Shown piece after piece: positions 1 through 64,000 of a stretch of DNA of 64,000 nucleotides; positions within the stretch are counted from its first letter, which is position 1, and each line of letters opens with the position of its first letter. Below the pieces are notes generated by a model, which had not been told where the DNA came from, did no database searches, and saw nothing but the letters and a program-made list of their open reading frames with translations. The stretch is taken from positions 184,011 through 248,010 of the forward strand of contig CADASN010000002.1 in assembly GCA_902790635.1 (NCBI GenBank), given 5' to 3'. This DNA comes from an uncultured Bacteroidia bacterium. GTDB taxonomy: Bacteria; Bacteroidota; Bacteroidia; Bacteroidales; UBA932. A program made the position numbers and the translations under genes.

Positions 1-615
1 ATGCGTCCTGACTTCGCGCTGCATTATCCGGATGAGACGGACGTGATCGTGGATGCCAAGGTCTCCCTCACCGCCCTGTCGGACTACTTCAGTGCCGACT
101 CGGACGAGAAGCGGGCGGAAGCCTCCCGGCGCAACCTCCAGTCTGTCCTCACCCATGTGCATGAACTGGCCGGGAAAGAGTATCAGAAATATCTGGTCGG
201 CCGCAAGACGCTGGACTACGTGATCATGTTCATCCCCAACTACGGAGCCTGGCAGTTGGCCAAGCAGGAAGATCCCGATATCTTCACCAAGGCGCTTGCG
301 CAGAATGTCCTGGTCACGACCGAGGAGACCCTCCTCCCCTTCCTCCGCCTGATCCGTTCCGCCTGGGTGCAGAAGGACCAGATGGAAAACATGGCCGACA
401 TTGTCGCGGGGGCGCAGAAGATGCTCGACCGCGTGGCACTCTTCTGCGAGAAGAACGCCGAGGTGGAGAATGCCCTCCGTCAGACCCTCAAGAAGATGGA
501 AGAGAACTCCAAACGCCTCGTGGAAGGCCGCCAGAGCATCGCCAAGGCGGCTCAGGAGGTGCTTGACTGCGGGGTCTCCCCTTCTCCGGGAAAGCGGCTG
601 CCGGAGCCGGAATAG
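1..615 (+). CDS. rmuC: DNA recombination protein RmuC, C-terminal part
   Basis: The 204 visible residues match the nuclease-like domain of RmuC, which limits inversions and rearrangements at repeats. The window opens with RPDFALHYPD and then VIVDAKVSL, the conserved acidic and Lys core of the family, followed by the FIPNYGAW block and a C-terminal helical tail rich in Glu and Lys. The N-terminal membrane anchor and long coiled coil lie upstream of the window, so the Met at position 1 is probably internal and the gene is partial. Family assignment is secure; the start is unknown. Confidence 0.88.
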   Translation: MRPDFALHYPDETDVIVDAKVSLTALSDYFSADSDEKRAEASRRNLQSVLTHVHELAGKEYQKYLVGRKTLDYVIMFIPNYGAWQLAKQEDPDIFTKALAQNVLVTTEETLLPFLRLIRSAWVQKDQMENMADIVAGAQKMLDRVALFCEKNAEVENALRQTLKKMEENSKRLVEGRQSIAKAAQEVLDCGVSPSPGKRLPEPE

Positions 616-654
616 TCTGCGTGCGGCCGGGTTGAAATATTGCATATTTCTTGC

Positions 655-662
655 TAAATTTG
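655..662 (+). promoter_or_regulatory. -7 promoter element (TAAATTTG)
   Basis: A perfect Bacteroidota -7 box, TAAATTTG, lies 21 bases before the ATG at 684. The TTG in TATTGC about 20 bases upstream could serve as the -33 element. It separates the beta-propeller gene from rmuC. Confidence 0.6.
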
Positions 663-683
663 CACCCCTAAAACCTGACCTTC

Positions 684-2087
684 ATGAGATTAATCGTGTC
701 CTTGTCCCTGGGAATGCTGTTGCTGGGCGCGGCAGCGCTGTCGGCGGTTCCCGCCGGCGCCCAGACCGTGGTGCATCCCAAGCCCGGCACGCAGTGGATC
801 GGTGACGGGATCAAGGTGACTTTCCAGACCCGCAAACAGCACTATTCGTTCGCTGAGACAGAGACGCTGGACAAGGATATCCACTCCCCCAAGTCCGTCA
901 ACATCCACCCCACCGGCCGGAAATACTATGTCAATTCGCTCGAAGGTGCGAAGACGGTGGTGTATGACTTTTTCACGGGTGAGAAGCTCAAGGTGATCCG
1001 CCACCATTTCGATGAGAGCAGCAAGGACCTCTGGGCACCCTCCAGCGGCCTGTTCTCCTATGTGCACAGCTACTCGAATCCGGACACTTTCGACGGGAAA
1101 CCCGTCGAGAGCACGTTCTCGCACGATGGACGCTATCTCTGGGTCCCCTACTACCGCCGCAGTTTCGACATGAACGCCCAGGAGCCGTCTGCGATGGCCG
1201 TTATCGATACCGACCGGGATGAGATCATCCGCGTCTTCGAGACCGGTCCCCTGCCCAAGATGGTGGCGACCTCTCCCGACGGGAAACTGCTGGCCGTGAC
1301 CCATTGGGGCAACAACACGGTGGGTCTGCTGGACATCTCCGGCGAGAAGCCGGAAGACTGGCACTACATCTCCTGCCTGATCGTGGACTACCAGCTGAAA
1401 CTCAATTACAGCCTGACGCAGAAAGTGGACCGTGACGTGAACAGCGGGTACTGCCTGCGCGGGACTGTATTCACCCCGGACTGCCATTACCTGCTGGTCG
1501 GCTGCATGGGGGGCGGCGGCGGGATCGCCGTGATCGACCTGACCACGGATCGCTACCTGGGCCGTGCGATGGGCGTGATGTCCAACCTGCGGCATCTGGT
1601 CATCAAGAACGGCTACCTGTATATCAGCATCAACAAGACGGGCTACATCCAGCGCATCGGCCTGGATGATTTCCTGGAGCAGGTGCAGGTGCTCGACGGC
1701 GACAAGCGCAAGACGGTGACGGTCCAGAACTGGGTGAACTGCAAGATTCCGGCGGGTGCCCGGACCATCGAACTGTCCCCCAGCGGGAAATATGTCTTCG
1801 CGGCATGCAATTTCAGCAGCTGCCTGGCTGTGGCGGATGCCGAGAAGATGGAACTTCTCGGCACGATTCCTGCTGACTCTTTCCCCGTCGGGCTCGACAT
1901 CTCCCGGGACGGAAGATACGTCTTCACGACATCACAAGCGAGGAATATCGCCGGCAACGCCGTGGATATCTTCAAAATAGAATATCTGGATGAGACATTT
2001 AAACGCTATATTGATTGGCTTCCTCCTCTGCCGGGCATTGTCGGTGACGGCCCAAACACCGTCCTCGATTGGTTCATCAGCCGCTGA
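684..2087 (+). CDS. Secreted YncE-like beta-propeller protein
   Basis: A 467-residue protein with a clear signal peptide (residues 1-27, cleavage near AGAQT). The mature part carries repeated YVTN/WD-type blades, visible as SPDGKLLAVTHW, SPSGKYVFAACN and SRDGRYVFTTS, each followed by a beta-rich segment. Members of this class are periplasmic or surface propellers that bind ligands or partner proteins; the ligand cannot be told from sequence. The last blade reads AVDIFKIEYLDE. After that the frame runs on for about 30 residues, which overlap the start of the next gene by 98 bases in another frame. The natural end may once have been near base 1990, so this tail may be recent. Confidence 0.75.
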   Translation: MRLIVSLSLGMLLLGAAALSAVPAGAQTVVHPKPGTQWIGDGIKVTFQTRKQHYSFAETETLDKDIHSPKSVNIHPTGRKYYVNSLEGAKTVVYDFFTGEKLKVIRHHFDESSKDLWAPSSGLFSYVHSYSNPDTFDGKPVESTFSHDGRYLWVPYYRRSFDMNAQEPSAMAVIDTDRDEIIRVFETGPLPKMVATSPDGKLLAVTHWGNNTVGLLDISGEKPEDWHYISCLIVDYQLKLNYSLTQKVDRDVNSGYCLRGTVFTPDCHYLLVGCMGGGGGIAVIDLTTDRYLGRAMGVMSNLRHLVIKNGYLYISINKTGYIQRIGLDDFLEQVQVLDGDKRKTVTVQNWVNCKIPAGARTIELSPSGKYVFAACNFSSCLAVADAEKMELLGTIPADSFPVGLDISRDGRYVFTTSQARNIAGNAVDIFKIEYLDETFKRYIDWLPPLPGIVGDGPNTVLDWFISR

Positions 2088-2988
2088 CAGTGTCCAGGTG
2101 ACCATCTCCGAGCTGGCCGACCGCATCATAGACGAAGCGAAACTGTATCTCGGCACGCCATACCGGCGTGGCGGGAACGGTCCCAAGGTGTTTGACTGTA
2201 CCGGGTTCACGAAGTTCATCTTCGGAAAATTCGGCTACGAACTCGGACGCACCGTCCCGGCGCAGGCCGTCGACGGCCGGGAAATGATCGGCAGCCTGGC
2301 GGACCTGCAGAAGGGAGACCTGTTGATCTTCGGCGCCCGCGGCAATCCCCGCCGGCAGGGCCATGCCGGCATCTTCATCGGAATGGACAGCACGGGGACC
2401 AACTTCAGCTTCATCCACGCCGCCGTCCACGGAGGGATCACCATTTCCAACTTGAACGAGACCTACTACAAGAAGCGCTTCTTGGGCGCCCGCCGCATCT
2501 TGCCGGATTTCCTGCCGGCCGTGACGGATACGACGGCCGTGGCCGTGCTGGACAGCCTGTCGGGACAGTTCGTTCCCCAGACGGATACCCTGCAGCTCTC
2601 CCCTGCCGACCGCAGGATCATCCTCTTTGCTGACGGGACCTGGGCCCTTGTGGACTCGACCGGCGCCGTGGCGGCACCGGCTTCCCAGGACCGGATCCTG
2701 CTGGCTGAGAATGGATCCTGGAGGACCGTGACCTCCTCTACGGTCCAGATTCCCGACTTGAAGAAGCCCGAGCCGCAGACCCAGAAGACGACGGGCAGTT
2801 CGTCCACGAAGACGACGGCTCCCCCGCCTCCGGCTGACGGCTCCGCTGTGTATCATACGATCGTGTCGGGTGATACGCTCTACGGACTTGCCCGCCGTTA
2901 CGGGACCACCGTGTCGAATCTCTGCGCCCTCAACGGCATCACGACCAAGACGACGCTCCGTCCCGGCAAGAAACTGCGTGTCCGATGA
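1990..2988 (+). CDS. NlpC/P60 peptidoglycan hydrolase with C-terminal LysM
   Basis: Predicted secreted 332-residue cell-wall peptidase. Residues 1-22 form a signal peptide (hydrophobic core AILIGFLL, cleavage near VTAQT), which fixes the start at 1990 despite the overlap with the preceding gene. The NlpC/P60 domain covers about residues 40-165, with catalytic Cys70 in FDCTGF, His125 in GHAGIF and a third polar residue at His143. A Pro/Thr/Lys-rich linker (about 255-280) leads to a LysM domain (about 285-331) starting YHTIVSGDTLYGLARRYG. Enzymes of this type cut the D-Glu to diamino-acid bond in stem peptides. The stop overlaps the next start as ATGA, so the two genes are probably co-translated. 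Confidence 0.88.
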   Translation: MRHLNAILIGFLLCRALSVTAQTPSSIGSSAADSVQVTISELADRIIDEAKLYLGTPYRRGGNGPKVFDCTGFTKFIFGKFGYELGRTVPAQAVDGREMIGSLADLQKGDLLIFGARGNPRRQGHAGIFIGMDSTGTNFSFIHAAVHGGITISNLNETYYKKRFLGARRILPDFLPAVTDTTAVAVLDSLSGQFVPQTDTLQLSPADRRIILFADGTWALVDSTGAVAAPASQDRILLAENGSWRTVTSSTVQIPDLKKPEPQTQKTTGSSSTKTTAPPPPADGSAVYHTIVSGDTLYGLARRYGTTVSNLCALNGITTKTTLRPGKKLRVR

Positions 2989-3806
2989 GACGCTTCTTCC
3001 GGATCATAGGGGTGCTGCTCGCCGTACTGGTGCCGAACCAGTTGCGGGCGGACCATCTGTATGCCTACCGGGATGTGGTCGAGGATGCCTATGATTTCCT
3101 GGTTTACATCCCCGATTCTTACTACAACAGCGACAAGCCCCTCCCCCTCCTGCTGAATCTGCATGGCAGGAGCCTGACCGGCAATGACTTGAATATGGTC
3201 ACCCGCTACGGCTGCATCGATGCCCTGCGTCGCGGCCGCAAGATCGAAGCCGTGGTCGTATGCCCCCAGTGCCGTACCACGGGGGGGTGGGATCCCGAGA
3301 AACTGATGAAGGTCGTCGATTGGGTCCGGTACAATTTCCGGACGGACCATAACCGCCTGTATGTCTTCGGTATCAGCATGGGCGGCTGGGGGACGTTCAA
3401 GTTTGCCGCCGCCTACCCGGACCAGGTGGCTGCCGCCATCGGGATGTGCGGGGGCTATACCGGACCGGTCGAGCCGCTGTCTCGGCTCCCGCTCTGGATC
3501 ATCCACGGCACGAGCGACCGCGTCACCGAGATTTATTACTCGACCTCCGTCGTGGAGAAGATGGCCCGGACGGGTAAGTCCGGACGGCTGTATTTCACCT
3601 GGCTGACCGGTTGCGACCATTCGATCCTGGCGCGGGTTTTCCTGCTTCCGCAGGCCTACGATTGGCTTTTTGCGCATTCCCTGAAGGATCGGGACCGGCA
3701 GGTGAACCGGGACTTTCGGATCGTGCCCCGGGACCTGGATGCCGCTTATATGCACCTGGATCAGAGCCGGGCGCAGCGGCTTCCGATCCAGGAACCCTAT
3801 AAGTAG
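2985..3806 (+). CDS. Secreted alpha/beta-hydrolase (PHB-depolymerase/feruloyl-esterase-like)
   Basis: A 273-residue alpha/beta-hydrolase with a short N-terminal export signal (residues 1-22). The oxyanion segment is LLLNLHGRS (about 55-63). The nucleophile is Ser131 in GISMGG, the acid is Asp178 in HGTSDR and the base is His212 in CDHSI. This layout is seen in LpqC/polyhydroxybutyrate-depolymerase-like and feruloyl esterases; the substrate is not evident. It overlaps the NlpC/P60 gene by four bases (ATGA) and ends 12 bases from the convergent GH2 gene. Confidence 0.75.
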   Translation: MRRFFRIIGVLLAVLVPNQLRADHLYAYRDVVEDAYDFLVYIPDSYYNSDKPLPLLLNLHGRSLTGNDLNMVTRYGCIDALRRGRKIEAVVVCPQCRTTGGWDPEKLMKVVDWVRYNFRTDHNRLYVFGISMGGWGTFKFAAAYPDQVAAAIGMCGGYTGPVEPLSRLPLWIIHGTSDRVTEIYYSTSVVEKMARTGKSGRLYFTWLTGCDHSILARVFLLPQAYDWLFAHSLKDRDRQVNRDFRIVPRDLDAAYMHLDQSRAQRLPIQEPYK

Positions 3807-3818
3807 CAGACGACTCCC

Positions 3819-6221
3819 CTACCGGGCTTTCAACGGCTGGGTAAACGGCTTCTTGAGCAGGGGCGTGCGGATGGTCAGCGAGACCGGTCCGGCGTTTTCT
3901 CCGCTGCGCAGGATGGCCAATGCCGTACCGTGGAAGAGCCGGACATGGTCGTCCGTGGAGATCTCTTCTGAAGTGATGTCACCGTTGGCGACCCCGACCA
4001 GGCGGGCGTCTCCGGCAACGCTGAAGTCCAGCCGGTCAGAAGTATTCCAGACGCGCCTGCCACGGCTGTCCACGGCCGTGATCCGGACAAACTGCAGGTC
4101 CATGCCGTCCGCTTTCCAGTCTGCAATGGCAGGTTCGACGCGCAGGGCGACCGCCTTGCCGACCGTCTCGATGCGATGCCGGGCCACCACGCGGCCGTCC
4201 TTGCGGGCCACGGCTTCGATATAGCCCTTCTGATACGGGATGTCTTCCCACCTGATACGGTTGCGGTTGGCAGGCTCGGCAGCATTCTGCTTGACACCCT
4301 GGCTCTTGCCGTTCACGAAGAGTTCCACCTCGTCGCCGTTGGTGAAGGTATAGAGGCTGACCTTTTCGCCAGGTGTGCGGTTCCAGTTCTCGCTCATGTG
4401 CTCCGTACCCACCTGCACGCCGTTCCAGAGGTCGCCGTCCGCGAGTTTCTCGATGATGCCGATGTGCACTACGGGCTCATCCGCCTGGAACATGCTCTTG
4501 ACCAGCCAGGCATAGGGCTTGGGCTCCCCGGAGATGTCGAAGGCTCCCTGGGCCCAGCCTTTGGCGGGCCAGCCGCCGCTCTCTCCCAGGTAGTCAATGG
4601 CGCCCCAGTACGCCAGGCCGATGACCTTGTCCAGCTCCATCCCGAACCAGTTGCCGGGAATGCCGGACGTGTTGGCCTCGCTCTGGTAGAAAATCATGCG
4701 GGGATATCTCGCCCGGTCGCCCGGGAAATACATATAGCGGTAGTTGTAGGAGGCGATGTCCGTCTCGAGGGCGAGGTCGCAGGGGATTTCGTCCGTTTCC
4801 CAGTTGCGGTAGCGCGGATGCATGGCCACGGTGGACGGGCGGGTGGGATCGTATTTCTGCAGCAGCTCGCGCATCAGGCGGTAGGCGGTCACGCCGAAAT
4901 CACCGAAGGGCTCGCTGTTCTGCTGGAGTTCGTTGCCGAAGCTCCACATCACCACGCAGGGGTGGTTGCGGTCCCGTTTGACCCACTCTTCGAGGTTCTC
5001 CTGCCAGAGCCACTTCCAGTCGCGGCGGTTGCCGGCGTACTGCATGTTCCACTTGTCGTAGAGCTCGTCCACCACCAGGATGCCCAGGCGGTCGCAGGCC
5101 CGCAGGAAGGAGCTGGAGTACGGGTTGTGCGAGGTGCGGATGTGATTGTAGCCAAACGACTTGAACATCTTCAGCAGGTACTCCTCGGCGCGCGGATAGG
5201 CGGCAGCGCCGAGCGGGCCCAGGGTGTGATGGTTGGCTGCCCCCTTGAGGATGACCTTCTGGCCGTTGAGTTTGAGACCGAAGGAAGGGCCGTATTCGAT
5301 CGTGCGGATGCCGAAAGGCTCTTCGACCCGGTCGCACACGCGGCCTTCCGCATCGTAGAGCGAAACCTCCACCGTGTAGAGGTAGGGATCTTCGCAGCTC
5401 CATAGATGCGGCGAAGGGACGGAAAGCGGCTCCAGGTCGTACTCCCCTGCCGGCAGGTAGCTCTTGTATTTGGCTTCGGTGCGGTTCTCGGCCACGACCC
5501 GGCCTGCAGCATCCAGCAGCCGGAGGCCGAAGCCCACGGTCTTGCGCTCCCGGTCGCGCAGGAAGATTGCGGCCTGGACGTCGATCCGGGCGGTTCCGCC
5601 GGCGACCTGGGCGGTGCGGATATAGAGCGGGTGGCGGGTGAAGTAGCCGTTGGCGGGCGTGACGATGAGGTTGACATCGCGGAACAGGCCGCCGCCGGTG
5701 TACCAGCGGGAATTGAACGGTCCCATCGTTTGCGCGGTGACCGTCAGCTCATTGGGCTCTCCGTATTTCACCTTGTCGGTGATGTCGGCTTCGAAACCCA
5801 GGTAGCCGTAGTCCGTACCGCCGATGCGCTCTCCGTTCAGGTAGGCGTCTCCGACCAGCATGATCCCTTCGAAGTCGAGAACGATGCGCTGGCCTTTCAG
5901 GCTCTCCGGGATGTCCAGGGTCTTCTTGTATGTGCCGTCGCCGAGCGCCTTGAAGGCGCGGGAGGACAGGATGCTGCGGAAATTCGCAGCGAGGTCCTGC
6001 ATGCCGCTCTTTTCCCCGGCTTCCGGGGCGATCCAGGGTTGGGAGATCTGGTAGTCGTGCGGCAGGTCGACGCGCTGCCAGCCAAGTGCGGCATTCTCAT
6101 ATTGGAAAAGCCAACCGTGGTTCAGCCGGACCGTGTCCCGGACGATACCGTCGGCAGCCCGGGCGCCCGCGAAGAGCGAGCAGAGGGCGAAAAGGGTAAG
6201 CAGATGACGAAGTGGTCTCAT
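3819..6221 (-). CDS. Glycoside hydrolase family 2 (beta-galactosidase-like)
   Basis: An 800-residue secreted GH2 enzyme with a signal peptide (residues 1-22, ending GARAAD). It has the family order: sugar-binding jelly roll (VDLPHDYQISQPW), an immunoglobulin-like domain, a TIM barrel starting near ILKGAANHH, and a C-terminal DUF4982/Big-like region (ELFVNGKSQG). The acid/base is Glu431 in WSFGNE and the nucleophile is Glu515 in YQSEAN. SHNPYSS in the barrel is also conserved. GH2 covers beta-galactosidases, mannosidases and glucuronidases; the layout with the C-terminal extension favours beta-galactosidase, but specificity is inferred. It lies 12 bases downstream of a secreted esterase on the same strand, suggesting joint glycan deacylation and cleavage. 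Confidence 0.85.
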   Translation of the reverse strand: MRPLRHLLTLFALCSLFAGARAADGIVRDTVRLNHGWLFQYENAALGWQRVDLPHDYQISQPWIAPEAGEKSGMQDLAANFRSILSSRAFKALGDGTYKKTLDIPESLKGQRIVLDFEGIMLVGDAYLNGERIGGTDYGYLGFEADITDKVKYGEPNELTVTAQTMGPFNSRWYTGGGLFRDVNLIVTPANGYFTRHPLYIRTAQVAGGTARIDVQAAIFLRDRERKTVGFGLRLLDAAGRVVAENRTEAKYKSYLPAGEYDLEPLSVPSPHLWSCEDPYLYTVEVSLYDAEGRVCDRVEEPFGIRTIEYGPSFGLKLNGQKVILKGAANHHTLGPLGAAAYPRAEEYLLKMFKSFGYNHIRTSHNPYSSSFLRACDRLGILVVDELYDKWNMQYAGNRRDWKWLWQENLEEWVKRDRNHPCVVMWSFGNELQQNSEPFGDFGVTAYRLMRELLQKYDPTRPSTVAMHPRYRNWETDEIPCDLALETDIASYNYRYMYFPGDRARYPRMIFYQSEANTSGIPGNWFGMELDKVIGLAYWGAIDYLGESGGWPAKGWAQGAFDISGEPKPYAWLVKSMFQADEPVVHIGIIEKLADGDLWNGVQVGTEHMSENWNRTPGEKVSLYTFTNGDEVELFVNGKSQGVKQNAAEPANRNRIRWEDIPYQKGYIEAVARKDGRVVARHRIETVGKAVALRVEPAIADWKADGMDLQFVRITAVDSRGRRVWNTSDRLDFSVAGDARLVGVANGDITSEEISTDDHVRLFHGTALAILRSGENAGPVSLTIRTPLLKKPFTQPLKAR

Positions 6222-6233
6222 AGGGCATTGTTT

Positions 6234-7079
6234 TTATCGGGAAAGGTGCTGCAGCCAGCGTTCGAGTTCTCCGGTCCATTCGCGCTTGTAGGCGAAACTG
6301 TCCTGGAAACCCCAGCCGTGGCCGCCGGAAGGATAGATGTGCAAGGTGGCTCCTACCCCGTTTTCGCGCAGGGCGAGGAAATACTCGATGCTGTTGATGC
6401 AGGGCACGGAGGTGTCGTCTGCGGAGCACATGATGAAGGCGGGCGGAGTCTGTGCAGTGACATGCTTCACGCTGGTGTACTGGTCGATACGCGCCTGTGA
6501 AGGATTCTCACCGAGCATCAGCGCGGGGTTGCTTCCCACGCGCGTGACGGCGTAAAACAGGACCTGGAAGTCCGGGCGGTTCGAAGCGGAAGTGAAATGG
6601 GTGGCTACCTGCGTGGCGAGGTTGCCGCCGGCGGAGGCGCCCATGATGCCGATCTTGTGCGGGTCAATCCCCCACTCCGAAGCGTGCTCCCGCAGGATTT
6701 CGATGGAACGCAGGCCGTCGCTGAGCGGCACTTCGATCAAGCCGTTGGGCATGCGGTATTTCAGCACGGCATAGGTGACGCCCAGGTTGTTGAACCAGGG
6801 GGCCATGTCATAGCCTTCGTGGTTCATGGCGAGACGCCGGTAGCCGCCGCCCGGGCACATGATCACGGCGATGCCATTGGGATTGGCTGCCGGATAGACG
6901 GTGAGGGTGGCGCGGGTGATGTTGGCTACACGGCCGTTTTCGAGGGGCTGCTCCGGGCCGGTCAGGCCGCTGTCGTTGGGGGCGCCGTCGGGCCAGACGT
7001 CCAGGATGACGGGACCGCCCTGTGCGGCGGCAGCCAGGCAGAAAAAGGCTGCCAGCAGGAGGGAAAAGATCTTTTTCAT
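6234..7079 (-). CDS. Secreted alpha/beta-hydrolase, acetyl-xylan-esterase-like
   Basis: A 281-residue protein beginning MKKIFSLLLAAFF with a signal peptide ending AAAAQ. The oxyanion motif is CPGGGYRRLAMNHEG (about 75-89), the nucleophile is Ser149 in GASAGG, the acid is in CSADDTSVP and the base is in SGGHGWG. These features match Bacteroidota esterases of the BD-FAE/acetyl-esterase group that remove acyl groups from plant polysaccharides. An in-frame ATG two codons upstream (7085) is also possible. A TAACTTTG box at 7118-7125 on the minus strand is the likely promoter for this gene and the GH2 gene 12 bases downstream. Confidence 0.8.
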   Translation of the reverse strand: MKKIFSLLLAAFFCLAAAAQGGPVILDVWPDGAPNDSGLTGPEQPLENGRVANITRATLTVYPAANPNGIAVIMCPGGGYRRLAMNHEGYDMAPWFNNLGVTYAVLKYRMPNGLIEVPLSDGLRSIEILREHASEWGIDPHKIGIMGASAGGNLATQVATHFTSASNRPDFQVLFYAVTRVGSNPALMLGENPSQARIDQYTSVKHVTAQTPPAFIMCSADDTSVPCINSIEYFLALRENGVGATLHIYPSGGHGWGFQDSFAYKREWTGELERWLQHLSR

Positions 7080-7117
7080 ATACATAACGGTGATTGTTGG
7101 TTGTGTCTGTGGTTTCC

Positions 7118-7147
7118 CAAAGTTACGAAAAAGATTGCGTATCTTTG
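7118..7147. promoter_or_regulatory. Divergent promoter pair between esterase and AlkZ-related gene
   Basis: On the minus strand TAACTTTG (7125 down to 7118) precedes the esterase/GH2 unit. On the plus strand TATCTTTG (7140-7147) ends seven bases before the ATG at 7155, giving an mRNA with almost no leader. Confidence 0.55.
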
Positions 7148-7154
7148 CCCGGCC

Positions 7155-7829
7155 ATGTCAATTTTCCTGAAAAGAACCGATCCGGCCGCTCCCTGGCGGG
7201 TGGACAGCCCGGAAGCCCTTTGGCGGACCATCCGGGCCTGTGGTATCATTCCTTTCTTCGAGGGTCCGCTCGCCGGCTATTCCATCGAGGAGATGACCCC
7301 GCAGGAACTCTGGTTCGACGAAGACACGCTGGGCCCCTGGGATTGGAAGATCTATGCCGTGCAGCAGGGAGACGTGGCCTATGGCAAATTCCTGCTGGGC
7401 GGGAAGGCCGCTTTCGCCACGGCGGAATGCTACCGGGACCTGCTGAACTGGCGCCGCTCCCTGCCGAAATGTGCCCTGCGTGAAGGCGACCGGCAGGCGT
7501 ATGAAGCCGTCAGCGAGGCCGGCACCTTGACGAGCCGCGAGCTGCGCAAGATTTGCGGCCTCAAGAAGGGGCAGATGGATGCCGTCACCACGCGCCTGCA
7601 GTACCAGACCCGGCTGGTCATCGGCGACTTCGAACGCGTGTACAAGGGCGAATTCCTCGAATACCAGGGCTGGCAGCTTTCCTCCTTCTGCCGGCCGGAA
7701 GACCTCTTCGAATACGACCTGGCGGCTCCCTTTCGCACCCCGCAGGAGTCCTACGCCCGCCTCGCCGCGCGGATACGCGAAACGGCACCGGCGGCCTCCG
7801 ACGCCGAGATCCGCAAGTTGTTGGGGTAA
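7155..7829 (+). CDS. AlkZ-related winged-helix protein
   Basis: A 224-residue cytosolic protein resembling the AlkZ/YcaQ-related proteins annotated in Bacteroidota, with a C-terminal winged-helix-like part (TLTSRELRKICGLKKGQMDAVTTRLQ). True AlkZ glycosylases are about 370-400 residues, so this is a short relative and DNA glycosylase activity should not be assumed. I placed the start at 7155 because the -7 box at 7140-7147 rules out the longer upstream frame, and MSIFLKRTDP gives a normal N-terminus. Confidence 0.6.
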   Translation: MSIFLKRTDPAAPWRVDSPEALWRTIRACGIIPFFEGPLAGYSIEEMTPQELWFDEDTLGPWDWKIYAVQQGDVAYGKFLLGGKAAFATAECYRDLLNWRRSLPKCALREGDRQAYEAVSEAGTLTSRELRKICGLKKGQMDAVTTRLQYQTRLVIGDFERVYKGEFLEYQGWQLSSFCRPEDLFEYDLAAPFRTPQESYARLAARIRETAPAASDAEIRKLLG

Positions 7830-7880
7830 GGCCTTGTCGTTGAAGATCGGAACCGGTGAGCCGCATACGGGAAAAAATGT

Positions 7881-7888
7881 TATATTTG
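7881..7888 (+). promoter_or_regulatory. -7 promoter element (TATATTTG) for rlmD
   Basis: A perfect TATATTTG box 20 bases upstream of the rlmD start, in an AT-rich gap of 79 bases. The following antiporter and cysteate-synthase-like genes sit 3 and 12 bases apart and probably share this promoter. Confidence 0.6.
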
Positions 7889-7908
7889 TAAGATTATTGT
7901 TCTAGAAT

Positions 7909-9318
7909 ATGTCGCGACACAGCAAGCTGGACGTCATCCTGGAGAATCTCGTCATCGAGTCGGTGGCGGCGGAGGGCAAAGCGATTGCCCATACGCCGGA
8001 GGGACAGGTGGTATTCGTGGGTTTCGCCGTGCCGGGCGATGTGGTGAACGTGCGGCTGGTGCGGAAGAAAAAGGCCTGGATGGAGGGTACGATCGTCAAG
8101 CTGGTCAAGCCTTCCGAGATGCGCCTGGAGCCGTTCTGCGAGCATTTCGGGGTCTGTGGCGGCTGCCGTTGGCAGCCTCTTCCTTATGAGATCCAGCTCG
8201 CGGCCAAGCAGCGTCAGGTCTATGACCAGCTGACCCGCATCGGTCACCTGCAGGTGCCGGAGTTTTCCCCCATCCTGGGGTCTGACAAGACCGTCGCCTA
8301 CCGCAACAAATTGGAGTACTCTGCCTCCTGCAAGCGCTGGATGACCCAGGAGGAGATCGACGCCGGCGGGCCGGCGCAGCCCGGACTGGGCTTCCATGTC
8401 GGGAAGTTTTTCGACAAGGTGCTGGATATCCGCCGCTGCTATCTGCAGCCCGAACCGACCAATGCCATCCGCCTCTTCATCCGGAACTGGAGCCTGGAGC
8501 ACGGGGTTTCCTTCTACGATATCCGTGAGAACCACGGCCAGTTGCGCAACATGTTCGTCCGGACGACGGAGGCCGGCGCCGTGATGCTGATCATCTGCTT
8601 CGGGGAGGATTTCCCCCAGCGTATCCCGCTGCTGGAGGCCGTCTCGGAAGCATTCCCGCAGATCAGCTCGCTCTATTACGTCATCAACGGCAAGAAAAAC
8701 GACACCATCGGAGACCAGGAGTGCATCTTGTTCCGGGGCGAGGAGGCCATCTACGAGCAGATGGAGGGCCTCCGCTTCAAGATCGGGCCCAAGTCCTTCT
8801 ACCAGACCAACACGGGGCAGGCCTACAAGCTCTACAAAGTGGCCCGTGAGCTCGCCGCCCTGAGCGGCCGGGAGACCGTCTATGACCTCTATACCGGGAC
8901 GGGGACCATCGCCCAGTTCGTCTCATCCGGGGCTTCGAAGGTGATCGGTATCGAGTATGTGCCGGAGGCCATCGAGGACGCCCGGATCAACGCCGCCGGC
9001 AACGGCATCACCAACTGCGAATTCTTCGCCGGGGACATGAAGGACATCCTGACGGCGGATTTCATCGCGGAGCACGGCCGTCCGGATGTGATCATCGCGG
9101 ACCCTCCCCGGGCGGGCATGCATCCCGACGTGGTCAAGACAATCCTGGAAGCCGCTCCGGAGCGGATTGTCTATGTGAGCTGCAACCCGGCCACGCAGGC
9201 CCGGGACATGGAGATGATGAGCGGCAAATACAAGATAACGGCCGTCCAGCCGGTGGATATGTTCCCCCACACTTTCCACGTCGAGAATGTGTGCCGGCTG
9301 GACAGGATAGATTCATAG
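7909..9318 (+). CDS. rlmD: 23S rRNA (uracil-5-)-methyltransferase RumA/RlmD family
   Basis: A 469-residue SAM-dependent RNA methyltransferase that makes m5U in 23S rRNA (U1939 type). An N-terminal TRAM domain covers about residues 10-65. A [4Fe-4S] site is visible as Cys77, Cys83, Cys86 (CEHFGVCGGC) and Cys177 (RRCYL). The SAM fold starts YDLYTGTGTIAQF, followed by ADPPRAGMHP and the catalytic Cys in YVSCNPATQ near the C-terminus. All key residues are present. The family also contains RlmCD and tRNA-acting relatives, so the exact target base is inferred. Confidence 0.9.
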   Translation: MSRHSKLDVILENLVIESVAAEGKAIAHTPEGQVVFVGFAVPGDVVNVRLVRKKKAWMEGTIVKLVKPSEMRLEPFCEHFGVCGGCRWQPLPYEIQLAAKQRQVYDQLTRIGHLQVPEFSPILGSDKTVAYRNKLEYSASCKRWMTQEEIDAGGPAQPGLGFHVGKFFDKVLDIRRCYLQPEPTNAIRLFIRNWSLEHGVSFYDIRENHGQLRNMFVRTTEAGAVMLIICFGEDFPQRIPLLEAVSEAFPQISSLYYVINGKKNDTIGDQECILFRGEEAIYEQMEGLRFKIGPKSFYQTNTGQAYKLYKVARELAALSGRETVYDLYTGTGTIAQFVSSGASKVIGIEYVPEAIEDARINAAGNGITNCEFFAGDMKDILTADFIAEHGRPDVIIADPPRAGMHPDVVKTILEAAPERIVYVSCNPATQARDMEMMSGKYKITAVQPVDMFPHTFHVENVCRLDRIDS

Positions 9319-9321
9319 GAT

Positions 9322-10260
9322 ATGGTATTGCAGATTCTTTGGTTGCTGGTGGGTCTCGCATTGATCGTGTTCGGTGCGGACTGGCTGGTGGACGGAGCTT
9401 CCGCCATCGCGCGCAAGGTCGGCATCAGCGAATTCGTCATCGGACTCACCATCGTGGGCTTTGGTACCAGTTGCCCCGAACTGGTCGTAAGCCTCACCGG
9501 AGCCATCCAGGGCAATGCTGACATTTCTGTCGGCAATGTGATCGGGTCGAACATCTTCAACACGCTGCTGATCCTGGGCATGACCGCGGTCATCGCGCCG
9601 GTCGCCGTGACCCGCTCGAACAGCCGCCGGGATATTCCGATCGTAGTGCTGGTGACCTTCCTGTTCGCTTTTTTCTGCGTGTCAGGGAGTGAGATCAAGC
9701 GCTGGGAAGGCGTGGTCTTCCTGCTGATATTCATCGCCTACATGGTCTATTGCTTCAAGACGGATGACGGAAGCTCCTCCCGGGAGGCGGCGGAGGTGAA
9801 GGTCCGGAATATCTGGATTGCCATCCTGCTGGTGGCCGCCGGATTGGGCGGCCTGATCCTGGGCGGGCAACTCTTCGTCAACAATGCTACGGCCATCGCA
9901 CGGGCCCTCGGCGTCTCCGACAAATTCATCGCCATCACGCTGCTGGCAGGAGGCACTTCCCTGCCCGAACTGGCGACCTGCATTGTCGCCGCCGCCAAGA
10001 AAAAGGACCAGCTTGCCCTGGGCAACGTGCTGGGATCCAATGTTTTCAATATCCTGCTGATCTTGGGCGCATCCGCCGTCGTGACGCCCCTCTCGACCCT
10101 GGCGATCACCTGGGTGGACCTTGCGGTCATCCTGCTCAGCGTGGTGATGGTCTGGCTGTGGACCTACACGGGAAAGCGCTACAAGATCGACCGCTGGGAA
10201 GCCATCTTGATGCTGCTCTGTTTCGCGGGCTACTATACCTGGCTGTTCTTGAAATTATAA
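9322..10260 (+). CDS. Calcium/sodium antiporter (CaCA family)
   Basis: A 312-residue inner-membrane protein with about ten hydrophobic helices arranged as two inverted halves. Each half carries the signature alpha repeat: GFGTSCPEL (first half) and AGGTSLPEL (second half), each followed by GNVIGSNIFN or GNVLGSNVFN. These repeats form the cation pathway in YrbG/CaCA exchangers. It starts three bases after rlmD and is followed at 12 bases by the PLP enzyme. Confidence 0.9.
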   Translation: MVLQILWLLVGLALIVFGADWLVDGASAIARKVGISEFVIGLTIVGFGTSCPELVVSLTGAIQGNADISVGNVIGSNIFNTLLILGMTAVIAPVAVTRSNSRRDIPIVVLVTFLFAFFCVSGSEIKRWEGVVFLLIFIAYMVYCFKTDDGSSSREAAEVKVRNIWIAILLVAAGLGGLILGGQLFVNNATAIARALGVSDKFIAITLLAGGTSLPELATCIVAAAKKKDQLALGNVLGSNVFNILLILGASAVVTPLSTLAITWVDLAVILLSVVMVWLWTYTGKRYKIDRWEAILMLLCFAGYYTWLFLKL

Positions 10261-10272
10261 AACCGACGTGAT

Positions 10273-11565
10273 ATGAATCTGAAGTTCAAACCTACCCCCT
10301 ACCGTCTGATGAACGTCTCCACGGGCCGCGTGTTCGACGACCGCGGCTGGGACCTGTCGGATCCCCAGGAAGGCGGAAATCCTTCCCTGGTCCGTGCCGT
10401 TTACGAGCAGAAGACATTCAACCCGCGCAATGACCTGAAGGGCTTGTACCGCTATGCGGACTGGATGCCCATCCGGCGCACCCTCAAGCGTTCTGCCGCG
10501 CCGGTGACCTACAAGTCCAAGGGCCTGGCGAAGCACCTCGGTCTCAACAACCTGTATATCACTTTCTCCGGCTACAACCCCAGGATCGGCGCCAAGATGA
10601 CGACCTGCTCCTTCAAGGAGACGGAGGCGTTCAGTGTCTGCGCCCGGATGGACCGTCGCGAGAGCCGCGTCCTCGTGGTCCAGTCGGCGGGCAATACCGC
10701 CCGCGCCTTCGCCCAGGTCTGCTCGGACAACGAGATCCCGGTCGTAATCTGCATCCCCGGAGACAATCTGCATGACCTGTGGTTCCACAAGAAGCTGCAC
10801 CGCTGCGTGAAAGTCGTCGCCGTCCCCCACGGTTGTGATTATTATGACGCCATCACCCTCGGCGAGAAGCTCGCGCAGGATACCCGTTTCTTCCTGGAAG
10901 GGGGCGCCAAGAATGTGGCCCGCCGCGACGGGATGGGCACGACCCTGCTCAGCTGCGTCGAGAAGACCGGCCGCATCCCGGATGCCTATTTCCAGGCGGT
11001 CGGGTCCGGGACGGGAGCCATTGCCGCCTGGGAGAATGCCGAACGGTTGGCGGCCGACGGACGTTTCGGTGAGAACAAGATGCGGGTTTACGTTGCCCAG
11101 AATGCACCTTTCTCCCTGATCCATGACTCCTGGAAGTCCGGCAAGCGGGATCTGGCCGTGCTGGATCCGATGGAAGGGCGCCGGAGCGCCGAGCTGATCC
11201 TGGCAAAGGTGCTGGCCAACCGCAAACCGCCTTACGGCATCGCCGGAGGCCTTTTCGACGTGCTCTCCGCAAGCGGCGGAGACACATTCACCTGTACCAA
11301 TGATGACATCATGTACTGGCTCCTGCAGTTCCGCAATCTCGAAGGGTACGATCTGCTTCCGGCCCCCTGCGCAGCCGTCGCCGCGTTGGCGCAGGCGGTT
11401 CAGGACGGGAAGGTCGGTGCGGACGAATGCATCATGCTCAACTGCACGGGGGGCGGTTTCCTGGCCTCGATGGCCAAGGGCTATGTCTTCAAGGAGCCGG
11501 ATCTGGTGATGGATCCCGAGCTGCCGGCTGAAGAGATCATTGCTGCCGTCAGCAGCCTTTTCTAG
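10273..11565 (+). CDS. Cysteate synthase-like PLP enzyme (threonine-synthase fold)
   Basis: A 430-residue fold-type II PLP enzyme. The Schiff-base lysine is Lys115 in TCSFKETEAF, QSAGNTARAF follows, and a glycine-rich phosphate loop is present as AVGSGTGAI. Length and motifs match the Bacteroidota group annotated as cysteate synthase, which makes L-cysteate from O-phosphoserine and sulfite. Cysteate feeds coenzyme M in some archaea and sulfonolipids (capnine type) in some Bacteroidota. No partner gene for either route is in the window, and a threonine-synthase paralogue acting on other substrates cannot be excluded. The stop overlaps the stop of the convergent barrel gene by four bases. Confidence 0.7.
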   Translation: MNLKFKPTPYRLMNVSTGRVFDDRGWDLSDPQEGGNPSLVRAVYEQKTFNPRNDLKGLYRYADWMPIRRTLKRSAAPVTYKSKGLAKHLGLNNLYITFSGYNPRIGAKMTTCSFKETEAFSVCARMDRRESRVLVVQSAGNTARAFAQVCSDNEIPVVICIPGDNLHDLWFHKKLHRCVKVVAVPHGCDYYDAITLGEKLAQDTRFFLEGGAKNVARRDGMGTTLLSCVEKTGRIPDAYFQAVGSGTGAIAAWENAERLAADGRFGENKMRVYVAQNAPFSLIHDSWKSGKRDLAVLDPMEGRRSAELILAKVLANRKPPYGIAGGLFDVLSASGGDTFTCTNDDIMYWLLQFRNLEGYDLLPAPCAAVAALAQAVQDGKVGADECIMLNCTGGGFLASMAKGYVFKEPDLVMDPELPAEEIIAAVSSLF

Positions 11566-12191
11566 AAACTGACGGCAATCGTCAGGTCCAGGGCGCAATA
11601 CGCCGCATGATTACTGCGGATATTGCGCCTTGGCACGTATCCGGACCCTTCCGGATTCGGAATGAGCGGATGGGCATAGAGGAATTTGAATCCGGCCAGC
11701 AGGTCCAGGGCGCAGTCTTCGGTGAGCGTGATGCGATAGCCGCCGCCCAGCGTACCCAGCCAGGCGGGCGGGCGGTTCCCCGGGAAGATATGCAGGGCCG
11801 GTCCCCCCTGCACGAAGGTCACCATGCCGTCTTCGCTTGCGCTCCGGGGGAAATAACTGAAGCGGAGCAGCATGGGGACCAGCTGGTTGCTGTGCCCGAC
11901 ACCGATGTAACCGGTGACAAAGGACAGGTTGAAGCGGTCCTGACCCAGGTTAGTCCCGACCTGGGCGAGCAGGATGCCGTTGGCTTTCAGGTGCGCTTCC
12001 CGTGTGTCGTCATAGAAGCGGGAGCCTTCTTCGCTGATGAAGTTGTAGCTCCAGCCGCGGTAGAAGCACTGGCTGTATCCCCACTCCACCCCGATGCGGA
12101 AATTCCTGAAAAACCAGTTGTCCGGCATCATGGCCGATGCGGAGACGGCTTGAATCAAGAATATGATCAATAATAATTTCCGTCTCATCAT
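11562..12191 (-). CDS. Predicted outer-membrane beta-barrel protein
   Basis: A 209-residue protein with a signal peptide (residues 1-20, LLLIIFLIQAVSASA), short amphipathic strands with many aromatic and Gly residues, and a C-terminal Phe (LTIAVSF) typical of BAM-dependent barrels. I recognise no named family. Its ATG overlaps the upstream barrel gene's TGA by one base (TGATG), so the two are probably translated together. Confidence 0.6.
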   Translation of the reverse strand: MMRRKLLLIIFLIQAVSASAMMPDNWFFRNFRIGVEWGYSQCFYRGWSYNFISEEGSRFYDDTREAHLKANGILLAQVGTNLGQDRFNLSFVTGYIGVGHSNQLVPMLLRFSYFPRSASEDGMVTFVQGGPALHIFPGNRPPAWLGTLGGGYRITLTEDCALDLLAGFKFLYAHPLIPNPEGSGYVPRRNIRSNHAAYCALDLTIAVSF

Positions 12192-12766
12192 CAGAAGCGA
12201 TACATTAGGTTAACCTGTGGCATGAAAGCATTGTAGATGCCTGCGCGGTAGAAGCCAACCAGCAGGGCTCCGGTCTTGTCGTCCGTCCGCAGGTGGACGC
12301 CAGGCAGTACGGAGAGACCGACATCCAGGGACAGCCGGCGCAGGAAATCGACCCGGATGCCGACATTGCCGGCCAGGGCTACCGTCCAGCCGGGCTTGCG
12401 CTCCAACTGCCGGTCGTAGGCGCTGAAAAAACCTTTTTCGAAGTCGTGCGTGAAGCCGAACAAGCCGCCCGCACCGATGTGCAGCCGGAACAGGTAGTCC
12501 TCCCCTTCGAGTTTGTATAGAACGTAATCGTGCGTATAGGAGACGCACGCCCCTGCGTCCGGTGTCCGGCCGGACAGGAGTCCGTAGAAATCGCTCCTCA
12601 GGGTCAGGATGTCCATCTCCTGCCCGCCCGCCGATTCGATGACGGCCGAGATGCCGACGCCTTTCGGGGATTGGAACAGGCCCAACAAGCGGTCCTGCCC
12701 GGACAGCGCCGGACAGAAAAGCAGCAGGGCGACGGCGAGAAGCGTCGGATGGAGGGCTTTGTACAC
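12191..12766 (-). CDS. Predicted outer-membrane beta-barrel protein, GTG start
   Basis: A 191-residue secreted protein: signal peptide MYKALHPTLLAVALLLF to ALSGQ, alternating strands, and a terminal NLMYRF that fits a BAM recognition signal. The start is GTG at 12766; no ATG would keep the signal peptide. A TATCTTCG box ends four bases upstream, so the mRNA may begin at the start codon. It forms a pair with the following barrel gene. Function unknown. Confidence 0.6.
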   Translation of the reverse strand: MYKALHPTLLAVALLLFCPALSGQDRLLGLFQSPKGVGISAVIESAGGQEMDILTLRSDFYGLLSGRTPDAGACVSYTHDYVLYKLEGEDYLFRLHIGAGGLFGFTHDFEKGFFSAYDRQLERKPGWTVALAGNVGIRVDFLRRLSLDVGLSVLPGVHLRTDDKTGALLVGFYRAGIYNAFMPQVNLMYRF

Positions 12767-12770
12767 GATA

Positions 12771-12819
12771 CGAAGATAGCCATTTTCTTTGATTATTTCC
12801 TACGAAATCGCTATCTTCG
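12771..12819. promoter_or_regulatory. Symmetrical divergent promoters (TATCTTCG boxes)
   Basis: An inverted repeat CGAAGATAGC (12771-12780) and GCTATCTTCG (12810-12819) supplies a -7 box on each strand. The minus box serves the barrel pair and the plus box serves the GNAT-like gene and rarA. The spacer between the arms is 29 bases and AT-rich. Confidence 0.5.
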
Positions 12820-12850
12820 CAAGAGAGATCGTAACTAAATCCTATCCTAT

Positions 12851-13987
12851 ATGTCAATTGAGATCAGACCTGTGAGGACACGGCGCGAACTGCGCAAATT
12901 CGTCAATTTCCCCGAAAAGCTTTATCACGACAACCCCTATTACGTACCGCCGCTGGTCTTCGACCAGATGGATACGCTGGACCAGGAGAAGGGCGCTGCG
13001 CAGGAGTTCTGCGATTCGGTCCTTTATATGGCCTACAAGGACGGCGAGCCTGCCGGACGCGTGGCAGCGATTGTCAACCACAAGGCGAACGAGCAGTGGA
13101 ACCACAAGGAGGTCCGCTTCGGATGGTACGACTTCATCGATGACCGGGAAGTCTCCAAAGCCTTGATGGACAAGGTGGAAGAGTTTGGCCGCCAGCATGG
13201 GATGGAGTCCGTCGTCGGTCCGCTCGGTTTCACGGATTTCGATCCGGAAGGCATGTTGATCGACGGATATGACCGCCTGAGCACGATGGCGCTCATCTAC
13301 AACCATCCCTACTATATCGAGCACCTCGAGGCGATGGGTTTCGGCAAGGACGCCGACTGGATCGAATACAAAGTCACGGTCCCGACCACCATGCCTGAGC
13401 GCTGGGAGCGTATCTCCAAGATCATCGAGCAGCGCGCCAACGTCCATCTGCGCCAACTCACGCGCAAGATCATCCGCGACGAAGACTACGGCCACAAGGT
13501 GTTCAAGTGCATCAACGACTGCTACAAGGATCTGTATAATTTCACGGTCCTCCCCGACCACATGGCCGAGAAGTACCTGGGGTTCTACCTGAGCATCCTG
13601 GACCTCCGCTACCTGTCGATGGTGGAGAACGAGAAGGGCGACCTGATCGCCTTCGGCATCACGATGCCCTCGATCGCCCGGGCGCTCCAGAAGAGCCGTG
13701 GCAAGCTCTTCCCCTTCGGCTGGTTCTGGCTCCTGAAGTCGATGTTCATCAAGCATGAAGGGACGGCGGAAATGCTGCTGGTCGGCGTGCATCCGGACTA
13801 CCAGAACAGCGGCGTGAACTCTCTTGTCTTCATGGACATGTTCCGGAAATACAACGCTTTTGGCATCAAATACGCCGAGACCAACGCCATCCTCGAGGAT
13901 AACCTGAAGAATCAGGGCCAATTCCGCGACTTTGAGCATGAATGTAAGAAGCGTCGGCGCTCTTACATCAAAAAGCTTGAATATTAG
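12851..13987 (+). CDS. GNAT-fold N-acetyltransferase-like protein
   Basis: A 378-residue cytosolic protein of a type widespread in Bacteroidota. The N-terminal third (IEIRPVRTRRELRKF) and the C-terminal part (LLVGVHPDYQNSGVNSLVF, where HPDYQNSGV occupies the place of the acetyl-CoA loop) indicate a GNAT fold. The loop lacks the canonical RxxGxG/A motif, so catalysis is uncertain. No substrate can be inferred. It is followed by rarA after 14 bases. Confidence 0.6.
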   Translation: MSIEIRPVRTRRELRKFVNFPEKLYHDNPYYVPPLVFDQMDTLDQEKGAAQEFCDSVLYMAYKDGEPAGRVAAIVNHKANEQWNHKEVRFGWYDFIDDREVSKALMDKVEEFGRQHGMESVVGPLGFTDFDPEGMLIDGYDRLSTMALIYNHPYYIEHLEAMGFGKDADWIEYKVTVPTTMPERWERISKIIEQRANVHLRQLTRKIIRDEDYGHKVFKCINDCYKDLYNFTVLPDHMAEKYLGFYLSILDLRYLSMVENEKGDLIAFGITMPSIARALQKSRGKLFPFGWFWLLKSMFIKHEGTAEMLLVGVHPDYQNSGVNSLVFMDMFRKYNAFGIKYAETNAILEDNLKNQGQFRDFEHECKKRRRSYIKKLEY

Positions 13988-14001
13988 AGCATAAAACAAA
14001 A

Positions 14002-15306
14002 ATGTTTGAGTCCTTAACAAAAATGTTGCCGCCCCTTCCGGAGCGAATGCGGCCCCAAAAGCTGTCCGAATACGTCGGTCAGCAGCATCTGGTCGGCCCC
14101 GGATGTATCCTGCGGAACATGATGGACTCGGGCAACCTGTCTTCTTTCATTTTGTGGGGTCCTCCGGGCGTGGGCAAGACCACGCTGGCCCGGATTATCG
14201 CCGGGACGCTGGACCGGGAGTTCTATACCCTGTCCGCAGTCAGTTCCGGGGTCAAGGATGTCCGCGAGGTGATCGACGCCGCCAAGGGCAAGTCGCTTTT
14301 TTCCGGATCCGGGGCGCCGATCCTTTTCATCGATGAGATCCACCGTTTCAACAAAGCCCAGCAGGATGCCCTGCTGGGCGCCGTTGAAGCCGGGACGGTC
14401 GTCCTAATCGGCGCGACCACGGAGAACCCTTCGTTCGAGGTGATCACTCCCCTGCTGTCTCGCTGCCAGGTTTTCGTGCTCAAGTCCTTGGAGGTGTCCG
14501 ACCTGCAGCAGTTGCTGGATCGGGCCCTGCGCGAGGATGAGGTGCTGAAAGAGCGCAAGATCGAGGTCCGCGAGACGGACGCGATCTTCCGCCATAGCGG
14601 CGGTGATGCACGCAAGTTGCTGAATATCCTGGAGATTGTGGTAGATGCGCAGCTCGGCAAGGCGGATCCGATCGTCATCGACAACCGCACAGTCACGGAG
14701 TGCCTGCAGGAGAATGTGGCTATCTATGACAAGGGCGGTGAGATGCATTATGATATCATCTCCGCCTTCATCAAGAGTGTGCGCGGGTCCGATCCCAATG
14801 CGGCTGTTTACTGGATGGCGCGGATGCTGGATGGCGGCGAGGATCCGCTTTTCATTGCCCGGCGGCTCTGCATCCTGGCGGCCGAGGACATCGGCCTGGC
14901 GAATCCCAATGCGTTGCTGCTGGCGGATGCCACCTTCCGCATCGTGCACTCGATTGGTATGCCGGAGGCGCGCATCCCGCTGAGCGAGTGTGCTGTATAT
15001 CTCGCAAGCTCTCCTAAAAGTAACTCTGCATATCTTGCCATAGATAAAGCGCTTGCGGCTGCAAAATCTGATCAGACCGCAGCTGTTCCGCTCTATCTGC
15101 GCAATGCGCCGACCAAGCTGATGGAGGATCTGGGCTATGCCGATGGCTACAAGTACGCCCACGACTACCCCGGTCACTTCACGGATCTCGAGTTCCTCCC
15201 GGAGAAGTTTTCTGGCTCCGTCTTCTACGAGCCCCAGCCCAACGCCCAGGAAGACCGCCTCAAGGCCTACCTGGAGCACTGCTGGCCCAAGTACTACAAG
15301 AAATAA
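14002..15306 (+). CDS. rarA: Replication-associated recombination protein A (RarA/MgsA AAA+ ATPase)
   Basis: A 434-residue AAA+ clamp-loader-like ATPase acting at stalled forks. It has Walker A GPPGVGKTT, Walker B LFIDEIHR, sensor 1 GATTENPSFEV and the C-terminal MgsA tetramerisation region (YLRNAPTKLMEDLGYADGYKYAHD). Length is normal. Bases about 14995-15090 (residues about 332-363) use AT-richer codons than the rest of the gene although the protein stays conserved. Probably co-transcribed with the GNAT-like gene upstream. Confidence 0.92.
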   Translation: MFESLTKMLPPLPERMRPQKLSEYVGQQHLVGPGCILRNMMDSGNLSSFILWGPPGVGKTTLARIIAGTLDREFYTLSAVSSGVKDVREVIDAAKGKSLFSGSGAPILFIDEIHRFNKAQQDALLGAVEAGTVVLIGATTENPSFEVITPLLSRCQVFVLKSLEVSDLQQLLDRALREDEVLKERKIEVRETDAIFRHSGGDARKLLNILEIVVDAQLGKADPIVIDNRTVTECLQENVAIYDKGGEMHYDIISAFIKSVRGSDPNAAVYWMARMLDGGEDPLFIARRLCILAAEDIGLANPNALLLADATFRIVHSIGMPEARIPLSECAVYLASSPKSNSAYLAIDKALAAAKSDQTAAVPLYLRNAPTKLMEDLGYADGYKYAHDYPGHFTDLEFLPEKFSGSVFYEPQPNAQEDRLKAYLEHCWPKYYKK

Positions 15307-15323
15307 CCATTCCCTCGGGAACG

Positions 15324-15983
15324 CTATTGGATGGCTTCCTGAAGTTGTTCGCAGATGCTCTTCATGCCGGCGACGGAGGGGTGGCCGTTCTGCTTCTCGA
15401 TGTCATGCAGTTCGATGAGTTGTACGCCGTAGTGCTGGCAGACGACACGCATCGATTCGTTGATCTCTTCCCGCAATTCGGAGTTCAGGATCGAATAAAC
15501 CGTCGCTTTCGGATAGCGTCTCTGAAGCATGTCCAGCAGGCAGGCAAGGGCGGGACGGAAACTCTTACAGTCATCCTTCGTCCAGTCAGAATACTGGTAT
15601 TCCCCGATTGGAGAGCGCTGCCAGGCGTCGTTCGTGCCTCCGAAAACGAAGATGATGTCCGGGTCCCCCAGCATATCCACACGGGATATGAAATACGAGT
15701 TGAAAACATCCCTGTTGAAGAATCCAGTACCGCAGATGGTGGTGCCGCCCCAGGAATTGTTTTTCTCCAGTTGATAGCCATTGGCCTTGATGTAGAGGCT
15801 CCACCAGGTCTGCTCCACATCCTTGACATCGTTATTGGCGTCCGGGTAGAACGGAGCGTAACCTTCTGGATTATAACCCTTGAAGGTAGAATACGAGTCT
15901 CCCAGGATGGAGACCTTTTTCGTTTGTGCCGATGTCGCTATCGCGGCAAGTGACAGCAGGAACAGGACAAATAACTTCTTCAT
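15324..15983 (-). CDS. Secreted SGNH/GDSL hydrolase
   Basis: A 219-residue exported lipase/esterase-fold protein. After the signal peptide (MKKLFVLFLLSLAAIATSAQ) come block I ILGDSYSTF with the nucleophile Ser, an Asn/Gly region SWGGTTICGTG, block III FGGTND and block V NGHPSVAG with the catalytic His. Substrates in this family include acetylated sugars; none can be assigned. The start is the ATG at 15983: a longer version would begin inside the -7 box. Only three bases separate box and ATG, so the mRNA is probably leaderless. Confidence 0.78.
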   Translation of the reverse strand: MKKLFVLFLLSLAAIATSAQTKKVSILGDSYSTFKGYNPEGYAPFYPDANNDVKDVEQTWWSLYIKANGYQLEKNNSWGGTTICGTGFFNRDVFNSYFISRVDMLGDPDIIFVFGGTNDAWQRSPIGEYQYSDWTKDDCKSFRPALACLLDMLQRRYPKATVYSILNSELREEINESMRVVCQHYGVQLIELHDIEKQNGHPSVAGMKSICEQLQEAIQ

Positions 15984-15986
15984 ATA

Positions 15987-15994
15987 CAAATATA
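15987..15994 (-). promoter_or_regulatory. -7 promoter element (TATATTTG) for SGNH hydrolase
   Basis: A perfect TATATTTG on the minus strand ends three bases before the ATG at 15983. It decides the start codon of that gene. Confidence 0.55.
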
Positions 15995-16022
15995 AAGGCC
16001 GGGAAATATCCGGCCCTGGTTA

Positions 16023-17807
16023 TCATTTTGTAGGAATCGTCAGCTTCTGGCCGGCGCGGATGGCATCGGTTTTGAGGCCGTTGGCTTTCTTGATGTCGTC
16101 AGCCGTGACGCCGGTGTATTTCTGGGCGATCTTGAAGAGGGTGTCTCCCGACTTGACGGTGTAGATGACGGTCTTGGCCGTCGTCTTGTTGGACGTGGAC
16201 AAAGTGCTGGAGCCGGAGCTTCCACCGGTGCTTCCCTGCGAGATCGTAGGACCGCCGTTCTTGTAGATATACAGTGTCTTGCCTACCTGGATGTTGTTGG
16301 ATTTCAAGTTGTTCCAGCTCTTGATCTGGTTGACGGTCACCCCGTAGCGCGAAGCGATTTTGCCCAGATAGTCGCCGCTCTTGACCTTGTAAGCGATGCG
16401 TTGCTGGTTGTTGCCGCTGCTGCTGCCGCTGCTGGTGCTCTTGCCCGAACTCTTGCCGGAGCTCTTCCCGCTGCTCTTGCCCTTGTCCTCGAGGACTTTG
16501 GCATTGGTCAGCAGCGAATCCGCCTTGAAGGCGTAGAGCGAATCCCGGTTGGCATCCATGAAGGCGCCGGTCCAGTTGTAGGGCAGCTTGAGGATGTAGG
16601 GATGGTCATTGCCGGGAATGATGTCGTGGATGTATTGCGGATTGAGATTCTGCAGGAGGTCCACCGGCACACCGACGACCCCGTTGATCTGCTCGAAATG
16701 CAGGTTCCTGCGGATCTCGAAGGTGTCGGTCTGGACAGGCATGCCCATCTTCTGCGGGACGATCCCGTACTCCCGATAGTAGGTCATGGCGTACATGGCT
16801 CCGACGAAAGCGGGCACATATCCGCGGGTCTCCCGGGGCAGATAGGGATAGATGCTCCAGAAATCCCGCCGTCCGTCGGCCCGGCGGATGGCCTTGGCCA
16901 CGTTGCCTGCACCGCAGTTGTAGGAACTGATGGCCAGCGCCCAGTCTCCGAAGGTCCGGTAGGCATCGCGCAGGTAGCGGGCGGCTGCATCCACGGCCTT
17001 CTCCACGTCCAGTCGCTCATCCACGAAAGAATTGATCTCCAAGCCATAAGCGGTGCCCGTCTGGTACATGAACTGCCAGATGCCGCGCGCACCGGCACGG
17101 GACGTGGCGACGGGATTGAGCATAGACTCGACGATCGCCATGTACTTGAGCTCCTGGGGCAGATCGTAGCGGAGCAGGATGTCCTCGAAAATCGGGAAAT
17201 AGTAAGTGCTCAGGCCCATCACCCGGCCCATCTTGGACGGCATCCGCTCGGAATAGAGGATGATGTAGTTCTTGACCTGCTCGTTGAAAGGCAGTTTGAT
17301 GAACGAATTCATCGCTTCCAGCCGGCGCATCATCTCCGCGTCCGAAACATTGGAGGTGAAGCGGAGGGAGTCCATATTGTAATCCTCGACCGCATCGAAG
17401 TCCGCCGCCAGGGAATTCTTGTACCAGAGGTGCAGCAGGCTGTCCGTGGCTTCGGTGGTGTACTCGAATTCAGGGCTGTTGCCTTCGAGGATGGCAATCT
17501 CCCGCTCTTCTGCGTGGGTCCGGCCCATCAGGCTGTCCACGAGATACTGCAGTGAGTCCAGCTCCCCTCTCAGGATGGCATTCTCCTGAATGACCTGCCT
17601 CCTGCTGGGGTTGCGTGGGTTGCTCTTGCCGAAGAGTCCTTCGAAGATATTCTGTGCGGTGGGACGCTGGCGGGTGACACCGGGGAACTGCACGGTATCG
17701 TTTTGGGAGGTGGAGTCCACCTGGGGCTTCACTTCCGCCTGCATCCCGAGGGGAACGCATAGGGCGGCGAGCAAGCTGAGTATTGTAGTCGATGTCTTCA
17801 TTCTCAA
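16023..17807 (-). CDS. MltD-like lytic transglycosylase with two LysM domains
   Basis: A 594-residue periplasmic murein lytic transglycosylase. After a signal peptide (to GMQAEV) and a coiled, Asp/Glu-rich region comes the SLT domain (about 190-340). It contains VESMLNPVATSRAGARGIWQF with the catalytic Glu of the ES motif, and ISSYNCGAGNVAKAI. Two LysM modules follow (IAYKVKSGDYLGKIASRYG and VIYTVKSGDTLFKIAQKY), separated by Ser/Gly linkers that include an SSGK repeat. It cleaves glycan strands to 1,6-anhydro-muropeptides. It is last in the parA-parB-DUF5683-mltD run, with its start overlapping the DUF5683 stop by four bases. Confidence 0.9.
   Translation of the reverse strand: MRMKTSTTILSLLAALCVPLGMQAEVKPQVDSTSQNDTVQFPGVTRQRPTAQNIFEGLFGKSNPRNPSRRQVIQENAILRGELDSLQYLVDSLMGRTHAEEREIAILEGNSPEFEYTTEATDSLLHLWYKNSLAADFDAVEDYNMDSLRFTSNVSDAEMMRRLEAMNSFIKLPFNEQVKNYIILYSERMPSKMGRVMGLSTYYFPIFEDILLRYDLPQELKYMAIVESMLNPVATSRAGARGIWQFMYQTGTAYGLEINSFVDERLDVEKAVDAAARYLRDAYRTFGDWALAISSYNCGAGNVAKAIRRADGRRDFWSIYPYLPRETRGYVPAFVGAMYAMTYYREYGIVPQKMGMPVQTDTFEIRRNLHFEQINGVVGVPVDLLQNLNPQYIHDIIPGNDHPYILKLPYNWTGAFMDANRDSLYAFKADSLLTNAKVLEDKGKSSGKSSGKSSGKSTSSGSSSGNNQQRIAYKVKSGDYLGKIASRYGVTVNQIKSWNNLKSNNIQVGKTLYIYKNGGPTISQGSTGGSSGSSTLSTSNKTTAKTVIYTVKSGDTLFKIAQKYTGVTADDIKKANGLKTDAIRAGQKLTIPTK
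16437..16484 (-). repeat. Tandem SSGK-coding repeat in mltD linker
   Basis: Imperfect 12-base tandem units encode Ser-Ser-Gly-Lys three to four times (GKSSGKSSGKSSGKSTSSG) in the linker before the first LysM. Such units change copy number easily and would alter linker length without shifting the frame. Confidence 0.6.
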
Positions 17808-18700
17808 AAACTTATGCCCAGGCGCAGCCCTACGGCTGCCGGCTGGGTGACGGGGTTGATGGAAGCAAACTGGTTCTCCGGCATGATCAGGGCGGGCGCC
17901 ACTTTCAAGGCGATGTCGTCGTCCACCTCGAAATTGTGCATATACGAGAAGACGTTGGCGTCGATGACCTGCAGGAGATATAGTGCGGCGATGGCCAGGG
18001 CGGAATAGTCCCGGTAGCGCCGGTAAACGTTGCGGTAGTAGAGGGCCTGGTCAGCCGAGATGGGCCCGGTATAGGTCGTCTCCGTGTCCGTGGCCTGGAG
18101 ATAAATGGAGCGGAAACGCTGGTAATTGGTGTTGCAATCCATATAGTAATGGACGGCGAACGCCATGGCACCCAAGTAGATGGGCAGCTTCCAGTATTCG
18201 TGGTTGTAGATCTGCCCGAGGCCCGGGACAAAGATCGAGTAGAGCGTCGCCCGGCCCGGGTCCGGATAGACGTGGGGCCGGTAACTGATCACACCGTCGA
18301 ACAGGGTCGCCCAATAGGCCACGCCCGAGGCGATGAAACAGTATCTGGCTGCGCGGTGCCGCCCCTGCGTATTGAAATAAATGCCGGTGGCGAGCGATCC
18401 TCCGATGGCTCCATACACGATGGGAAGTTTCCAGTACTGCTTGTTGTAGATCTGGGAGCCGCCGAGGATGACTGCGGATCCGGCCGTCATGGTACCGATC
18501 TGGATGTCGGCCTCATGGCGCAGGCCGCTGAAATACTCCTTAAAGGAGAACAGGACGTCCGTCGAGTCCTGGTCCGCCGCCTTGTCGTCGTTGTATTGCT
18601 GGGAAAAGGCCTCCTCTTTGAACTGGGCAGAAGCTTCCATGCAGAAGAATGCAGCGAGAAACGCTGCCAGCAGACTGCAGATAAGCTTCATGTGATTCAT
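17804..18700 (-). CDS. DUF5683 membrane protein of the parAB cluster
   Basis: A 298-residue envelope protein with a signal peptide (to ASAQFKEE) and a DUF5683-type core: Gly/Pro-rich hydrophobic helices around PGLGQIYNHEYWKLPIYLGAMAF. This family regularly follows parB in Bacteroidota; its role is unknown. ATG at 18700 overlaps the parB stop as TAATG; MKLICSLL at 18691 is an alternative start. The C-terminus (VGLRLGISF) ends like an outer-membrane strand. Confidence 0.7.
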   Translation of the reverse strand: MNHMKLICSLLAAFLAAFFCMEASAQFKEEAFSQQYNDDKAADQDSTDVLFSFKEYFSGLRHEADIQIGTMTAGSAVILGGSQIYNKQYWKLPIVYGAIGGSLATGIYFNTQGRHRAARYCFIASGVAYWATLFDGVISYRPHVYPDPGRATLYSIFVPGLGQIYNHEYWKLPIYLGAMAFAVHYYMDCNTNYQRFRSIYLQATDTETTYTGPISADQALYYRNVYRRYRDYSALAIAALYLLQVIDANVFSYMHNFEVDDDIALKVAPALIMPENQFASINPVTQPAAVGLRLGISF

Positions 18701-19647
18701 TAGAACTTCTTCTCCTCCAGTGCTTTGACAAATTCTTTAACTTCTTCGTCAGAATCGAAACGGATGGTCATGACACCCTTCCCGGAGGCGGTGCGCTTGA
18801 GGGAAATGTCGTTGGAGAAATACTTTCCCACGTGCTCCAGGATGCGGTAGTAGTCCTGGGGGAGCTCCTGGACGGGTCGGGCCGTGCGGACTTTGGCCTT
18901 GGCGGCGTCCGGATCGACCTGCAACTTGCGGACGATGGCCTCCAGTTCGCGGACGGACAAGCCGTCGCGGATCACCAGGTCGCAGAGCTGCTCCTGGACC
19001 TCCGGTGACTCGACGCCGAGGATGGCTTTGGCGTGCCCGGCGCTGAGCAGCCCGACCTTGATGTCGTGCTGGACCTTGGCGGGAAGCTTCAGCAGGCGGA
19101 TCGTATTGGCCACGGTGGCGCGCTTCTTCCCCACCCGCTCCGCGAGGTTGTCCTGCGTGAGCTGGCACTCTTCGATGAGACGGCGGTAGCTGAGGGCGAG
19201 CTCGATCGGATCGAGGTCCTCGCGCTGGACGTTCTCGACGATGGCCATCTCCAGCATGCCCTGGTCGTTGGCGTCGCGGATATAGGCCGGGATCGTGGTC
19301 ATTCCGGCGAGCCGGCAGGCCTTGTAGCGCCGCTCGCCGCTGATGATCTGGTAGCGGCGCTCCGTGATGCGGCGGACGGTGATGGGCTGGATGAGCCCGA
19401 GCGTGCGGATGGACGCCGCCAGCTCCTCCAGCGAAGCCTGGTCAAAGGACATGCGGGGCTGGAAGGGGTTGGGCTCGATCATATCCACGGGAATCCGGAG
19501 GATATCGGCCGTATTCTCCTGGCGGCCGCGCGTGCCTACGATTTCTTTGTTGACGTAGCCTACAGGCTGACGCAGCTGGTCTGCATCGGGTACTTCGCCG
19601 AGCAGGGCGCTCAGGCCCTTGCCGAGGCCTCTGGGTTCCTTTTTCAT
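18700..19647 (-). CDS. parB: Chromosome partitioning protein ParB
   Basis: A 315-residue ParB/Spo0J CTPase that binds parS and spreads along DNA. The N-terminus is KEPRGLGKGLSALLGE, the CTP-binding region includes ISGERRYKACRLAGM and IVENVQREDLDPIE, the helix-turn-helix lies in LTQDNLAERVGKKRATVANTIRLL, and a C-terminal dimer segment follows. The start at 19647 overlaps the parA stop by four bases (ATGA); a longer in-frame reading is excluded by the parA coding sequence. Confidence 0.93.
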   Translation of the reverse strand: MKKEPRGLGKGLSALLGEVPDADQLRQPVGYVNKEIVGTRGRQENTADILRIPVDMIEPNPFQPRMSFDQASLEELAASIRTLGLIQPITVRRITERRYQIISGERRYKACRLAGMTTIPAYIRDANDQGMLEMAIVENVQREDLDPIELALSYRRLIEECQLTQDNLAERVGKKRATVANTIRLLKLPAKVQHDIKVGLLSAGHAKAILGVESPEVQEQLCDLVIRDGLSVRELEAIVRKLQVDPDAAKAKVRTARPVQELPQDYYRILEHVGKYFSNDISLKRTASGKGVMTIRFDSDEEVKEFVKALEEKKF

Positions 19648-20420
19648 ATCTTTTCTCCGTTGTGCTCCAGCACCTCGCGGGCGAGGTTGAGGTAGTTGGT
19701 GGAGCCGTTGCACATAATGTCGTATAGGATAATGGGTTTTCCGTGGGACGGGGCTTCGCTCAGGCGGATGTTGCGCTGGATGACCGTCTTGAAGACCAGG
19801 TCGCGGAAGTGCTCGCGCAGCTCGCCCAGCACCTGGGTATGGACGCGGGTGCGGCCGTCGAACATGGTGACCACGAAGCCTTCGATAGTCAGGTCGGGAT
19901 TGACGCCTCCCTGCACCAGGCGGATGGTCTGGAGCAGTTTGCCGAGGCCTTCCAGGGCGAAGAACTCCGGCTGCACGGGGATGATCACCGAATTGGCCGC
20001 CGTCAGCGTGTTGACCGTGATGAGTCCCAGGGACGGCGAGCAGTCGATAATGATGTAGTCATAGTCGTCGCGGATCGGGGCCAGGGCGTCCTTGAGGAGG
20101 GACTCCCGGTTGTCGGCCTCAAGCATCTCGATCTCGGCTCCCACCAGGTTGATGTGCGAGGGGATCATGTGGAGATTGGCAATCTCCGTCTGGATCAGGG
20201 CGTCAGCGATATCGATACGGCCGATCATCACTTCGTAGAGCGTGCGCTCCTGGTCATTTTCCGGCGAGAAATTGAGTCCGGAGGTCGTGTTGGCCTGCGG
20301 ATCGGCGTCAATGATCAGCACTTTCTTCTCCAGAACGGCCAGTGAAGCCGCCAGGTTGATGGCGGTGGTCGTCTTGCCTACTCCTCCCTTCTGATTGGCT
20401 ATTGCGATTACTTTTCCCAT
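19644..20420 (-). CDS. parA: Chromosome partitioning ATPase ParA/Soj
   Basis: A 258-residue deviant-Walker ATPase beginning MGKVIAIANQKGGVGKTTT, with the signature lysine in KGGVGKTT, switch I in ADPQANTTS and Walker B in IIIDCSPSLGLIT. It works with ParB to segregate origins. It heads the run parA-parB-DUF5683-mltD. A TAAATTTG box (20450 down to 20443) lies 22 bases upstream. Confidence 0.93.
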   Translation of the reverse strand: MGKVIAIANQKGGVGKTTTAINLAASLAVLEKKVLIIDADPQANTTSGLNFSPENDQERTLYEVMIGRIDIADALIQTEIANLHMIPSHINLVGAEIEMLEADNRESLLKDALAPIRDDYDYIIIDCSPSLGLITVNTLTAANSVIIPVQPEFFALEGLGKLLQTIRLVQGGVNPDLTIEGFVVTMFDGRTRVHTQVLGELREHFRDLVFKTVIQRNIRLSEAPSHGKPIILYDIMCNGSTNYLNLAREVLEHNGEKI

Positions 20421-20442
20421 AATCCTAATTGTCCTAGAAATG

Positions 20443-20470
20443 CAAATTTAGCAAATTATTCCTATATTCG
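20443..20470. promoter_or_regulatory. Divergent promoters for parA and lipid kinase
   Basis: On the minus strand TAAATTTG (20450 to 20443) serves parA. On the plus strand TATATTCG (20463-20470) ends four bases before the ATG at 20475. The two -7 boxes are 12 bases apart, so the promoters share upstream DNA and could compete. Confidence 0.55.
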
Positions 20471-20474
20471 CGGT

Positions 20475-21422
20475 ATGTCTGAGACAAAAACCGAATGGTA
20501 TTTCATTGTCAATCCGCGCGCGGGATCCGGCAAGGCCATGTCCGAATGGGTGCCGGCCGAGCGTTTGCTCGAAGAGCGGGGCATCCCTTTCATCACGGCG
20601 ATGACCGACCACAGGATGCATGCGATCGAACTGGCGCGGGAAGCCGCTGCCGCGGGGTACCGGCGGATCGCCGCCGTGGGCGGGGACGGCTCCCTGCATG
20701 AGGTGCTGGGAGGCATCTGCAGCTGGTGCGCTTCCACAGGCGTTTCCACGGAGGAATTCTATCTCACCGTGGTTCCGATCGGGTCCGGCAACGACTGGAT
20801 CAAGTCCTGCCGTCTCCCCAATGACGTCGGGGATGTGATCAAACTGATCAGCCAGGAGGCTTTCGGGTGGATGGACATCGTGCGCGGCACAAGCCGGGAC
20901 GGGAAGATCTCTTACGTAGGGAACGGCGCCGGCCTGGGATTCGACTCACATGTGTGCGACCGGGTGAACCACCAGAAGGAGCAGGGAATGCGCGGCAAGA
21001 TGATCTATCTCAACGGATTGCGTTATACGGTCCTCCACATCAAGCCCATTCGCATCTCCGTCCTGGCGGACGGGAAAAAGGTCTTCAGCGGCGAGGCTTA
21101 CTCGATGGCGGCCGGCAACGGCCCCTGGTCCGGGGGCGGGATGCGGCAGGTGCCGCTGGCCAGCAACGACGACGGGCTGCTGGACTACATGATTGTCCCG
21201 AAACTGAAGCTGTCGCAGATCCTCCAGGAGGTGCCCAGGCTGTTCTCGGGTACGCTGAATGAGTCGGAGCTGGTCCTCAGCGGCCGCTGCCGCAGCCTGC
21301 AAGTCGCCCCGCTGGACGAGGAGTCCGCGGATATCATCGAGTACGACGGCGAAATCGAAGGCCGCCTGCCGCTCACCCTGGAGATCACCGGGGAGCGGAT
21401 CCATGTCTTGAAGGGAATCTAG
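20475..21422 (+). CDS. Diacylglycerol kinase-family lipid kinase (DagK/YegS type)
   Basis: A 315-residue soluble lipid or sphingosine-type kinase. The N-terminal ATP domain carries NPRAGSG, AVGGDGSLHEVLGG and VPIGSGNDW; the C-terminal beta-sandwich domain includes GEAYSMAAGNGPWSGGGM. It phosphorylates diacylglycerol or a related lipid at the inner membrane; in Bacteroidota a sphingoid substrate is also possible. Its stop overlaps the convergent obg stop within CTAG. Confidence 0.85.
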   Translation: MSETKTEWYFIVNPRAGSGKAMSEWVPAERLLEERGIPFITAMTDHRMHAIELAREAAAAGYRRIAAVGGDGSLHEVLGGICSWCASTGVSTEEFYLTVVPIGSGNDWIKSCRLPNDVGDVIKLISQEAFGWMDIVRGTSRDGKISYVGNGAGLGFDSHVCDRVNHQKEQGMRGKMIYLNGLRYTVLHIKPIRISVLADGKKVFSGEAYSMAAGNGPWSGGGMRQVPLASNDDGLLDYMIVPKLKLSQILQEVPRLFSGTLNESELVLSGRCRSLQVAPLDEESADIIEYDGEIEGRLPLTLEITGERIHVLKGI

Positions 21423-22411
21423 GCCTGCAAGGCCTTCCAGAGCAGATCCTTGAGCTCCTGCAACCCCTGTCCGGTGCTGGAGGAGATGAACACGCTGGGC
21501 ACCTTGCGGGGCAGGTGCGGCTTGATCATCTTTTCCAGTTCGGCGTCGATCAGGTCGCATTTCGTGATGGCGAGCACCCGCTGCTTGCTCAGCAGCTCGG
21601 GATTGTACTGCTTGAGCTCGGCCAGCAGGGTCTTGTAGGCTGCAGCGATGTCTTCCTCCTCCACGCTCACCATGAAGAGCAGCACGGAGTTGCGCTCGAT
21701 GTGGCGCAGGAAGCGGATCCCGATACCCTTGCCCTCATGGGCGCCCTCGATGATGCCGGGGATGTCCGCCATCACGAACGACTTGTCGTCGTAGTAGCGC
21801 ACGATGCCGAGGTTCGGCTCCAGCGTGGTGAAGGCGTAGGAGGCGATCTTCGGTTTGGCGGCCGTAATCGTGGCCAGGAGCGTCGATTTGCCGGCATTGG
21901 GGAAGCCGACCAGTCCGACATCCGCGAGCAGCTTGAGTTCCAGGACGAAAGCGCCCTCCTCCCCTTCCTCGCCCGGCTGGGCGAAACGCGGGGTCTGCAG
22001 GGTGGCCGTCTTGAAATTGTTGTTCCCCAGGCCGCCCTTGCCGCCGCGGCAGAGGATGCGCTCCTCCCCCGCTTCCATCATCTCGAAGAGGACTTCGTCC
22101 GTGTCGGCATTCTTCGCCACGGTGCCGATGGGCACGTCCAGGTAGATGTCGGTGCCGTTCTTGCCGGTACGCAGGTCGCTGCCGCCTTTCTCGCCGTCCT
22201 CGGCGTGGATGTTCTTGCGGTATTTGAGGTGGATCAGCGTCCAGAACTGCGGGTTGGCCCGCAGGATGATGTGTCCGCCGCGCCCTCCGTCGCCGCCGTC
22301 CGGTCCCCCCTTGGGGACATACTTGGCGCGGTGCAGGTGCGCACTCCCCGCCCCTCCGTGCCCGGAGGCGCAGTAGATCTTGACGTAGTCTATGAAGTTG
22401 CTTTCAGCCAT
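21419..22411 (-). CDS. obg: Ribosome-associated GTPase Obg/CgtA
   Basis: A 330-residue GTPase in late 50S assembly and stress control. The glycine-rich Obg fold (residues 1-158; VKIYCASGHGGAGS, KGGPDGGDGGRGG) precedes the G domain, with G1 GFPNAGKST, switch I at FTTLEPNLG, G3 DIPGI and G4 ITKCD where many GTPases have NKxD. I set the start at 22411 (MAESNFIDYVK); the longer frame carries unrelated sequence. Two -7 boxes lie just upstream, so it may be transcribed apart from the carboxylesterase gene. Confidence 0.93.
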   Translation of the reverse strand: MAESNFIDYVKIYCASGHGGAGSAHLHRAKYVPKGGPDGGDGGRGGHIILRANPQFWTLIHLKYRKNIHAEDGEKGGSDLRTGKNGTDIYLDVPIGTVAKNADTDEVLFEMMEAGEERILCRGGKGGLGNNNFKTATLQTPRFAQPGEEGEEGAFVLELKLLADVGLVGFPNAGKSTLLATITAAKPKIASYAFTTLEPNLGIVRYYDDKSFVMADIPGIIEGAHEGKGIGIRFLRHIERNSVLLFMVSVEEEDIAAAYKTLLAELKQYNPELLSKQRVLAITKCDLIDAELEKMIKPHLPRKVPSVFISSSTGQGLQELKDLLWKALQA

Positions 22412-22416
22412 TTCTG

Positions 22417-22434
22417 CAAAGGTAAACAAATATA
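22417..22434 (-). promoter_or_regulatory. Two -7 boxes upstream of obg
   Basis: TACCTTTG (22424 to 22417) ends five bases before the obg ATG, and TATATTTG (22434 to 22427) ends 15 bases before it. Either could start obg transcripts independent of the upstream genes. Confidence 0.45.
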
Positions 22435-22446
22435 TTAATATCCCTG

Positions 22447-23880
22447 CTACTGGGCGCGGGCCAGGGGGTTGCCCATCGCGGAGGCGTCCCGGGTGCCGTC
22501 GGCGCTCAGGTCGAAGACCATGAACTCTGGCGCCGCAGGCGTATAGGCCTTCCAATCCAAGCCCGGATCACCCGTCTTCGCGAAATTGGTCCAGCAGCTC
22601 ACGACGTGCTCCGCCAGGTCCCAGTCGGCCTGCGTGAACGGCCGGTCGCTGTGTTCGAGCGACTTGAACATGAACCACAGTTCCGAAGAATGGAACGCGC
22701 CCTTCATGTCGTGCGAGCCCGCCTCGTCGTCCGGCAAGGCGTGTGCGAACTGGTATGCATAAACAGGCTTGCCGGCGGCGTTACGCAGCTCGCAGAAACG
22801 GCGGATGCCCGCTTCGGGATTGCCCATGTCGTCGCGCGTGTAGCCAATCATATAGGGGATGTCCTTGATGCGTCCCGCCGTGGCGGCCGCGTCGAAACTC
22901 TCCGTGGACACATACCCGTCCACGACCGGGGAGATCCGGAAGCGGACGCCCGTCTCCGCGGCATAGCGGTCAACGAGGCCGAAGACCTCCTCCGTGGAGG
23001 CCGCGCGCATCTTCTCCAGCGTGTCGTAGCCGGCCCAGTCGAAAACGGCCTTGCATGCGTCTCCGATGACGGTCAGCTGCGAGACGGCCGGCTGCGTAGG
23101 GGCAGGCATGCCGGCGGGTAGCGCATTCACGCCTCCCCCGCTCTGGATAATGGCTTTCTTGACCAGGTCGCCGGTGAGCGGCGAACTGACGAGCGTCTTC
23201 ACGCTGCCGGCGCCGGCACTCTGGCCGAGGATGGTGATGTTGTCGGGATCGCCGCCGAACGCGGCAATGTTCTCGTGGATCCATTTGAGCGCAGCGATCT
23301 GGTCCAGGATGCCGTAGTTGCCGGACACATGGTGCGGACTTTCCTCCGTCAGGAGCGGATGCACCAGGAAGCCGAAGATGCCGAGCCGGTAGTTGATGGT
23401 GACGAGCACGACGCCCTTCTCCGCCCAGACTTTGCCGTCGAATTCGGGCTCATAGCCCCATCCGCCCGTGTAGGCACCGCCGTGGATCCACATGGCGACG
23501 GGCAGTTTCTTGTTCGGCTTGCCGGGGGCAGGGGTCCAGACGTTGAGGTAGAGGCAGTCCTCGCTGAATTCGGGATCCTGCCAATAGAACTCACTGGTCC
23601 AGGGATTGGACGAGTCGTGCGGCGCCTGCATGGCTCCGGGACCGTAGGTGTCGGCGAGTCTCACGCCTTCCCAGGGCAGCACCGGCTGGGGTTCCTTCCA
23701 GCGCAGGTCACCGACGGGCGGTGCCGCGAAGGGAATCCCCTTGTAAACATAGACGCCCTTGGCGGAAGATTCAACTCCCTGGATCTGTCCTCCTTCGATC
23801 TCCAGGACAGGATTGGCCGGGCTGCAACCCGCCAGCGTGGCGGCTAGTGCGAAGGCCGAGAAAATGGAATTGAGACGCAT
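22447..23880 (-). CDS. Carboxylesterase type B, lipoprotein
   Basis: A 477-residue type-B carboxylesterase with a lipoprotein signal (MRLNSIFSAFALAATLAGCSP, lipobox LAGC). Conserved pieces are GIPFAAPPVGDLRW, SEDCLYLNVW, the GG oxyanion loop MWIHGGAYTGG and the nucleophile elbow GQSAGAGS. The family hydrolyses carboxyl esters; the substrate is unknown. The start at 23880 is set by the signal peptide. It begins five bases after the NhaC gene and is probably in the same transcript. Confidence 0.82.
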   Translation of the reverse strand: MRLNSIFSAFALAATLAGCSPANPVLEIEGGQIQGVESSAKGVYVYKGIPFAAPPVGDLRWKEPQPVLPWEGVRLADTYGPGAMQAPHDSSNPWTSEFYWQDPEFSEDCLYLNVWTPAPGKPNKKLPVAMWIHGGAYTGGWGYEPEFDGKVWAEKGVVLVTINYRLGIFGFLVHPLLTEESPHHVSGNYGILDQIAALKWIHENIAAFGGDPDNITILGQSAGAGSVKTLVSSPLTGDLVKKAIIQSGGGVNALPAGMPAPTQPAVSQLTVIGDACKAVFDWAGYDTLEKMRAASTEEVFGLVDRYAAETGVRFRISPVVDGYVSTESFDAAATAGRIKDIPYMIGYTRDDMGNPEAGIRRFCELRNAAGKPVYAYQFAHALPDDEAGSHDMKGAFHSSELWFMFKSLEHSDRPFTQADWDLAEHVVSCWTNFAKTGDPGLDWKAYTPAAPEFMVFDLSADGTRDASAMGNPLARAQ

Positions 23881-23885
23881 GTTAA

Positions 23886-25334
23886 CTATGGTTTTTTCTT
23901 GAAAATCTTGTAGCCCAGGGCGGCGACGGCGATGCTCATCAGCGGGGAGATCCAGTTGAAGAAGCAGTATGGCAGATAAGCGATCGTGGGAACGTGCAGG
24001 ATGGTGGACTGGGTCATGCCGCAGCTGCTCCAAGGGTAGAGCGGTGATGTCACGGTCGCGGAGTCTTCGACGCTTCGGCTGAGCAGGCAACGCTCGTAGC
24101 CTTCCTTGTCATAGGTGTCGCGGAAGATGTCGGAGGTCAGGATGATGGACAGGTACTGGTCGGAGACGATGCCGTTGAGTACCGTCCCGGTCATGACCGT
24201 GGAAGATACCAGGCCGAATCGGCGGCGGGCCAGCGGCAGGATGAGGCGCGAGATCTCGCGGAGCATCCCGCTGGCGCGCATGCAGCCGCCGAAGCACATG
24301 CCGCAGATAATCAGGTAGATGGTGTTGAGCATGCCGAGCATTCCGCGGGTGGCGACCAACGCATCGACCTCCGCCATGCCGGTGGACGGGCTCACGGTAT
24401 TGTAGATGGACTCGACGGTACCCACGAAGAAAACCCTGGCACGCGAGCCCTGGACCACCTTCTCCCCGATGGCGGTGACCAGATCCGGCTGGAAAAGGAT
24501 GGCGAACAGGGAGGCCAGCAGCGTGGAGATGGCCAGCACGATCATGGCCGGGGTTTTGCGGGCGATCATCACGGCCGTGACGACCGGCACGACCAGCAGC
24601 CAGGGAGTCAGGTGGAAAGTACCTGCCAATGCTTGCGAATACTGGCTGATCTGTTCCGCGGGAGCCCCGTCATGCGAGATGCCCAGGATGGTGAAGATGA
24701 TCAGCGCGATCGAGATGGACGGCACCGTCGTGATGACCATGTAGCGGATGTGGGAGAACAGGGGCACCTGGTTGATGGAAGAGGCCATCACGGTCGTGTC
24801 CGACAGGGGCGACATCTTGTCGCCGAAATAGGCGCCGGAGATGATGGCACCGGCAATCATCCCTTCGGAGAAGCCCTCGGCCTTGCCGATGCCCATCAGG
24901 GCGACGCCGATCGTGGCGATGGTGGTCCATGAACTGCCTACCATCAGGGAGACCAGCGCGCAGATAACGCAGGCGGAGAGCAGGAAGATTTTCGGAGAAA
25001 TGATCTTCAGCCCGTAGTAGATAAAGGTCGGCACGACGCCGCTGACGGTCCATGCTCCGCCAAGGGCGCCGATGAGCAGGAGGATGACGATGGCGTTGGT
25101 GACGTCGCCCACATTGGAGCGGATGGCATCTTCAAAGGCACTCCAGGGCGTCTTGTAGAGCCACATCGACAGCCAGACGCAGATGCCCGTCGCCACCAGC
25201 AGGGAGACCTGTGATGCGCCGAGGATGGCATCGCTGCCGAACACACTGATATCCAGCGCTAGCAGCAACACCAGGACGATGACGGGAATCAGCGCGATGA
25301 CGATTTTGCCGCGTGCTTTGTTGCCTTCCTCCAT
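23886..25334 (-). CDS. NhaC-family Na+/H+ antiporter
   Basis: A 482-residue inner-membrane antiporter with about 12-13 hydrophobic helices. NhaC hallmarks are MVGSSWTTIATIGVALMGIGKAEG, AGAIISGAYFGDKMSPLSDTT and the C-terminal VEDSATVTSPLYPWSSCGM. It exchanges Na+ for protons, sometimes with organic acids. It starts 13 bases after the nitroreductase gene and precedes the carboxylesterase gene. Confidence 0.88.
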   Translation of the reverse strand: MEEGNKARGKIVIALIPVIVLVLLLALDISVFGSDAILGASQVSLLVATGICVWLSMWLYKTPWSAFEDAIRSNVGDVTNAIVILLLIGALGGAWTVSGVVPTFIYYGLKIISPKIFLLSACVICALVSLMVGSSWTTIATIGVALMGIGKAEGFSEGMIAGAIISGAYFGDKMSPLSDTTVMASSINQVPLFSHIRYMVITTVPSISIALIIFTILGISHDGAPAEQISQYSQALAGTFHLTPWLLVVPVVTAVMIARKTPAMIVLAISTLLASLFAILFQPDLVTAIGEKVVQGSRARVFFVGTVESIYNTVSPSTGMAEVDALVATRGMLGMLNTIYLIICGMCFGGCMRASGMLREISRLILPLARRRFGLVSSTVMTGTVLNGIVSDQYLSIILTSDIFRDTYDKEGYERCLLSRSVEDSATVTSPLYPWSSCGMTQSTILHVPTIAYLPYCFFNWISPLMSIAVAALGYKIFKKKP

Positions 25335-25347
25335 GGAATGCGCCGTT

Positions 25348-25986
25348 CTACAAGGTGAGATCCTCAGCCGTCAGCTTGGGGACAAAGTGCACGCCGTCCC
25401 GGCGGTAATACCCCAGGTCATCGCCCTGGTGGACGGGGACCAGTTCGATCTGCTCGGCGGGCTTGCCCACGGCGACCACGCAGACGGGCTCGAAGGGCAG
25501 CCCCAGTCCCTCGCGGATGGGCTCCCGGTCGAAATTGCGGATCATCAGGCCGCCCAGGCCCATCTCCACCGCTTTGAGCAGCATGCTCTGCAGGGAGATA
25601 CCCAGGTCGATGTCGATGCCCGGATTCTCGGGTACGGTGGAGCAGACGACGATGAAGGCTTCCGGCTCCGTGCCGGGGAAAGGCAGATGCAGTTCGGGCA
25701 GTCCCCTGCCCATCCGGATATGGGCGTTGACGAGGTCCGCCTCCGGTCCCTGGACGACCGGCCGGAAACGCAGGCGCTGCAGGTTGATGCTGGAAGCCAC
25801 TTTCGGATTGACGGCGATCATCGCCTCCAGCTGCCGACGGTGCACGACATAGGACTTGTCGTATCCGCGGAAACTCCGGTTGTGCAGCAGCAGGGTGTCC
25901 AAGCCGGGACGCCCGGGCACTTTCCTGTGCCCGGCATCCCGCCCGAAGACTTCCTCGTAGCGCTTCTCCAAGTAATTGTCAGCCAT
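25348..25986 (-). CDS. Nitroreductase-family flavoprotein
   Basis: A 212-residue nitroreductase-fold FMN protein. LLHNRSFRGYDKS matches the N-terminal Arg-Ser FMN site, IDLGISLQSMLLKAVEMGLGGLMI is the central helix and loop, and VCVVAVGKPAEQ is the final beta strand. Physiological substrate unknown. It begins directly after the hpt-adk fusion stop (no gap), so the two are translationally close. Confidence 0.75.
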   Translation of the reverse strand: MADNYLEKRYEEVFGRDAGHRKVPGRPGLDTLLLHNRSFRGYDKSYVVHRRQLEAMIAVNPKVASSINLQRLRFRPVVQGPEADLVNAHIRMGRGLPELHLPFPGTEPEAFIVVCSTVPENPGIDIDLGISLQSMLLKAVEMGLGGLMIRNFDREPIREGLGLPFEPVCVVAVGKPAEQIELVPVHQGDDLGYYRRDGVHFVPKLTAEDLTL

Positions 25987-27117
25987 CTATTTGATGCTCT
26001 CTACGAGGGCCAGGACACGGGCGCGGTTTTCCTCGATGGAACCCTTGTCGCCGTCGCACTCGTAGTACTTGCCGGCCTTTTTGTAATACTCCTTGAGGGG
26101 CTCGGTCTGGGCGTGATAGGTGCGGATGCGGTTGGAGATGGTCTCGTCATTGGCATCGTCGGCACGGCCCTCGATGACGGCGCGGCCCTTGATGCGCTGG
26201 CGGATCGTCTCGTCGGAGATCATCAGTGCGACGACGGCGGTGACGCTCTCACCGCGCTTTTCCAGGATCTTGTCCAGGTCTTCGGCCTGTGCGAGGTTGC
26301 GCGGGAAACCGTCGAGCAGGAATCCGTCCACATCCTTGATATTGTCGAAGGCGGACTCGATCATCCCCTCGACCACGGAGTCGGGCACGAGCGAACCGGC
26401 GTCGATCAGCGTCTTGGCCTGGCGGCCGAGCTCCGTGCCGGCGGCGATCTCCGCACGGAGGAGCTCCCCGGTGGAGATGTGCTTGAGGTTGTACTTCTGG
26501 GCGATGGCACCGGCGTGGGTGCCTTTACCGGCTCCCGGAGGGCCGAACAGGATGTAGTATTTCATCGGATTGTCTATTACGTAAATGTCTTTGATATTGC
26601 GTCCCAACTCGTTGTAGTCCAGGCCGAAACCCACGATGAAGGCATTGGGGATCTCCATGCCGACATAGTCCAGCCGCACCGGCTTGTCATAGACTTCGGG
26701 CTTGAGCAGCAGGGTGCAGATCTTGACGTCCGCCGCACCCTCCTTGTCGAGCAGCATCTCCTTGAGCGCCACGATGGTGTTGCCCGTGTCCACGATATCC
26801 TCGCAGATGATGACCCGGCGGCCGCGCACGCTGGAGGTCAGGCCCATCACGTTGAGCACCGTGCCAGTGGACTTGGTCCCCTGGTAAGACGAGAGCTTGA
26901 TGGAGATGAGCTGGCAGTTGAAATCCAGGCGCTGCAGGAGCTCTCCCGTGAACGGGATGGAGCCGTTGAGCACGCACAGGATCACGGGTACGTCCTTGCA
27001 GCCGCGATAGTCGGCGTTGATGCGCCCGGCGACATCGTCGATGGCCGCGATGATGCGGTCGTGGCGGATGTAGGGCTTGAATGTCTTGTCGTGTAAGTGG
27101 ATCTTTTCCTCCTTCAT
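25987..27117 (-). CDS. Hypoxanthine phosphoribosyltransferase-adenylate kinase fusion
   Basis: A 376-residue two-domain purine enzyme. Residues about 10-170 are hypoxanthine phosphoribosyltransferase: VLNGSIPFTGELL and the PRPP loop VIICEDIVDTGNT, then LDYVGMEIPNAFIVGFGLDY. Residue 185 is the Met of a complete adenylate kinase: ILFGPPGAGKGTHAG P-loop, NMP-binding STGELLRAEI, DGFPRNLAQAE and the lid GRADDANDETISNR, which is the short type without zinc Cys. The join VIDNPMKYYILF is in frame with no stop. Purine salvage (IMP/GMP from bases) and AMP+ATP interconversion are thus on one chain. ATG at 27117 is chosen; ATGs seven and nine codons upstream are weaker. Confidence 0.9.
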   Translation of the reverse strand: MKEEKIHLHDKTFKPYIRHDRIIAAIDDVAGRINADYRGCKDVPVILCVLNGSIPFTGELLQRLDFNCQLISIKLSSYQGTKSTGTVLNVMGLTSSVRGRRVIICEDIVDTGNTIVALKEMLLDKEGAADVKICTLLLKPEVYDKPVRLDYVGMEIPNAFIVGFGLDYNELGRNIKDIYVIDNPMKYYILFGPPGAGKGTHAGAIAQKYNLKHISTGELLRAEIAAGTELGRQAKTLIDAGSLVPDSVVEGMIESAFDNIKDVDGFLLDGFPRNLAQAEDLDKILEKRGESVTAVVALMISDETIRQRIKGRAVIEGRADDANDETISNRIRTYHAQTEPLKEYYKKAGKYYECDGDKGSIEENRARVLALVESIK

Positions 27118-27143
27118 AATCATACACTGGCTTGGTGAATGCA

Positions 27144-27172
27144 CGAATTTACGAATTAATTTTCTATTTTTG
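27144..27172. promoter_or_regulatory. Divergent promoters for hpt-adk and HhH barrel gene
   Basis: On the minus strand TAAATTCG (27151 to 27144) lies 26 bases before the hpt-adk start. On the plus strand TATTTTTG (27165-27172) lies 19 bases before the ATG at 27192. Confidence 0.5.
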
Positions 27173-27191
27173 GGAAGAAACTTGACGAACT

Positions 27192-28778
27192 ATGAAAACA
27201 TTGTTCTTTCTCTTTTTGGCCCTGTCCGGGCCAATGGGCTTCCAGCAGGCCGTCCTGACCCTAAGCGGAGCCTCCTCGATCGAAGAATTGTCCGAAGATG
27301 AAGTCGGGCGCTACCGCAGCCTGGCCGAGCATCCCGTGGACCTGAACCGCGCCGGACGCAGCCGCTTGCTGGCGACCGGCGTGCTGACTCCGTTCCAGGT
27401 TGCCTCCCTGCTGGACTGCCGCGAGCGGAGCGGCGACATCCTCTCCTGGACCGAACTGGGCCTGGTGGACGGCTTCACGCCCGAGATGGTCCCGGCCCTG
27501 CAGGTATTTTTCGTCCTGGGTGTACGGGATGTCCCGCCGGGCAAGCGGGACGACCGGCGCCTGCACCAGACGCTGCTGCTCAAAGGCGGCCTGCGGCTGG
27601 GCGGGGACGCCACGGCCGGCCTGAAATACGAGGCGGCGGCCGGGGAACGTTCCGTGCTGTATCTCGCGACGCGCAATACCGCGGACGATCCCGGGAACTT
27701 CCGCTTCTCGGGCAGTGCCGCCTGGTTCGGGCGCCGTGTCCTCGGGCAAGTGATCGTCGGCGCCTTCAACGCCCGCTTCGGGCAGGGCCTGCTCCAGTGG
27801 AGCGGCTTCCAGCTCAGCGGGTACAACACCCTGTCCGCGTTCCGCAAGAACGGCACTGGACTCTCCCCTTCCGCGTCCTGGAGTCCCGGGATGACCGGGG
27901 TGGCCGCAGACTGGAATATCGGCCGCTGGCGGCTCTCCACGGCCTATTCGTGGCAGTCGAACGAATCCGTGTTCAACCTGACCCGGACGGGGCGGAGCGT
28001 GACCGCCGGGCTGACGGCGACGCCCGGGGCGGCTTCGCTCGAGTGGCGTGCATCCCTGCCCGGCTGGAGCCTTTTCGGCGAGGTGGCGAGCACCTGGCGG
28101 GGGCGTGTCACCGGTATCGGCGGTGCGCTCTGGGTGCCGGCCTACGGCCACCGGTTGGGACTGGTCGGACGCTGGCTGGGGGCCGGAAAGCAGTACAGCG
28201 GCGTCGCTGCCGGCTACGAAGGACCGGCATTCAGTGCGACGGTCGATGCGGCGTGGCGGCCGGACACGCGCGCGTTCCGCGGCAAGTCCCTGGTCCAATG
28301 GAAGCCCGAACTGGAATGGCGCGGAGCGCGGCTCTCTCCCCTGCTGCGGATCCAGGCAAACTGGCAACCCACGGAAGCAGAGCCGCTGCGCCTGGACCTG
28401 CGGGGCGTACTCTCTGCGGCGACGGGGCAGTGGATTATCGCAGGCCGCTATGATGCTGTCTGGGGGCGCGGTTTCGCCTGGAACTGGTATGCGGAGGCCG
28501 GGCGTAGCGGAGAGGCGTTGTCCTGCTATCTGCGGGGCGGCATCTTCAAGGTGGATCACTGGGATGACCGGATCTATGTCTATGAACGGGACGCGCCGGG
28601 CTCCTTCTCCGTCCCGGCGCGCTACGGCAGGGGCTGGAATGCCTCGGCCTATCTGGCCTGGCACATCAACCGCCGCCACAGCCTCTGGCTGCGCTGCGAG
28701 ACGGTACAATACCCCTGGAACCCGGAACCCAAAAACGGCCGCACTGAGTTCCGCCTCCAGTATCGCTATCGTAAATAA
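27192..28778 (+). CDS. Helix-hairpin-helix plus outer-membrane barrel protein
   Basis: A 528-residue exported protein of a kind common in Bacteroidota. After a signal peptide, residues about 30-115 hold ComEA-like helix-hairpin-helix motifs (HPVDLNRAGRSRLLATGVLTPFQVASLL and LGLVDGFTPEMV). The rest is a long series of amphipathic beta strands ending FRLQYRYRK, consistent with an outer-membrane barrel. Role unknown; DNA handling at the surface has been guessed for this class but is not shown by the sequence. Confidence 0.7.
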   Translation: MKTLFFLFLALSGPMGFQQAVLTLSGASSIEELSEDEVGRYRSLAEHPVDLNRAGRSRLLATGVLTPFQVASLLDCRERSGDILSWTELGLVDGFTPEMVPALQVFFVLGVRDVPPGKRDDRRLHQTLLLKGGLRLGGDATAGLKYEAAAGERSVLYLATRNTADDPGNFRFSGSAAWFGRRVLGQVIVGAFNARFGQGLLQWSGFQLSGYNTLSAFRKNGTGLSPSASWSPGMTGVAADWNIGRWRLSTAYSWQSNESVFNLTRTGRSVTAGLTATPGAASLEWRASLPGWSLFGEVASTWRGRVTGIGGALWVPAYGHRLGLVGRWLGAGKQYSGVAAGYEGPAFSATVDAAWRPDTRAFRGKSLVQWKPELEWRGARLSPLLRIQANWQPTEAEPLRLDLRGVLSAATGQWIIAGRYDAVWGRGFAWNWYAEAGRSGEALSCYLRGGIFKVDHWDDRIYVYERDAPGSFSVPARYGRGWNASAYLAWHINRRHSLWLRCETVQYPWNPEPKNGRTEFRLQYRYRK

Positions 28779-28793
28779 TTCCGGGTGCGACCT

Positions 28794-29063
28794 TTATCTT
28801 GCCACTTTGATTAGCGGAGCACCCAATGCCGCGGAAATCTCGGCTATGGAGCGAAGGGTCAGGTTGGGGAATCCTGTTGTCCAGCGAGATACCACAGCAT
28901 CGCTCTTGCCCATTTTCCGGGCAAGATCCCGTTGTGTCATATTCTTCTCCTTAAGAAGAGTATCAATTCTGGCAATGATGTCAGCAGACAGCTGCACTTC
29001 TGACATCACGTCTTTTGGCACTGCCGCTACTTTTTTGTTGAACCACTCCTGCTTGTTTCGCAT
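28794..29063 (-). CDS. XRE-family HTH regulator, putative antitoxin
   Basis: An 89-residue protein with a helix-turn-helix (about 45-75: MTQRDLARKMGKSDAVVSRW) and an N-terminal segment of the kind that binds partner toxins (NKQEWFNKKVAAVPKDVMSEVQLSADI). The start is ATG at 29063, four bases after the upstream gene's stop; a longer reading would start on TTG inside that gene. With its upstream partner it forms a likely HigBA/RelE-like module in toxin-first order. AT-richer than its neighbours. Confidence 0.7.
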   Translation of the reverse strand: MRNKQEWFNKKVAAVPKDVMSEVQLSADIIARIDTLLKEKNMTQRDLARKMGKSDAVVSRWTTGFPNLTLRSIAEISAALGAPLIKVAR

Positions 29064-29067
29064 TGTT

Positions 29068-29547
29068 CTATATCTCAAATATTATGTCTTCGATACCTGT
29101 GAGTTCTTTTTCCTCGATATGTACATGCCCCTCCTCCAAATTCCTTTTGAGCATCCTCTCGAACCGCTGCAGGTCTAGCACATAACCGTACATTTTTGGA
29201 TCCTGCTCATAAGCCTGCGTAGTCTTCACGCCCCCGTTTCCTATGATAACAATTTGCTCAGAGATCCGCAGGCAATACAATCGCAATTGCCCGCCTTCAA
29301 TGGGAAGCGCTGACACGCTATCATAAAACTTTCCTTCGGGACGAAAAAACCTTTCCAAAGCCCCCAACCGTAATATAGCCTGCAAGGCGGCAATAATACG
29401 CTGATAGTCACCATTATAGGAGGCATTCATCTCGAATTCAGCCACAAACTTTTCAAACTCGGTAGTACCGTCAATCTCAAAACTGATGGAGTATAAGGTG
29501 GCCTTGTCAGATTGCCCGATAATATCCATCGCTGTCTTCTTTCTCAT
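29068..29547 (-). CDS. Putative RelE/HigB-like toxin partner
   Basis: A 159-residue cytosolic protein. The C-terminal half (LRLYCLRISEQIVIIGNGGVKTTQAY) has the strand pattern of RelE/HigB-like toxins and killer proteins, including a basic K-T segment, and it precedes an XRE gene by four bases. The N-terminal 60 residues are extra compared with short RelE toxins. Toxicity is inferred from context. ATG at 29547 is chosen, six bases after a TATCTTTG box; ATG at 29529 (MDIIGQSD) is the alternative. Lower GC than the surrounding genes suggests transfer. Confidence 0.5.
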   Translation of the reverse strand: MRKKTAMDIIGQSDKATLYSISFEIDGTTEFEKFVAEFEMNASYNGDYQRIIAALQAILRLGALERFFRPEGKFYDSVSALPIEGGQLRLYCLRISEQIVIIGNGGVKTTQAYEQDPKMYGYVLDLQRFERMLKRNLEEGHVHIEEKELTGIEDIIFEI

Positions 29548-29553
29548 TCTCTG

Positions 29554-29561
29554 CAAAGATA
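29554..29561 (-). promoter_or_regulatory. -7 promoter element (TATCTTTG) of the toxin-antitoxin pair
   Basis: A perfect TATCTTTG on the minus strand, six bases before ATG 29547. It excludes the TTG at 29556 as a start, because that codon lies inside the box. Confidence 0.5.
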
Positions 29562-29976
29562 ATAAAAGTTTAACATAAAAGCTAAAAAGTGGACTGTGAA
29601 ATATCCTGATTGATGGTCAGACAGAACAATCCTTTCGTAAAGATGATAGAACAATTCGACGCCACCAAACGATTACAAGCTTGTAATTGCTTGGATTTGT
29701 CGACAAATTAATTATGTCCTTCCGTTTAGCGATACCCGTGCAACGTGGAGCGTGGAATCCCGGGAGCGCTCAAGGCCCTTTTAACTCCCGGCGAAGGGTT
29801 ATTTCCGTACTCGGGGAGCGAAAGAGGCATTCTCCGCTCCCGGGAACCAATTTGGAACTGCGGTGGGAGGTGCTGTGGGTGTGCGGGCTGGTAGTATTAT
29901 TAATCAACCGGTAAACCTTCACCATATGACAGGCTCAGAAAAGTAAAGACAGTACAGGTTCTATAATTCAGCATTA
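29562..29976. other. Gene-poor low-GC stretch
   Basis: About 415 bases with no convincing gene. A 75-codon plus-strand reading frame at 29687-29914 has no domain and biased composition. The stretch holds the inverted repeat described separately at 29758-29845. It lies between the toxin-antitoxin pair and a truncated small secreted protein, and looks like remnants of acquired DNA. Confidence 0.5.
29758..29845. repeat. 11-base inverted repeat with internal competing arm
   Basis: TCCCGGGAGCG (29758-29768) is perfectly complementary to CGCTCCCGGGA (29835-29845). A second GGGAGCG at 29814-29820 can pair with the same right arm as a tight 7-bp hairpin with a 14-base loop, so two foldings compete. 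No coding role is evident. Confidence 0.55.
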
Positions 29977-30252
29977 TTAATGGCGTCCATCTTTCTGAGA
30001 TACTTGAAGGGTCAAGAACGAATAAATCCTTCCTTCGAATTTAACGTTTGAGAAAACAAAGGAGTCCAAACCTATGCCATTGTTGTCTCCACTACGCTCA
30101 TGGCCCTCAAAAGTACCGTTCAAACCGACAGCAGTAATCATTTGATCTTGGGAATACTTCTCCCCGAAAGTTAATCCAAAGAACGAACTCGGTTGAGCAT
30201 AACAAAGGATACCTGCCCAAATAAGGATGACGGACAAAGATAGGCGTTTCAT
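29977..30252 (-). CDS. Small secreted protein, probably truncated
   Basis: 91 residues with a signal peptide (MKRLSLSVILIWAGILCYAQ) and a mature part starting SSFFGLTFGEKYSQDQM, a beginning seen in longer Bacteroidota exported proteins of about 150-200 residues that I cannot name. It stops shortly after FLTLQVSQKDGRH, so the gene is probably a truncated remnant. The start at 30252 is set by the signal peptide. A TATATTTG box (30285 to 30278) lies 25 bases upstream. Confidence 0.45.
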   Translation of the reverse strand: MKRLSLSVILIWAGILCYAQPSSFFGLTFGEKYSQDQMITAVGLNGTFEGHERSGDNNGIGLDSFVFSNVKFEGRIYSFLTLQVSQKDGRH

Positions 30253-30277
30253 AATGCATTGTTTTTTGTGGTCATTA

Positions 30278-30305
30278 CAAATATAAGAAGGTTTTGCTAC
30301 TTTTG
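30278..30305. promoter_or_regulatory. Divergent promoters for small secreted gene and cpsB-like gene
   Basis: On the minus strand TATATTTG occupies 30285 to 30278. On the plus strand TACTTTTG (30298-30305) ends four bases before the ATG at 30310, so the phosphatase mRNA probably starts at its initiation codon. Confidence 0.5.
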
Positions 30306-30309
30306 CATT

Positions 30310-30951
30310 ATGAAAGTGGACTGTCATTCCCACATCCTTCCGGGGTTGGACGATGGCGCTCAGACGCTGGAGGATTCCTTGTTTCTAGCTGGGAAACTGA
30401 CAGAATGGGGATACCGGCGGGTGGTTTGTACGCCACATAGTACCGTCAAGTATCGGAATTCTCCGGCAACGGTCCTGGTTGCCTGCGAGTTGCTGCGTGG
30501 CGAATTGGCACGCAAATGCATTGAACTGGAGCTCATCCCTTCGATGGAGTATCGGCTTGTCCCGGAGACTTGGCCCGTTGTGAAAGAAAGCGGCTGGTTG
30601 CTACCCTGGGAAGAAAACCACATCTTGGTTGAGTTGCCCATTCGCAATCCTGAAAAGATCGGGGATATCGTTCCCCTTGCCGAGGTGCGTTGGCTGGTTT
30701 CCGAGGGATATCAACCGGTGCTGGCGCATCCAGAGCGTTATCTTTATCTGTCGATGGATGTGTGCCGGGCTTTCAAGGATGCCGGTGCGCAGCTGCAGCG
30801 CAACCTGGGGACGCTGGAGGGAATGTATGGCGAGGATGTGCGCGCCCGGGCCAAATCCCTGGATGCTGCGGGGATGTACGATTGGGTCGGTTCTGATTTA
30901 CACAGCCGCGAGTATGCGGAGTATTTTGATGAGTTCGTTTTCGGGAGGTAG
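30310..30951 (+). CDS. CpsB/YwqE-type tyrosine phosphatase (PHP family)
   Basis: A 213-residue metal-dependent phosphatase of the CpsB class, which acts on the BY-kinases that control capsule and exopolysaccharide export. Metal ligands are visible as KVDCHSHILPGLDDGA near the N-terminus, VCTPHST, LAHPERY and GSDLHSR near the end. It is slightly shorter than most relatives (about 240-255 residues). The start is the ATG at 30310, fixed by the promoter. No capsule genes are nearby, so it is an orphan here. It converges on murF with 10 bases between stops. Confidence 0.82.
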   Translation: MKVDCHSHILPGLDDGAQTLEDSLFLAGKLTEWGYRRVVCTPHSTVKYRNSPATVLVACELLRGELARKCIELELIPSMEYRLVPETWPVVKESGWLLPWEENHILVELPIRNPEKIGDIVPLAEVRWLVSEGYQPVLAHPERYLYLSMDVCRAFKDAGAQLQRNLGTLEGMYGEDVRARAKSLDAAGMYDWVGSDLHSREYAEYFDEFVFGR

Positions 30952-30961
30952 TTCCTAAGAG

Positions 30962-32278
30962 TTACAGCACCGGCAGGACCTTCTCCATCTGGATGCCGCG
31001 GGAGCCCTTGATGAGGATGACCGCGTCGCTGACGGGATGGGCGGCGAGGTGCTCAGCCAGGGCCTCGGAAGTCGGGAACCAGGCTTCCGAGCCGGCTCCA
31101 AAGGCGTCCAGCGCCTGGCGGAACTCCGTGCCGACCAGGCAGGCGTGCAACTGCATCCCGCGCAGTTGGCGCACGACTTTCTCATGCTCCGCCAGCGACT
31201 CGGCACCCAGTTCGCGCATGTCACCGAGCAGGGCGAGTTTGTGCTCCGCCTCGACGTGGCGGAAATTTTCCAGCGCGGCGAACATCGAAGACGGGTTGGC
31301 ATTGTAGGCATCCACGACCAGCGTATTGCGCTCCGTCCGCATCATCTGCGAGCGGTTGTTGTCAGGGACGAAGTCCTCGACCGCGGCGATGGCGTCCGCA
31401 CGGGGCACGCCGAAATACTCGCCCACCGCCAGGGCGGCGAGCACGTTGGTGGCATTGTAGGCGCCGACCAGGTGCGTCCGGACGATCTCCCCGCCGGAGA
31501 GGCGGATCCGCAGGAAGGGCTCCTCCGCGGAGGCAGGGATCACTTCGGCGTTCTGGTGATGGAGTCCGTAACCGAATACATGGCAGGGCTGTGCGGCGGC
31601 CATCTCCCGCAGGTCTGCGTCGTCTTCGTTGAGGAAGATGAGCGAGCCGCGGTGCGTGCCGAGCCACTTATAAAGTTCGCCCTTGGCGGCCTTGACCCCC
31701 TCGAAAGAGCCGAATCCGAGCAGGTGGGCGCGTCCGACGTTGGTGATCAGGCCGTAGTCCGGGCGGCTGACCTGCACGAGCTTGGCGATGTCGTCGGGGT
31801 GGCTGGCGCCCATCTCGATGACGGCGAATTCCGTCTCCGGGGTGATGCTGAGCAGCGACAGGGGCACACCGATGTCGTTGTTGAGATTGCCCTGCGTGGC
31901 CGTGACGCGGAATTTGCGGGCCAGCACGGCGGCGATCAGGTTCTTGGTGGTGGTCTTGCCGTTGGTGCCGGTCAGGCCGAGGACGGGCAGCTTGCCGTCG
32001 CGCACGTGCGTGCGGTGCCAGATGGCCAGGTCGCGGAGCGTCGCGAGCGGATCGGCCACGCGGATGAGCCGGGACTCGCCGGTCAAGCCGGCGAAAGCCG
32101 GACAGTCGTCGTTGACCACCGCCCAGGCGGCACCGGCTTCCAGCGCCTTCAGGGCATAATCGTTGCCGTCGAAAGTCTCTCCCCGGAGGGCGAAAAAGAT
32201 CTCCCCGCCCCGGATCGCCCGGCTGTCGGTGGTCACGCGGCAGCCGCAGGCGCAATATTTTGCATAAAGTTCTTCCAT
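30962..32278 (-). CDS. murF: UDP-N-acetylmuramoyl-tripeptide--D-alanyl-D-alanine ligase MurF
   Basis: A 438-residue cytosolic Mur ligase that adds D-Ala-D-Ala to UDP-MurNAc-tripeptide. The N-terminal UDP-binding domain has TTDSRAIRGGEIFFALRG, the ATP loop is GLTGTNGKTTTKN, the central domain shows EMGASHPDDI, and the C-terminal domain shows DAYNANPSS and LLGDMRELG. It is last in the tgt-lptF/G-dut-murF run, six bases after dut. Confidence 0.94.
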   Translation of the reverse strand: MEELYAKYCACGCRVTTDSRAIRGGEIFFALRGETFDGNDYALKALEAGAAWAVVNDDCPAFAGLTGESRLIRVADPLATLRDLAIWHRTHVRDGKLPVLGLTGTNGKTTTKNLIAAVLARKFRVTATQGNLNNDIGVPLSLLSITPETEFAVIEMGASHPDDIAKLVQVSRPDYGLITNVGRAHLLGFGSFEGVKAAKGELYKWLGTHRGSLIFLNEDDADLREMAAAQPCHVFGYGLHHQNAEVIPASAEEPFLRIRLSGGEIVRTHLVGAYNATNVLAALAVGEYFGVPRADAIAAVEDFVPDNNRSQMMRTERNTLVVDAYNANPSSMFAALENFRHVEAEHKLALLGDMRELGAESLAEHEKVVRQLRGMQLHACLVGTEFRQALDAFGAGSEAWFPTSEALAEHLAAHPVSDAVILIKGSRGIQMEKVLPVL

Positions 32279-32284
32279 GTCAGA

Positions 32285-32719
32285 CTATTTGACGCCGGTA
32301 CTGCCAAAACCGCCCGCTCCGCGCGCAGAATCAGCCAGTTCGGCCGTTTCTTCCCATTCGATGACCTCGTGCCGTGCCAGCACCAGCTGGGCGATGCGCT
32401 CCCCGCGCTCAATGACAAAAGGCTCCGGGCCGAGGTTGACCAGGATCACGCAGACTTCGCCGCGGTAATCGGCGTCGATGGTTCCGGGTGCGTTGAGCAC
32501 GGTGATGCCGCGCTTGGCTGCGAGGCCGCTGCGCGGGCGTACCTGGACTTCATACCCCGCCGGGATCTCCAGGAAGAGTCCGGTCGGCACGATCGCCCGG
32601 CCGAGAGGCTTCAGTTCGATCGGCTCGGCGTTGGCCGCCCGGACGTCCAGTCCGGCGGACAGGGCGGTCGCATAGGTCGGCAGCGGATTGCCGCTCTTGT
32701 TGATGACTTTGACTTTCAT
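32285..32719 (-). CDS. dut: dUTP diphosphatase
   Basis: A 144-residue trimeric dUTPase with all five family motifs: [41 protein letters not shown] and the C-terminal [10 protein letters not shown]. It hydrolyses dUTP to dUMP, preventing uracil in DNA and feeding dTMP synthesis. One base separates it from the lptF/G stop, indicating an operon. Confidence 0.95.
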
Positions 32720-32720
32720 T

Positions 32721-33809
32721 TTATTTACAAGCCCTCTTGTACAGGAAATATGCGATGACAGTAAACAGCAGGTTCGGCAGCCACAGGGCTATGGCCGGCG
32801 GGAGCGTGTCCGTATAGACGAACATCTCGCTGATCCGCAGGAAAAAGATATAGGAAAAGGCCAGGCCGATGCCGATACCGATGTTCCAGCCGATGCCGCC
32901 CCGCCGCTTGCGGGCCGACAGCGACACGCCGATGATGGTCAGGATGATGGCGGAGAAAGGCATGGTCAGGCGGCGGTTTTTCTCGATGGCGGCGTACATC
33001 ACGTTGGCGTCGCCGCGCATCTTCTGGGTCCGGATCAAGTCGTTGAGCGGGCCGATCGCCAGGGTCTCCACCGTCTTTTCGTTATTGAATAAATCCTTAA
33101 GTTTCAATGCAATGACCGTGTCCACCTGCTCCTCGAACCGGACCTGGTCCTTGAGTCCGGGGCTGTAGTCCCGCGTGAAGACCTTGCGGAGGTGCCATCC
33201 GTCCATGGTGCTGTCCCAGGCGGCACTCTCGGCGCTGACCTTGCGGGTCAGCCGGTGTCCTTCCATGTCTTCGATGGTGAATTTGTAGGCCGTGTTGTTC
33301 CAGCGGCTGAAGGATTCGATATAGACGAACTGCCCGGGAGAGATCTGGTAGTGGATGTTCTGGAGGTTATAGGTGTTGTGCCGCTTGATGTACTGGGCCT
33401 CGAACTCGACGCGGGTGGCGTTGGAATGCGGGATGACGAAGAGGTTCAGCCCCATCGAGAGCAGCGCAATCAGCGCCGCCGAGGCGATATAGGGCACCAT
33501 CATGCGGTGGAAACTGAGCCCGCACGACAGGATGGCGATGATCTCCGAGTTCGCGGCCATCCGGGAGGTGAAGAAGATCACCGTGATGAACACGAACAAC
33601 GAAGCGAACATGTTGACCAGATACGGGATATAGTTGAAGTAGTACTGGAAGACGATGGCCTTGAGCGGGGCGTCGTTCTTGACGAAATAGTCGATCTTTT
33701 CCGAGAGGTCGAAGATGATCACGATGACGATGATGAGCAGCAGCGACAGGAAGAAGGTCATGATGAACTTCTTCGCGATGTACCAGTCGATTTTGGTGAT
33801 GCCCTGCAT
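32721..33809 (-). CDS. LptF/LptG-family lipopolysaccharide permease
   Basis: A 362-residue inner-membrane permease. It has two hydrophobic helices near the N-terminus ([21 protein letters not shown]), a periplasmic beta-jellyroll region (about 110-245) and further helices at the end ([21 protein letters not shown]). This is the LptF/LptG layout for extracting lipopolysaccharide with LptB. Which of the two it is cannot be decided from one copy. It starts eight bases after tgt. Confidence 0.85.
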
Positions 33810-33817
33810 ATCCTCTC

Positions 33818-34948
33818 TTACAGTCTTCTGGTAATGCGTTCGAGGGCCGCCTCTTTCCAGGAGGCGAAGTCCCCGGCTTCAATGTGCTTGCGGGCGGTCC
33901 TGACCAGGTCGAGGTAGAAGGCGAGGTTGTGCTCGCTGGCGAGCATCGCCGCGAACATCTCGCCGGCCACGAACAGGTGGTGCAGGTAGGCCCGGCTATA
34001 GGTATGGTCTACGAAGGAAGCGCCCTTCGGATCGAGTTCGGAGAAATCCTCCGCCCATTTGGCGTTGCGCATGTTCATGATGCCGTCCCAGGTGAACAGC
34101 ATCCCGTTGCGCCCGTTGCGCGTGGGCATGACGCAGTCGAACATGTCCACCCCGCGCGCGATGGCTTCCAGCAGGTTCGCCGGCGTGCCGACGCCCATCA
34201 GGTAGCGCGGGCGGTCGGCGGGCAGCAGCGGGCAGACGAGTTCGAGCATCTCGTACATCTTTTCCGTAGGCTCCCCCACCGCCAGGCCGCCGATGGCATA
34301 GCCGTCCGCTTCGAGCTGCACGGCGTGGTCCACGGCCTCCCGGCGCAGGTCCGGGTAAACGCAGCCCTGAATGATGGGGAAAAAGGTTTGCGCATAGCCG
34401 TAGAGCGGCTCCGTCTCCCGGAAACGCTTCGCGAAACGCTCCAGCCAGCCCTTGGTGAGATCCAGGCTCTTGCGGGCGTAGGCGTGGTCGGCGTCGCCGG
34501 GGCAGCACTCGTCGAGCGCCATGCAGATGTCGGCGCCGATGATACGCTGCGTGTCCACGTTGTTCTCGGGCGTGAAACTATGCCGGGAGCCGTCAATGTG
34601 GCTCCGGAAGGTGCAGCCTTCGGGCGTGAGTTTGCGGATCGGGCTCAGGGAGAAGACCTGGAATCCCCCGCTGTCCGTGAGGATGGGACGGTCCCAGGCT
34701 TCGAAATGATGCAGTCCTCCCGCGGCCCGGAGGGTGTCCAGTCCGGGGCGCAGGTAGAGGTGATAGGTATTGCCGAGGATGATCTCCGCCCCGATGTCTT
34801 CGCGCAGGTCACGGTGATACACGCCTTTGACGGAGCCGACGGTCCCGACGGGCATGAAGATGGGGGTATGGATCCGGCCGTGGTCCGTCTCGATGACGCC
34901 CGCCCGGGCGGCGGAATGCGGATCGGCCGCTGTCTTCGTAAATTTCAT
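33818..34948 (-). CDS. tgt: tRNA-guanine(34) transglycosylase
   Basis: A 376-residue TGT enzyme exchanging G34 for preQ1 in tRNAs with GUN anticodons. The catalytic core is visible: TDSGGFQVFS, IGADICMALDECCPGD, GGLAVGEP, and the nucleophile Asp region RGVDMFDCVMPTRNGRNG. The site where most bacterial enzymes have a CxCxxC zinc cluster reads PKGASFVDHTYSRAYL here, without cysteines. Bacteroidota homologues may share this. The ATG follows a TATATTTG box by four bases, suggesting a leaderless mRNA. First gene of the run to murF. Confidence 0.92.
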   Translation of the reverse strand: MKFTKTAADPHSAARAGVIETDHGRIHTPIFMPVGTVGSVKGVYHRDLREDIGAEIILGNTYHLYLRPGLDTLRAAGGLHHFEAWDRPILTDSGGFQVFSLSPIRKLTPEGCTFRSHIDGSRHSFTPENNVDTQRIIGADICMALDECCPGDADHAYARKSLDLTKGWLERFAKRFRETEPLYGYAQTFFPIIQGCVYPDLRREAVDHAVQLEADGYAIGGLAVGEPTEKMYEMLELVCPLLPADRPRYLMGVGTPANLLEAIARGVDMFDCVMPTRNGRNGMLFTWDGIMNMRNAKWAEDFSELDPKGASFVDHTYSRAYLHHLFVAGEMFAAMLASEHNLAFYLDLVRTARKHIEAGDFASWKEAALERITRRL

Positions 34949-34952
34949 CCTT

Positions 34953-34990
34953 CAAATATAGTGAAATCCCGCGAAAATCTTTTATTTTTG
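34953..34990. promoter_or_regulatory. Divergent promoters for tgt operon and nucleoside permease
   Basis: On the minus strand TATATTTG (34960 to 34953) ends four bases before the tgt ATG. On the plus strand TATTTTTG (34983-34990) precedes the permease ATG at 35020 by 29 bases and excludes the GTG at 34990 as a start. Confidence 0.55.
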
Positions 34991-35019
34991 TGGATACAAC
35001 TACTAATGAACCGACCTAT

Positions 35020-36297
35020 ATGAACAATTCCAACATCAGCTTCAGGCTGATCCTGATGAACTTCCTGGAGTTCGCCGCATGGGGTGCTTATCTTACCTCG
35101 ATGGGAAGTTTCCTGGCCAAGAGCGGTTTCGGCCCGCAGATCTGGCTTTTCTTTGCGACGCAGGGTTTTGTCTCCATCTTCATGCCCGCCCTGATGGGTA
35201 TCGTGGCCGACAAGTGGATTCCGGCGCAGAAGGTGCTTTCCCTCTGCCAGGGCATCGCCGGCCTGGCGATGCTGGGTGCCGGCTATTATGCGATGCGTGC
35301 CGGAGCCGATATCCAGTTCGGCCCGTTCTATGCCCTTTATACGCTGAGCATCGCTTTCTATATGCCGACGATCGCCATCTCCAATTCGGTCGCCTACAAC
35401 GCCCTGGAGAAGGCCGGAAGGGACCCGGTCAAGGCCTTCCCGCCGATCCGCGTGTTCGGCACGGTCGGTTTCATCCTCACGATGCTCTTCGTCAACTTCG
35501 TCAAAGGTGCCGACGGCGTGCAGTTCCAGCATACATTTAACCAGTTCTTCGTGTCCGGCATCCTGAGCCTCGTGCTCTGCGGCTATGCCCTGACCCTGCC
35601 GAACTGCCCGTGCAAGCCCAAGTCCGAGGGTACGCAGTCCTTTGCGGAAGCTACCGGCCTGAACGCCTTCAAGCTATTCAAGGACAGCCAGTTCGCCGTG
35701 TTCTTCATCTTCTCGATGCTGCTCGGCGCCTCCCTGCAGATCACCAACGGCTACGCCAATACTTTCATCACCTCCTTCCAGGAGAATCCCCTTTTCGCGA
35801 ATGCGTGGGGCGCCAACAACGCCAATGCCCTGATCTCCATCAGCCAGATATCCGAGACCCTCTGCATCCTGCTGATCCCCTTTGCCATGAAGAAGTTCGG
35901 CATCAAGAAGGTGATGCTGATCGCGATGTTCGCCTGGGTGTTCCGCTTCGGCTTCTTCGGGGCCGGCAATCCCGGCGGTGGCGTGTGGATGTTCGTGCTG
36001 AGCTGCATCGTTTACGGCGTGGCTTTCGACTTCTTCAACATCTCCGGTTCGCTCTTCGTCAATGAGAATACCGACAAGGGCATCCGCTCTTCGGCGCAGG
36101 GCCTGTTCATGCTGATGACCAACGGTCTCGGTGCCTCGATCGGTACGTGGGCTGCCGGCCGCGTGGTGAACCACTTCGTGTACAATGCCGCCGAACCCTC
36201 CTGGAGCACAGCCTGGTACATCTTTGCCGGCTATGCCCTGGTTGTCGGCGTCCTTTTCGCCATCCTCTTCAAGGATCCGCAGAAAGCTGCGAAATAA
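35020..36297 (+). CDS. NupG-like MFS nucleoside permease
   Basis: A 425-residue inner-membrane carrier with about 12 helices, starting MNNSNISFRLILMNFLEFAAWGAYL, the N-terminal pattern of NupG/XapB nucleoside:proton symporters. RVFGTVGFI in the first half and IRSSAQGLFMLMTNGLGASIG in the second are further family blocks. It probably imports nucleosides for salvage, in line with hpt-adk and dut nearby, though no operon links them. The start at 35020 avoids the GTG inside the promoter. Confidence 0.82.
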   Translation: MNNSNISFRLILMNFLEFAAWGAYLTSMGSFLAKSGFGPQIWLFFATQGFVSIFMPALMGIVADKWIPAQKVLSLCQGIAGLAMLGAGYYAMRAGADIQFGPFYALYTLSIAFYMPTIAISNSVAYNALEKAGRDPVKAFPPIRVFGTVGFILTMLFVNFVKGADGVQFQHTFNQFFVSGILSLVLCGYALTLPNCPCKPKSEGTQSFAEATGLNAFKLFKDSQFAVFFIFSMLLGASLQITNGYANTFITSFQENPLFANAWGANNANALISISQISETLCILLIPFAMKKFGIKKVMLIAMFAWVFRFGFFGAGNPGGGVWMFVLSCIVYGVAFDFFNISGSLFVNENTDKGIRSSAQGLFMLMTNGLGASIGTWAAGRVVNHFVYNAAEPSWSTAWYIFAGYALVVGVLFAILFKDPQKAAK

Positions 36298-36299
36298 GA

Positions 36300-36947
36300 T
36301 TATTTCAATTTCTCAGCGCCGTTGAGGTGCGACTGGAGTTCCACGGGATCGACCGGGAAGAGCTTCGGTGTGCGGCAGCGTGGGAAACGGTTGAACCACG
36401 GGTCGAAAGAGCGGTACCAGCTCATGGAGCGGATGCTCCGGGCGTGCCGGAAGGCCCGCTGGATGGTGCCGGCGCAGGGCTTGGCGCAGACGGTCAGCGC
36501 CGTGCGTCCGTCAGCGAGCAGCGACACGCACAGCCAGTGCTCGGAGATGCGTTTGTCGCGGTCGAGTTCTTCGGGCGTGGAGCGGTGGGAGATGCTGAGG
36601 TGCCGGCCGTGCCGTTCGTTGATTTCCTTCATCTTGGCACGGAAGACTTTGCCGTGCGTGGAGCTGTCCGGGAGGTTCTGCAGGGCGATCCAGTAGTGGA
36701 TCATCTCATGGATGAGCGTGTCCTCGACCTCCGTTTCCGGCAGGTCGAAGCGCGTGCTGATCCGCAGCACGAAATCCTCTTTGCGCACGACCCGGCCCCG
36801 CCAGTCACGGACGGGCCGGTAGGTCAGGCGCCCGATGAAGGATTTGCCGTCGCTGAGCTTGATGGGAATGCGTGGAAGAGCGCCTTCGAAACACATTTCG
36901 TTGAATGTGTCGAAGCGCTCTTCCAGGTATTCGACGGTCGGCGTCAT
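36300..36947 (-). CDS. SprT-like domain protein
   Basis: A 215-residue protein with a SprT/Spartan-like zinc protease domain: NEMCFEGALPRIPIKL at the N-terminus and the metal-binding helix LIHEMIHYW with HExxH, followed by HGKVFRAKM supplying a further His. The C-terminal 90 residues are basic and lack the zinc-ribbon Cys pairs of some relatives. Such proteins may cut DNA-protein crosslinks; activity here is unproven. It sits seven bases from kbl and may be its co-transcribed partner. Confidence 0.75.
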   Translation of the reverse strand: MTPTVEYLEERFDTFNEMCFEGALPRIPIKLSDGKSFIGRLTYRPVRDWRGRVVRKEDFVLRISTRFDLPETEVEDTLIHEMIHYWIALQNLPDSSTHGKVFRAKMKEINERHGRHLSISHRSTPEELDRDKRISEHWLCVSLLADGRTALTVCAKPCAGTIQRAFRHARSIRSMSWYRSFDPWFNRFPRCRTPKLFPVDPVELQSHLNGAEKLK

Positions 36948-36954
36948 GAAAAAC

Positions 36955-38145
36955 CTATTTCAGTACGCCCAGTTCCTTGCCGACCTTGATGAAGGCGGCG
37001 ATGGCCTTGTCCAGTTGCTCGCGTGTGTGGGCAGCGGAGAGCTGCACCCGGATGCGGGCCTGGCCTTTCGGGACCACCGGATAGTAGAAACCGGTCACGA
37101 AGATGCCTTCCTTCGCCATCGCGGCGGCGAACTTCTGCGAGAGCGGCGCGTCGTACAGCATCACGGCGCAGATGGCGCTCTGTGTGGGCTTGATATCGAA
37201 TCCGGCCGCGATCATCCGGTCGCGGAAATAGGCCACGTTCTCCTGCTGGCGGTCGTGCAGGTCGTCGCTCTCGTCAAGCATCTTGAAGAGTTCGATGCCG
37301 GCGGCGCAGATCATCGGCGGCAGCGAATTGGAGAAGAGGTACGGACGGCTGCGCTGGCGCAGCATGTCGATGATCTCCTGCCGGCCGGTGGTGAAGCCGC
37401 CGACGGCTCCGCCGAAGCTCTTGCCGAGCGTGCCGGTGTGGATGTCGATGCGGCCGTAGAGGTCGTAGAGTTCGGCCACGCCGCGGCCGCGCTTGCCCAC
37501 GACGCCGGCGGAGTGGCTCTCGTCCACCATCACCAGGGCGTCGTATTTTTCGGCAAGATCGCAGATCTTGTCCATCGGTGCGACATTGCCGTCCATCGAG
37601 AACACGCCGTCGGTCACGATGATGCGGAAACGCTGCGCCTGGGCTTCCTTTAGGCAGCGCTCCAGGTCGGCCATGTCGGCATTGGCGTAGCGGTAGCGGA
37701 CGGCCTTGCAGAGACGCACGCCGTCGATGATGGAGGCATGGTTGAGCGCATCGGAGATGATGGCGTCCTCCGCGGTCAGCAGCGGCTCGAAGACGCCGCC
37801 GTTGGCGTCGAAGCAGGCGGCGTAGAGGATGGTATCTTCGGTATGGAAATAGGCGGCAATGGCCTTCTCGAGCTCGCGGTGGAGGTCCTGGCAGCCGCAG
37901 ATGAAGCGGACGGAGGACATGCCGAAGCCGCGGCTGTCCATCGCCTGCTTGGCGGCGGCGATCAGGCGCGGGTTGTCGGAGAGTCCGAGATAGTTGTTGG
38001 CGCAGAAATTCAGGGCCTTGCTGCCGTCCGCCAGGGTGATCTCGGCACCTTGCGGAGAGCAGATGGTCCGTTCGCGTTTGTAGAGTCCGGCCTCGTCGAT
38101 GGCCTTCAGCTCTTGCTGTAAATAGGATTGAAACTTCCCGTACAT
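36955..38145 (-). CDS. kbl: Glycine C-acetyltransferase (2-amino-3-ketobutyrate CoA ligase)
   Basis: A 396-residue alpha-oxoamine synthase converting 2-amino-3-oxobutyrate plus CoA to glycine and acetyl-CoA. The PLP lysine is Lys242 in TGTLGKSFGGAVGGF; NNYLGLSDNP, ALNHASIIDG, VMVDESHSAG and the C-terminal RIRVQLSAAHT fit Kbl. Relatives include serine palmitoyltransferase and cysteate acyltransferase, but the divergent threonine dehydrogenase next door strongly supports Kbl. Confidence 0.9.
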   Translation of the reverse strand: MYGKFQSYLQQELKAIDEAGLYKRERTICSPQGAEITLADGSKALNFCANNYLGLSDNPRLIAAAKQAMDSRGFGMSSVRFICGCQDLHRELEKAIAAYFHTEDTILYAACFDANGGVFEPLLTAEDAIISDALNHASIIDGVRLCKAVRYRYANADMADLERCLKEAQAQRFRIIVTDGVFSMDGNVAPMDKICDLAEKYDALVMVDESHSAGVVGKRGRGVAELYDLYGRIDIHTGTLGKSFGGAVGGFTTGRQEIIDMLRQRSRPYLFSNSLPPMICAAGIELFKMLDESDDLHDRQQENVAYFRDRMIAAGFDIKPTQSAICAVMLYDAPLSQKFAAAMAKEGIFVTGFYYPVVPKGQARIRVQLSAAHTREQLDKAIAAFIKVGKELGVLK

Positions 38146-38178
38146 AAATTATGTGGATTTGTTAGTAATTTCTCCTAC

Positions 38179-38195
38179 AAATTTAATAATTTTGC
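38179..38195. promoter_or_regulatory. Back-to-back promoters of kbl and tdh
   Basis: On the minus strand TAAATTTG (38186 to 38179) serves kbl. On the plus strand TAATTTTG (38188-38195) serves tdh. Only one base separates the two -7 boxes, so polymerases at the two promoters would block one another. Confidence 0.55.
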
Positions 38196-38225
38196 ATGGC
38201 AAAACGCATATAATTAATAATACTT

Positions 38226-39179
38226 ATGAAAAATGTTCTCGTCATCGGATCCACCGGTCAGATCGGTTCGGAGCTAACGATGCAACTACGAAAGACTTAT
38301 CATCAGGGCCGGATTGTCGCCGGCTATATTCCCGGCTCCGCGCCGACGGGCGATCTGCTGGAGAGCGGTCCCGCCGAACAGGCCAATGTCTGCAACGGGA
38401 AGCAGATTGCAGACATCGTGGACAAATACGATATCGATACCATCTACAACCTGGCCGCCCTGCTGTCCGCCACGGCCGAGCGCCTGCCGCTCAAGGCCTG
38501 GGACATCCAGATGAACGGATTGATCAACATCCTGGAAGTGGCCCGCGAGAAGCATTGCGCCGTTTTCACCCCTTCTTCCATCGGCTCTTTCGGTCCGGAT
38601 ACGCCGCGGGACAACACCCCGCAGGACACCATCCAGCGCCCGACCTCGATGTACGGCGTGACCAAGGTGGCCACGGAACTGCTCAGTGATTACTATTTCC
38701 ACAAATACGGCGTGGACACGCGCTCGGTACGTTTCCCGGGCCTGATCTCCTACAAGACCCTACCGGGCGGCGGCACCACGGACTATGCCGTCGAGATTTA
38801 CTACGCTGCCGTCAAGGGTGAAGAATTCGTCTGCCCGCTGGCGCACGGCACCTATCTCGACATGATGTACATGCCGGATGCCATCAAGGCCGCCATCAGG
38901 CTGATGGAAGCCGACCCGCGCTATCTCGTGCACCGCAATGCCTTCAACATCGCCTCGATGAGCTTCGACCCCGAAGGGGTCTATGATGCCATCCGCAAGC
39001 ACATTCCCAACTTCAAGATGCGCTATGAGGTCGATCCGGTCCGCCAGGCCATCGCTGATTCCTGGCCCAATAAGATGGACGACGTCTGCGCCCGCAAGGA
39101 GTGGGGCTGGACGCCGTCCTACAATCTGGATTCGATGACCCGCGACATGATCAAGCACCTGCGGGAGAAGCTGCTGTAA
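38226..39179 (+). CDS. L-threonine 3-dehydrogenase, NAD-dependent epimerase type
   Basis: A 317-residue short-chain-dehydrogenase/epimerase-fold enzyme: NAD loop VIGSTGQIGSELT, NLAALLSATAE, and the catalytic Tyr-Lys in SMYGVTKVATE. This is the non-zinc threonine dehydrogenase seen in Bacteroidota. It makes 2-amino-3-oxobutyrate for the divergent kbl product. A five-codon frame (ATG at 38197) lies in the leader between promoter and gene; I do not call it a gene. Confidence 0.88.
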   Translation: MKNVLVIGSTGQIGSELTMQLRKTYHQGRIVAGYIPGSAPTGDLLESGPAEQANVCNGKQIADIVDKYDIDTIYNLAALLSATAERLPLKAWDIQMNGLINILEVAREKHCAVFTPSSIGSFGPDTPRDNTPQDTIQRPTSMYGVTKVATELLSDYYFHKYGVDTRSVRFPGLISYKTLPGGGTTDYAVEIYYAAVKGEEFVCPLAHGTYLDMMYMPDAIKAAIRLMEADPRYLVHRNAFNIASMSFDPEGVYDAIRKHIPNFKMRYEVDPVRQAIADSWPNKMDDVCARKEWGWTPSYNLDSMTRDMIKHLREKLL

Positions 39180-39197
39180 GGATTGCCTGATGCATGA

Positions 39198-39224
39198 AAA
39201 AAGCCCGGATTGACCGGGCTTTTT
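39198..39224. terminator. Bidirectional intrinsic terminator between tdh and potD
   Basis: An 11-bp perfect stem AAAAAGCCCGG/CCGGGCTTTTT with a 5-base loop. It has a T run on either strand, so it can end tdh transcripts rightward and pot operon transcripts leftward. Confidence 0.9.
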
Positions 39225-40523
39225 CTATTTGCGGTGTTTCTTGCCGCGCTTCTTGGAGAAGCGCTTGTAGGCGGCGAATCCAAGGCCGCCCAACAGCACG
39301 GCGCCGATGACGATGGCGGTGACGGCATTGGCGTTGTCCCCTTTCACGTGGCTCCACATCTCGATGAGGGCCTGGGAGCGGTCGCCCCAGTCATGCTGCA
39401 GTCCGGCGCGCTCGATGTCGGAGCGTTTAGGATACAAGACGGGGTCGGTGCGTACGGCCGTGGCGTCCGGGCCGAAGAAGTAGCTGACATCGATCGGCTC
39501 GTAGCTGTCGTCCGAGAAGGCTTCCAGCACTTCGGGGGCGGCGTTGCAGGATACATAACCCGTCTCGATGACATTGCGGATGACGATGTCCGGGCGGTTC
39601 ATGAAGTTGATCCAGTAGCTGGCCGCCTTGGGGTTCTTGGCGTATTTGGGGATCACCCAGCCGTCAAAGAACAGGGTGAAACCTTCCTTCGGGAAGGAGA
39701 ACTTGAGGTCCACGCCCTGCGGGGCAGCTTGGTCGCGGGCCCAAACGCCGTCGCCGCTCCAGTTCAGGCTTACCCAGCCGCGTTCGAGGATCATCTGGTC
39801 CTTGCCGAAATCGGCTTCCCAGCCCGCTACAAGCGGCTTTACCTCATTCAGAAAGGCTTCTACTTCGGCAATGGCCTCGTCGGAGGAGTCATGCATCAGT
39901 TCGTCCATGGTGATCTCTCCCCGCTCCAGTTCGTCGTGGTGCAGGAAGATGATGATCTGCGAGAAGACATCGCGCGCATCTTCCTTCATGAACAGCTTGC
40001 CCTCGAACTTGGGATTGCGGAAGATATCCCAGGTGGAAGCCTCCTCGTCCGTGACGTATTTGGGATTGTAGATGATACCTACGGTGCCCCACATATAACC
40101 CACGGCATAGTCGTTGGCGTTCTTGCCGCCGCCCTCGAACTTGTCGAAGCAGGACGTGATGAAGGGCGAGAGATTCTCCGAGATGTAGTCGGGCGTGTCG
40201 CCGTAGTTGCGGTCGATCGGGAGCAGGAGGTCCTTCTTGAGCATCCGCTCGATGATGTAGTCGGACGGGCAGACGACGTCGAAATCTTCCTGGCCCTTCT
40301 CGATCTTGGAGAGCATCGTCTCGTTGATGTCGAAGGTCTGGAGGATGACTTTGACCGGCTCGCCGGTCTGCTCTTCGTACCATTCCTCGAATTCTTCGAT
40401 GGCGGTAACATCCATGTAGTCAGACCAGTTGTACACCTTCAGGATGTGTTCACGGTCAGGGCCGCAGGCGCACATGAGCGCGGCGGCCGCGAGCAGGAGG
40501 ATCGTTTTTTTCATCACTTTCAT
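39225..40523 (-). CDS. potD: Spermidine/putrescine-binding lipoprotein PotD with C-terminal membrane segment
   Basis: A 432-residue substrate-binding protein of the PotD group. It has a lipobox (LMCACG), then LKVYNWSDYMDVTAIEEFE, VVCPSDYIIERM, YMWGTVGIIYNP and SLNWSGDGVWA. After the binding domain comes an unusual tail: a hydrophobic stretch AVTAIVIGAVLLGGLGFAAY and a Lys/Arg-rich end. The protein may therefore be anchored at both ends. It is the last gene of the porin-potABCD run, overlaps potC by four bases and ends at a strong terminator. Confidence 0.9.
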   Translation of the reverse strand: MKVMKKTILLLAAAALMCACGPDREHILKVYNWSDYMDVTAIEEFEEWYEEQTGEPVKVILQTFDINETMLSKIEKGQEDFDVVCPSDYIIERMLKKDLLLPIDRNYGDTPDYISENLSPFITSCFDKFEGGGKNANDYAVGYMWGTVGIIYNPKYVTDEEASTWDIFRNPKFEGKLFMKEDARDVFSQIIIFLHHDELERGEITMDELMHDSSDEAIAEVEAFLNEVKPLVAGWEADFGKDQMILERGWVSLNWSGDGVWARDQAAPQGVDLKFSFPKEGFTLFFDGWVIPKYAKNPKAASYWINFMNRPDIVIRNVIETGYVSCNAAPEVLEAFSDDSYEPIDVSYFFGPDATAVRTDPVLYPKRSDIERAGLQHDWGDRSQALIEMWSHVKGDNANAVTAIVIGAVLLGGLGFAAYKRFSKKRGKKHRK

Positions 40524-41317
40524 TCGCTTTTTTGCATTTTTGCCTGCCGGATGTTGATGACGAGCAGCAGGACCAGGATAATCAGGAAAATCAGGGTCAT
40601 GAGCGGACGCAGTTCGGGGGTGAGGCCGCCCTTGCGCGCATCCGCATAGATATAGGTCGAGAGTGTCTCCAGCCCGATCGTGCCGCGGGTGAAGAAAGTC
40701 ACGGCAAAGTCGTCCAGGGACATGGTGAAAGCCAGGATGAAGCCGGAGACCATACCGGGCCGGAGCTGCGGGATGAGCACCTTCCGGAGGGCCTGGGAGG
40801 GCGTAGCGCCGAGATCCAGGGCGGCTTCATAGACGTTCGGGTTCATCTGGCGGAGCTTCGGCATGACGCTCAGCACGACATAGGGCGTGCCGAAGGAAAT
40901 GTGCGACAGGATCACGGACAGGTATCCCTGGCTGAAGTGCAGGAAGATGAAGAGCAGGAAGAGCGACACGCCCGTGATGACGTCCGGGTTGATCATGGGG
41001 ATGTTGTTCAGGAACAACAGCGCGCGCTTTCCGCGCCCGGTCATGTTGTGGATGCCGATGGCGGCGATGGTGCCGAGGATCATCGAAACGGCGGCGGACA
41101 CGAGGGCGATGAGCAGGGTGTTTTCCACGGCGGAAATGAGCGAAGCACTCCCCTGCATCCGTCCGGTGAAGAGGTTCTCGTAGAGCCGGGTGGAAAAGCC
41201 CGTCCAGTTGCCCAGCACCTTGCTCTCGGTGAAGGAGAACACCGCGATGAAGATCAGCGGGGCGTACAGCAGGATCATCAGGATCCAGATGTAGCACTGT
41301 GCGAAAAACTTCTTCAT
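40520..41317 (-). CDS. potC: Polyamine ABC transporter permease PotC
   Basis: A 265-residue inner-membrane permease with six helices and the EAA coupling loop EAALDLGATPSQALRKVLIPQLRPG that contacts the PotA ATPase. It pairs with PotB to form the channel. It starts four bases after potB and its stop overlaps the potD start (ATGA). Confidence 0.9.
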   Translation of the reverse strand: MKKFFAQCYIWILMILLYAPLIFIAVFSFTESKVLGNWTGFSTRLYENLFTGRMQGSASLISAVENTLLIALVSAAVSMILGTIAAIGIHNMTGRGKRALLFLNNIPMINPDVITGVSLFLLFIFLHFSQGYLSVILSHISFGTPYVVLSVMPKLRQMNPNVYEAALDLGATPSQALRKVLIPQLRPGMVSGFILAFTMSLDDFAVTFFTRGTIGLETLSTYIYADARKGGLTPELRPLMTLIFLIILVLLLVINIRQAKMQKSE

Positions 41318-41321
41318 ACGG

Positions 41322-42075
41322 CTAGATCAGCGCCTCCTCCGCTTCTCCCCGGCCGCCGGTGAACATCGTACTGATGCCGATGATCACGAGCATGATGAGC
41401 GCCAGTGCGGCGCCGTAGTTCCACATCGAGGAGTTGATGTTCTCCTGGATGATGGTACCGAAGAGCTTGATCTTGTTGTTGGTCAGGAACTCCGAGATGG
41501 CAAAGGTGCTCACCGTCGGCATGAATACCATCAGCACGCCGCTCGCGACGCCGGGCATGGAGAGCGGGACGGTGACTTTCCAGAAGACCTTCCACGGGGT
41601 GGCACCCAGATCCTGGGCGGCTTCCGCATAGGACTTGTCCATCTTGTTGAGCACGTTGTAGATCGGGTAGATCATGAACGGGAGGTAGTCGTATACCATG
41701 CCGAAGAGCAGGGTCCCCTTCCCCAGCTGGATGCCGAACATGCTGAAGAGCTCTGCGGTGGCGAGGGTCCTCATCAGGGCATTGATCCACATCGGCAGGA
41801 TGAACAGGACGATGGTGACCGCGCTGCGGTTGAGCTCCCGGTTGGCCAGGATCCACGCGGCCGGATAGCCGAGCAGGATGCAGATGAGCGTGTTCTCAAT
41901 GGCGATCTCGAGGGACACGGCAAAGGTGCCGAGTGCGTCGGAATCGGAGAAGAAACGCGCGATGTTCGCGAACGTGAAATGACCGGAACCGTCCTGCAGG
42001 GCGTACACGAGGATGAGCAGCAGCGGCAGCACCACGAAAACGCCCAGGAAGACCGCGTAAGGGATACTCCAGTGG

Positions 42076-42086
<11 letters not shown>
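41322..42086 (-). CDS. potB: Polyamine ABC transporter permease PotB
   Basis: A 254-residue permease starting [25 protein letters not shown], with the EAA loop [25 protein letters not shown]. The ATG at 42086 overlaps the end of potA by 11 bases. A longer frame upstream lies wholly inside potA and is not used. Confidence 0.9.
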
Positions 42087-43467
<1,381 letters not shown>

Positions 43468-43471
43468 CTCC

Positions 43472-44512
43472 CTACCAGAGATTGAAGGTCAGGTTGTAGC
43501 GGGCGCCGATTTTGAAGGAAAAAGCCCCGAGCAGGTTGTCGTAAGCGACATAGCTGTGCAGGCGCAGTGCGTCCGAGTCGCGCAGCGGATAGAACTCGGC
43601 GATGGCGCCGGCGTTCCACCAGTTGGGCAGCAGTTCGGACTTGGCCAGGATATAATTGCCCTGCAGGGCGAAGTTCCAGCGCTGGTTCGGGGAGTAGCTC
43701 ACACGGCTGTGGAAGGTGTTGCCTTTCAGCAGGCTGTCGTACTCTTCGGTGAAACCGGCGCAGTTGGTCCAGTCCAGGATGATGGTCCAGTCCTCGAACG
43801 CAAATGCGTTGCCCAGGGAGAACAGCAGGTCATACTGGCGGGGCGAGGAGCTGAATTCCGGGGCGTTCTCGCCCAGGGCGGTCACGCTCCAGGTCGGCAG
43901 GTACCAGTCGTACTCGCCGGTCCACTGTGCGGAGAAGGTGTAGAGGCCGCTGGAGAAGGGGTGCTCGCCGAAGGGCGAGGTGGTCATCTGCAGGCTGAAG
44001 GTCGTCAGTTCGGAAGGCGTGGTCCAGGCCACCGTGCCACCCCACTGGTAGCAGGCGAGGCCGTTCCAGAGCGGCGTGGCGAGACCGGTATAGACATCCC
44101 AGTCGTCATCGTCGTATTCGTGACCGTCCGTGGTGATGCACTGCTTGCCGAGGGAGAAGGTCCAGCCGCCGAACTTCAGGTCGACATAGGCCATGTCGAT
44201 GAAATTGGTGTTGTCGGACCAGCCGAGGCCCTTGAACTGGTCGAAGGGGTCGGCGTAAGGGCCCAGGAAGGAATTGCCGCTGAACCAGTGGTTCACGAGC
44301 GTCCAGGAAAAATGCTCCGAAGCGGAGCCGGTAAAACGGGTGTAAATGCAAGAATTGCCGAGGGTCAATTCCGGTTCGTCGCCGAATACGGGGTTCAGAT
44401 CCAGGCGGGTAACAACGGAGAGCTCGGCATAATTACCGAGTTCGTCAGCCTCTTGCGAGTGCGCAAGCAAGCCGAGCAGCAGCGCTGCAATCGATAAAAG
44501 GTATTTCTTCAT
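43472..44512 (-). CDS. Outer-membrane beta-barrel porin heading the pot operon
   Basis: A 346-residue protein with a signal peptide ([20 protein letters not shown]) and about 14-16 amphipathic strands rich in Trp, Tyr and Asp, ending [10 protein letters not shown] in BAM-signal fashion. I recognise no named family. It is the first gene of the potABCD transcript, four bases upstream of potA, so it may be an outer-membrane entry route for polyamines; acidic loops (DDDDWD, about residue 135) would suit cations. Start at ATG 44512; a TATATTTG box lies upstream. Confidence 0.7.
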
Positions 44513-44549
44513 TTCCAACCATAAAAAGGGGTTTGGTGAAACTTCGGCG

Positions 44550-44578
44550 CAAATATAGACAAAAATTCAGTAATTTTG
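44550..44578. promoter_or_regulatory. Divergent promoters of pot operon and patB-like gene
   Basis: On the minus strand TATATTTG (44557 to 44550) serves the porin-potABCD unit. On the plus strand TAATTTTG (44571-44578) serves the aminotransferase. The plus box ends two bases before the ATG at 44581, which makes that ATG unlikely as start and favours 44605. Confidence 0.6.
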
Positions 44579-44604
44579 CGATGAACCAAATGATTTTTGA
44601 CCCC

Positions 44605-45789
44605 ATGTACGATTTTGACGAAGTCATTGAGCGGCACGGTACCCGCTGCATCAAATACGATACGCTCCAGGCCGAATTCGGCCGTCCGGACCTCCAGGCT
44701 CTCTGGGTCGCGGACATGGATTTCCGCACGCCCGGTTTCATCCTTGACGCCCTTCGCCGGCGGCTGGACCATCCCGTCCTGGGCTACCCGACCACCGGGG
44801 CGGATTATTTCGAGATCGTCTCCCGCTGGGTGGAGGACCTGCACGGCTGGAAGGTGCCGGCCTCGTGCTTCCGCTACGTCCCCGGCATCGTCAGGGGTTT
44901 CGGCTTTGCCGAGCGCTGCTTCCTGCAGCCCGGCGACAAAGTCATCATCCAGAAGCCGGTGTACCATCCGTTCCGCATCGTGACCGAGGAGAGCGGCTTC
45001 GTGGTGACCAACAACCCGCTGAAGCCCGTTTGTGACGCGGACGGCTTCCTGGAGCACTATGAAATGGACCTGGATGCGCTGGAACGCCAGATCGACGCCC
45101 GCACGAAGATGATGATCCTGTGCAATCCCCACAATCCCGGCGGCACGGTCTGGTCCGCGGAGACCCTGCGTCGCCTCGCCGACATCTGCGACCGGCACGG
45201 CATCATCGTCCTGTCGGACGAAATCCACTGCGAGATGGTTCTCGGCGGGCAGCGCCATGTCCCCTTCGCCTCCGTCAGCGAGGCGGCTGCGCGCTGCAGC
45301 ATCACGTTCATGGCTCCGTCCAAGACCTTCAATATCGCCGGCGTAGTGAGTTCCTACGCCATCGTGCAGAATCCCGCTCTCGCGGAGAAATTCTTCCGCT
45401 ACCTCGAATCCAACGAGATCGACTACCCGACCATTTTCTCGGCGGAAGCGACTCGCGCCGCTTATACGGAGGCCGGCAAGGCCTGGCGTGCGGAGATGCT
45501 GGCTTACCTGCAGGACAATGTCGATTTCGTGGATGGCTGGCTGCGGGAGCATCTCCCCCGGATCCGTGCCGTACGTCCGCAGGCTTCCTTCCTCATCTGG
45601 CTGGACTGCCGCAAATTGGGACTCCCCCAGCCCGCACTGGTGGACCTGTTCGTGAACAAGGCGCACCTGGCGCTCAACGACGGGACGGTCTTCGGCGAGG
45701 AAGGCACGGGCTTCATGCGCCTGAACGCCGGCTGCCCCCGCTCCCTGCTCCGGTCCGCCCTCGAATCCCTTGCCGCGGCTTTCGATTGA
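44605..45789 (+). CDS. PatB/MalY-type PLP aminotransferase (cystathionine beta-lyase)
   Basis: A 394-residue fold-type I PLP enzyme starting MYDFDEVIERHGTRCIKYD, the usual PatB/MalY beginning. The PLP lysine is Lys240 in APSKTFNIAG; LCNPHNPGGTVW and VLSDEIHCEM are the cofactor motifs. The family cleaves C-S bonds of cystathionine or cysteine and can act as an aminotransferase. I prefer ATG 44605 over 44590 and 44581 because of the promoter position. It is followed by a symporter gene after 37 bases. Confidence 0.85.
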   Translation: MYDFDEVIERHGTRCIKYDTLQAEFGRPDLQALWVADMDFRTPGFILDALRRRLDHPVLGYPTTGADYFEIVSRWVEDLHGWKVPASCFRYVPGIVRGFGFAERCFLQPGDKVIIQKPVYHPFRIVTEESGFVVTNNPLKPVCDADGFLEHYEMDLDALERQIDARTKMMILCNPHNPGGTVWSAETLRRLADICDRHGIIVLSDEIHCEMVLGGQRHVPFASVSEAAARCSITFMAPSKTFNIAGVVSSYAIVQNPALAEKFFRYLESNEIDYPTIFSAEATRAAYTEAGKAWRAEMLAYLQDNVDFVDGWLREHLPRIRAVRPQASFLIWLDCRKLGLPQPALVDLFVNKAHLALNDGTVFGEEGTGFMRLNAGCPRSLLRSALESLAAAFD

Positions 45790-45826
45790 CAAGAAGAAAA
45801 CATTTAAACGATACCGATTGAGAGGT

Positions 45827-47053
45827 ATGAAGAAACCCAGCAAACAACTGTTCTGGTGGATCGGCGCCCTGGTGCTCGGCACGGTCCTGGGCCTGCTGAA
45901 GGTCGGATGGATTGACGCCGTCTGCTCGTTCATTGCCACGGTCTATACGCGGCTGTTCCAGTTCCTGGCCTTGCCGACAGTGGCGCTGGCCATCATGACG
46001 ACCCTGATCTTGTTCGGAAAGCAGCGCAGTACGCGTCAGATTTTCAGGCACACGATCACCTACACGCTCCTGACCACCCTGGTCGCCGCCTTGGTCGGCC
46101 TGGGGATGTACCTGCTTGTCTCGCCGAAAAACATCCCTCCCGAGGTGCTCGGAACGGCGGCCGCCGCCCCGGAAGAAGGGATCAGTTTCTACGACCATAT
46201 TATCTCCGTGATCCCGAACAACATCGTCCAGCCATTCCTCTCCGGGAATGTCCTGTCCATCCTGCTGATTGCCGTCGCCGTGGGCCTGGCCCTTTCCTCC
46301 ATGAGAGAAAGCGAAGGGAAAACGGTCCTCATCAGGGCGATCCATGGATTGCAGGAATTGTTCTTCACGCTCATCCGGGCGCTCATCTGGACGCTGCCGC
46401 TCGGCATCATGGCTTTCTCCGACCAACTCGCCGCGCAGTTGAGCAGCGGGGTGATCCTGGGGTCGCTGGGCCGGTACACGGCCGTGATCCTGATCGGGAA
46501 CCTGCTGCAGATGTTCGTCGTCCTGCCGTTGTTCCTCCTGGTCCGGGGGATCAACCCGCTGAAGGTGTTCAAGTCCATGAGCCCCGCGGTGGTGATGGCG
46601 CTTTTCACCAAAAGTTCCGCAGCGACCCTTCCCGTGACAATCTCCTCCGCGGAAGGCCGCCTGGGCGTGAATCCGAAGGTATCGCGCTTCGTGCTGCCGA
46701 TCTGCACGACCATCAACATGAACGGCTGTGCCGCATTCATCCTGGTCAGTTCGCTCTTCGTGATGCAGAACGGTGGCTACACCCTGAGCATCGGGACCAT
46801 GCTCCTTTGGGTGCTTATCGCCGTGATCTCGGCTGTCGGCAATGCCGGCGTCCCGATGGGATGCTTCTTCCTGACAGTCTCCCTGATGACGGGGATCGGG
46901 GCACCGGTCGAGGTGATGGGACTCATCCTCCCCATCTACACCATCATCGACATGGTGGAGACGGCAGAAAACGTCTGGTCTGACTCCTGCGTATGCGCAA
47001 TGACAAACAGGGACATGCGCCCTGTCTTCGAGAAAGAAACGAATCCTGTCTGA
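45827..47053 (+). CDS. Dicarboxylate/amino acid:cation symporter (DAACS family)
   Basis: A 408-residue inner-membrane carrier of the GltP/DctA fold. It begins MKKPSKQLFWWIGALVLG, and the substrate region shows FTKSSAATLPVTISSAEG and PICTTINMNGCA, with helical hairpins near GNAGVPMGCFFLTVSLM. It moves glutamate, aspartate or C4-dicarboxylates with Na+ or protons. It probably shares the promoter of the upstream aminotransferase. The stop is 10 bases from the convergent mgtC stop. Confidence 0.88.
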   Translation: MKKPSKQLFWWIGALVLGTVLGLLKVGWIDAVCSFIATVYTRLFQFLALPTVALAIMTTLILFGKQRSTRQIFRHTITYTLLTTLVAALVGLGMYLLVSPKNIPPEVLGTAAAAPEEGISFYDHIISVIPNNIVQPFLSGNVLSILLIAVAVGLALSSMRESEGKTVLIRAIHGLQELFFTLIRALIWTLPLGIMAFSDQLAAQLSSGVILGSLGRYTAVILIGNLLQMFVVLPLFLLVRGINPLKVFKSMSPAVVMALFTKSSAATLPVTISSAEGRLGVNPKVSRFVLPICTTINMNGCAAFILVSSLFVMQNGGYTLSIGTMLLWVLIAVISAVGNAGVPMGCFFLTVSLMTGIGAPVEVMGLILPIYTIIDMVETAENVWSDSCVCAMTNRDMRPVFEKETNPV

Positions 47054-47063
47054 CGGGGAAAAG

Positions 47064-47693
47064 CTACTCGAGGCTCTCCAGGCTCACGCCGGGGAGTTTG
47101 TCCAGGCGGTCGAACAAGTCGATGGTGCGCTCCTTTTTCTTAATGCGCAGGGAGATTTCCATCTTGTAGCCCTCGGGCTGTTTGAATAAGGAGAAATCAG
47201 CGACCTGCTTGCCCAGGGACTGGACAGCCTGCACCAGGGAATCATGATCCTTGGCGTAGAAAACGGCGCGGACTTCCTTGTCACCCAGCTTGAAGTTGTA
47301 GAAATGGAGGGCTTCCATGCAGAGGAGCACGAGGAAACCGCAAAGGGCGGCCAGCTCGTACAATCCGCAGCCGGCGCTCAGGCCGATGGCGCCCGTGACC
47401 CAGAGTCCGGCTGCCGTGGTGAGGCCGCTGACGCGCTTGGTCTTCATGATGATGCCGCCGCCGAGGAAACCGAGGCCGCCGACGACGCCGGCTGCCACGC
47501 GGGCTGCATCGAAACGTGCGGCATTCGCGAAGCCGTACTGGGAAATGATCATGAACAAGGCGGATCCCAGAGCCACCAGGACGTGGGTCCGGATACCGGC
47601 TCCCTTGGAGCGGAGTTCGCGTTCGTAACCGATGATCGCCCCGAGCAGACCTGCTATCAGGAGGCGGATGGAGAGTTGTAAGGCGAGTTGCAT
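47064..47693 (-). CDS. MgtC/SapB-family membrane protein
   Basis: A 209-residue protein with about five N-terminal helices (SIRLLIAGLLGAIIGYERE, GAGIRTHVLVALGSALFMI, VVGGLGFLGGGII) of MgtC type and a C-terminal soluble ACT-like domain. In pathogens MgtC supports growth at low Mg2+ and inhibits F-ATPase; relatives here may differ. A TATTTTTG box on the minus strand (47727 to 47720) precedes it. Confidence 0.85.
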   Translation of the reverse strand: MQLALQLSIRLLIAGLLGAIIGYERELRSKGAGIRTHVLVALGSALFMIISQYGFANAARFDAARVAAGVVGGLGFLGGGIIMKTKRVSGLTTAAGLWVTGAIGLSAGCGLYELAALCGFLVLLCMEALHFYNFKLGDKEVRAVFYAKDHDSLVQAVQSLGKQVADFSLFKQPEGYKMEISLRIKKKERTIDLFDRLDKLPGVSLESLE

Positions 47694-47719
47694 GGATAAT
47701 AACAGCTATGGTATTCGTG

Positions 47720-47778
47720 CAAAAATAGCACTTTTTTGGCTTAGTACGCGATTCTTCGAGACTTTTTTCGTAATTTTG
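47720..47778. promoter_or_regulatory. Divergent promoters of mgtC and 5'-nucleotidase genes
   Basis: TATTTTTG on the minus strand (47727 to 47720) and TAATTTTG on the plus strand (47771-47778) in an AT-rich gap of 117 bases. Confidence 0.5.
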
Positions 47779-47810
47779 TCAAGATACGTTCCTAAAAATA
47801 GTCGTTCCTT

Positions 47811-49274
47811 ATGAAAAAGACCCTTACGCTGTTGCACTCCAACGATTTACATGGAGACTTCCTGGCCGAGAAGGTGGATGATAAGCTCACCGGCGGTGTC
47901 TCCATGCTCTCCGGTTATATCTCCAAGACCCGAAAAGAAGAAAAGAACGTCTTGTACGCCATCTCCGGCGACATGTTCAAAGGCTCCCTGATCGATCAGG
48001 AATACAGGGGCATCTCCACCATCGAGATCATGAACCTGCTGGCTCCCGACGTCGTGACCCTGGGCAACCATGAGGTCGACTACGGACTCGCCCACCTCCT
48101 CTTCCTGGAGAAGTGCGCCAAGTTCCCGATCATCAATGCCAACATGTTCCTGACCAGCAACAATACCCGCCTGTTCAAGTCCCACAAGATCATCGAGATC
48201 GACGGGATGAAGATCATGTTCATCGGTATCCTGACCGAGGATGTGCTGGAATACACGCGTAACGAGAAGCTGATCAGCACCCTGGTCGGCATCAAGGATG
48301 CCGCCGAAGAAGTGGGCCGGATCTGCATGGCCTACCAGACCGTCGACATCGACCTGACCGTCCTGTTGACGCATATCGGATACGAGAATGACCAGAAGCT
48401 GGCAGCGGAACTGGATCCGGACTGGGGCGTGGACCTGATCATCGGCGGCCATTCGCACACCCTGATCGACAAGCCGGCGGTGGTGGCCGGCATCCCGATC
48501 GTCCAGGCCGCCGTAGGCACGGACCAGATCGGTCGTTTCGACCTGGTCATCGACACGGACACCAATTCCATCGACTCCTATACCTGGAAACTCATCCCCA
48601 TCAATGCCGACAACTGCCCGCGCGACCTCGAACTGGAAAAGGTGGTGGAGAACTACAAGTCGGTCACGGACGCTGTCTATGAGCAGGTCCTGACCCGCCT
48701 GGACGGGGTCTATACCCAGGATCGCCGGAACCGGGATTCGACGCTCAGCCACCTGTTCACCGACATCGTCAAGGAAGGCACCGGCGTCGATGTCGTCATG
48801 ATCTCCAGCGGCGCCATCCGTGGCACCCGGCTCGGGGAGGTCGTCACGAAGGGGGACCTCCGCAAGGTCTATCCTTATGACAACAAGGTCATCGAATTCA
48901 AACTTACCGGCAAGCAGTTCCGTGAAGCCATCCTGTGGATGCTCCGGGACGAGTCCATCGACGCGCCCATCGACGGCGGGGAATTCTATCAGCTGTCCAA
49001 AGGCGTCAGGATCGTTTACAACCAGAAAGAGCACCGTCTGGAGACGTTCGAACTGAACGGACGGAGCATCCAGGACGACGACCTGATCAAGATCGCGATG
49101 GGCGATTTCCACTACAACAACATCGAGCATTTCCTGCAGATCAAGCACGAGGATATCCTGAAGAACGGTCCCCTCAAGACCCTCTCCTCCTCCGGCTACG
49201 TGATCATCGAGGAGCGCATGAGCGGCGTCCCCCTCATCCGCGTGGACAAGGAAGAGCGGATCACCATCAAATAG
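47811..49274 (+). CDS. Bifunctional UDP-sugar hydrolase/5'-nucleotidase family
   Basis: A 487-residue calcineurin-like metallophosphatase. Metal motifs are HSNDLHGD near the N-terminus, AISGDMF, TLGNHEVDYG, LLTHIG and IGGHSHT; the C-terminal substrate domain contains ISSGAIRG and GGEFYQLSKGVRIVYN. It lacks a signal peptide, so it is predicted to be cytosolic, unlike periplasmic UshA. It dephosphorylates nucleotides or related compounds. A very strong hairpin follows the gene. Confidence 0.86.
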   Translation: MKKTLTLLHSNDLHGDFLAEKVDDKLTGGVSMLSGYISKTRKEEKNVLYAISGDMFKGSLIDQEYRGISTIEIMNLLAPDVVTLGNHEVDYGLAHLLFLEKCAKFPIINANMFLTSNNTRLFKSHKIIEIDGMKIMFIGILTEDVLEYTRNEKLISTLVGIKDAAEEVGRICMAYQTVDIDLTVLLTHIGYENDQKLAAELDPDWGVDLIIGGHSHTLIDKPAVVAGIPIVQAAVGTDQIGRFDLVIDTDTNSIDSYTWKLIPINADNCPRDLELEKVVENYKSVTDAVYEQVLTRLDGVYTQDRRNRDSTLSHLFTDIVKEGTGVDVVMISSGAIRGTRLGEVVTKGDLRKVYPYDNKVIEFKLTGKQFREAILWMLRDESIDAPIDGGEFYQLSKGVRIVYNQKEHRLETFELNGRSIQDDDLIKIAMGDFHYNNIEHFLQIKHEDILKNGPLKTLSSSGYVIIEERMSGVPLIRVDKEERITIK

Positions 49275-49293
49275 GCAGGTCGCCTGGAAATTG

Positions 49294-49333
49294 CCAGTCG
49301 GGCCTCTTCCCACAGCGGAAGAGGCCCGACTGG
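49294..49333 (+). terminator. 17-bp hairpin after 5'-nucleotidase gene
   Basis: Perfect 17-bp stem (49294-49310 with 49317-49333) and a 6-base loop, 19 bases after the stop. No long T run follows, so it may act as a terminator with help or as an RNA 3' end protector. Confidence 0.7.
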
Positions 49334-49360
49334 ATTTCTGACGCGATTTCTTCCGCTGTT

Positions 49361-49392
49361 ATTGGAGATATTAAAATTTTTAATTACATTTG
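49361..49392 (+). promoter_or_regulatory. Promoter of the arginine operon
   Basis: A TTGG in the -33 region (49362-49365) and the -7 box TACATTTG (49385-49392). Transcription would start near 49396, just before the leader-peptide ATG at 49400, giving a leader RNA of about 205 bases before the first enzyme gene. Confidence 0.65.
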
Positions 49393-49399
49393 CAAAGTT

Positions 49400-49444
49400 A
49401 TGTTATACGTGTATTACCAGTTCTCCAGACGAGACCGAAGATAG
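49400..49444 (+). CDS. Arg-rich leader peptide, putative attenuator
   Basis: A 14-codon frame, MLYVYYQFSRRDRR, then TAG. Four of its last five codons are arginine (AGA CGA GAC CGA AGA), two of them AGA, a codon that looks scarce in the GC-rich neighbouring genes. It starts within about 8 bases of the promoter's -7 box and lies at the head of the RNA for the arginine biosynthesis operon. The end of the frame overlaps the left arm of a hairpin. This is the architecture of amino-acid attenuators. Translation and regulation are inferred; no homologue search was possible. Confidence 0.65.
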   Translation: MLYVYYQFSRRDRR

Positions 49445-49580
49445 GAGGCGTAGAACCCTCCCACATCTTCGGAAATTCAATGAGATCCCGGGGCGAGCCC
49501 GGAAGACGGTAGTCAGTAATCCCTCAATAGTATGAATTTTCGCCTAATAATTGCAATTGACAATCTCGGTTTGTCTTGCC
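49435..49580 (+). promoter_or_regulatory. Alternative RNA pairings in the arginine leader
   Basis: Segment 1 CCGAAGAT (49435-49442, inside the last Arg codons) pairs with segment 2 ATCTTCGG (49465-49472), and an inner GGAGG/CCTCC (49444-49448 with 49457-49461) adds five pairs. Segment 2 (TCTTCGG) can instead pair, with one bulge, with segment 3 CCGGAAGA (49499-49506). That would open a local hairpin at 49488-49502. Segment 3 (GGAAGAC) can also pair with GTCTTGCC (49573-49580), which is followed by GGGCTTTTATT. A ribosome on the Arg codons would decide whether segment 2 is free. The 3:4 pairing has a large loop and is the weakest element; I see no classic terminator. Confidence 0.5.
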
Positions 49581-49603
49581 ATTAGGGCTTTTATTGTATA
49601 GTC

Positions 49604-50173
49604 ATGAGTATCAACGTCATGGTGGCGAACGAGAGCCACACCCGCTACGCAGAAGAAATCTGTCACGAGATCTACATCTCCTCACTGGAGCGCAAGACCG
49701 GTATCGCCAAACGTACGCCGGAGTACATTATGGAGAAAATGAGGGCCGGCAAGGCCGTTATCGCCGTTTCCGAAGAAGACGGTGCCGAAGAGTTCGCCGG
49801 CTTCTCCTACATCGAGTCCTGGGGCGGCAAAAGCTTCGTCGCCAACTCCGGTCTGATCGTCGCGCATAAATTCCGCGGCCAGGGCATCGCCCGGCGCATC
49901 AAGGAGCAGACCTTCATCCTCTCCCGCAAACTCTTCCCGGACGCCAAGATCTTCTCCATCACCACCGGCGCGGCGGTGATGAAGATGAATTACGAATTCG
50001 GCTTCCGCCCCGTCCCCTATACCGAACTCACGGACGATCCCGAGTTCTGGAAGGGCTGCGAGGGCTGCCGCAACTTCGAGGTCCTGAAGAGCCATGAATA
50101 CAAGATGTGTATCTGCACCGGCCTGCTCTACGACCCCAAGGAGCATCTGGAGATCCGCCATCCGGGGGAATAG
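49604..50173 (+). CDS. GNAT acyltransferase of the arginine operon
   Basis: A 189-residue GNAT enzyme: NSGLIVAHKFRGQGIARRIKEQTF contains the acetyl-CoA loop RGQGIA, and TTGAAVMKMNYEFGFRPV the C-terminal part of the fold. Its place as first gene of the arg cluster, as in other Bacteroidota, suggests it acylates glutamate (acetyl or succinyl), replacing ArgA or ArgJ, which are not present. Substrate inferred from context. A Cys-rich tail (CEGCRNFEV, YKMCICTG) is unusual and could bind a metal. Confidence 0.72.
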   Translation: MSINVMVANESHTRYAEEICHEIYISSLERKTGIAKRTPEYIMEKMRAGKAVIAVSEEDGAEEFAGFSYIESWGGKSFVANSGLIVAHKFRGQGIARRIKEQTFILSRKLFPDAKIFSITTGAAVMKMNYEFGFRPVPYTELTDDPEFWKGCEGCRNFEVLKSHEYKMCICTGLLYDPKEHLEIRHPGE

Positions 50174-50220
50174 ATTTTTCGCTTCGCTCAAAATGACAAA
50201 TAACGGCTCAAAATGACAAA
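50174..50220. repeat. Dispersed intergenic repeat with duplicated end
   Basis: The 27-base unit at 50174-50200 reads, on the minus strand, TTTGTCATTTTGAGCGAAGC followed by GAAAAAT. Its end GCTCAAAATGACAAA is repeated at 50206-50220. The type is common between genes in several bacterial groups. A related copy lies inside argC (52054-52080). The second partial copy contains an ATG (50213) in frame with argG. Confidence 0.7.
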
Positions 50221-50224
50221 CGAT

Positions 50225-51439
50225 ATGGAAAAGAAAAAGAAAGTCGTGGTCGCGTTCAGCGGCGGACTGGATACCTCCTACACGGTGATGTACCTTGCCC
50301 GGGAGAAGGGTTATGAGGTGCATGCCGCCTGTGCCAATACCGGCGGCTTCAGCCCGGAGCAGCTGAAAACCAACGAAGAAAACGCCTATAAACTGGGCGC
50401 CACGAAATACGTCACCCTCGACGTGACGCAGGAATACTACGCCAAGAGCCTGAAATACATGGTGTACGGCAATGTGCTGCGCAACGGGACCTATCCCATC
50501 TCGGTCTCGTCCGAGCGCATCTTCCAGGGCATGGCCATCGCCCGCTACGCCAACGAGATCGGCGCGGATGCCATCGCGCACGGCTCGACCGGCGCCGGCA
50601 ACGACCAGGTCCGTTTCGACATGACCTTCCTGGTGATGTGCCCGGACATGGAGATCATCACCCTCACGCGCGACGGCAACCTTTCGCGCAAGGAAGAGGT
50701 CGATTACCTCAATGCGCACGGCTTCCATGCCGACTTCACCAAGCTCAAGTACTCCTACAACGTCGGTATCTGGGGCACCTCCATCTGCGGCGGCGAGATA
50801 CTGGATTCGAAGCAGGGCCTGCCCGAGAGCGCTTACCTCAAGCAGGTGAGCAAGAGCGGCTCCGAGATCCTCAGCCTCGGCTTCGAAAAGGGCGAGCTCA
50901 AGAGCGTGAACGGTGTGGACTACGACGACAAGATCGCCGCCATCCAGGCCGTGGAGGCCGTGGGCGCCCCCTACGGCATCGGCCGCGACATGCATGTGGG
51001 CGATACCATCATCGGCATCAAGGGACGCGTGGGCTTCGAAGCCGCCGCCCCGATGCTCATCATCGGCGCACACAAGTTCCTGGAGAAATTCACCCTCTCC
51101 AAGTGGCAGCAGTATTGGAAGGACCAGGTTGCGAACTGGTACGGCATGTTCCTGCATGAGAGCCAGTACCTCGAGCCCGTGATGCGGGACATCGAGGCCA
51201 TGCTCGAGAGCAGCCAGCGCAACGTCAACGGCACCGTTACCCTCGAGCTGCGTCCCTACGGCTTCTCCACCGTGGGCGTGGACTCCCCCGACGACCTCGT
51301 CAAGAGCAAACTCGGCGAATACGGCGAGACCCAGAAGGGCTGGACGGCCGAAGAAGCCAAGGGCTTCATCAAAGTGACCTCCACGCCGCTGCGCGTTTAC
51401 TACGGCAACCACAAGGACGAATTCAAGGGCGATGATTAA
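50225..51439 (+). CDS. argG: Argininosuccinate synthase
   Basis: A 404-residue ATP-dependent ligase joining citrulline and aspartate. The ATP loop is VAFSGGLDTSY, followed by the YPISVSSERIFQ and HGSTGAGNDQVRFD blocks. In the succinyl pathway citrulline is released before this step. I choose ATG 50225 (MEKKKKVVV) because the ATG four codons upstream lies in an intergenic repeat. Its end overlaps argC by 8 bases. Confidence 0.93.
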   Translation: MEKKKKVVVAFSGGLDTSYTVMYLAREKGYEVHAACANTGGFSPEQLKTNEENAYKLGATKYVTLDVTQEYYAKSLKYMVYGNVLRNGTYPISVSSERIFQGMAIARYANEIGADAIAHGSTGAGNDQVRFDMTFLVMCPDMEIITLTRDGNLSRKEEVDYLNAHGFHADFTKLKYSYNVGIWGTSICGGEILDSKQGLPESAYLKQVSKSGSEILSLGFEKGELKSVNGVDYDDKIAAIQAVEAVGAPYGIGRDMHVGDTIIGIKGRVGFEAAAPMLIIGAHKFLEKFTLSKWQQYWKDQVANWYGMFLHESQYLEPVMRDIEAMLESSQRNVNGTVTLELRPYGFSTVGVDSPDDLVKSKLGEYGETQKGWTAEEAKGFIKVTSTPLRVYYGNHKDEFKGDD

Positions 51440-52424
51440 GGTCGGCATCCTCGGCGGAGCCGGATACACCGCCGGCGAACTGCTCCGCATCCTGGTGAAC
51501 CACCCGGAGGTGGAGATTGTCTTCGTGCACTCGACCAGCAATGCCGGCAACCACCTCTACGACGTGCATGGCGGGCTTTTCGGCGACACGGACCTGTGTT
51601 TCAGCGACAGCTATGACCTGGACGCGGTGGACGTGCTTTTCCTCTGCTCCGCGCATGGCAAGAGCCGGGAGTTCTGGGAGCAGAACGCCTGCCCGGCGGG
51701 TCTGATAATCGTGGACCTGGCACAAGACTACCGCGATGAATCCGACGGCTACGTGTACGGCCTTCCGGAGTGGCAGCGGGAGCGGATCCGCGCTGCGCGC
51801 AAAATTGCCAACCCCGGCTGCTTCGCCACGGCGATCCAACTGGCGCTGCTGCCCCTGGCGCACGCCGGTCTGCTGCAGTCCACCGTCCATGTGACGGCGC
51901 TTACCGGATCCACCGGTGCGGGCGTCAAGCCCTCCGCGACGACGCATTTCAGCTGGCGGACGGACAATTTGTCGACCTATAAAGTATTTGAGCACCAGCA
52001 TTTGATCGAGATTTGCCGCAATCTGGGCCTGATCCAGCCCTCGTTTGCCGCTCTTTGTCATCCTGAGTGCGGCGAAGGATATCCGGTCCGGTTCGTCCCG
52101 ATGCGGGGCGACTTCGCCCGTGGCATCTTCGCCTCCGTGACCGTGGATTGCCCGCTGGACGGTGAGGCGGCCCTGAAGCTGTATCGGGACTTCTACGCGG
52201 ACGCCGCGTTTACCTACGTCTCCGACCGCCCGGTGGATCTCAAGCAGGTGGTCAATACCAACAAGTGCATCGTCGCCCTGGAAAAGCACGGGGACACCCT
52301 CGTGATCTCCTCGGTCATCGACAACCTCCTCAAGGGAGCGTCCGGCCAGGCGGTGCAGAATATGAACCTGATCTGTGGCCTCCCTGAGACCACGGGCCTG
52401 AAGCTGAAGGCATCAGCATTCTAG
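51432..52424 (+). CDS. argC: N-acyl-gamma-glutamyl-phosphate reductase
   Basis: A 330-residue NADPH-dependent reductase making N-acylglutamate semialdehyde. The nucleotide loop is VGILGGAGYTAGELL, the catalytic Cys is in IANPGCFATAIQ, and the conserved late motif is VPMRGDFARGIFASV. Between LIQPSF and that motif sit about ten extra residues, ALCHPECGEG, encoded by a copy of the dispersed repeat (52054-52080) read in frame. Both flanking motifs are intact, so the enzyme may still work. Confidence 0.92.
   Translation: MIKVGILGGAGYTAGELLRILVNHPEVEIVFVHSTSNAGNHLYDVHGGLFGDTDLCFSDSYDLDAVDVLFLCSAHGKSREFWEQNACPAGLIIVDLAQDYRDESDGYVYGLPEWQRERIRAARKIANPGCFATAIQLALLPLAHAGLLQSTVHVTALTGSTGAGVKPSATTHFSWRTDNLSTYKVFEHQHLIEICRNLGLIQPSFAALCHPECGEGYPVRFVPMRGDFARGIFASVTVDCPLDGEAALKLYRDFYADAAFTYVSDRPVDLKQVVNTNKCIVALEKHGDTLVISSVIDNLLKGASGQAVQNMNLICGLPETTGLKLKASAF
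52054..52080 (+). repeat. Repeat copy inside argC coding sequence
   Basis: 27 bases starting TTTGTCATCCTGAGTGCGGC match the reverse complement of 50174-50200 at 20 of 27 positions. They encode Leu-Cys-His-Pro-Glu-Cys-Gly-Glu-Gly, residues 208-216, in a region where I would expect only a short loop. Confidence 0.7.
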
Positions 52425-52427
52425 TAT

Positions 52428-53555
52428 ATGAATCTTTTCGACGTCTATTCCCTTTTCAATGTCACGCCCGTGCGCGCGCAAGGATGCACCGTGTGGGATG
52501 ACAAAGGGCAGGAATACCTCGACCTGTACGGCGGCCATGCCGTCATTTCCGTAGGTCACTGCCATCCGCATTACGTGGAGGCACTGAAGTCGCAGCTGGA
52601 CAAGATCGGCTTCTACTCCAACAGCGTCCGCAATCCGCTGCAGGAGGAACTGGCCCGCCGGATCGGCGAGGTCAGCGGCTATGAGGACTATTCCCTCTTC
52701 CTGGACAACAGCGGCGCGGAGTCCAACGAGAACGCGGTCAAACTGGCCTCTTTCCATACCAACCGTGACCGGGTGATCGCGTTCCGCCGCAGCTTCCACG
52801 GCCGCACTTCCGGCGCCGTGGCGCTGACGGACAACCCGGCGATTGTTTCCCCCTTCAATGCGCACCACCGCGTCACCTTTGTCGATCTGAACGACGGCGA
52901 CGCCGTGGAAGCCGAGCTGTCGAAGGGCGGCGTGGCCGCAGTGATCGTCGAGGGCATCCAGGGATGCGGCGGCATCCATGTGCCTACGCAGGGCTTCCTG
53001 CAGGCGCTCAGCAACTTGTGCCGCCATTACGGTGCCGCGCTCATCCTCGACGAGGTGCAGAGCGGCTACGGCCGTACAGGTAAGTTTTTCGCCCACCAGT
53101 GGGCGGGCATCCGGCCGGACATCATCACGATGGGAAAGGGCATCGCGAACGGTTTCCCCTGCGGGGGCATCCTGATCTCTCCGGAATTCCAGGCCCGGAA
53201 GGGCATGCTCGGCACCACCTTCGGCGGCAACTATCTCGCCTGCGCCGGCGCCCTGGCGGTGCTGGACATCATCGAGCAGGAGGGGCTGATGGCCAATGCC
53301 CTCGCGGTCGGCGACTATATCAAGGAATCGCTCCCCCGCTCCCCGCGCATCACGGAGGTACGCGGCAAGGGCCTGATGCTCGGCATCGAGTTCAGTGAAA
53401 GCGTCGCTCCCCTGCGGCAGGCGCTCCTGTATGACAAGCATATCTTTACCGGCGTTGCCGGCCAGAACATGATCCGGCTCCTCGCGCCGCTCTGCCTCAC
53501 CAAAGCGGAGGCCGACCGGTTCCTGGAGGCATTCAACGAAGTACTCGCACGATGA
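52428..53555 (+). CDS. argD: N-acylornithine aminotransferase
   Basis: A 375-residue class-III PLP aminotransferase converting N-acylglutamate semialdehyde to N-acylornithine with glutamate. SGAESNENAVKLA, IVEGIQGCGGIH, LILDEVQSGYGRTG and the PLP lysine in ITMGKGIANGFP are visible. Starts three bases after argC; its stop overlaps the next start by four bases. Confidence 0.93.
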   Translation: MNLFDVYSLFNVTPVRAQGCTVWDDKGQEYLDLYGGHAVISVGHCHPHYVEALKSQLDKIGFYSNSVRNPLQEELARRIGEVSGYEDYSLFLDNSGAESNENAVKLASFHTNRDRVIAFRRSFHGRTSGAVALTDNPAIVSPFNAHHRVTFVDLNDGDAVEAELSKGGVAAVIVEGIQGCGGIHVPTQGFLQALSNLCRHYGAALILDEVQSGYGRTGKFFAHQWAGIRPDIITMGKGIANGFPCGGILISPEFQARKGMLGTTFGGNYLACAGALAVLDIIEQEGLMANALAVGDYIKESLPRSPRITEVRGKGLMLGIEFSESVAPLRQALLYDKHIFTGVAGQNMIRLLAPLCLTKAEADRFLEAFNEVLAR

Positions 53556-54514
53556 AATCCTTTTTCCACGTCAGTGATATCGGCGACCTCGGCGCTGCGC
53601 TCGAGGAAGCGAAGCAGGTCAAAGCTACGCCTTTCGCGTGGAAGCATCTCGGACAGGACAAGACCATCATGCTGGTCTTTTTCAACAGCAGCCTGCGTAC
53701 CCGCCTGAGCAGCCAGAAGGCTGCGCTCAATCTCGGCATGAATCCCATCGTGCTCAATATCGGCCAGGACAGCTGGAAGCTGGAGACCGAGATGGGCGTG
53801 GTGATGGACGGCGACAAGTCCGAGCACCTGCGCGAGGCCATCCCCGTGATGACCAGCTACTGCGACTTGATCGGCATCCGCTCCTTCGCGGGCCTGCAGG
53901 ACCGGGAATACGACTACAACGAGACGGTGCTCAAGCAGTTCATCGAATATGGCGGCAAGCCCGTCATCAGCCTGGAGTCTGCCACCGTGCACCCCTGCCA
54001 GGCTTTCGCGGACCTGATCACCATCGAGGAATACCGCATGAAGAAGCGCCCCAAGGTGGTCCTCACCTGGGCCCCGCACCCGCGTGCGCTCCCCCAGGCC
54101 GTCCCGAATTCCTTCGCTGAATGGATGAATGCGGCGGACGTGGAGTTCGTAATCACACATCCGCACGGCTACGAGCTGGATCCCGCTTTCGCGGGCAAGG
54201 CGCCCGTGGAATACGACCAGATGAAGGCCCTGGAGGGTGCCGATTTCGTGTATGCCAAGAACTGGAGCTGCCCTGGCGTCACCGATCCTGCGCAGTATGG
54301 ACAGATCCTGAGCAAGGACATGGGCTGGACGGTGGATGCCCGGCACATGGCCGTTACCAACAATGCTTTCTTCATGCACTGCCTGCCGGTACGGCGCAAC
54401 ATGATTGTCTCCGACGAAGTGATCGACGCACCCACGAGCCTGGTGATCCCCGAGGCGGCCAACCGGGTCGTTTCCGCCCAGGTGGTGATGAAACGGATGC
54501 TTGAGAGCCTATGA
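53552..54514 (+). CDS. argF': N-succinyl/N-acetylornithine carbamoyltransferase
   Basis: A 320-residue transcarbamylase of the acylornithine type, not ordinary ArgF. The carbamoyl-phosphate loop is FNSSLRTRLS (STRT is changed to SLRT as in this class), with HPCQAFADLITIEEY and MHCLPVRRNMIVSDEV. From memory of the Bacteroides fragilis enzyme, residue 90 (Pro there, Glu in N-acetyl enzymes) sets acyl specificity; here it is Ser90 in GDKSEHL, which favours the succinyl form. Overlaps argB by four bases. Confidence 0.9.
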   Translation: MKSFFHVSDIGDLGAALEEAKQVKATPFAWKHLGQDKTIMLVFFNSSLRTRLSSQKAALNLGMNPIVLNIGQDSWKLETEMGVVMDGDKSEHLREAIPVMTSYCDLIGIRSFAGLQDREYDYNETVLKQFIEYGGKPVISLESATVHPCQAFADLITIEEYRMKKRPKVVLTWAPHPRALPQAVPNSFAEWMNAADVEFVITHPHGYELDPAFAGKAPVEYDQMKALEGADFVYAKNWSCPGVTDPAQYGQILSKDMGWTVDARHMAVTNNAFFMHCLPVRRNMIVSDEVIDAPTSLVIPEAANRVVSAQVVMKRMLESL

Positions 54515-55287
54515 TCTCCCTGTACAAAGTCGGAGGCAATGTCGTAGAGGATCCGGCCGCGCTGGATCTGTTCTGCCGTCAGTTCGCTGCGCTGGAGGGC
54601 CCCCGGGTCCTCGTTCACGGCGGCGGCGTCCGGGCGAGCCAGGTGCAGAAAGCCCTGGGACAGGAGCCGGTCAAGATCGAAGGGCGCCGGGTCACGGATG
54701 CACAGACCCTGGAAGTGGTCACGATGGTCTATGCCGGATGGTGCAACAAGAGCATCGTGGCACGTCTGCAGGGCCTCGGTTGCAATGCGATCGGACTGGC
54801 CGGCTGCGACGGCGGAGCCATCACGGCGCGCCGCCGTCCGCCCAAGACCCTGTCCGACGGGGTCACGGTGGTCGATTTCGGCTTTGTGGGCGATGTGACG
54901 GCCGCATCGGTCAACCGGGAATTCGTCTCCCGGCTGCTGGACGCCGGGATGGTGCCCGTGTTCAGCGCCATCAACCACGACGGTGCCGGACAGTTGCTCA
55001 ACACGAATGCAGACACCATGGCGTCGGCACTTTCCGTCGCCCTGGGCGCAAAACTTTTTTATTGTTTCGAAAAAAATGGCGTACTTTGTGACCGGAATGA
55101 CGACGACAGCGTGATTCCCGTCCTGGATCCGGCCGGCTACGCCCGGCTGAAGGCTGAAGGGCGCGTCGCCGAGGGGATGATTCCCAAACTCGACAACGCG
55201 TTCCAGGCCCTGCGGGACGGTGCCGCCGGAGTGGTCATCCGCAACGCCGACCTGCAAGCCCCCGGCGGCACAGAATTGAAGTTATGA
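54511..55287 (+). CDS. argB: N-acylglutamate kinase
   Basis: A 258-residue amino-acid kinase phosphorylating N-acylglutamate. It begins MISLYKVGGNVVEDP and has VLVHGGGVRASQVQKALG, CDGGAITARRR, and FSAINHDGAGQLLNTNADTMA. In the succinyl pathway the substrate would be N-succinylglutamate. It overlaps the genes on both sides by four bases. Confidence 0.9.
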   Translation: MISLYKVGGNVVEDPAALDLFCRQFAALEGPRVLVHGGGVRASQVQKALGQEPVKIEGRRVTDAQTLEVVTMVYAGWCNKSIVARLQGLGCNAIGLAGCDGGAITARRRPPKTLSDGVTVVDFGFVGDVTAASVNREFVSRLLDAGMVPVFSAINHDGAGQLLNTNADTMASALSVALGAKLFYCFEKNGVLCDRNDDDSVIPVLDPAGYARLKAEGRVAEGMIPKLDNAFQALRDGAAGVVIRNADLQAPGGTELKL

Positions 55288-56375
55288 CTTTGCTGGAAGA
55301 TTCCGTCTCTTTGCTGCGGCAGATGGTCCGCATTCCCTCCCTCTCCGGGGAGGAAGCCGGCGTTGCCGCCTGTGTCGGCGCAGCGTTGGCGGACTGGGGG
55401 ATTCCTTTCGAGAATGTGCGGGGCAACGTACTGGCAGTCAACCGACGATTCGATCCCGCCAGGCCGACCCTCGCCATGGATGCCCACCTGGACACGGTCC
55501 CCGTCAACAACGGTTACACCCGTGACCCCTTCGATCCGGGGATGGATCCCGGAATTGTCTATGGATTGGGCTCCAATGATGATGGCGGAAGTGTAGTGTC
55601 GATGATGGCTGCATTCCGCCATTTCTTTGAGCGGGACCTGCCGGTCAACCTGATGCTGATCCTTTCCCGTCAGGAAGAGGTCTCCGGGCCGGACGGCACG
55701 CGCTGGCTTTTCGCCCCTGACGGCTATTTCGCGACGGAAGGGCGCTATCCCATGCCCCGCTGGGTCATTGTCGGCGAGCCGACCGGGATGCGCGCTGCCA
55801 CCAGCGAACGCGGCCTGCTCGTACTGGACGGGGAGGCGCAGGGCGTCAGCGGCCACGCGGCCCGCGACGAGGGCGTGAACGCCCTCTATATCGCCCTTGA
55901 CGATATCGCCGCCCTGCGGTCGCACGTCTTCGGGAAGCATTCCCCCGTAATGGGCGATGTCCGCCTGACCGTGACGCAGATCGAAGCCGGGCAGGCCCAC
56001 AACGTGATTCCCGACCGCTGCCGTTTCGTCGTGGACATCCGCCCGACGGAGCAGTATAGCAATACCGAGATCGTCGAAGAACTGCAGTCGCTCTGCCGCA
56101 GTACCCTGCGGGCACGCAACCTCGCGAACCGCTCCTCCGCCACGGCGCCGGGCTCTCCCCTGCTCCGCACGGTCGAAGCGCTCGGCATCCCGGCCTTTTC
56201 CTCTCCGACGACTTCGGACTGGATGCGCATCCCCTGCGATGCCCTCAAGATGGGGCCGGGCGAGTCTTCGCGTTCGCACCGGCCGGACGAATTCATCCTG
56301 GTGAGCGAGATCGACCAGGCCATCGAAGTATATATAGCTTTTATTGAGAAGTTCTATGGCAACACTTTGGAATAA
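55284..56375 (+). CDS. M20 deacylase ArgE-like (N-acylcitrulline/ornithine deacylase)
   Basis: A 363-residue M20 zinc hydrolase. Metal and catalytic residues: His68 and Asp70 in DAHLDTVP, Asp99 in GSNDDGG, Glu131-Glu132 in RQEEVSG, Glu165 in VGEPTGM and a C-terminal His in SSRSHRPDEF. DapE and ArgE share this pattern; its place between argB and argH supports removal of the acyl group from N-acylcitrulline before ArgG. Its end overlaps argH by 20 bases. Confidence 0.85.
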   Translation: MTLLEDSVSLLRQMVRIPSLSGEEAGVAACVGAALADWGIPFENVRGNVLAVNRRFDPARPTLAMDAHLDTVPVNNGYTRDPFDPGMDPGIVYGLGSNDDGGSVVSMMAAFRHFFERDLPVNLMLILSRQEEVSGPDGTRWLFAPDGYFATEGRYPMPRWVIVGEPTGMRAATSERGLLVLDGEAQGVSGHAARDEGVNALYIALDDIAALRSHVFGKHSPVMGDVRLTVTQIEAGQAHNVIPDRCRFVVDIRPTEQYSNTEIVEELQSLCRSTLRARNLANRSSATAPGSPLLRTVEALGIPAFSSPTTSDWMRIPCDALKMGPGESSRSHRPDEFILVSEIDQAIEVYIAFIEKFYGNTLE

Positions 56376-57675
56376 AGGTACCTACGCAACAGAGGCGGTG
56401 GACCGATTCACCGTCGGCAACGACCGCATGCTGGATCGCCGCCTGGCCCGCTATGACGTGCAGGGCTCCCTGGCGCACATCCAGATGTTGGAGCACATCG
56501 GGCTGCTCAGCGCCGATGAACTGTCGCTCCTGACGGCGGCGCTCGGCCGCATCGCCGACAGCATCGAGGCCGGCACCTTCGTGCTGGAAGACGATGTCGA
56601 GGATATCCACTCGCAGGTGGAACTGCTGCTGACGCGCGAACTCGGCGAAGTGGGCAAGAAGATCCATTCCGGGCGCTCCCGCAACGACCAGGTCCTCGTG
56701 GACATCAAGCTTTTCCTGCGGGACGAGCTGCAGGCCGTGCGCGGAGAGGTCCTGACCCTTTTCCGCACCCTGCAGGCCCTCAGCGAGCGGCACAAGGAAG
56801 TGCTGCTGCCTGGCTACACGCACGCGCAGGTGGCGATGCCTTCTTCTTTCGGTCTCTGGTTCGGCGCCTACGCCGAAGCGCTGGTGGACGACATGTACCT
56901 GCTGGGCGGCGCCTACCGGGTCGTGGACCGCAATCCGTTGGGCTCCGCCGCCGGCTACGGTAACTCCTTCCCCCTGGACCGCCGGATGACTACGGAGCTG
57001 CTGGGCTTCGCCTCCCCCGTTTACAACAGCGTCGCCGCCCAGATGCAGCGCGGACGAACGGAACGCGCCGTGGCTTCGGCCCTCGGCGCCGTAGCCTTGA
57101 CACTCAATAAGTTTGCTGCGGACTGCTGCATGTATATGTGCCCCAATTTCGGCTTCATCCATTTCCCGGACGAGCTGACCACGGGCTCCAGTATCATGCC
57201 GCACAAGAAGAATCCCGACGTGTGGGAGATCCTCCGCGGCAAGTGCAACCGCATCCTCGCATGTGAGAATGAGATCTCGCTGCTCTGCAGCAACATGCCC
57301 CATGGTTACCACCGGGACTACCAGCTGCTCAAGGACATCCTCTTCCCCGCCCTGGAACTGATGCACGAATGCCTGCAGATGACGGACTACATGCTCCAGC
57401 ACATCGAAGTCAATGAGCATATCCTCGACAACCCGCTCTACGACTATCTGTTCACGGTAGAGGAAGTGAACCGGCGCACCCTCGCAGGGGTGCCTTTCCG
57501 CGAAGCCTACAAGCAGGTGGGCATCGAGGTCAACGAAGGGCGGTTCCGTTACGGCGGCGGCGACAAGGCCACGCTCAAGGCTTCCGATCTCGGCCATACG
57601 CACATGGGCAGCCTGGGCAGGCTCTGCAACGAAGAGATCGCTGCCCTGATGGAGTCAGCATCCAATTGGAAATGA
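56356..57675 (+). CDS. argH: Argininosuccinate lyase
   Basis: A 439-residue fumarase-superfamily enzyme releasing arginine and fumarate. Signature segments are SGRSRNDQVLVD, HTHAQVAMP-like GYTHAQVAMPSS, and the flexible catalytic loop TGSSIMPHKKNPD. Start ATG 56356 (MATLWNKGT), inside the end of the deacylase gene; a TTG four codons earlier is possible. Confidence 0.94.
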   Translation: MATLWNKGTYATEAVDRFTVGNDRMLDRRLARYDVQGSLAHIQMLEHIGLLSADELSLLTAALGRIADSIEAGTFVLEDDVEDIHSQVELLLTRELGEVGKKIHSGRSRNDQVLVDIKLFLRDELQAVRGEVLTLFRTLQALSERHKEVLLPGYTHAQVAMPSSFGLWFGAYAEALVDDMYLLGGAYRVVDRNPLGSAAGYGNSFPLDRRMTTELLGFASPVYNSVAAQMQRGRTERAVASALGAVALTLNKFAADCCMYMCPNFGFIHFPDELTTGSSIMPHKKNPDVWEILRGKCNRILACENEISLLCSNMPHGYHRDYQLLKDILFPALELMHECLQMTDYMLQHIEVNEHILDNPLYDYLFTVEEVNRRTLAGVPFREAYKQVGIEVNEGRFRYGGGDKATLKASDLGHTHMGSLGRLCNEEIAALMESASNWK

Positions 57676-57697
57676 GCAATATAACAGTATAAACAAC

Positions 57698-58777
57698 ATG
57701 GCAAAACGCAAAAAAGCGACACTCGTCCTGCAGAACGGACGCAAAATGAAGGGCTGGAGTTTCGGCTACGACGGCCCGTGCGATGGAGAAGTGGTCTTTT
57801 CTACGGCAATGGTTGGCTACACGGAGAGCCTGACGGATCCTTCCTTCTCCGGTCAGATCCTCTGCGCCACCTATCCGCTTATCGGCAACTACGGCATCTC
57901 CAGGATGGAGACCGACTCCGACGGCCTGCTGAAGAGCTTCGAGTCCGAGAAGATCTATGTCCGCGGCCTGATCGTGACCGATTATAGCGAGGAATACAGC
58001 CACTGGGACGCCGTTGAGAGCCTGGGCGCCTGGATGAACGAGCAGAAGATTCCCGGCATCTCCGGCATCGACACCCGCCTGCTCACGCAGATCCTTCGCG
58101 AGGAAGGCTCGATGCTCGGCCGGATCGTTCCGGAGGGCGGGGATGAGGACTGCTTCGACGTGGCGGACCCCAACCAGGAGAACCAGGCTGCCATCGTCAG
58201 CTGCAAGGAGGTGATCCGTTACGGAAAGGGCGACAAGAAAGTCGTGCTGGTGGATTGCGGCGTCAAGCACCAGATCCTGCGCTGCCTGGTCCGGCGCGGC
58301 GTCGAAGTGATCCGTGTCCCCTGGGACTATGATTTCAACCAGCTGGAGTGGGACGGCCTGTTCATCTCCAACGGCCCGGGCAACCCGGTCCATTGCCAGG
58401 TCACGGTGGACAACATCCGCCGCGCCATGCAGACGGGCAAGCCGATCTGCGGCATCTGCCTGGGCAACCAGCTGCTCGGCATCGCCGCCGGCGCCTCGAC
58501 CTATAAGTTGAAATACGGCCATCGCTCGCACAACCAGCCCGTACGCCAGGTAGGTACGAACCGTTGCTATATTACGGCCCAGAACCACGGTTATGCGCTG
58601 GATGAAAGCACGCTTCCTGCAGATTGGGAGCCGTTTTTCATCAACATGAACGACGGTACCAACGAAGGCATCCGGCACAAGACCAAGCCCTTCTTCACCG
58701 CCCAGTTCCATCCTGAGGCCTCCAGCGGCCCGGAAGACACAGAATTCATCTTTGACGACTTTATCTCCCAGTTATGA
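57698..58777 (+). CDS. carA: Carbamoyl-phosphate synthase small subunit
   Basis: A 359-residue glutaminase subunit. The N-terminal domain begins ATLVLQNGRKMKGWSFG; the class-I amidotransferase domain has the nucleophile Cys in CGICLGNQLLG and the His-Glu pair in FHPEAS. It passes ammonia to CarB. The placement inside the arginine operon ties carbamoyl phosphate supply to arginine need. Stop overlaps carB start by four bases. Confidence 0.95.
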   Translation: MAKRKKATLVLQNGRKMKGWSFGYDGPCDGEVVFSTAMVGYTESLTDPSFSGQILCATYPLIGNYGISRMETDSDGLLKSFESEKIYVRGLIVTDYSEEYSHWDAVESLGAWMNEQKIPGISGIDTRLLTQILREEGSMLGRIVPEGGDEDCFDVADPNQENQAAIVSCKEVIRYGKGDKKVVLVDCGVKHQILRCLVRRGVEVIRVPWDYDFNQLEWDGLFISNGPGNPVHCQVTVDNIRRAMQTGKPICGICLGNQLLGIAAGASTYKLKYGHRSHNQPVRQVGTNRCYITAQNHGYALDESTLPADWEPFFINMNDGTNEGIRHKTKPFFTAQFHPEASSGPEDTEFIFDDFISQL

Positions 58778-61700
58778 TCGACTCCCATATCAAAAAAGTA
58801 CTGGTGCTCGGATCGGGCGCCCTCAAGATCGGCGAAGCCGGTGAATTCGATTACAGCGGCTCCCAGGCGCTGAAGGCCCTGCGCGAAGAGGGCATCAAGA
58901 CCGTCCTGATCAATCCCAATATTGCGACGGTGCAGACCTCGGAAGGCGTGGCGGACAAAGTGTATTTCCTGCCGGTTACCCCTTTCTTCGTGGAGAAGGT
59001 CATCAAGAAGGAGAAACCGCAGGGCATCCTGCTGGCCTTCGGCGGCCAGACAGCCCTCAACTGCGGTGTCGAACTCTACAAGAACGGGATCCTGGAAGCG
59101 AATGGCGTCAAGGTGCTCGGCACCCCGGTCCAGGCCATCATTGATACGGAAGACCGGGAACTCTTCGTGGAGCGGATGGATGAGATCGACATCAAGACCA
59201 TCAAATCCCATCCGGCTGCCAACCTGGAGGAAGCCCGCGCCGCCGCCCGCGAGGTCGGCTATCCCGTGATCCTGCGCGCTGCCTATGCCCTGGGCGGCCT
59301 GGGCTCCGGCTTCTGCGAGGACGAGGCCGAACTGGAGACCGTGGCGCGCAAAGCCTTCTCTTTCTCCCCGCAGGTGCTCGTCGAGAAGTCGCTGCGCGGC
59401 TGGAAAGAGATCGAGTTCGAGGTGATGCGCGACAGCTTTGACAACTGCATCGCCGTCTGTAATATGGAGAATTTCGACCCGCTCGGCATCCATACGGGCG
59501 AGAGTATCGTCGTGGCCCCCTGCCAGACGCTCACCAACGACGAATGCAACTTCCTCCGCAAGAAAGCGATCGAGATCGTGCGGCACATCGGCATCGTCGG
59601 TGAATGCAACGTGCAGTATGCCTTCAGCCCCGACGGGGAGGATTACCGCGTGATCGAGATCAACGCCCGCCTGAGCCGCTCCTCCGCCCTGGCCTCCAAG
59701 GCTACGGGCTATCCCCTCGCCTTCATCGCCGCCAAGATCGGCCTGGGCTACGGATTGCACGAGCTCAAGAATACCGTGACCAAGACAACTCCGGCCTTCT
59801 TCGAGCCGGCCCTGGACTACGTGGTCTGCAAGATCCCCCGCTGGGACCTCGCCAAATTCAAGGGCGTCTCCCGGGAGATCGGTTCCAGCATGAAGAGCGT
59901 CGGCGAGGTGATGGCCATCGGCCGCACCTTCGAGGAAGCCATCCAGAAGGGCCTCCGGATGATCGGCCAGGGCGCCAATGGCTTCGTGTGCAACAAGCCT
60001 TTCAAGAGCGAGGACCTCGACGACCTGATGCGCCATCCCACGGACGTGCGTATCTTCGCCATCGCCGCTGCTTTCGAGGCCGGCTACACGGTGGACCGCA
60101 TCTACGAACTGACCAAGATTGACCGCTGGTTCCTCGACAAGCTCGAGAACATCGAGACGACCTACCGTCGCCTGGAAGCCTGCAAGAATCTGACGGACAT
60201 TGACTTCGACCTGCTCCGGATGGCCAAGTGCCAGGGTTTTTCCGACATCCAGATCTCCCGTGTGCTGGGCGTTCCGGAAGCCAAGGTACGCGAGTACCGG
60301 ACTTTCCTGGGCCTGCGTCCCTATGTCAAGCAGATCGACACCCTGGCCGCGGAGTTTCCCTCTTCGACCAACTACCTTTATATGACCTACAACGGCGAGG
60401 TGGACGACATCAGCTTCGAAGACGGGTTCAACACCGTGATCGTCCTCGGCTCCGGAGCCTACCGCATCGGCAGCAGCGTGGAGTTCGACTGGTGCGGGGT
60501 CAATGCCTTGAACACCCTGCGCAGCAGCGGCTACAAGGCCATCATGATCAACTACAACCCCGAGACGGTCTCCACTGACTATGATGTCTGCGACCGGCTC
60601 TATTTCGACGAATTGAGTTTCGAGACCGTGATGGAGATCTGCAGCCTCGAGAAGCCCTACGGTGTGATCGTGAGCGTGGGCGGCCAGATTCCGAACAACC
60701 TGGCCATTCCCCTCATGCGCGCCGGCGTCCACATCCTGGGCACCACTGCCCATGACATCGACCGGGCCGAGGACCGCAACAAGTTCTCCCAGATCGTGGA
60801 TAAACTCGGCATCGACCAGCCCCGCTGGAGCGAGTTGACCACGATGGAAGATGTGGACCGCTTCGTGGATGAAGTCGGTTTCCCGGTCCTGGTGCGGCCT
60901 TCTTACGTACTGTCCGGTGCGGCGATGAATGTCTGCTACAGCAAGGAAGACATGCGAATGTTCCTGGACATGGCCGTGGAAGTCTCCGAAGAGCATCCGG
61001 TGGTCATCAGTTCCTTCATGCAGCGCTGCAAGGAGCTGGAATGCGACGCCGTGGCGGATGGCGGCAAGGTCATCGCCTATGCCATCTCCGAACACATCGA
61101 GTTCGCGGGCGTCCACTCGGGCGATGCGACCATCCAGTTCCCGCCGCAGAAGATCTACGGCATCACGGCCGCCAAGATCCGCAAGACGGCGGCTGCCATC
61201 GCCGCCGAACTGCACATCACGGGACCGTTCAACATCCAGTTCCTCGCCACTGACAACTACATCAAAGTCATCGAGTGTAACCTGCGTGCCTCCCGCAGCT
61301 TCCCGTTCGTGTCCAAGGTGTTGAAAGTCAACCTTATCGACCTGGCTACCCGTTGTATGCTCGGGCAGCGGCCCGAAAAGATCGACATCGATCCCTTCGA
61401 GCTGGAATACGTGGGTATCAAGTGCTCCCAGTTCTCCTTCGCCCGACTGGGCAAGGCGGACCCGGTGCTGGGCGTGGACATGGCTTCTACCGGCGAGGTG
61501 GGCTGCATCGGCGACAACCTCAACGAAGCCCTGCTCAAGTCCATGCTCTCCGTGGGGCACCGCATCCCGCAGAAGTCCATCCTCATCTCCTCCGGCAATC
61601 CGATCCAGAAGGCCGACCTGCTGCGCGCATGCCTGCTGCTCGCGGACAAGAACTACACCATCTACGCCACGGGCGGTACGTGCAAGTATTTGAATGAAAA

Positions 61701-61977
61701 TGGCGTCCCGGCCCTGCGTGCCTTGTGGCCGAACGAGCAGGAAGAGGGTGCTCCCGCCGCGCTTGACCTGATCCGGAAGCATCAGGTCGAACTGGTGATC
61801 AACATCCCCAAGAATTTCACCCACAGCGAGCTCAGCAACGGGTACCAGATGCGCCGTGCCGCCATTGACTTCAATGTCCCGTTGATCACGAACAGCCGCC
61901 TGGCGACGGCCTACATCCGCGCCTTCTGTGCCGTTCCGCTGGATGCAATCAGCATCAAGAGTTGGGACGAGTATTAG
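58774..61977 (+). CDS. carB: Carbamoyl-phosphate synthase large subunit
   Basis: A 1067-residue synthase with two homologous ATP-grasp halves (GSGALKIGEAGEFDYSGSQ and GSGAYRIGSSVEFDWC mark their starts), a central oligomerisation domain, and a C-terminal allosteric domain (LISSGNPIQKADLL, YATGGTCKYL). Full length. It makes carbamoyl phosphate from bicarbonate, two ATP and ammonia from CarA for the carbamoyltransferase and for pyrimidines. Confidence 0.96.
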   Translation: MIDSHIKKVLVLGSGALKIGEAGEFDYSGSQALKALREEGIKTVLINPNIATVQTSEGVADKVYFLPVTPFFVEKVIKKEKPQGILLAFGGQTALNCGVELYKNGILEANGVKVLGTPVQAIIDTEDRELFVERMDEIDIKTIKSHPAANLEEARAAAREVGYPVILRAAYALGGLGSGFCEDEAELETVARKAFSFSPQVLVEKSLRGWKEIEFEVMRDSFDNCIAVCNMENFDPLGIHTGESIVVAPCQTLTNDECNFLRKKAIEIVRHIGIVGECNVQYAFSPDGEDYRVIEINARLSRSSALASKATGYPLAFIAAKIGLGYGLHELKNTVTKTTPAFFEPALDYVVCKIPRWDLAKFKGVSREIGSSMKSVGEVMAIGRTFEEAIQKGLRMIGQGANGFVCNKPFKSEDLDDLMRHPTDVRIFAIAAAFEAGYTVDRIYELTKIDRWFLDKLENIETTYRRLEACKNLTDIDFDLLRMAKCQGFSDIQISRVLGVPEAKVREYRTFLGLRPYVKQIDTLAAEFPSSTNYLYMTYNGEVDDISFEDGFNTVIVLGSGAYRIGSSVEFDWCGVNALNTLRSSGYKAIMINYNPETVSTDYDVCDRLYFDELSFETVMEICSLEKPYGVIVSVGGQIPNNLAIPLMRAGVHILGTTAHDIDRAEDRNKFSQIVDKLGIDQPRWSELTTMEDVDRFVDEVGFPVLVRPSYVLSGAAMNVCYSKEDMRMFLDMAVEVSEEHPVVISSFMQRCKELECDAVADGGKVIAYAISEHIEFAGVHSGDATIQFPPQKIYGITAAKIRKTAAAIAAELHITGPFNIQFLATDNYIKVIECNLRASRSFPFVSKVLKVNLIDLATRCMLGQRPEKIDIDPFELEYVGIKCSQFSFARLGKADPVLGVDMASTGEVGCIGDNLNEALLKSMLSVGHRIPQKSILISSGNPIQKADLLRACLLLADKNYTIYATGGTCKYLNENGVPALRALWPNEQEEGAPAALDLIRKHQVELVINIPKNFTHSELSNGYQMRRAAIDFNVPLITNSRLATAYIRAFCAVPLDAISIKSWDEY

Positions 61978-61991
61978 CAGCCTGAACCTGC

Positions 61992-62990
61992 GTGGCCCGG
62001 TCGAAATTCATCTACCACCTGCTGGCCCTGGCTGTCGTAGCGGTCTGGGGTGTGACTTTCGTCTGCACCAAAGTATTGATCTCCGCCGGATTGCGTCCGG
62101 CGGAGATTTTTGCAATCCGCTTCACGCTTGCCTACCTGGGTATCTGGGGGCTTTCCCTGGTGCAGGGACATCCCTCGTTCGCCGGACGGTCCGGCTCGCC
62201 CCGCTCCGGGCGGGTGCGTCTCTGGAGCCGGTCCTGGCAGGATGAGTTGATGTTCGTTTTCCTGGGCGTCTCCGGCGGGTCATTCTATTTCCTGACGGAG
62301 AACACGGCGCTCGCTTACACTCAGGCGAGCAATACCTCATTCCTGGTATGCAGCGCCCCGCTGATCACGGCCTTGCTGATCCTGCTCTACCGCCGCCTGC
62401 GGCATGACCGCTACTCCGATGCGATGGAGGACATCCGCCTCGGGTTCCCGCTCATCGGGGGCACTCTGCTCGCGTTCGGCGGCATGGCGCTGATGCTTTT
62501 CGACGGCACACGGGTGCAGGTGTCGCTGCGCGGCGACCTGCTGGCCATCGGTGCGGCTGTCTGCTGGGCTTTCTACAGCCTGTTCATGGGCAAGATGACG
62601 GACGATTACGGTGCGGTTTTCGCTACGCGGAAGGTCTTTGCCTATGGCTTGCTGACGATACTCCCCTTCCTGCTGAGCCGCGACCCGCAAGAGCTGCTGG
62701 CCGTTCTGCGTCAGCCGGCCATCTGGCCGAACCTGCTCTTCCTGGGACTGTGCGCTTCCCTCGCCTGCTTCGTGGTCTGGAATCTGGTGATGTCCCGCCT
62801 CGGCAACATCACGGCCACCAACTATGTCTATCTCAACCCGGTCTTCACGCTCATCTCCGCAATGATTTTCCTGGGAGAGCGCCTGACGCCTGCCGGCGCC
62901 ATCGGCTCCGCCCTGATCCTGGCCGGCGTCATCCTCGCCGGCCGCCAGGGGCAGAAACATGCCATTTTACCCCTCGCGGGCGAAAAATGA
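61992..62990 (+). CDS. EamA/DMT-family transporter at the end of the arg operon
   Basis: A 332-residue inner-membrane protein with ten predicted helices in two EamA repeats (WGVTFVCTKVLISAGLRPAEIFAIR and SLFMGKMTDDYGAVFATRK). GTG start at 61992, 14 bases after carB, with no promoter visible between, so probably operon-linked. EamA proteins export metabolites; arginine or an intermediate is a guess from position. Residues about 62-80 form an Arg/Ser-rich insert between helices. Confidence 0.8.
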   Translation: MARSKFIYHLLALAVVAVWGVTFVCTKVLISAGLRPAEIFAIRFTLAYLGIWGLSLVQGHPSFAGRSGSPRSGRVRLWSRSWQDELMFVFLGVSGGSFYFLTENTALAYTQASNTSFLVCSAPLITALLILLYRRLRHDRYSDAMEDIRLGFPLIGGTLLAFGGMALMLFDGTRVQVSLRGDLLAIGAAVCWAFYSLFMGKMTDDYGAVFATRKVFAYGLLTILPFLLSRDPQELLAVLRQPAIWPNLLFLGLCASLACFVVWNLVMSRLGNITATNYVYLNPVFTLISAMIFLGERLTPAGAIGSALILAGVILAGRQGQKHAILPLAGEK

Positions 62991-63006
62991 CGTTGCCAAG
63001 GGCAAT

Positions 63007-63027
63007 TCAGGGGTCCAGCGCCCCTGA
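63007..63027 (+). terminator. Hairpin after the arginine operon
   Basis: A 7-bp stem TCAGGGG/CCCCTGA with a 7-base loop, 16 bases after the EamA stop. It lacks a T run, so it is a weak terminator candidate. Confidence 0.4.
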
Positions 63028-63071
63028 GAAACGAATCTCCAAAAAAATTTGGTTAATTCCCAAACAGTTCC

Positions 63072-63079
63072 TATATTTG
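63072..63079 (+). promoter_or_regulatory. -7 promoter element (TATATTTG) of tRNA-Phe
   Basis: A perfect box 16 bases before the tRNA 5' end, with TTTGG near 63050 as a possible -33 element. Confidence 0.65.
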
Positions 63080-63095
63080 CAATCCCAAACACAAC

Positions 63096-63168
63096 GGTGC
63101 TGTAGCTCAGATGGTAGAGCAAAGGACTGAAAATCCTTGTGTCGGCAGTTCGATTCTTCCCAGCACCA
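63096..63168 (+). tRNA. tRNA-Phe (GAA)
   Basis: 73 bases with acceptor GGTGCTG/CAGCACC, D arm GCTC..GAGC, anticodon stem AAGGA/TCCTT around loop CTGAAAA (anticodon GAA at 63129-63131) and T arm GGCAGTTCGATTCTTCC. Discriminator A; CCA is not encoded. Confidence 0.97.
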
Positions 63169-63350
63169 CTTAACACGCTGAAAATCAGCAAGTTACGCAA
63201 CTTACGCACAACTTTACGCATAAAAGACGCAAGGTTGTGCGTAATTACTTTAGATGAACACCCCTATACCCTAATGGCTCGTAAGGGGGTGTCAACCCGG
63301 AACGAGCCACGAACTTTCCACGCCATACGTCGCGTTTTTTAGAGTATACA
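63169..63350. other. Repeat-rich untranslated stretch next to tRNA-Phe
   Basis: Contains a hairpin GCTGA/TCAGC (63177-63189), three direct TTACGCA copies (63193, 63202, 63214) and an 11-bp inverted repeat (63202-63212 with 63234-63244). Further right is a possible pseudoknot (63258-63308). The pattern of short direct repeats beside a tRNA 3' end resembles recombinase arm sites of an attachment site. A 22-codon frame at 63274-63342 is not called. Confidence 0.5.
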
Positions 63351-63360
63351 ACACAAAAAA

Positions 63361-63397
63361 TCCTGCCCCCCGAAAGGAAGGCAGGAAACTTTTTTTA
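63361..63397. terminator. Bidirectional terminator right of the tRNA region
   Basis: Stem TCCTGCC/GGCAGGA (63361-63367 with 63380-63386), A run on the left and T run on the right. It can end the minus-strand gene at the window edge and rightward transcripts. Confidence 0.75.
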
Positions 63398-63429
63398 GCA
63401 TCGGCCCGAGGGCCTGACAGTCACCCGGA

Positions 63430-64000
63430 CTACTCACCCGCGACCCACTTGGTCTCGGCCAGCATGGTGCCGGACTTCTCGCCGGTGCTGGAGTTAACGT
63501 AGTAGTAGCGGAAGAAAATCTTCGGCGCAGCTGCGTTCGGAGTTCCGTTCTTGGCCACGTAATCGGCACGGATGTCGATGGCGACCGCGGTGGGCTCTTC
63601 CACCATCTTGATGGCAACGGCCTTGCTGTGGGCGCGGCTTACGCCATTGGACTGACCTTCGGTGGCTTCGATGACCAGGAAGATGCCGCCGTTATCAGCG
63701 AGAGCCTGGTCCAGCTTGAAGGTAAAGGTATTGCCCTGGCACACGATGGTGGCGCTGGACGGGTTCTCCACGCCCAGGAGCGTGGGAGGGGTCACCTCGG
63801 GCTGGCCGCCGCAAGCGACGATCCAGTAATTGAGGCGGGTGAAGAGGTTGGAGCCGGAGATCTTGGCACCGGTTCCCAGGACAGAACGGCCCTGCTGGCT
63901 GAGGGCAAGCTTGTTCCACGCGAGGATCTGCTCGTTGGTGAGCGTTTTCCACATCGTGGTCAGGCGCTTGAAAATGCCCTTGACCTTGGCCTGGTCGGAA
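63430..64000 (-). CDS. Hypothetical protein, 5' end beyond the window
   Basis: The frame is open to the right edge (190 codons visible). An ATG at 63954 exists, but coding-like sequence (VKGIFKRLTTMWKTLTNEQ) continues upstream, so the gene is probably partial. WKTLTNEQILAWNKLA followed by KISGSNLFTRLNYWIVACG resembles small proteins of mobile or phage-like regions in Bacteroidota, which I cannot name. The C-terminal half is predicted beta-rich. Its site beside tRNA-Phe fits accessory DNA. Confidence 0.5.
   Translation of the reverse strand, partial: SDQAKVKGIFKRLTTMWKTLTNEQILAWNKLALSQQGRSVLGTGAKISGSNLFTRLNYWIVACGGQPEVTPPTLLGVENPSSATIVCQGNTFTFKLDQALADNGGIFLVIEATEGQSNGVSRAHSKAVAIKMVEEPTAVAIDIRADYVAKNGTPNAAAPKIFFRYYYVNSSTGEKSGTMLAETKWVAGE

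Follow-up and report, generated by a model that had tools for sequence, protein, structure and literature searches.

How is arginine synthesis controlled in a bacterium in which the usual repressor cannot be found? Arginine synthesis is commonly under ArgR, a textbook case of control by a protein. The stretch of DNA analysed here (the window, 64,000 nt) comes from an uncultured Bacteroidales genome that is 83% complete and in which no match to ArgR (PF01316) was found, in keeping with the remark in the original prediction that the window contains no argR. Comparison of the region upstream of the cluster with its counterparts in related genomes suggests an answer that we hold to be reasonably probable: the 5' leader of the arginine operon would be an arginine-responsive regulatory RNA that has taken ArgR's place in this lineage.

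In the window, the operon is a ten-gene run on the + strand, from a putative GNAT-like gene at 49604 to carB, as named by best NCBIfam matches. The first gene (49604..50173, + strand, 189 aa) has no NCBIfam match at 1e-10 and owes its GNAT name to the original prediction. It is followed at 50213..61977, on the same strand, by argG, argC, argD, an argF-type N-acetylornithine carbamoyltransferase gene, argB, an argE-like gene, argH, carA and carB, all presumed to be under the control of the leader. The argC, carbamoyltransferase, argB, argH, carA and carB genes score above curated NCBIfam cut-offs; for argG, argD and the argE-like gene the best match, which supplies the name, falls short of its cut-off. 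Since the carbamoyltransferase (53552-54514) is of the N-acetylornithine type, again above its curated cut-off, the pathway probably runs via acetylated intermediates. Between an upstream 5'-nucleotidase-like gene and the leader, an inverted repeat recognised by eye (CCAGTCGGGCCTCTTC ... GAAGAGGCCCGACTGG, 49295-49334) is likely an end-of-gene hairpin, without a clear U run. In one related locus (L033) the leader precedes a 5'-nucleotidase-like gene rather than the GNAT gene directly, so that gene seems to have been recruited into the operon.

Relatives of the GNAT-like gene were found in 58 of 101 genomes of the genus, and the best 80 of 158 loci were used from a search of GTDB genomes. Upstream of these relatives, a second element, a hairpin here called H3, lies downstream of the short frame discussed below and is far more conserved than the frame. 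In all, 120 distinct leaders were gathered by means of the H3 pattern with up to three mismatches, a selection that a more diverged H3 would escape; two of them (L025, L105) are truncated and stand outside the counts over 118 leaders. Common ancestry links the leaders, and the counts therefore cannot be read as independent trials. By record titles the genus includes Candidatus Cryptobacteroides species: some GTDB loci with such titles have leaders identical to those of genus loci (L073 to L011, L075 to L115). Alignment A1 contains 42 of the 51 listed references, omitting L021, L022, L023, L117, L195, L197, L202, L207 and L221. Judged by these sequences, the putative arginine leader is a feature of uncultured gut and rumen Bacteroidales that recurs across the genus (Cryptobacteroides).

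What does the leader contain? Its promoter (49361..49392, + strand) is of the Bacteroidota kind, with TTGG near -33 and a -7 box, TACATTTG, at 49385-49392, placed as originally claimed just before a 14-codon frame; 7 nt separate the box from the ATG of the frame at 49400. The Bacteroidota -7 consensus is given as TAnnTTTG in PMC7366714. A -7 box stands 6-10 nt ahead of an ATG in 112 of the 118 untruncated leaders, and in 102 of these 112 it matches the consensus exactly. Because the box is so close to the ATG, the frame should be nearly leaderless on its mRNA; 5' UTRs shorter than 10 nt make up only about 3.7% of those in Bacteroides, according to the same paper (PMC7366714).

The frame itself (the uORF, 49400..49444, + strand) reads MLYVYYQFSRRDRR* and ends AGA CGA GAC CGA AGA TAG, with its stop at 49442-49444. 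Both it and the hairpin at 49435-49472 had been proposed from the window's letters, and both recur across the genus. An ATG-started frame with a late CGA (Arg) codon is present in 110 of the 118 leaders. By a rule-based scan, 105 of them have an ATG 6-10 nt after the -7 box that is in frame with a CGA within the last six codons; the translations of five more (L024, L119, L148, L192, L199) also contain an Arg frame, with the ATG 30-52 nt after the box. Across the 110 frames, CGA is the last, second-last or, in three leaders, fifth-last codon: 102 have one codon between the last CGA and the stop, 5 have none and 3 have four. Both the CGA and the promoter-proximal ATG could be scored in 105 leaders. 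They share a reading frame in 103 of these, over more than ten different distances; the two that are out of phase are, by their distance (codon 42), L148 and L192, whose frames begin further down. As the ATG was picked by its distance to the box and not by its frame, this agreement in phase is evidence of coding. The 110 frames encode 99 distinct peptides of 11 to 33 residues, in 31 greedy groups with less than 50% identity: the open frame has therefore been kept despite changes in sequence.

Codon content points in the same direction. In the 105 uORFs, Arg accounts for 17.5% of codons, against 5.3% in 13 genes of the window. The rare codons CGA and AGA together supply 275 of the 331 Arg codons in the uORFs and 14 of the 291 in the genes. 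A-type frames have AGA, AGG, CGA or CGT as their fifth-last codon in 27 of 33, all of them Arg with synonymous variation, and in L122 and L198, where the UAGGAGG context has been lost, the Arg codons are retained and the frame ends CGA CGA CGA UAA. Codon bias is a known feature of the leaders of ribosome-mediated attenuation systems, as described in PMC1183508. Ile codons are biased as well, ATA making up 98 of 157 in the 105 uORFs and 3 of 352 in the 13 window genes; in uORFs of the B and C types this rare codon is recurrent near codon 7.

A short promoter-near frame with cognate codons, one mark of an attenuator, was scored in 110 of the 118 leaders, with at least two Arg codons in 90 of the 110 frames and a single one in 20. 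Placement before the cognate operon, another such mark, is also seen: the GNAT start follows H3 in 118 of the 120 leaders, the arg genes themselves having been checked in the window. In 51 GNAT upstream regions that lack H3 and served as a negative control, no terminal-Arg frame was found within 300 nt (exact TAnnTTTG box, ATG 4-11 nt after it). Eight of the 118 leaders lack a late-CGA frame upstream of H3 (L013, L060, L082, L093, L126, L127, L129, L189); one of these, L127, has a short frame ending AGA. The comparison with relatives thus supports the prediction that the arg operon is preceded by a leader peptide with Arg codons, since both frame and Arg codons are conserved, and the support from conservation exceeds what could be known from one sequence. 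Searches of the open-access PMC literature showed no description of this leader, or of an Arg leader peptide ahead of arginine synthesis genes in Bacteroidota. The excerpted text of PMC9723704, in which arginine is not named, mentions clues for leader-peptide attenuation before amino-acid operons of Flavobacterium psychrophilum.

How might such a peptide sense arginine? The best reading of these sequences is that it senses the supply of Arg-tRNA through its rare codons. Nascent peptides are also known to sense small molecules and arrest the ribosome, as in the fungal AAP and in TnaC. One possibility along these lines is that the leader peptide responds to free arginine from within the ribosome tunnel and halts its own ribosome: a recurrent C-terminal V-R-(L/I/M/R) directly ahead of the stop and the frequency of Ile near codon 7 in the B and C types would fit this, but a constraint on the peptide itself is hard to square with its variety of lengths and the 31 dissimilar groups, and we consider the idea rather improbable. 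Sensing by decoding is the reading followed here. The anatomy, with rare cognate codons ending a short frame that overlaps the first predicted hairpin, is by analogy that of ribosome-mediated attenuation.

That first hairpin, H1 (49435..49472, + strand), is recognised from its fold and from conservation of its pairs. Its outer arms, CCGAAGAU and AUCUUCGG, enclose an A and the apical stem GGAGG/CCUCC with the loop cguagaa, and the end of the uORF, with its final Arg codons and stop, overlaps the left arm. Both stems are present in the minimum-energy fold of the window's leader, which has a z of -2.47 (3 of 200 shuffles were equally stable). Every pair of the apical stem is a standard one in 41-42 of 42 A-type leaders. 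For the outer stem, a leader's own right arm does better than the right arms of leaders with other left arms in 19 of 24 distinct pairs, and in just 7 of 11 where minority left arms are concerned. A second pairing, H2 (49472..49541, + strand), joins GAAAUUC at 49472-49478 to GAAUUUUC at 49534-49541 across a spacer of variable length; in the window's minimum-energy fold this region appears as AAAUUCA/UGAAUUU. Against shuffled left arms, H2 pairing gives a mean z of -3.7, with 39 of 39 distinct A-type cases scoring under -1; when arms are swapped between leaders, the leader's own are better in 25 of 39, a low figure because the arms are much alike between leaders. Segment folds suggest a third pairing, P0 (49543..49586, + strand), of AAU at 49549-49551 with RUU at 49581-49583, accompanied in the window by CCU/AGG (49543-49545/49584-49586). 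The AAU/RUU pairs are standard in all 20 chosen segments (from 94 distinct ones), and P0 flanks H3 in most leaders; it is not kept in leaders such as L013, L126, L127 and L129.

Under the decoding model, a ribosome would stall on the last CGA when charged Arg-tRNA is short and keep H1 open, and with H1 held open the downstream RNA (H2, P0-H3) would adopt a form in which the operon can be expressed. With arginine in ample supply, translation would run to the stop, the ribosome would leave, H1 would close, and expression would drop. The output might lie in transcription, with Rho or pausing as examples, in how the first gene is translated, or in the decay of the RNA. The intrinsic terminator of an attenuator is a mark that these leaders generally do not carry: none that was terminator-like was found at 49000-50000, agreeing with the earlier remark that no clear one was to be seen, and terminator-like sites occur in 3 of the 118 leaders, two of which (L082, L093) have no Arg frame.

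Are the hairpins mutually exclusive? H1, H2 and H3 recur, with no uniform switch in the predicted folds. When the region covered by a ribosome is masked, predicted P0 goes up in 22 of 29 B-type leaders and down in 15 of 28 C-type leaders; in the A type (n=46) it goes up in 17 and down in 10. A stall at CGA and a ribosome at the stop give near-identical predicted folds, and access to the GNAT start barely moves. A uniform structural switch under a stalled ribosome is not borne out by these predicted folds. The specific rearrangement put forward for the window, in which the right arm of H1 pairs instead with 49499-49506, had to be given up, since the core GAAGAC at that place is present in only 1 of 112 leaders, the window's own. 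Two other candidates were also rejected. A long-range duplex of the uORF tail with H3 is not general (mean z -0.78, -0.24 and -0.10 in the A, C and B types, respectively). For a second leader peptide across H3 (ATG at 49532, ending AIDNLGLSCH*), other leaders have no ATG or have a stop in frame, and L104 alters two of its codons non-synonymously while retaining the pair. On balance, the original prediction is supported in part: its Arg leader peptide finds support, its rearrangement through 49499-49506 does not; H2, H3 and the near-leaderless start had been missed.

The most conserved part of the leader is H3 (49553..49579, + strand; GCAAUUGACAAUCNNGGUUUGUCUUGC as DNA, 27 nt), which is defined by pattern, conservation and fold: an outer stem GCAA/UUGC, a 2-nt bulge (UU, 49557-49558), an inner stem GACAA/UUGUC and a 7-nt loop, UCUCGGU in the window and UCNMGGU in general. 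With up to three mismatches allowed, the pattern occurs in 117 of 400 genus genomes, at 118 places in all, of which 113 match exactly and 5 have one mismatch. Among 94 distinct segments, 21 of the 27 positions are invariant, 3 differ once and 3 vary, the variable ones being N and M of the loop and the second base of the bulge (U, C or G), whose first base is always U. When 106 segments of 81 nt were folded, 87 had the H3 core in their minimum-energy structure; in whole-leader folds the mean pair probability of H3 is just 0.58. Because H3 hardly varies, covariation can hardly be demonstrated in it: there is one compensatory change, C-G to U-A, in L104, a leader whose locus is also present in another genus of the family. 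H3 therefore looks like an RNA selected for its exact sequence, with pairing that covariation cannot prove. Its form, a 5-bp stem with a 7-nt loop, brings an anticodon arm to mind, a reading that was rejected because C precedes the triplet and the triplet varies.

Outside this group of genomes H3 is scarce. In the order, the pattern with up to two mismatches was found in 3 of 393 genomes, all of the same genus; in the family, a covariance model (R1, built from 20 hand-chosen segments of the 94) run with stricter filters matched 6 of 119 genomes and 2 of 25 genera, the match in the other genus being the L104 leader. With default filters the model gave nothing at E up to 1 in 51 GNAT loci that lack the pattern. 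At gathering scores, Rfam models matched only a tRNA at 63096 in the window, and no leader, riboswitch or T-box; below threshold there are two matches in 49300-49700, both on the minus strand with E above 2. The distance from H3 to the GNAT start ranges from 23 to 154 nt, and its position relative to the -7 box from 19 nt (L013, beside the box) to about 200 nt downstream (L024). In L082 and L093, no promoter is recognised between H3 and the gene that lies shortly upstream.

Because H3 is kept in the few leaders that have no Arg frame (8 of the 118 without a late CGA), it should have a task of its own, probably as a second input or as the carrier of the output. What might it bind? A protein or small RNA acting in trans could bring the arginine signal to H3, which is possible but on the doubtful side: the small size, near-invariance, bulge and fixed loop of the hairpin are what a protein-binding site would lead one to expect, and its distance from the GNAT start varies, but the conserved Arg-codon frame would be left unexplained. 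H3 might instead act as DNA, an operator substituting for the ARG box, with the frame incidental. It is indeed a partial inverted repeat with a variable centre, and in L082 and L093 it has no recognised promoter upstream; its asymmetric 2-nt bulge, the wide range of its positions relative to the -7 box, the conservation of the frame and the one compensatory pair change all argue against an operator, making this a highly improbable explanation.

Could H3 be the true sensor? In an arginine-binding aptamer (riboswitch), the UU bulge would form an arginine sandwich, with the uORF as an added or an older layer. This too we consider unlikely. At 27 nt, the hairpin would be very small for a riboswitch, and TAR binds free arginine weakly; both facts count against it. 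So does the near-invariance of the entire hairpin, well beyond the bulge. The retention of H3 in leaders without a late-CGA frame speaks for such a sensor, as does the bulge region, whose secondary structure agrees with the one that PMC6189040 sets out for the TAR bulge and 7SK ASM3. There the first bulge pyrimidine caps an arginine, and in H3 the first bulge U is the invariant one; the letters of the sandwich secondary structure are the same in 94 of 94 distinct segments. The likeness is one of secondary structure, spotted post hoc, and serves as a lead, and the motif is described for peptide-bound arginine. A protein partner of H3 is at least as likely as arginine binding by it. The most far-reaching version is a long shot: bacteria would have in H3 a natural RNA that binds arginine, a riboswitch of minimal size with TAR/7SK bulge geometry, and a two-input RNA made up of H3 and the leader peptide would have displaced ArgR. 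If H3 does bind arginine, it would be a bacterial arginine riboswitch, and if the two-input reading is true, the operon would read both free arginine and charged Arg-tRNA in cis. For the present, the leader is best called an arginine leader RNA with an unexplained, nearly invariant hairpin.

Does this RNA replace ArgR? In what are taken to be the same 400 genus genomes, ArgR is found in 140 and H3 in 117: both in 2, H3 only in 115, ArgR only in 138 and neither in 145. The two genomes with both compare with 41 expected (Fisher p = 5e-24, uncorrected for ancestry), and their ArgR matches (in G545 and G759), kept in the count, score among the lowest. Of the 101 genomes searched for GNAT, the 58 that bear it divide similarly: 23 with H3 only, 32 with ArgR only, 3 with neither, none with both. 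At the level of the locus, 108 GNAT-anchored loci, which include some species twice, from two collections, comprise 57 with H3, 25 with argR nearby, 26 with neither and none with both; one further locus was too short. The three proteins of the argR query came from L144, L145 and L147, L146 having yielded none, and were searched for up to 3500 nt upstream; in the 26 loci with neither element argR may sit elsewhere in the genome. Three of these loci (L010, L072, L084) have a GC-rich hairpin right after the -7 box upstream of GNAT, which may represent a third way in which the genus controls these genes.

The leader is thus almost confined to genomes without ArgR, and therefore has the look of RNA-based control that took over from the repressor. 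In one branch of rumen and gut bacteria, it seems, ArgR was given up for a cis-acting RNA. As both solutions are present within one genus, the replacement is open to study as a natural experiment.

How does the leader compare with known systems? With the amino-acid attenuators of his, trp, leu and thr (PMC1183508), it shares a short promoter-near frame, codons for the operon's own amino acid, biased codon choice and a hairpin over the control codons. The arginine leader differs in having almost no intrinsic terminator and no mutually exclusive partner that was found to be conserved, and in its near-leaderless start and extra hairpin, H3. Judged by sequence, it is best called a variant of leader-peptide control, without an Rfam family match.

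Arg codons serve as sensors in two other leaders. For Staphylococcus aureus rbfL, an 8-residue peptide, reporter and toeprint tests are reported in which the ribosome pauses at two rare Arg codons and translation is thereby controlled (PMC13009471); as is proposed here, a short leader peptide senses arginine by slow decoding of rare Arg codons. The rbfL peptide differs in controlling a biofilm regulator and in having a Shine-Dalgarno sequence, and its paused ribosomes cover the next ribosome-binding site and repress; it has no H3. Salmonella speF orf34 (PMC6386406) likewise has Arg codons that sense arginine, alternative downstream mRNA structures and no Rho-independent terminator, but it belongs to polyamine synthesis, is 34 codons long, has a Shine-Dalgarno sequence and acts through Rho and RNase G, with mRNA decay as part of its output, and has no H3. 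Neither stands before arginine synthesis genes. The carA leader peptide of Pseudomonas aeruginosa does stand before a carbamoyl-phosphate synthase operon and responds to arginine and pyrimidines; it differs in that, according to PMC4997734, arginine acts transcriptionally and possible attenuation is ascribed to pyrimidines, and in belonging to another phylum.

For RNAs that bind arginine, the nearest parallel to H3 is the TAR/7SK arginine sandwich (PMC6189040), with the same A-U pair, bulge beginning with U, and following G-C and A-U pairs; the sandwich holds protein-bound arginine in viral and animal RNAs, and the likeness of H3 is to its secondary structure. No bacterial arginine riboswitch was found in searches of the open-access PMC literature, which turned up under that name only the arginase mRNA of Aspergillus nidulans (Borsuk 2007, cited in PMC5984629). 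That mRNA reportedly responds to L-arginine, as the leader is proposed to do, and differs in coming from a fungal arginase gene. A further comparison is with ArgR and its ARG boxes: in other members of the genus argR adjoins the same operon, mostly divergently (21 of 25 loci, the other 4 being on the same strand), and it differs as a protein repressor acting on DNA, present in only 2 of the 117 genomes that bear H3.
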